Part shown: one piece after another, positions 1 through 18,868 of the stretch
Layout of the letters: each line of letters opens with the position of its first letter
How positions within the stretch are numbered: position 1 is the stretch's first letter
NCBI GenBank assembly: GCA_025774205.1
Contig: JALGWK010000006.1
Location: 1-18,868 of the forward strand
From: a bacterium
GTDB lineage: Bacteria; Blakebacterota; Blakebacteria; Blakebacterales; Blakebacteraceae
Direction of reading: 5' to 3'
Length of the DNA stretch: 18,868 bases
The notes under the pieces: model-generated
Database searches by the model: none
Told to the model about the DNA's origin: nothing
What the model saw: the letters and a program-made list of their open reading frames with translations, nothing else
Position numbers and translations under genes: made by a program

Positions 1-1
1 C

Positions 2-996
2 TATCGTGACCTGGAAGAGCGCCTGCAGGCCCATTCAGCGGTCAGCGGGGTGGGATTCGCTTCCCTTGTTCCACTCTCACTGTCGAACAACTCTACCTGG
101 GTCTGGCCTGAAGGGTGGGAATCGCCGCTTCCGACCCAGCCATCGGTCGGGCACACCGAAATCTCCACCGGATACTTCGACGCGATGGGGATCCCGATCG
201 TCAGAGGGAGAGGATTCACTGATGAGGACAGGGTGGACTCCGACCCGGTCATGGTCATTAATGAGGCGTTCGGTGATCGTTTCTGGCCCGGTGAGGATCC
301 GATCAACCGGATCGTTCGGCTCGGCGGGGAGGATGGTACTCCCTATGTTGTGATCGGAACGGTGCCGACCGGTCGGTACTTCTCGATCAGTGGTACTTCT
401 CGATCAGTGAGGAACCCAAACCATATTTCTTTCGTCCGGTCACTCAACACTATCGTGGCGGGCTGAATATCCACGTAGCCACTGACGAGGATCCCAGGGT
501 TCTCTTCGATCCGGTCCGTCAGATCATCCGGGATATCGATCCGGCGCTGGCTATCTCGCGCATGCAGACGATGGATGACCAGCTCGATTTCGCTTTCCTG
601 CCCTCCCGGCTCATTGCCTGGGCGGTTTCAGGATTCGCTGTTCTGGCGCTCCTGCTGGCCAGCCTCGGCCTCTATGGACTGATCGCCTATTCGGTCAGTC
701 AGGAGACCAGGGAGATCGGGATCCGGATCGCGCTGGGGGCACAATCGGGACAGGTCATCAGACATGTGGTGCGTCGGGGGGTGCTCCTGACCGTCATCGG
801 GCTGACGATCGGTCTCCTGCTCGGTCTGGCGGCATCGATCGGGATCTCGGGAGTGCTGTACGGGATCAGTCCCATCGAACCGATGGCCATGGTCGGGGGC
901 GTGGTCCTGCTGCTCCTTACAACCCTGGTGGCAAGCTGGCTTCCGGCCCGTCGGGCTTCCCGGATCGATCCTGTCCGCGCCCTTGAGGCTGAATGA
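2..996 (+). pseudogene. MacB/FtsX-type ABC transporter permease, 5' partial, frameshifted
   Basis: This is the C-terminal part of an inner-membrane permease of the MacB/FtsX superfamily, the large MacB-like type with a periplasmic MacB_PCD domain. These proteins usually work with an ATPase in efflux or lipoprotein-related transport. The window opens inside the periplasmic domain: 'GYFDAMGIPIVRGRGF' and 'VMVINEAFGDRFWPGEDPI' are typical. The C-terminal membrane region has about three hydrophobic segments and the hallmark 'VSQETREIGIRIALGA', and ends in 'ARRASRIDPVRALEAE'. The reading frame is broken. Frame 2 runs from the window start to a stop at 464-466, while the correct continuation lies in frame 1 from 409 onward. 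The cause is an exact 17-bp tandem duplication at 375-408. Deleting one copy gives one frame of 325 residues through 'RYFSISEEPKPYFFRPVTQ'. The stop overlaps the next start (ATGA). Confidence 0.9.
375..408. repeat. 17-bp exact tandem duplication causing a frameshift
   Basis: The unit GGTACTTCTCGATCAGT occurs twice head to tail, at 375-391 and 392-408. Because 17 is not a multiple of three, the second copy shifts the permease frame and leads to a stop at 464-466. With one copy removed, the codons read straight from '...GRYFSIS' into 'EEPKPYFF', the expected family sequence. Confidence 0.95.
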
Positions 997-2354
997 CGGG
1001 TCGGGTGACAATCGAGTCGGTTCTGCTCACCGTGATGGCAGCCGGAGTGGTGTCGCCGTCCGCCGTCTCTGGTCAGCACCCGGTCCCGGGATGGGAACTC
1101 TCAGCACCCTTCCCGGCGGTCCAGCTCGACATCACAGCCATAGAGTATCCGAACTTCTTCAGTCTCCACATGATGCAGTGGCAGCAGGTTGAAGCGGAAT
1201 CGGGCGGCCTGGTTGATGTCTCGGGGTACGTAACCCGGACAGGAGACGCTCCGATAGCGGTCGTCGCCAGGTCGACGATCTTCAACAGAGAGTCCCGATC
1301 CGCCACGTTATCACTCGAATTCACCGGTGAACTGGCCCTTTTCATCAATAAGACCAGGTTCGATCATGCTGCCGCCCCATCCGGTAACCCGGCCGGCCGC
1401 ACCGTCGAAAATGTTGAACGATCCGGGCGATTCGAGGTCATGTTCGATCGCGGGCTGACCGAGATCCTGATCGTGCTGAAATCAACGGCCGATCCCTGGC
1501 GTTTCGCTATGCGGGCCGACCGGATCTTCGATGATTACCCGAAGGATCACGCCCGGCTTCTCCCGGTCTGGGAGACCCCGGCGGAATTCCGTGTCCCCGA
1601 ATCGGTCCTCTACGATCCCGATCGGGAGTTACTGTATGTCTCGAGTTACGACCGGACCCAGGCCGCTCGAGCCGGAATGGGATTCATCTCAAAGGTGAGC
1701 CCGGAGGGTGAGATCCTCGACCTGCACTGGGTGGACGGGCTCGATGGTCCCTGCGGGATGGGCCTCCACTCAGACCGGCTCTATGTGGTCGAATGTGTCG
1801 GCAACCTGGTTGAAATCGATACCGGAACGGGATCGATCGTGAACCGCTACCCGGCGCCCGGCGCCCGGTTCCTGAACGATCTGGTGATCGATGCTGATGG
1901 CTCCATCTATATCTCCGACACCTCCCCACCGCTCGGGTATACGAGTCAGATCTACCGGTTCCGTGATGGTGAATTCGAGGTCTGGAAAGAGGGAATTGAG
2001 ATCCACCGGGCGAACGGACTCTTCATCCATGACGGGGAGCTTCTCGTCGGGAGTTCCGGGGACTGCCTCTTCAAGGCGATCGACCTCGGAACGAAGGCGG
2101 TCCGGGACATCGTCGCGCTCGGCGGCCGGGTGATCGACGGTATCCGGGTAGACCGTGACGGCAACTACCTGGTGACCCTGTGGGAAGGGGAGGCTGTCCT
2201 CATCTCTCCCGGTGGTGATCTGGTGGAGATCCTCGACATCAGGGGATCGGGCCGGAACCTCGCGGACATGGAATTCATCCGGGACCTCGATCTGCTCGTC
2301 GTTCCCACCTTCCTCGGCAATACTGTCACGGCCTGGCGACTGGTCTATCCCTGA
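993..2354 (+). CDS. Exported SMP-30/gluconolactonase-like beta-propeller protein
   Basis: The 453-residue protein has a hydrophobic signal-like N-terminus (about 1-27), a beta-rich domain (about 36-190) that may be a jelly-roll of the galactose-binding type, and a C-terminal beta-propeller (about 195-453). The propeller matches the SMP-30/regucalcin/gluconolactonase pattern: 'VPESVLYDPDRELLYVSS', 'RFLNDLVIDADGSIYISD', 'RANGLFI' and 'DGIRVDRDGNYLV'. By motif alignment, E203, N341 and D382 fall where the metal ligands Glu18, Asn154 and Asp204 of human SMP-30 lie, and N295 falls at the substrate-side Asn103. A metal-dependent lactonase or hydrolase activity is therefore possible, though a plain sugar- or ligand-binding propeller is equally compatible. 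The start overlaps the permease stop (ATGA), with GAGG at 985-988 only 4 nt upstream, which suggests translational coupling. A second in-frame ATG lies at 1035. The substrate is not recognisable. Confidence 0.8.
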   Translation: MTGRVTIESVLLTVMAAGVVSPSAVSGQHPVPGWELSAPFPAVQLDITAIEYPNFFSLHMMQWQQVEAESGGLVDVSGYVTRTGDAPIAVVARSTIFNRESRSATLSLEFTGELALFINKTRFDHAAAPSGNPAGRTVENVERSGRFEVMFDRGLTEILIVLKSTADPWRFAMRADRIFDDYPKDHARLLPVWETPAEFRVPESVLYDPDRELLYVSSYDRTQAARAGMGFISKVSPEGEILDLHWVDGLDGPCGMGLHSDRLYVVECVGNLVEIDTGTGSIVNRYPAPGARFLNDLVIDADGSIYISDTSPPLGYTSQIYRFRDGEFEVWKEGIEIHRANGLFIHDGELLVGSSGDCLFKAIDLGTKAVRDIVALGGRVIDGIRVDRDGNYLVTLWEGEAVLISPGGDLVEILDIRGSGRNLADMEFIRDLDLLVVPTFLGNTVTAWRLVYP

Positions 2355-2411
2355 TTTCTTCCCCCGAAGTCGGGATGTGGTGTATGGTGACCTCTTCGAG
2401 AGGAGACCGTC

Positions 2412-3956
2412 ATGAAGCGAATCACCATTTCCGTCCTGGTTTTTGTCATTACCTGTACCGCCGTTTCGGCCCGGCAGACCGGACCGCTCCCGGCGCCGGT
2501 GACATCGATCGCCGAAGAGGCAACGGAACTGGTGATCTCCACCCTGCCGCGCCAGGCGGGTGATCCGCACCGGATAGTGGTGGCCGGGTTCCAGAGCGGG
2601 ATGATGGAAACCCGGCTGGTAACCCTGTTCACCCAGGTGATCTCGAACCGGCTGGTGGCAGCCGGCGGCCGCTGGATCACGGTGATATCGCAGCCCTCCT
2701 CCACCGGGGCGATGCCGCACTACCGCCTCACCGTTGCGGTCTACCCCGCCGAAGATGACATCTACGTCACCATCCAGCTGATCAGGGAGGCCGACTCGGC
2801 CATCCTCGGCGGATTCGAACGATCTTTTGCCGCCACCGATCCTCTCCGGGCCCTCCTGGTCGGTTCGGTAATGGGCGGGGAGGGGGGTGATCAGCACGAA
2901 CCGGACGGGATCGATGACCCGCGGCTGCTCCCGATCGGTGAGATGCTCTACGGTCACACCATCATGCCGGAAGAGGATGAGGACTGGTTCCTGCTCGACT
3001 TCGAAGAGATCGACGGGTTGGCCTCGGTCGAAGTCCATACCACCGGCCAGACCGACACCTATCTGAGCGTCTTCGGGCCGGACGATCCATACACTCTCGT
3101 CACGGAGAACGATGATCATGACGATCACAATGCCCTGGTCAGATTTACGGTCAGTCCCGGCCAGCGCTTCTGGGTGCGGGTGAACGGATACGATGAGACG
3201 ATCACCGGCGCCTACGGGATCGTGGCGATGGTGGAAATGTATGGTGATGATCCGTACGAACCGAACAACAGCATGTCCAGCGCGACGCTCCTGAACGCCG
3301 ATGGAGATTGGCTTTCCACTCTGCTCATACCCGCCGGTGATATGGACTGGTATGCGATCGACATCAGCCGGATCGGACAGGGACAGGTTTCCCTCACTAT
3401 CGAAACAGCGGGAGATCTCGATACCTGGCTCGACCTGTACGATTCCTCCGGAGACCTGCTGGCCGAAGATGATGACGGCTCGGGCACCGGGAATGCCCTG
3501 GTCCGGTTCGGCATTGAAGAACCGGGCCGGTATTACGCACGCGTGAGACATTACGATGAGAGCGGCAGCGGTCCCTACTCGATCAGTGCCTGGATCGACT
3601 ACGTCGAGTCGGACGAATTCGAGCCCGACAATTCGATCGAAGAAGCCACACCATTCATCATCGACGGTGAGCCCCAGCGACACACCTTCAACCCCGCGGA
3701 TGATGTGGACTGGTTCCGGATCCAGGTCCCCGACGGGATGACGGTGATCATGGAGACTTCGGGTGAGCACGATTCGGTCATGAAGCTGTTGGATATCGAG
3801 GGGAACCTGATCGGGGAGGATGATGATGGTGGGGAGAACAACAACGCCCGCATCCAGAGGTTCCTTCAGCAGGGAACCTATTACCTGGAGATCAGCCAGT
3901 TCTCGGGTGCCTTGCAGGCCGGGTCAGCGTATACACTGAGTGTCTATTCAGGGTAA
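2412..3956 (+). CDS. Secreted protein with CsgG/LpoB-like N-terminal region and three PPC domains
   Basis: The 514-residue protein starts with a signal peptide (1-20, ending AVSA). Residues about 30-155 form an alpha/beta region ('RIVVAGFQ...LVTLFTQVISNRLVAAGG') that resembles the CsgG/LpoB-like periplasmic fold seen in outer-membrane assembly factors. That assignment is weak and rests on pattern alone. Three bacterial pre-peptidase C-terminal (PPC) beta-sandwich domains follow at about 161-275, 279-397 and 400-513. Each shows 'DEDWF/DMDWY/DVDWF', an aromatic-Gly 'GxYY/GQRFW' strand and acidic clusters (NDDHDD, EDDDG, EDDDG) suited to calcium binding. Linkers carry the typical 'EPNNS' and 'EPDNS' starts. 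No protease domain is present. PPC domains are otherwise found at the ends of secreted peptidases, so here they probably act as binding or stability modules. GAGAGGAG lies just upstream of the ATG, with good spacing. The neighbour upstream is 57 bp away on the same strand. Confidence 0.85.
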   Translation: MKRITISVLVFVITCTAVSARQTGPLPAPVTSIAEEATELVISTLPRQAGDPHRIVVAGFQSGMMETRLVTLFTQVISNRLVAAGGRWITVISQPSSTGAMPHYRLTVAVYPAEDDIYVTIQLIREADSAILGGFERSFAATDPLRALLVGSVMGGEGGDQHEPDGIDDPRLLPIGEMLYGHTIMPEEDEDWFLLDFEEIDGLASVEVHTTGQTDTYLSVFGPDDPYTLVTENDDHDDHNALVRFTVSPGQRFWVRVNGYDETITGAYGIVAMVEMYGDDPYEPNNSMSSATLLNADGDWLSTLLIPAGDMDWYAIDISRIGQGQVSLTIETAGDLDTWLDLYDSSGDLLAEDDDGSGTGNALVRFGIEEPGRYYARVRHYDESGSGPYSISAWIDYVESDEFEPDNSIEEATPFIIDGEPQRHTFNPADDVDWFRIQVPDGMTVIMETSGEHDSVMKLLDIEGNLIGEDDDGGENNNARIQRFLQQGTYYLEISQFSGALQAGSAYTLSVYSG

Positions 3957-4058
3957 AAAAACCGGAAATCGATTGAAACCCTGATCCGTCAAATCCGTAG
4001 TTTCTTATACATAAGATTTTTAGGTATAGATCATGTAACAGGCGGCAGGAGGCACACC
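3957..4058 (+). promoter_or_regulatory. AT-rich leader with near-palindrome and strong RBS
   Basis: This 102-bp gap is clearly more AT-rich than its surroundings. It contains a near-perfect palindrome, TCTTAT-AC-ATAAGA (4003-4016), followed by five T (4017-4021). The same bases could form a weak terminator for the preceding gene or an operator. A possible -10 element, TATAGAT (4025-4031), follows, but no convincing -35 lies at the right distance. AGGAGG at 4047-4052 sits 6 nt before the lipoprotein ATG and fixes that start. Confidence 0.4.
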
Positions 4059-4919
4059 ATGAGATCGATCACACGCTATTCTCCGGTAGTCGCGCTTCTG
4101 GCAGTGAGCATGCTCTTCACTGCCTGCGCGGGCGGGATGGCCGGTTCGAGGGCGGGTGCAGCAGGAGCGATGTACGAATGGGACAAGGGCACGACGGTCA
4201 CCTATGAAATCAAGACCATGCAGACCACAACCATCGAGGTACCGGGAGCAGGGGAACAGGTCATGGCTTCCACCTCCTCGGTGATCCTCGAGGTCGTATC
4301 GACCGGACCCCGAACCTTTGATATCACCTTCCAGGACGCCACGGTCACTGCCGACCAGCCCGATCCGACCGGCATGGTGCCCGATGTCAGTGAACTGATC
4401 GGGGAGGTGGCTGCAGTCACGCTCGACAAACAGGGGAAGATCGTCGAGAGCTCCGGCCTGGAGGACAACCCGTTCGTCGACTTCATCGGTAACGACGCCT
4501 TCATGGACCAGACCCTGCAGATCCCTTTCCAGATCCTTCCGGAAGGCAAGCTGGTCGAAGAGGCGGAGTGGGGGAGGGAGACCAGCTATCCCTTCGGCAT
4601 CATGGGCCTCGAGCTGGAGATGGCCAACTCGGAGAATTATCGATGCCTGGAGGCGGGAACGTATGAAGGCCGGCCGGCCTTCCGTATCGGCAATTCCGGG
4701 GAGAGCAGTCTCATCGGCGGCGGTAATATACAGGGCGCCGAGATGGACATGATGCTCTCCGGAACGGGTGAGGGTTCCACCTGGATCGCAGCCGACACCG
4801 GCAAGATCCTGATCAGCGAGATGACCATGAGTATGGGCGGCGGGATCTCCGCCGGAGGTATGGACATCCCCATGAGCATGGAGATGAAGGTCACCCTCAC
4901 GGTGAAGGACAAGGAGTAG
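4059..4919 (+). CDS. Lipoprotein of unknown function, methionine-rich C-terminus
   Basis: This 286-residue protein begins with a lipoprotein signal (hydrophobic stretch 9-22, then 'LFTAC' with the acceptor Cys at 23), so it is probably membrane-anchored. The mature part is beta-rich. It opens with 'YEWDKGTTVTYEIKT', continues with 'VILEVVSTGPRTFDITFQD' and closes with 'MEMKVTLTVKDKE'. This resembles uncharacterised lipoproteins of the DUF6263 style, but I do not recognise it with certainty. The last 60 residues carry about ten methionines ('EMDMMLSG', 'EMTMSMGGG', 'MDIPMSMEM'). The residue after the lipidated Cys is Ala, not Asp, so there is no inner-membrane retention signal of the E. coli type. 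The start is fixed by AGGAGG. The gene lies 5 bp upstream of the DUF4097 gene and is surely cotranscribed with it. Confidence 0.75.
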   Translation: MRSITRYSPVVALLAVSMLFTACAGGMAGSRAGAAGAMYEWDKGTTVTYEIKTMQTTTIEVPGAGEQVMASTSSVILEVVSTGPRTFDITFQDATVTADQPDPTGMVPDVSELIGEVAAVTLDKQGKIVESSGLEDNPFVDFIGNDAFMDQTLQIPFQILPEGKLVEEAEWGRETSYPFGIMGLELEMANSENYRCLEAGTYEGRPAFRIGNSGESSLIGGGNIQGAEMDMMLSGTGEGSTWIAADTGKILISEMTMSMGGGISAGGMDIPMSMEMKVTLTVKDKE

Positions 4920-4924
4920 AAGCC

Positions 4925-6124
4925 ATGAGCAGAATCAGAACTGTCAGCGGTCTGCTGACGGGATCCCTGCTCCTGTTCGGGGCGGCGTCCTGGCAGGCCT
5001 GTTCCCAGGAGACGATCGAACACGAGTTCGATCTCTCCGGGGAGCGGAACCTTGAGGTCAGCGTCTCCTCCGGGGGATCGATCGATATCAGGGGCTGGGA
5101 TGAAACACACGCCGAAGCCCGGGTCCGTTTCCGGAATACCGATCCGGAGGCGTTCCGGTTCGAGTTCGATCAGCGCGGTCAGAGTCTCATCATCCGGTCG
5201 GAGCGGCTCCGCCGGGTGCAGAGGGTCGATATTGTGATCGAGGTCCGGGTCCCCCGCGGTTTCAACCTCAACCTGCGGACCGGGGGAGGGGAGATCTCCC
5301 TCACCGATATCGAAGGCCGGATCGAGGGAAGCACTGCCGGCGGGGAACTCAACCTGCGAAATCTGAAGGGGACCATACAGCTCACGACCGGCGGCGGCGA
5401 GATCACCGTCCACGACTCCGAACTCGACGGCAGGGTTTCGACCGGGGGAGGAGCCGTCCTGGTCGAGAATGTGAGGGGTGACTTCAGAGCCACTTCGGGT
5501 GGTGGCGAGGTCATCTACCGGAACGTCGTGACTCCTGATCGCACCTATCCGGGTGAGGTGGTGCATATCAGGAACGCGGGTGGCTCCATCGAGGTTGAGG
5601 ACGCTCCGAGCGGGGCCGATCTCTCAACCGGAGGAGGCGGAATCCACGTCCGCTCCGCGGGTGCCTGGCTGAAGGCCAGAACCGGCGGGGGCGATATCAT
5701 GATCGGTACCGTCGATGGCTGGATCGAAACCAGTACCGGCGGTGGGGACATCACGATCGAGAACGTCACCAGCCGGGTTGAGGCCTCGACGGGTGCCGGG
5801 GAGATCCGCGTGACCATGACCGGCGATCCGGCCGAGGGTCAGCGTGATGTTGACCTGCGATCGGGATACGGAGACGTCTATCTGACGCTTCCTGAAGATC
5901 TGGCCATGACCGTTGAGATCGAACTCAGCTACACCCGCGACGCTCGACGTACCTATCAGATCAGGAGCGATTTCGATCTGCGTGAGGAGCGGACCGACAC
6001 CTGGGACTCCAGCCAGGGCTCCCCGCGCAAGTACATCTACGGGAGAGCCGAGTTCGGAAGCGGGCAGAACGTTATCCGGATCCGGACCTGCAACGGGAAC
6101 GTGTACCTTCGCAGGGGCGGTTGA
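4925..6124 (+). CDS. Exported DUF4097-family beta-helix protein
   Basis: The 399-residue protein has a signal-like N-terminus (about 1-26). The 'SWQAC' there is a poor lipobox, so secretion is more likely than lipidation. The start 'EHEFDLSGERNLEVSVSSG' and 'GSIDIRGWD' is the usual opening of the DUF4097 (putative adhesin-like) family. From about 116 to 296 there are roughly ten repeats of about 18 residues, each with a turn such as TGGGEI, STAGGEL, TTGGGEI, STGGGAV, TSGGGEV, STGGGGI, RTGGGDI, STGGGDI or STGAGEI. This is the pattern of a right-handed parallel beta-helix or beta-roll. A non-repetitive cap follows (about 305-399, 'SGYGDVYLTLPEDL'). The biochemical role of the family is unknown. 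AAGGAG (4911-4916) overlaps the end of the lipoprotein gene, 8 nt before the ATG, so the two genes form a tight operon. Confidence 0.85.
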   Translation: MSRIRTVSGLLTGSLLLFGAASWQACSQETIEHEFDLSGERNLEVSVSSGGSIDIRGWDETHAEARVRFRNTDPEAFRFEFDQRGQSLIIRSERLRRVQRVDIVIEVRVPRGFNLNLRTGGGEISLTDIEGRIEGSTAGGELNLRNLKGTIQLTTGGGEITVHDSELDGRVSTGGGAVLVENVRGDFRATSGGGEVIYRNVVTPDRTYPGEVVHIRNAGGSIEVEDAPSGADLSTGGGGIHVRSAGAWLKARTGGGDIMIGTVDGWIETSTGGGDITIENVTSRVEASTGAGEIRVTMTGDPAEGQRDVDLRSGYGDVYLTLPEDLAMTVEIELSYTRDARRTYQIRSDFDLREERTDTWDSSQGSPRKYIYGRAEFGSGQNVIRIRTCNGNVYLRRGG

Positions 6125-6147
6125 TGTGTTTACCTGCTGATCGAGCG

Positions 6148-6177
6148 CGCCCCGACAGGTGAGGACCTGACGGGGCG
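6148..6177. terminator. Bidirectional hairpin between convergent genes
   Basis: The arms 6148-6160 (CGCCCCGACAGGT) and 6165-6177 (ACCTGACGGGGCG) pair over 13 positions with a single A-A mismatch (6155/6170) around a GAGG loop. The hairpin lies 23 bp after the DUF4097 stop and 4 bp after the stop of the minus-strand sensor gene. There is no proper T-tract on either side, so it is either a shared transcription barrier or an RNA 3'-end stabiliser rather than a textbook intrinsic terminator. Confidence 0.65.
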
Positions 6178-6181
6178 TGGT

Positions 6182-7444
6182 TCAGTCCTTCCTGGCCAGA
6201 CCGCTGTCGGGATAGAGCTTCCTGGCGCACGCCGGGCAGATGCTGTGGCTGAATTCCACCAAGGAGTGTTCCTCGATGTAGACATCCATCCGTTCCCATT
6301 CCCCGGCATCATTCCGAATGTTGTGACAGCTTGAGCAGACCGGCAGCAGCCCTTCGAGCATGCTCACCTGTTTCAGGGCGTCCTGCAGTTCACTGATGAG
6401 CAGTTCCCGTTCCCTCTCGGCCAGTTTCTTCCGGGTCACATCCCTGATCACGACCAGGTGTCCGCCCGTCATCACCTGGCCGATAAAGAAGGGTGTCACC
6501 TCCGCCTCGATGATACGAGGCTTGTCATCTTCATCCGTTTCGATCTCCACCGGTGTCCCGACCCGGTCGGCAGGATCGTCGAGATCGTCTTTCAGAATGG
6601 GGAACTCCTCCGTCAACCTGCTGCCGATCGGCACCTTGCCGTGATGCCGCAGCAGGAAGAGAGCCGCCCGGTTGGCATCCACCACCCGCCCTTCGGTATC
6701 AACCACGATCATGCCGTCCGACATCCCTTCCACCAGGGCTGTACGGGCGACCGGCAGGAGTGAGAGGAGGCCATACCGCGTGATGGCGACGGCCATGAAG
6801 AGACCGGTCAGGGTGAAGGCGATCGGCGCCCAGTCGAGCCCGGGAACCGGGTTGGCTTCAGAGAGGTAGATCAGATTTCCGATCCACGGCGCCAGGGTGG
6901 CGAAGAGTATCAGGAGCGACTGGGTCTGGAAGAGATGCCGCTGCAGGAAGGCCGTGCGGAGCATTCTCACTGTGCCGACGAAGATGATCAGGTAGGCCCC
7001 GATCACCCAGACCGGGAACCAGAGGCCTCGATCGTAGAGCAGGTTCCCGGTAATGGCGTCGAGGCTCAGCTTCTGCCAGTGCAGATGATGCCAGCCGTTC
7101 GTCCAGACCATGAGGATCGTTACGATCGTCAGGATCCAGCCGAAGGCGTACAGGTACCGGACCCAGTTCTCCTGCCATCGGGTATAGGCGATCGTGGAGG
7201 CCAGAAAGAGCGGCGGGATCGGAGCGATACCGAAATACTCGAAGCGCATCCAGAACGCCTTGTTATCGATCCCCTGGGCAGCGACTTCGAGGGCGCTGGT
7301 GAACGCGTAGATACTGATCACGATCAGGAGGAATGCCAGCTGAGGGACCTCGTTCAGCCTCCGGTTCCGCCAGGCGATGACGGCGACCGCCAGGGAGATG
7401 GTGGCTGTCAGCAGGAAGGCGATCGATATGATTGTTATCTGCAT
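6182..7444 (-). CDS. 7TM-PAS membrane sensor without kinase, cysteine-rich tail
   Basis: This 420-residue protein has about seven transmembrane helices in residues 1-235, in the style of the histidine-kinase N-terminal 7TM region. That region ends with 'ITRYGLLSLLPVAR'. A PAS domain follows (about 236-340, 'GMSDGMIVVDTEGRVVDANRAAL' to 'VIRDVTRKK'), then a short coiled segment (341-365). The tail (about 366-412) is 'LPVCSSCHNIRNDAGEW' plus 'EFSHSICPACARKLYP', with CxxC pairs at C370/C373 and C403/C406. This tail is a recurrent ending of PAS and receiver proteins in deltaproteobacterial-type genomes and may bind a metal or heme. No H-box or ATPase domain is present, so it cannot autophosphorylate. 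It lies 6 bp downstream of the SDR gene, with only a weak GA-rich RBS, and is probably cotranscribed with it. Its layout mirrors the N-terminus of the divergent kinase at 8419. The ligand is unknown. Confidence 0.8.
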   Translation of the reverse strand: MQITIISIAFLLTATISLAVAVIAWRNRRLNEVPQLAFLLIVISIYAFTSALEVAAQGIDNKAFWMRFEYFGIAPIPPLFLASTIAYTRWQENWVRYLYAFGWILTIVTILMVWTNGWHHLHWQKLSLDAITGNLLYDRGLWFPVWVIGAYLIIFVGTVRMLRTAFLQRHLFQTQSLLILFATLAPWIGNLIYLSEANPVPGLDWAPIAFTLTGLFMAVAITRYGLLSLLPVARTALVEGMSDGMIVVDTEGRVVDANRAALFLLRHHGKVPIGSRLTEEFPILKDDLDDPADRVGTPVEIETDEDDKPRIIEAEVTPFFIGQVMTGGHLVVIRDVTRKKLAERERELLISELQDALKQVSMLEGLLPVCSSCHNIRNDAGEWERMDVYIEEHSLVEFSHSICPACARKLYPDSGLARKD

Positions 7445-7450
7445 ACTGAT

Positions 7451-8245
7451 TCACTCATCTTCCAGCCAGCCGGAGAGTCTGAAACGGCGGACGAGCGTGT
7501 CCTTCAGGTATGTATTCGCAATATCGGCACCGATCAGCAGCCTCGGTCCGATGAAGGGAACGATACTTCGGGCCCGTTTATTAAGCATTCCCCGGATCAT
7601 AACCCGCGCTACCCGTTCCGGTTCGATCTTGCGCGAGATCCCGGGTACCTGCAGAGAAGTCGTCATCGCGGTGTCGGTTCTCGATGGGAATACCGTCGTC
7701 AGGTGAACACCGGTCCCATGCAGTTCCTGGCGAAGGATGCCGGCCAGTGACGCTTCGGCTGCCTTGCCTGCGGCATAGGCTGATTCCTTCGGCACTCCCG
7801 AAAGCGCGTCTACCGATGAGACCACTCCCAGTCGACCCCATCCTCCCTCGATCATATTGGGAACGACCGCCTGGAAGAGATGAAGGACACCCAGATAGCT
7901 GGTTCGCCACTGATCCAGATGCTGAGCAGGATCGCTCTCCAGCGCCAGGCCCCGGATGTAGGTGCCGGCGGAAGCGATGGCAATATCGATCCCTCCCCAG
8001 GCATCCCTGATGGCTTTGACGGCATTATTGAGGGCGTCCCGGTCGGAGACATCCGCCGGCGCAACCAGGGTTGGACCGGGATTCGCTGAGCACTCCCGCC
8101 GGAGTTCTTCCAGGGGATCACGCCGCCGGGCGACAAGACCGACCGATACACCGGCGGCGGTCAGGTCCCTGACCATGCAGCTGCCGATCCCGCCGCTGGC
8201 GCCGGTCACGATGGCGCGCTTACCGGTAAACTGATGTTTGGACAT
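7451..8245 (-). CDS. Short-chain dehydrogenase/reductase (SDR)
   Basis: This 264-residue classical-type SDR has the cofactor motif TGASGGIG (14-21). 'ARRR' (39-42) after beta-2 favours NADP(H). The active-site residues are S144, Y157 and K161 ('VVSSVDALSG', 'YAAGK'). Two usual features differ: the NNAG motif reads ASAG (91-94), and the fourth catalytic residue (Asn, in 'NxxG' of helix 4) is Ser116 ('SYLG'). The basic, hydrophobic C-terminus ('RARSIVPFIGPRLLIGA') could associate with membrane and suits a lipid-type substrate such as a ketone or ketosphinganine, but this is inference. I chose the ATG at 8245 because GGAG with an extended GA run lies 7 nt upstream and the Rossmann fold begins eight residues later. 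The upstream in-frame start near 8407 has no such support. It forms an operon with the kinase-less sensor and is divergent from the kinase/synthase block. Confidence 0.85.
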   Translation of the reverse strand: MSKHQFTGKRAIVTGASGGIGSCMVRDLTAAGVSVGLVARRRDPLEELRRECSANPGPTLVAPADVSDRDALNNAVKAIRDAWGGIDIAIASAGTYIRGLALESDPAQHLDQWRTSYLGVLHLFQAVVPNMIEGGWGRLGVVSSVDALSGVPKESAYAAGKAAEASLAGILRQELHGTGVHLTTVFPSRTDTAMTTSLQVPGISRKIEPERVARVMIRGMLNKRARSIVPFIGPRLLIGADIANTYLKDTLVRRFRLSGWLEDE

Positions 8246-8418
8246 GCTCTCTCTCCACCGGACGTGTCGGGCCTGATCCGGTCCACTGACCTTGAAACGG
8301 TGATTATCCACTGTATTCATAACCTGCGCCAGTTGGATATATGAACACCTTATCAGATGTACATGGAGATTGACGGACCTTGACCTGCTGTCTCGGAATT
8401 GCGACAATCCATCTTCTC
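8246..8418. promoter_or_regulatory. Divergent intergenic region between SDR and hybrid kinase genes
   Basis: This gap must hold promoters for both directions. On the minus side, GGAG (plus-strand CTCC at 8253-8256) with a GA run is the SDR ribosome binding site. On the plus side, TTGAAA (8292-8297) and TATTCA (8314-8319), 16 bp apart, are a fair but weak sigma-70-like pair. On the minus strand, GATAAT (8303-8308) could be a -10. The heptamer TCCACTG occurs twice in direct orientation (8282-8288 and 8307-8313), 25 bp apart, and could be a regulator site. None of these is decisive. Confidence 0.35.
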
Positions 8419-10707
8419 ATGGGTGAAATACACTACATCAGCTGGCTGTCGTTGATCTCGGGACTGGCGAACGTGGCCCTGGCCGCCTTCGTGATGGGGA
8501 AAGACTCACGTTCCCGCGTGAACCGGTCGCTGGCGTATCTGGCGCTGTGCTTCGCCGGCTGGAGTATCGGGGAGTTCTTCATGCGTACGGCCGGGACTCC
8601 CGATATGGCCATGCAGTGGGTGCGCCTGGAAGCCCTGGGGTATGTTGGAATGGGGAGTGTTTATCTCGTCTTCTCCCTCCTCTACAGTGAACAGACACGG
8701 TTGCTGAAGAAGAACTGGTTCCGTGCCGTCATCATTGTTCCGCCCTTCATCTTCCTCGGACTCATCTGGTTGACCAGAGCGGTCTATCCTGAAATCGAAG
8801 TCCATGTCTGGGGGAATCGCCCGGCGGTAGGTCCCGCTTTCTATCCCCTGGTGATCTATCTGGCTCTGGAGTGGGTGGCGGGCGGCATGGTCTTCTGGCG
8901 GCGGGTCAAAACCCTGGGTACCGAACACGAACGGCGGGCAACGCTCTATCTTCTGGTCGGAACGGTTCTCCCGATAATCGTGGCGACGATAACTGCCGGC
9001 ATCTTCCCGATCATGGGCGTCGATGTTCCTGAAATGGCCGCCAACATCAGCATCATCAATGCCGTTATCCTGGTATACATCATTCAGCGGTATCAGGTTC
9101 TGACGTTCGTGCCCTCACGGTTCGCTGACACCCTGGTGGCCTCCACCGACGACGCCATCATCGCGGCAGATATAGATGGCATCGTGATCTATTTCAGTCC
9201 CGGCGCCGAGCAGATGTTCGGGTACCAGGCGGGGGAGGTCATCGATCTGCCGGTCGCGAATCTGTTCCTGCAAGGGGAAGATGAATGGCACAATCTCAGC
9301 TACCTGCTCCGGCAGGGGGAAGCAGTCCGGAATTACCAGTCGGAGATGCTCACCGGCGATCAGCAGACCCTGACCACCAGCCTGACGCTGAGCTATCTCA
9401 GGGATGAAACGGACAGCCGCATCGGTACAGTCTCGGTGATCCACGATGTCACCGAAATGGTCCAGCTGCAGAACCAGTTGATGAAAACCCAGCGGCTGGA
9501 GAGCCTCGGCTCACTGGCCAGTGGGATCACGCACGATTTCAACAACATCCTCAGCATCATCCTGCCCTGGACCCAGATGCTGCGATTGAAACGCAGCAAC
9601 GATTCACTGGTGGTCGAACACGCGGAGCGGATCGAAAAGGCCGCCACCAGCGCGTCTGAACTGGTGCAGAGGCTCCTGACGTTCGCCCGCGGCAGCACCA
9701 GGCAGCCGGTCGTTCTGAATCCGAACCGGTTGATCGAAGATACGGTGGAATTGCTGGAGCGTACCCTGCCGCAATCGATCAGCATTGTGACCGATCTGAA
9801 ACCGGATCTGCCCGATGTCGAAGCGGACTACCTGCAGTTCGAGCAGGCCCTGATGAATCTGATCCTGAATGGTGTGGATGCCATGCCCGGCGGCGGAAGG
9901 ATAAACATCTCCGTCCGCAGATTCCTGACGGAGATAGAGACACCCCGCAAGGACTTCAACCTCCCGGCCGGGGACTGGGTGATTCTCTCTGTTCGTGATT
10001 TCGGACAGGGGATCACGGTGGAACATCTGGCTCATATCTTCGATCCCTTTTTCACCACCAAGCCCGGTGGCAAGGGAACGGGTCTGGGATTGATGATCGT
10101 GGAGACCTTCGTTCGGAATCACGGCGGGTACGTCGACGTTTACAGCCACCCGGGTGTGCAGACGACCTTCGAGCTTATCCTGCCCGCGACCAATAAACGA
10201 CTGAGTGAAGAGATTTCCTATCCGGGTGATCCGAGAAAAGGTCGTGGTGAACGGATCCTGGTTGTTGATCGGAACCCGGAGATCCGGGAAACCCTGATCG
10301 AGCTCCTTGAAGAACTCAACTACGTCGCTCAAGGCAGCGAGGATTTCGCGTACAGTCTGGCAAAGCTGGTACAGGCGAAAATCGATAAGACCACGCCCAT
10401 GCCCGACCTTCTCGTCGTGGAGATCGAGGAGCTGCCCGGCGGTGGCAGAGAGTCTTTCGAACTCCTCAACCGGGTCACCCCCCGGGCCCGGATTCTCCTC
10501 ACCAGCGCCGGTGTCCTGCCTGACCAGTCGCTGATCGGGCCCCATACCGGTATCCTCGGCGTACTCTATAAACCATTCGATCTGAATGAAGTCATGCGGG
10601 CCGTTCGTGACACCCTCGACGGCAAGGAATTCACACCTGCCCGTGGGGGCATCTCAGCCGCGCTGCCCACACACCAGAAGACAGAATCGGCCAGGTTCGA
10701 TGAATAA
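8419..10707 (+). CDS. 7TM-PAS hybrid sensor histidine kinase with degenerate receiver
   Basis: This 762-residue protein (numbered from the ATG at 8419) has about seven transmembrane helices in residues 7-225, then a PAS domain (about 235-348, 'ASTDDAIIAADIDGIVIYFSP'). The H-box is 'SLASGITHDFNN' with H372. The ATPase domain shows N484 ('LILNGVDAMPGGG'), D527 ('DFGQGI'), 'IFDPFFTTKPGGKGTGLGL' (F- and G2-boxes) and 'TTFELILP'. All residues needed for autophosphorylation are present. The C-terminal domain (about 612-733) has receiver shape with T695 and K718 kept ('LLTSAG', 'YKPF'). However, the phosphoacceptor Asp is Glu668 ('LLVVEIEELP') and the second acidic-pair residue is Arg618 ('VVDRNP'), so it is a pseudo-receiver. 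An alternative TTG start at 8380 has GGAG 11 nt upstream; the ATG has no clear RBS. The 3' end overlaps the alpha-oxoamine synthase gene by 8 bp. Confidence 0.88.
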   Translation: MGEIHYISWLSLISGLANVALAAFVMGKDSRSRVNRSLAYLALCFAGWSIGEFFMRTAGTPDMAMQWVRLEALGYVGMGSVYLVFSLLYSEQTRLLKKNWFRAVIIVPPFIFLGLIWLTRAVYPEIEVHVWGNRPAVGPAFYPLVIYLALEWVAGGMVFWRRVKTLGTEHERRATLYLLVGTVLPIIVATITAGIFPIMGVDVPEMAANISIINAVILVYIIQRYQVLTFVPSRFADTLVASTDDAIIAADIDGIVIYFSPGAEQMFGYQAGEVIDLPVANLFLQGEDEWHNLSYLLRQGEAVRNYQSEMLTGDQQTLTTSLTLSYLRDETDSRIGTVSVIHDVTEMVQLQNQLMKTQRLESLGSLASGITHDFNNILSIILPWTQMLRLKRSNDSLVVEHAERIEKAATSASELVQRLLTFARGSTRQPVVLNPNRLIEDTVELLERTLPQSISIVTDLKPDLPDVEADYLQFEQALMNLILNGVDAMPGGGRINISVRRFLTEIETPRKDFNLPAGDWVILSVRDFGQGITVEHLAHIFDPFFTTKPGGKGTGLGLMIVETFVRNHGGYVDVYSHPGVQTTFELILPATNKRLSEEISYPGDPRKGRGERILVVDRNPEIRETLIELLEELNYVAQGSEDFAYSLAKLVQAKIDKTTPMPDLLVVEIEELPGGGRESFELLNRVTPRARILLTSAGVLPDQSLIGPHTGILGVLYKPFDLNEVMRAVRDTLDGKEFTPARGGISAALPTHQKTESARFDE

Positions 10708-11983
10708 ACCCAATGACAAGCCACTGAAGTTCGATGTCCGATCGGGATTGCGGCGGATCATGAGTCAGGCCCGCCGGGTCGATCTGAAAACCCGGGCCAC
10801 CAGTTTCGAGGAATTCTGGCAGGCTGCCGTCGACGCCAATGAATCGCTTTATTTCCGTGAGATCATCGGGCCTCAGGGACGGGAAGTCACCATTCGGGAC
10901 AGTTTCACGGGTGAAATCCGCACCATGTTGATGTTCGGATCCAATAATTACCTTGGACTGGCAGACAATCCCTATGTGAGGGAAAAAAGTATTGAAGCGC
11001 TCAAACAGTACGGCACCGGCCTCGGCGGTCCCCCCCTGCTGAACGGGTACACCCAATTGATGAGGGAACTCGAGGAGCGGATCGCCGCCCTCAAGGGGGC
11101 CGAGGCGGCCATTATCTATCCGACCGGCTATCAGACGAACCTGTCACTGGTCACGTGTCTGCCCGAAAAAGGGGACCTGGTGCTCTGCGATGAGGCCCAC
11201 CATGCCTCACTCTTCGATGGCCTGAAGATGGCGGGTGTCCCCCACAAGACCTTCAAGCACAACGGCCTGGAGGACCTGGAGGAGCAACTGATCGAGTTCA
11301 GGTCCGACGCCCGGGATGCTTTCGTCTTCGTAGAGAGCGTACATTCGATGAACTCGGATCTGGCGCCCATACCCGAGGTCGCCGCCCTCTGCAGGAAGTA
11401 CACCTCCTACCTGATCGTTGATGATGCCCACGGGACAGGCATCCTGGGGGAACGGGGCCGGGGAGTGGGTGAACATTTCGATATGGAGGGTGAAATCGAT
11501 ATCGTGATGGGTACGTTCTCCAAGGCCTTCGCCTCTGTGGGCGGGTTCGCCGCCGGTCCCTCTCATCTCATCGCCTATCTGAAGTTCTACTCCCGACCCT
11601 ATATGTTCTCGGCCGCCCTGCCGCCTTCCGTCCTGGCCGGGGTCCACGCCTGCCTCGATCTCCTGGAGAAGGAGCCGGAGCGGGTCCAGAACCTGCGTGA
11701 TAACGTCGGCTATGTGGTCAAAGGGCTCGAGGAGCAGGGAATAGCGACCTCCTCCCAGGGAGGGTGCGTACCCCTGCTGGTTCCCCCGGAGATCAACATC
11801 CGCAGAGCGGCCTTTGCCTTCCATGAACTGGGATTGTTCATGAACCCCATCGAGTGGCCCGCGGTTCCCAGGGAGAAACAGCGGTTTCGCATCTCCCTGA
11901 TGGCGACCCATACGCGGGAAGACCTCGATACCCTGCTCGAGGCGATCGGCAGGGTCTGGGCCCTCGATGCTGTGCGTGAATAG
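10700..11983 (+). CDS. PLP-dependent alpha-oxoamine synthase, serine palmitoyltransferase-like
   Basis: This 427-residue fold-type I PLP enzyme belongs to the alpha-oxoamine synthase family, which includes BioF, KBL, serine palmitoyltransferase, HemA/ALAS and CqsA/LqsA. These enzymes condense an acyl-CoA or acyl-ACP with an amino acid, with loss of CO2. Seen here: 'FGSNNYLGLADNP' (79-91), 'HHASLFDG' with H168 at the PLP-stacking position, 'DDAHGTG' (D241, H244), 'GTFSKAFASVGGF' with Schiff-base K275, and C-terminal 'RFRISLMATHT'. The lysine-region sequence looks more like bacterial serine palmitoyltransferases than KBL ('GTLGKALGG') or BioF ('GTFGKGFG'). The usual GSR motif near 110 reads GPP, and the His that normally follows (H of 'xxH..LE') is Met121. 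The ATG at 10700 overlaps the kinase stop by 8 bp. AGG (10693-10695) is the only RBS element. No bioA, bioD or tdh is nearby, which argues against biotin or threonine roles. Confidence 0.85.
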   Translation: MNKPNDKPLKFDVRSGLRRIMSQARRVDLKTRATSFEEFWQAAVDANESLYFREIIGPQGREVTIRDSFTGEIRTMLMFGSNNYLGLADNPYVREKSIEALKQYGTGLGGPPLLNGYTQLMRELEERIAALKGAEAAIIYPTGYQTNLSLVTCLPEKGDLVLCDEAHHASLFDGLKMAGVPHKTFKHNGLEDLEEQLIEFRSDARDAFVFVESVHSMNSDLAPIPEVAALCRKYTSYLIVDDAHGTGILGERGRGVGEHFDMEGEIDIVMGTFSKAFASVGGFAAGPSHLIAYLKFYSRPYMFSAALPPSVLAGVHACLDLLEKEPERVQNLRDNVGYVVKGLEEQGIATSSQGGCVPLLVPPEINIRRAAFAFHELGLFMNPIEWPAVPREKQRFRISLMATHTREDLDTLLEAIGRVWALDAVRE

Positions 11984-11997
11984 TCTGCAGTATTGAT

Positions 11998-12999
11998 ATG
12001 GAAGCTATCCTCGTTACGGGCGGGACCGGCTTCATAGGCGACGCCCTGGTCAGATCACTCCTCCAGCGGAACTATCAGGTCCGGATCATGTCACGCCAGC
12101 CGGTTTCTCCGGCCGCGTTGCGCCTGGAGTCTATCGGGGCGGAGATCGTGGCGGGTGACCTTCTGGAACCGGCTGTTCTGCCCCGGGTTATGGACGGATG
12201 TGAGGGACTCTTCCACCTGGCGGCCATGTTCGAGATCGGCTCGAGGAAGCGGGCCGAGATGTATTCGGTGAATGTCGAAGGCACCGAATCCCTTTTTAAC
12301 GCCAGCCATATGGCAGGGATAGAACGAATCGTCCACGTCAGTACGGTCCTGGCGCTGGGGCCGACCACCTCCGGACAGCAGCCGACCATCCTGGAACCGG
12401 CCGACCTGAGGGAGAGTCACCCGCGGGAGACGTTCACCGGACCATTCGAGGAAACCAAGCATCTGGCCCATCGGATCGCCCTGCTGCATGCCCGACAGGG
12501 CGCGAACATCATGGTGGCCTGTCCCGGGACGGTGATCGGCAAGGGGGATCAGAGCGAGCTTGGAACGGCGCTCCGCCTGAACATGCGGGGGCGACTCCCG
12601 TTCCTGGCGGGGGCGACCTCCTGCTTCAGCTTCGTCGGTCTTCAGGATACGGTGGAAGGACTGATACTTGCCTATGAGAAGGGTCGTCCGGGCGCTATCT
12701 ATCCGCTGGTATCGGAAGTTCTCAGTCTTGGGGATCTCAGTCGTCTGGCGGCCGGGATCGCCGGTGTAACTCCTCCACGGTGGGATCTGCCCCGGACATT
12801 GACCAGAATGGGACTTCCCCTGGTCAATCTGCTGGCCAGACTGAACGGAGGCCGGCGGATATACAGTCGGGAAGCCCTGGCGATCCTCGACTGTGACTGG
12901 GGCTATGACGCCTCTATTACGAAAGCAGAACTCCACTGGGAGTGCAGTTCCATCGCCGATGTACTGGAGAAGCTGGCCCCGATTATCACCGAACACTGA
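11998..12999 (+). CDS. Extended-SDR NAD-dependent epimerase/reductase-like protein, catalytic Tyr replaced
   Basis: This 333-residue extended SDR has the dinucleotide motif VTGGTGFIG (6-14), 'GDLLEPAVL' (53-61), 'GLFHLAA' (70-76), 'VNVEGTESLFNAS' (91-103), 'VHVSTVLALG' (112-121, S115) and 'CPGTVIGKGD' (175-184). Overall it resembles HpnA-like and 3-beta-HSD-like NAD-dependent epimerase/dehydratases, the group that includes the bacterial ceramide reductase CerR. At the YxxxK catalytic site the sequence reads 'GPFEETK', so the Tyr is Phe150 while Lys154 is kept. Normal chemistry would therefore be impaired or altered, and a binding or regulatory role is possible. The gene follows the alpha-oxoamine synthase by 14 bp, with no strong RBS, and is likely in the same operon. 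The product could act on the 3-keto product of the synthase; this is inference from order alone. Confidence 0.82.
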   Translation: MEAILVTGGTGFIGDALVRSLLQRNYQVRIMSRQPVSPAALRLESIGAEIVAGDLLEPAVLPRVMDGCEGLFHLAAMFEIGSRKRAEMYSVNVEGTESLFNASHMAGIERIVHVSTVLALGPTTSGQQPTILEPADLRESHPRETFTGPFEETKHLAHRIALLHARQGANIMVACPGTVIGKGDQSELGTALRLNMRGRLPFLAGATSCFSFVGLQDTVEGLILAYEKGRPGAIYPLVSEVLSLGDLSRLAAGIAGVTPPRWDLPRTLTRMGLPLVNLLARLNGGRRIYSREALAILDCDWGYDASITKAELHWECSSIADVLEKLAPIITEH

Positions 13000-13098
13000 C
13001 TTTCAATCAGCTTCCGAGACCGGGAAGCGGGTTATTCATCCCCCGCGGATGAGCAGTGTGTATTGCTTTGTCGTCGACGGTAGTACACAATACCGGTC
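13000..13098 (+). promoter_or_regulatory. Short intergenic leader before HD-GYP gene
   Basis: This 99-bp gap holds several small hairpins: CTTCC/GGAAG around 13011-13027 and CATCC/GGATG at 13037-13051, each with 5-bp stems. There is no T-tract, no clear promoter and no clear Shine-Dalgarno before the ATG at 13099. It may be a processing or attenuation site inside a longer operon, or a separate weak promoter region. Confidence 0.25.
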
Positions 13099-14556
13099 AT
13101 GGAGATTCGACCCCCATCCATACTCATCGTCGACGACGATCAATACATCGTAGATCTGGTGGTGGAGTTCCTGACCGGCCTCTCGATGGAGTGCGTCGGA
13201 TTCACCGATCCCCGGGAAGCCCTTTCCTGCCTCGAGAAACGGACCTTCGATCTTGTTCTGACAGATCTGAGGATGGGTCAGGTCAGCGGCATGGATATTC
13301 TCCGGGCCGCCAAGGATCCCGATCCTGCCGGTACCATGGTCGTCATGATGACCTCCTATCCCACCGTCGAAGACGCCATTGAGGCCATGCAGAGCGGAGT
13401 GGAGAACTACATACTGAAACCGTTCTCCCTCGATGCCCTCGAGCATATCGTGGGGGTCAGCCTGGAAAAGCAGCAGCTCGCCCGCGAGAACATCAACCTG
13501 AAAGAAAGCCTGGCTCTCTACCGGGCCAGTGAAGCGCTCGAAGCCCTGGAGGCCCCTCTGGAACTGACCGAGTACCTCCGGATGGTCCTGGAGATCGCGA
13601 CCGGTGAACTGGGGGGTGACTCGGCCAATCTGGTTCTCTTCGAAGGAGCATCAGATGACCGCAGGGTGGAAACCAGGATCGACCAGAATCGCTCCGGGGA
13701 GGAGAACGGATTCGGCAACGAGGCGATGCTCGGGCTGGCTGACAGGGTCATGGATGAGAGTGGATCACTGGTGATATCCGATCAGGAAGGTCCCGGCCCC
13801 CTGATGGTCCTGCCGCTCAGATCGGGGAAGGATCTCCTGGGCCTGCTGGCCGTACGGCGGCGTTCGGGCAGTCAGGACTTCACTCCCGCCCAGGCGAGGA
13901 CGCTTTCCATTATCGGTTCCGGGGCCGCTGTCGCGGTCAAGAACGCCCGGCTCTTCAACTCGCTGCAGGAACAGTACCTCGGCGCCATCCGGTCGCTGGT
14001 GGCGGCAGTGGAGGCGAAGGACCCGTATACCCGCGGTCACAGCGAGAAGATCGCCCACTACGCTCACCTCCTGGCCGGGCAGATCGGTGCCGATCAGGAA
14101 ATCGTGGACGGGATGCGGGTGGCCGGATTGCTCCATGATGCCGGCAAGATCGGTGTTCCCGAAAACGTCCTCCTGAAAGATGGGCCCCTGACTGATGAGG
14201 AATACACCATCATCAAGGAGCATGCCGCGATGAGCGAGCGGATCGTGAAACCGCTGCATCTTCCCGAGCATGTTATGAGGGCGATTGCCGAGCACCATGA
14301 GCGGCTTGACGGAAGCGGCTATCCGAAAGGTCTGATGGGCGATGAGATAACTCTTGCCAGCAGGATACTTGCGGTTGTGGATGTTTTTGACGCCCTCACC
14401 AGTGACCGGATATACCGCAGGCGCCTGAGTCGCAAGGAGGCCTTTGAGGCCATCGACCGTGAGGTCCTTGAGTTGAAGCTGGATGGCTCGATCGTCGATG
14501 TCTGGAAAGCCCTGGTCGAAGATGACGTTGTGATCGACGTTGAAGCGTTGGATTAG
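13099..14556 (+). CDS. REC-GAF-HD-GYP response regulator, predicted c-di-GMP phosphodiesterase
   Basis: This 485-residue regulator starts with a complete receiver domain (about 5-120): acidic pair D12/D13 in 'ILIVDDDQ', phosphoacceptor D56 ('LVLTDLRMG'), T85 and K107 ('ILKPF'). A GAF-type sensor domain follows (about 145-285, 'LMVLPLRSGKDLLGLLAVRR'). The HD-GYP domain (about 295-470) has 'TRGHSEKIAHYA' (H314), 'LLHDAGKIGVPE' (H346, D347), 'EHAAMSE', 'AEHHERLDGSGYP' (H399, H400, GYP 407-409) and 'DVFDALTSDR'. All metal- and GYP-motif residues are present, so an active cyclic-di-GMP phosphodiesterase controlled by phosphorylation is expected. It lies 99 bp after the epimerase gene on the same strand, in the cluster with the hybrid kinase. 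That kinase lacks a working receiver of its own, so this protein is an attractive partner (inference). The end converges with pbpC, 12 bp apart, without a visible terminator. Confidence 0.92.
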   Translation: MEIRPPSILIVDDDQYIVDLVVEFLTGLSMECVGFTDPREALSCLEKRTFDLVLTDLRMGQVSGMDILRAAKDPDPAGTMVVMMTSYPTVEDAIEAMQSGVENYILKPFSLDALEHIVGVSLEKQQLARENINLKESLALYRASEALEALEAPLELTEYLRMVLEIATGELGGDSANLVLFEGASDDRRVETRIDQNRSGEENGFGNEAMLGLADRVMDESGSLVISDQEGPGPLMVLPLRSGKDLLGLLAVRRRSGSQDFTPAQARTLSIIGSGAAVAVKNARLFNSLQEQYLGAIRSLVAAVEAKDPYTRGHSEKIAHYAHLLAGQIGADQEIVDGMRVAGLLHDAGKIGVPENVLLKDGPLTDEEYTIIKEHAAMSERIVKPLHLPEHVMRAIAEHHERLDGSGYPKGLMGDEITLASRILAVVDVFDALTSDRIYRRRLSRKEAFEAIDREVLELKLDGSIVDVWKALVEDDVVIDVEALD

Positions 14557-14568
14557 GGGTGTTTCCGG

Positions 14569-16881
14569 CTACTCCACAATAAGACTGATCCTGGTCGATC
14601 GGCCCTCATCATCCATGCAGACGACTTCATGCTGGCCCGGTTCAGGCAGGTAGAACACCGGATCGGCAGGGTGTGAACTGGTCAGCAGCACTCCATCCAC
14701 GAACCAGTAGAGGGTCCGTATCCCGCTCGAGACAGAGGCTTCGAGACGGATCTGCTGGTCCTCGATCGGTATCCCCGACCTCAGCACATACCGTACCCCT
14801 GCGGCAGGAGACTTGATCCGGGGACCATCACCTCCCGCCAGTGATCTGCACGATGTGTCGTGGGTCGGGATATCGGGAACAGGATGACCGTTCTCATGCA
14901 GCCAGGTCGCGATAGTCGACGGCCACTGGACGAAGGTCTCCCAGTGGAACGGACGGTCGGTCCAGCAGGACGGGCAGAGACGGAATCCGGTCTCATCATC
15001 CACGGCCACGGTCACATGGAGGTCGCAGGTCCGGTGAGGGGAGGTGTCGAGGATATGGTATTCGCGCTTCAGATGGGTGCAGTTCTCACCGGGCAGCAGG
15101 CCGGACAGAGCGCAGACCTCCCGTTCTCCAACCCCTGCCGGAGGATCGAACCAGCTGCCGGCATCGCCTTCCAGGGCTGTAGCCAGATCGAAGAGGAGGG
15201 GGCCGGCGGCATCCGCGCCGACCAGTGACGGACTCCCCTCACCGGAGAAATTCCCCAGCCACACCCCGATCGTCCAGGTGGGGTTATACCCGATGCTCCA
15301 GGCGTCGCGGTGACCGTAGGACGTACCGGTCTTCCAGGCGATCCTGGGCAGGTGGATCGAGAATTCCCAGGTGTCGGGGAAATCGGGACGACGCAGCCGC
15401 GAGAGCATGTCGGTCAGTATGAAGGCGGCTTCCGGGGAGAGGAGCTGACGACCTTCTTCGATCACATCATCTTCCAGCAGCCGGTACTGACGGTAGACCC
15501 CATCGCTGGCCAGGGTGGCATACAGGTTGGTGAGATCGAGCAGGGTGACCCCGGCGCCTCCCAGTACCAGTGAGAGACCGTAGTACTCATACGACTCGGT
15601 CAGAGTGGAGAGACCACCCCGTCGGAGGAGGGTATGAAAACGGTCGGCTCCCAGGTTGTAGACCAGGTTCACGGCCGGAACGTTCATCGAGTGGGTCAGA
15701 GCCTCTTCGGCCGTGACCACACCCTGGTACTCTCCGTCGTAGTTCTTCGGGATATAGCCGCCGATGTTGAGTGGGACGTCCTCCAGCAGGGTCGACGGAC
15801 TGATGAGGCGCCCGTCGAGCGCGAGACCGTAGGCGAACGGCTTGAGAGCTGACCCGGGTGAACGGGGAGCCGTGGTGCCGTTGACCTGACCGGCACTCCC
15901 GGACTGGAAGAATCCCGCTGATCCGACGAGGGCCCTGACCGCGCGACTCCCGTTCTCCATCACCACGATCGCCCCGTTGCTGATGCCGTGCGAACGGAGG
16001 GTCAGCATGTACCGGTCGAGCAGACTCTCAGCCAGATGCTGCACTTCAGAATCGATGGTACTGACGAGATCCCCGGCGTCACTGCCGTATCTGCTCTTCA
16101 CCATGTCCCCCAGGTGGGGCGCGTGGAATGGCACCTCGGCCCGTGTTCCGGGGACCGCTTCCAGAAGCGCCCGGCGATGCTGTTCACGATCGATATTCCC
16201 CCGGTCCAGCATGCGGCCGAGCACATCATCACGCCGGACGCGTGCGCCCACGGGGTTCCTGTCCGGCCTGATCCTGGTGGGGGAGTTGGGCAGGACCGAC
16301 AGGAGCGCGGCCTCCCCGGGACCAAGGTCGGAAGCGGACCTGCCGTAGTAGAAGAAAGCCGCCGCTTCGATTCCCTGGATGTTCCCGCCATACGGCGCCA
16401 GGTTCAGATAGCATTCCAGTATCTCATCCTTCGAGAACCGCCACTCCAGCTGGAGAGCCCGGAACGCCTCCACCAGTTTGGCCCCGATCGTCCTCGCTTT
16501 CGGATCCATGAGTCGGGCGACCTGCTGGGTGATGGTGGAGCCGCCGCTCACGATCCGCCCGCTTCTGATGTTCTGGATCAGGGCCCGGATGGTCGCGACC
16601 GGATTGATACCCGGATGCCAGCGGAACCAGCGATCTTCAAAGGCAAGCGTGGCTTCGATCACATGGGGCGAAACATCCTCGAGTGTGACCGGGAAATGGA
16701 ACGCTTCTTCGCTGGAGATATACACCCGCAGGGGATGGCCATCCCGGTCGAGGACCCGGGTCGCCGAAGGCGAGACAAGTTGATCGACAGGGAGAGGGAA
16801 AACGAGTGAGAGTCCGCCGAAGACAAGCAGGGTGCCCAGGAGCACGATCCCCGTTCCCTTCACGATCGAACGGATTCTCAT
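14569..16881 (-). CDS. pbpC: Penicillin-binding protein 1C, bifunctional peptidoglycan synthase
   Basis: This 770-residue class A penicillin-binding protein is numbered from the ATG at 16881. One membrane helix (about 12-34) is followed by the GT51 transglycosylase domain (about 45-215), with catalytic 'AFEDRWFRWHPG' (E82) and 'GGSTITQQVAR'. The transpeptidase domain (about 270-565) has SxxK in 'SPGSALKP' (S344, K347), SxN in 'THSMNVP' (S398-N400) and KTGT (K517-T520). A cysteine-containing linker typical of PBP1C ('EVCALSGLLPGENC') and a C-terminal BiPBP_C Ig-like domain (about 685-770, 'RIKSPAAGVRYVL') follow. It polymerises and crosslinks peptidoglycan in the periplasm. The upstream neighbour is an alpha-2-macroglobulin, the same pairing as yfhM-pbpC of E. 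coli. A TTG at 16899 would overlap the macroglobulin stop (TTGA) and add six residues; neither start has a strong RBS. Confidence 0.95.
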   Translation of the reverse strand: MRIRSIVKGTGIVLLGTLLVFGGLSLVFPLPVDQLVSPSATRVLDRDGHPLRVYISSEEAFHFPVTLEDVSPHVIEATLAFEDRWFRWHPGINPVATIRALIQNIRSGRIVSGGSTITQQVARLMDPKARTIGAKLVEAFRALQLEWRFSKDEILECYLNLAPYGGNIQGIEAAAFFYYGRSASDLGPGEAALLSVLPNSPTRIRPDRNPVGARVRRDDVLGRMLDRGNIDREQHRRALLEAVPGTRAEVPFHAPHLGDMVKSRYGSDAGDLVSTIDSEVQHLAESLLDRYMLTLRSHGISNGAIVVMENGSRAVRALVGSAGFFQSGSAGQVNGTTAPRSPGSALKPFAYGLALDGRLISPSTLLEDVPLNIGGYIPKNYDGEYQGVVTAEEALTHSMNVPAVNLVYNLGADRFHTLLRRGGLSTLTESYEYYGLSLVLGGAGVTLLDLTNLYATLASDGVYRQYRLLEDDVIEEGRQLLSPEAAFILTDMLSRLRRPDFPDTWEFSIHLPRIAWKTGTSYGHRDAWSIGYNPTWTIGVWLGNFSGEGSPSLVGADAAGPLLFDLATALEGDAGSWFDPPAGVGEREVCALSGLLPGENCTHLKREYHILDTSPHRTCDLHVTVAVDDETGFRLCPSCWTDRPFHWETFVQWPSTIATWLHENGHPVPDIPTHDTSCRSLAGGDGPRIKSPAAGVRYVLRSGIPIEDQQIRLEASVSSGIRTLYWFVDGVLLTSSHPADPVFYLPEPGQHEVVCMDDEGRSTRISLIVE

Positions 16882-16895
16882 GCGATTCAGTCTCT

Positions 16896-18868
16896 TCAAG
16901 GCCGGATTACCCTGACCTGGCCGCTCGAAGACACGCTCCGCAGGGCCGGTTCATACATGCATTCCGCCAGGATCGGCGGCAGAACGAACTCACCCTCCGT
17001 GACGGCCCGGGCCGCGTAGTAGAACTTCCTCTCGGTTCCGCGAGGCAGGTCGAGGAAGATCAGGAGCCGGTCGTCGCGGATATCGATGTAATCCGGTTCC
17101 ACCGCGTTGTCAGGCAGCCAGGGCAGGGGAGCGCGGGAAGCCAGTCGCGGATTCTCGATCTCCAGACCTGCGGGCAGCATGTCGTTGACCACCACATTCT
17201 GGACCACCTGGCCGGGCGCTCTCAGGACGACCTCCACCACCACCATCTGCCCGTGTATCAGGCTGTCGGCGTTCAGCGCGACGCCCTCACTGTCCAGGTA
17301 GCGGCGACGCACCGTCAGACCGCGATCCTCCTCCGTGAAACTGAGTTTGCCGCCGATGTCATCGGCAGTGAGTGTCATGGTCTCGGAAGTGAGTTCCGAT
17401 CGCTCGGATCCATCGATCGTGATAGTTCCCTGGTAAGAACCGCCTGATTGTCGGCGCATGATCTTCCCGAGGGCCATGAACGCCCAGGCGTTCTCCTGGG
17501 TTGGGTTGTGCCCCACCGGCCGGTTCGCGCGTTCCGGGAGAGGTAATCGACCAGGATCGGGATGCCGGGATTGTCGGGATCGAAGTCGGCCAGAACGGCC
17601 AGCACGATGGCGTTGTCCCGGATCGAGGAGGAGAACGTCACCCCCGTTTCCCGTTCAGATTCCTGCGGCCGGACGGAGACCGGCAGAAGCTGCATTGCCG
17701 TCGAACGGTCACCGGAGAGCGCGAACGCGCCCGCCAGCAGGAACCGGCTCTCCTGGGGGAGCTGGTCGCCATACATCTCCATCTGATAGGTCATGGCGCC
17801 CCTCTCGGGCTTATCGAGGAGAGCCAGTACGTAGACGGCGTAGGCCTGCATCCGATGGCGCTGGATGACCGACCACTCGCTTACGCGCCGTGACCGGATA
17901 TCCCTTGAGTTGCCGGGCTGGAACAGGATCGTGCGCAGGTATCCGGTCCCTCTCCGGAAGACGCTGGCCGGAATGGAATAGCCTGTTTTACGGGCTTCCG
18001 AAAGGAAGTGAAGCGCATAAATGCTGCCCCACGAACTCACGCTGTTGCTGTTGGGCCAGAAGCTGAAGCCGCCGCCCTGCAGCTGCATCGCGGTCAGTTT
18101 CCTGATCGCTTCCTCAACATAGTATTCCGGCGCGTTGGTCTCGAAGAGAGTCGGTTCCACCTGCTGGGCGATATCCTTGAAGTAGAGCAGGGGAAAGGCG
18201 CTGGAGGTGGTTTGCTCGACGCAGCCATAGGGATAGCGGAGAAGCTCCTGGAGACTGCCGGAAAATTCGACGGCCGGGAAGGGGGTTACGGTAAGGGAAT
18301 ACTTCGCCGTTCCGGCTATCCAGTTATCCGGGAGTCGGAATGATGTTGATTCGTCCGGCTTGATCGATCCGGCACCGGTGAGCGATTCCCGGGGTGAAGG
18401 AGGTCTCACCGGGATTTCGACTTCCGCCCTGCTGTCGGTCCCGTTCCCTTCCGCGCGCAGAGTGAACTTCATGATCCCGGCGCTGGCCCCGGCCCGAACG
18501 AGGAATGAGACAGGGGCTTCTCTTTCGGCTGTGACCGGGATCTCCAGGGAGGTCTCACCAACGATCTGCGCCGGACCATCGGCCTCGAGGGAGATCCGGA
18601 AACTTCCGTCACGACCGGTCCCGTTGAATACGTTCACCGGGATCCGGAACACATCATCGGGGGCACAGAATCGCGGGTAGGTGGGTGTCATCACGATCGG
18701 ATCACGCACCAGCACCTCGCGGGATGAAGCTCCGAAGGTATTGCCCGCGGCCGCTACCGCCATGACCCGCAAGGTGCCATTGAACTCAGGCAGTTCGAAA
18801 CTGGTTCGGGCCTTGCCGTTCTGATCCACCTCCAGCAGGCCCGACCAGAGCGCCACCGGCTTGACCCG
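16896..18868 (-). pseudogene. Bacterial alpha-2-macroglobulin (YfhM-like), 5' partial, frameshifted
   Basis: This is the C-terminal part of a large periplasmic protease-trapping alpha-2-macroglobulin; its 5' end lies beyond the window. Visible are the macroglobulin beta-domains ('ALWSGLLEVDQNGKARTSF', 'FNGTLRVMAVAA'), the thioester motif 'YPYGCVEQTTS' (CVEQ at 18212-18223, intact), the alpha-helical thioester domain ('MQLQGGGFSFWP') and the C-terminal receptor-like domain ('NDMLPAGLEIENPRL', 'YYAARAVTEGEF'). The frame breaks inside the conserved 'RTGRWGTTQENAW' motif. The upstream frame runs off to a stop at 17375, while the correct frame resumes as 'TQENAWAFMALGK' and ends at 16896. An extra GGGTT at 17498-17507 is the cause, and removing it gives one 655-residue reading frame within the window. 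As read, the protein would lose the rest of its C-terminus. Its stop lies against the start of pbpC. Confidence 0.92.
17498..17507. repeat. 5-bp tandem duplication causing a frameshift
   Basis: On the plus strand GGGTT occurs twice in a row (17498-17502 and 17503-17507), read as AACCC AACCC on the coding strand. With one copy, the codons read 'GRWGTTQENAW', the conserved sequence of bacterial alpha-2-macroglobulins. With both copies, they read 'GRWGTTQPRRTPG' and the frame is lost. Confidence 0.92.

Follow-up and report, generated by a model that had tools for sequence, protein, structure and literature searches.

A conserved four-gene block joins an alpha-oxoamine synthase of an undescribed clade to a 7TM histidine kinase

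Organization and conservation of the locus

The window, by which we mean the whole 18,868-nt stretch of DNA analyzed here, corresponds to contig C405 in an assembly of 3.09 Mb that is divided into 527 contigs and is 86% complete. Its core genes number four. On the minus strand (7451..8245) lies a gene for a classical SDR (adh_short; PF00106, 8.8e-39), likely a reductase, in which the TGxxxGIG and YxxxK motifs are intact. Facing away from it, on the plus strand, are the genes for a 7TM hybrid histidine kinase (HK; 8419..10707), an alpha-oxoamine synthase (AOS; 10700..11983, PF00155) and an epimerase-like protein, which is an HpnA-like extended SDR (11998..12999; PF01370, 2.3e-27) with a score of 170 bits against TIGR03466, under the cut-off. 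The SDR most likely starts at 8245, where the ATG is preceded by the ribosome-site match GGAGAGAG, and the HK at 8419, both starts being supported by alignment with the related locus L034. With these starts, the divergent intergenic region between the two genes is 173 bp long (8246..8418) and constitutes a putative shared promoter region. The HK stop codon (10705-10707) and the AOS ATG (10700) give the 8-bp overlap that the original prediction for this DNA had claimed.

Downstream, 99 bp beyond the epimerase-like gene and also on the plus strand, Pfam confirmed the predicted REC-GAF-HD-GYP response regulator (13099..14556; PF00072 and PF13487). The prediction had also described a second 7TM-PAS sensor, divergent from the kinase operon together with the SDR. 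The orientation is correct, but the second 7TM-PAS gene, which adjoins the SDR on the minus strand, occupies 6182..7444 and thus falls outside the interval that the prediction covered. In its product, Pfam finds the HisKA_7TM and PAS domains but no kinase domain. The C-terminal segment of this protein has a CxxC...CxxC pattern.

The closest named relative for the gene block is a MAG labeled Candidatus Zixiibacteriota (L034), whose sequence is identical to contig C288 in genome G003, a member of the same family as the window genome but of another genus. There, the SDR (minus strand) and the HK, AOS and epimerase-like genes (plus strand) are laid out as in the window, with 63-74% identity (63% for the SDR, 65% for the epimerase-like protein, about 70% for the AOS and about 72-74% for the HK, the last in L034/L100). 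The HK/AOS junction is a 15-bp gap in L034, compared with the 8-bp overlap in the window. Every gene flanking the block differs between the two. On the SDR side, the place of the window's 7TM-PAS gene is taken in L034 by one for an FAD-dependent oxidoreductase, and the second 7TM-PAS protein was not found at the L034 locus. On the other side, S15 peptidase and beta-propeller genes stand where the window has the HD-GYP gene, and the first gene after the block, on the opposite strand, encodes an unrelated peptidase. The pbpC neighbor was not found in three relatives and could therefore not be used for synteny.

Since the same four-gene layout is retained while all of the flanks are different, the block is supported as a functional unit. 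The conserved unit is these four genes, among which there is no response regulator; the association with the HD-GYP gene and the second 7TM protein is a local feature. A conserved six-gene locus, the extent for which the prediction had proposed co-occurrence in relatives, can be rejected. The linkage of the synthase to a sensor kinase held up, as the pair is found in two genera in the same order and with different neighbors. We conclude that synthase and kinase form a genuine, conserved module, whose AOS belongs to an undescribed clade. The complete block was present in two assemblies only, both incomplete (86% and 63%), within a phylum sample of four incomplete genomes.

The synthase and its clade

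In profile searches, the AOS scores under every NCBIfam cut-off. It reaches 341 bits against the CFB-type serine palmitoyltransferase (SPT) profile (cut-off 640), 336 bits against BioF (cut-off 426) and 183 bits against the CqsA/LqsA-type profile NF005526 (cut-off 428), where the cut-off calls for caution because a probable LqsA from Legionella, interrupted by an in-frame stop, reached 364. By these scores the enzyme is nearer to SPT than to CqsA, as originally suggested, but membership of the SPT family did not survive the phylogeny that the prediction had called for. In a tree of 113 sequences, the AOS and its L034 orthologue fall in a separate 46-member clade (SH-aLRT 99), which received 100/100 support in a reduced, careful tree. 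Forcing the window/L034 pair into a group with 17 SPT-type rows means a loss of 127.7 log units, and this grouping is rejected (p-AU 6.3e-14). Forcing the window AOS together with CqsA/LqsA gave a p-AU of 0.093, short of formal rejection, with very long branches. Judged by its sequence, then, the protein is an alpha-oxoamine synthase but no SPT, belonging to a clade of its own without a name, and it is no clear CqsA/LqsA. Neither HMM scores nor structure comparison separates the amino-acid specificities of AOS enzymes.

The catalytic set is intact, comprising K275 (the PLP lysine), H168 (the stacking histidine), H244 (the DDAH histidine) and R397 near the C-terminus, and the first three of these are invariant in the AOS alignment. 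The predicted structure (pLDDT 92) is closest to the Sphingobacterium multivorum SPT (SmSPT; 3a2b/8guh) with a Z of 51.3 and 34% identity over 391 residues, tied with KBL at a Z of 50.4, so the structure leaves the specificity of the AOS unsettled. Besides the fold, SmSPT and the window AOS have in common the PLP lysine, the stacking histidine, the GSN-motif asparagine and the GTFSK motif. They differ in clade (p-AU 6e-14), in about 25 extra N-terminal residues in the window AOS and in the substrate loop, where Pro111-Pro112 (motif G-P-P-L-L-N-G) takes the position of Ser81-Arg82 in the G-S-R loop of SmSPT. There, Ser81 binds the carboxylate of the substrate via water molecules, and its loop shifts on the binding of a bulkier substrate (PMC10196870). 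In the alignment, Pro111 is present in all 46 clade members and in none of the 67 other AOS sequences, while Pro112 is present in 44/46 and 2/67, respectively.

Three further AOS genes were identified in the window genome, on contigs C455 (SPT clade), C421 (KBL-like) and C490 (SulA-like). The presence of a separate SPT-type gene in addition to the AOS of this locus is a further contrast with an SPT reading. The C455 gene is transcribed divergently from an epimerase gene whose catalytic Tyr is intact, and a C455-type synthase was found in 4/4 phylum genomes. Similarly, Bacteriovorax and Ignavibacteriota genomes that have the Pro-Pro enzyme also encode a GSR-type AOS in a gene of its own. These paralogues make it most likely that the Pro-Pro enzyme supplies a further activity beside the SPT-type one. 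A SulA identity was also considered. SulA of Alistipes finegoldii resembles the window AOS in fold and catalytic residues, and a lysine at position 281 is diagnostic for this cysteate acyl-ACP transferase (PMC9304779). The window AOS has Ala305 there, which rules out the SulA reading; the C490 paralogue does have the lysine and falls in the group that shares it.

The Pro-Pro clade extends to Ignavibacteriota, Calditrichota, Bacteroidota and Legionella, with about 40-51% identity to the window AOS, and Draconibacterium is one of its cultured carriers. Outside the phylum, its operons mostly contain UbiA-like, DAGK-like, ThiL-like, SDR and radical-SAM genes. Within six genes of the clade AOS, ThiL-like genes were found at 30 of 45 loci, DAGK-like at 29, UbiA-like at 27, radical-SAM at 21 and SDR at 13. 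The window block shares with these unnamed operons the clade, the Pro-Pro motif and the frequent proximity of SDR and two-component genes, but lacks the UbiA, DAGK-like, ThiL-like and radical-SAM genes. Elsewhere in the window genome, no UbiA relative was found, and ThiL-like matches were weak, with no close relative. A literature search for an AOS with UbiA and a lipid kinase, or with c-di-GMP, returned nothing on point. Regulatory genes recur around the clade. For example, a multi-TM GAF kinase and response regulators often adjoin the AOS operon in Ignavibacteriota, and two Salinibacteraceae loci (L039 and L047) have a membrane PAS kinase upstream of the same-clade AOS. Overall, 31 of 204 genes (15%) within three genes of the clade AOS cores were two-component genes, compared with 3 of 112 (3%) further out (Fisher p 4.5e-4, a value that overstates independence because the loci are related).

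One Omnitrophota locus, L078, has an AOS gene followed by a HisKA_7TM-GAF kinase gene. It resembled an independent synthase-kinase case, but its AOS is outside the clade, the pair lies between fabF and prfA-prmC-murA genes, and the kinase is not a PrsK (75 of 300 bits with TIGR02916), so the locus counts as no more than a lead.

The kinase, its output and the epimerase-like protein

The HK has the Pfam domains HisKA_7TM (5.7e-20), HisKA (1.8e-6) and HATPase_c (6.1e-24), together with a PAS domain. Its N-terminus forms seven helices in the AlphaFold model, at modest confidence (pLDDT 65), and a fold search with this 7TM domain returned general GPCR-like matches only, none with an E below 0.001. 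The ligands of HisKA_7TM domains are not given in the literature that we found. The kinase is a hybrid, but its receiver is degenerate in both genera, with the phosphoacceptor Asp replaced by Glu (VVEIEELPGG in the window, IIEVEELPGG in L034) and one acidic pocket residue missing. With this receiver dead, the HK signal must leave via another receiver.

The original prediction had named c-di-GMP breakdown as the output, which would mean that the HK phosphorylates the adjacent HD-GYP regulator. The need for an outside receiver is consistent with such a circuit, as is the regulator itself, which lies just downstream on the same strand and has strong domain matches (PF13487, 2.9e-39; PF00072, 6.6e-23), intact HD-GYP motifs (HDAGK and HHERLDGSGYP) and an intact receiver Asp. 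However, the HD-GYP gene lies outside the conserved block. In G003, its orthologue (62% identity) is on another contig, C338, among unrelated genes and beside those for a 4HBT thioesterase and a UvrA-like protein, so there is no support for c-di-GMP breakdown as a conserved output. Nor did a promoter and terminator search between the genes reveal shared signals, as it gave no more matches than in shuffles. A c-di-GMP output is at best specific to the window genome, the lipid-to-c-di-GMP proposal is weakly supported, and we consider the complete circuit decidedly unlikely.

The gene that was predicted to encode an NAD-dependent reductase-like protein does follow the synthase, but its role is less secure. 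In both the window and L034, the epimerase-like protein has FEETK in place of the catalytic YxxxK, with Phe replacing Tyr, whereas the epimerases linked to SPT-type genes have the Tyr intact. The missing Tyr makes the label "reductase" doubtful for this protein.

A proposed regulated lipid and the alternatives

The best reading of the locus is that it makes a long-chain amino ketone or alcohol with a built-in sensor. We put the probability that these four genes form a locus for making and regulating a lipid at about 0.5. The AOS would condense a long-chain acyl thioester and an amino acid, either serine or another, to give a 2-amino-3-ketone; the invariant catalytic residues and the proximity of the model to the SmSPT and KBL structures favor this reading of the locus. 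The divergent SDR would reduce this ketone, while the epimerase-like protein might bind or rearrange the product and be no standard reductase. The co-transcribed 7TM kinase could monitor the product or the state of the membrane, adjusting the locus via a response regulator outside the block, which in the window genome is perhaps the neighboring HD-GYP protein. This arrangement suggests a regulated, perhaps self-sensed lipid, other than the known sphingolipid or quorum-sensing systems.

The conventional alternative, also raised by the original prediction, would be an ordinary sphingolipid pathway, with the AOS as SPT and the epimerase-like gene as the ceramide reductase (CerR). It would account for the top AOS scores going to SPT profiles and structures, and for the distant relationship (about 30%) of the epimerase-like protein to the epimerases that adjoin SPT-type genes. 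The identity of the AOS as an SPT is nevertheless ruled out by the tree, the AU test, the Pro-Pro loop motif and the separate SPT-type gene. That C455 gene has its own Tyr-intact epimerase partner, and the epimerase-like protein of the window lacks the Tyr. In addition, the four incomplete phylum genomes yielded no protein of the FemAB_like family (PF04339), to which the bacterial ceramide synthase belongs, and the control in Caulobacter was positive. We therefore regard a sphingolipid pathway at this locus as highly improbable. A literature search on Zixibacteria and sphingolipids turned up passing mentions only, and E. coli genomes searched for SPT at the DNA level gave no match to the query used.

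The product might instead be a released signal, an amino ketone or hydroxyketone that the 7TM kinase recognizes as its ligand, much as CqsS does CAI-1 and LqsS does LAI-1. Synthase and kinase genes are adjacent in the cqs and lqs loci (PMC3376566), and here too the AOS gene adjoins a multi-TM histidine kinase gene as a conserved pair, with two SDR-type genes nearby; the Salinibacteraceae loci, with another membrane PAS kinase upstream, are in keeping with this. However, the AOS belongs to a clade away from CqsA/LqsA, even if a grouping with them is short of formal rejection, its HMM scores are nearer SPT, and its GTFSK and LNG motifs set it apart from CqsA/LqsA. The sensor domain is also different from those of CqsS and LqsS: according to a review, CqsS has a phosphoaccepting receiver (D618; PMC3376566), whereas the window kinase combines HisKA_7TM and PAS domains with a dead receiver, and the papers found name no HisKA_7TM ligand. 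An LqsR-like regulator is absent from the block, and the clade genes of most genomes belong to large lipid operons with UbiA, lipid-kinase and ThiL-like genes. A quorum-sensing-like role is thus possible but unlikely. Quite unlikely, in our estimate, is an independently evolved lipid-signal system in which the AOS makes an amino ketone or amino alcohol that the co-transcribed HisKA_7TM kinase detects; if true, synthase-plus-kinase signaling would have arisen outside the CqsA/LqsA lineage. It is very unlikely that the kinase and synthase are merely co-transcribed neighbors with no functional link. Sensor kinases are common genes and the block is known from two assemblies, but its order and spacing are kept across genera with every flanking gene changed, and two-component genes are more frequent close to this AOS clade than further out.

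For the regulated-lipid reading that we prefer, the conserved kinase pairing provides a direct way to ask whether the producer senses its own lipid, and the product of the clade enzyme would reveal a new lipid in several phyla. The clade is recognizable and widely spread, with a simple mark in the substrate loop, where Pro-Pro replaces Ser-Arg, and several of the genomes checked encode an SPT-type enzyme as well. Profile scores are likely to lead to its members being labeled BioF, KBL or SPT.

Putative lipid operons with a Pro-Pro synthase

In Ignavibacteriota, Calditrichota, Bacteroidota and, in part, Legionella (loci L035-L084), the Pro-Pro-clade alpha-oxoamine synthase (AOS) belongs to a conserved operon with a UbiA-like protein, a DAGK-like lipid kinase and a ThiL-like kinase, accompanied by an SDR and a radical SAM protein, as exemplified by L037:5025-9269, L080:4889-10700 and L065:6905-13321. 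No described pathway matching this operon was found; synthesis of a diphosphate donor would suit the two successive kinases ahead of the UbiA enzyme. The Pro-Pro enzyme is not always part of the operon, since a same-genus genome has the UbiA/DAGK/ThiL-like genes with a different AOS type, bearing an SSR loop motif (L096, G001:C260, 3550-7799).

In Bacteriovoracaceae (L070, 4465-10700; L073), where sphingophosphonolipids are known from one member of the group, the Pro-Pro AOS is grouped with a PPDK/PEP-utiliser-domain protein, a ThiL-like kinase, a small thymidylate-kinase-like protein and a DAGK-like kinase.

Other synthases

All four genomes of the candidate phylum have an SPT-type AOS (L101 and L103 included). 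Its gene and a Tyr-intact epimerase gene are transcribed divergently in the window's own genome (L093/L192, G000:C455, 1-2101) and elsewhere in the genus (L097, 8378-10780), and these loci are likely to serve sphingoid-base synthesis. Two further paralogues, L095 (G000:C490) and L098 (G001:C132), are candidate sulfonolipid synthases because their sequences have Lys at the SulA Lys281 position.

A HisKA_7TM-GAF kinase gene lies immediately downstream of an Omnitrophota AOS gene outside the Pro-Pro clade (L078, 3317-6717), the pair being flanked by fabF on one side and prfA-prmC-murA genes on the other. The probable lqsA of Legionella gresilensis (L135, 1501-2655) is interrupted by an in-frame TAG.

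Neighbours in the window

The stretch 14569-18856 holds pbpC (PBP1C) with alpha-2-macroglobulin-like genes upstream of it on the same strand, a common pairing; a search of the three relatives did not find the PBP1C gene. The HisKA_7TM-PAS protein at 6182-7444 has no kinase domain and ends C-terminally in a CSSCHNIR...CPAC segment, which resembles a small metal-binding output domain.
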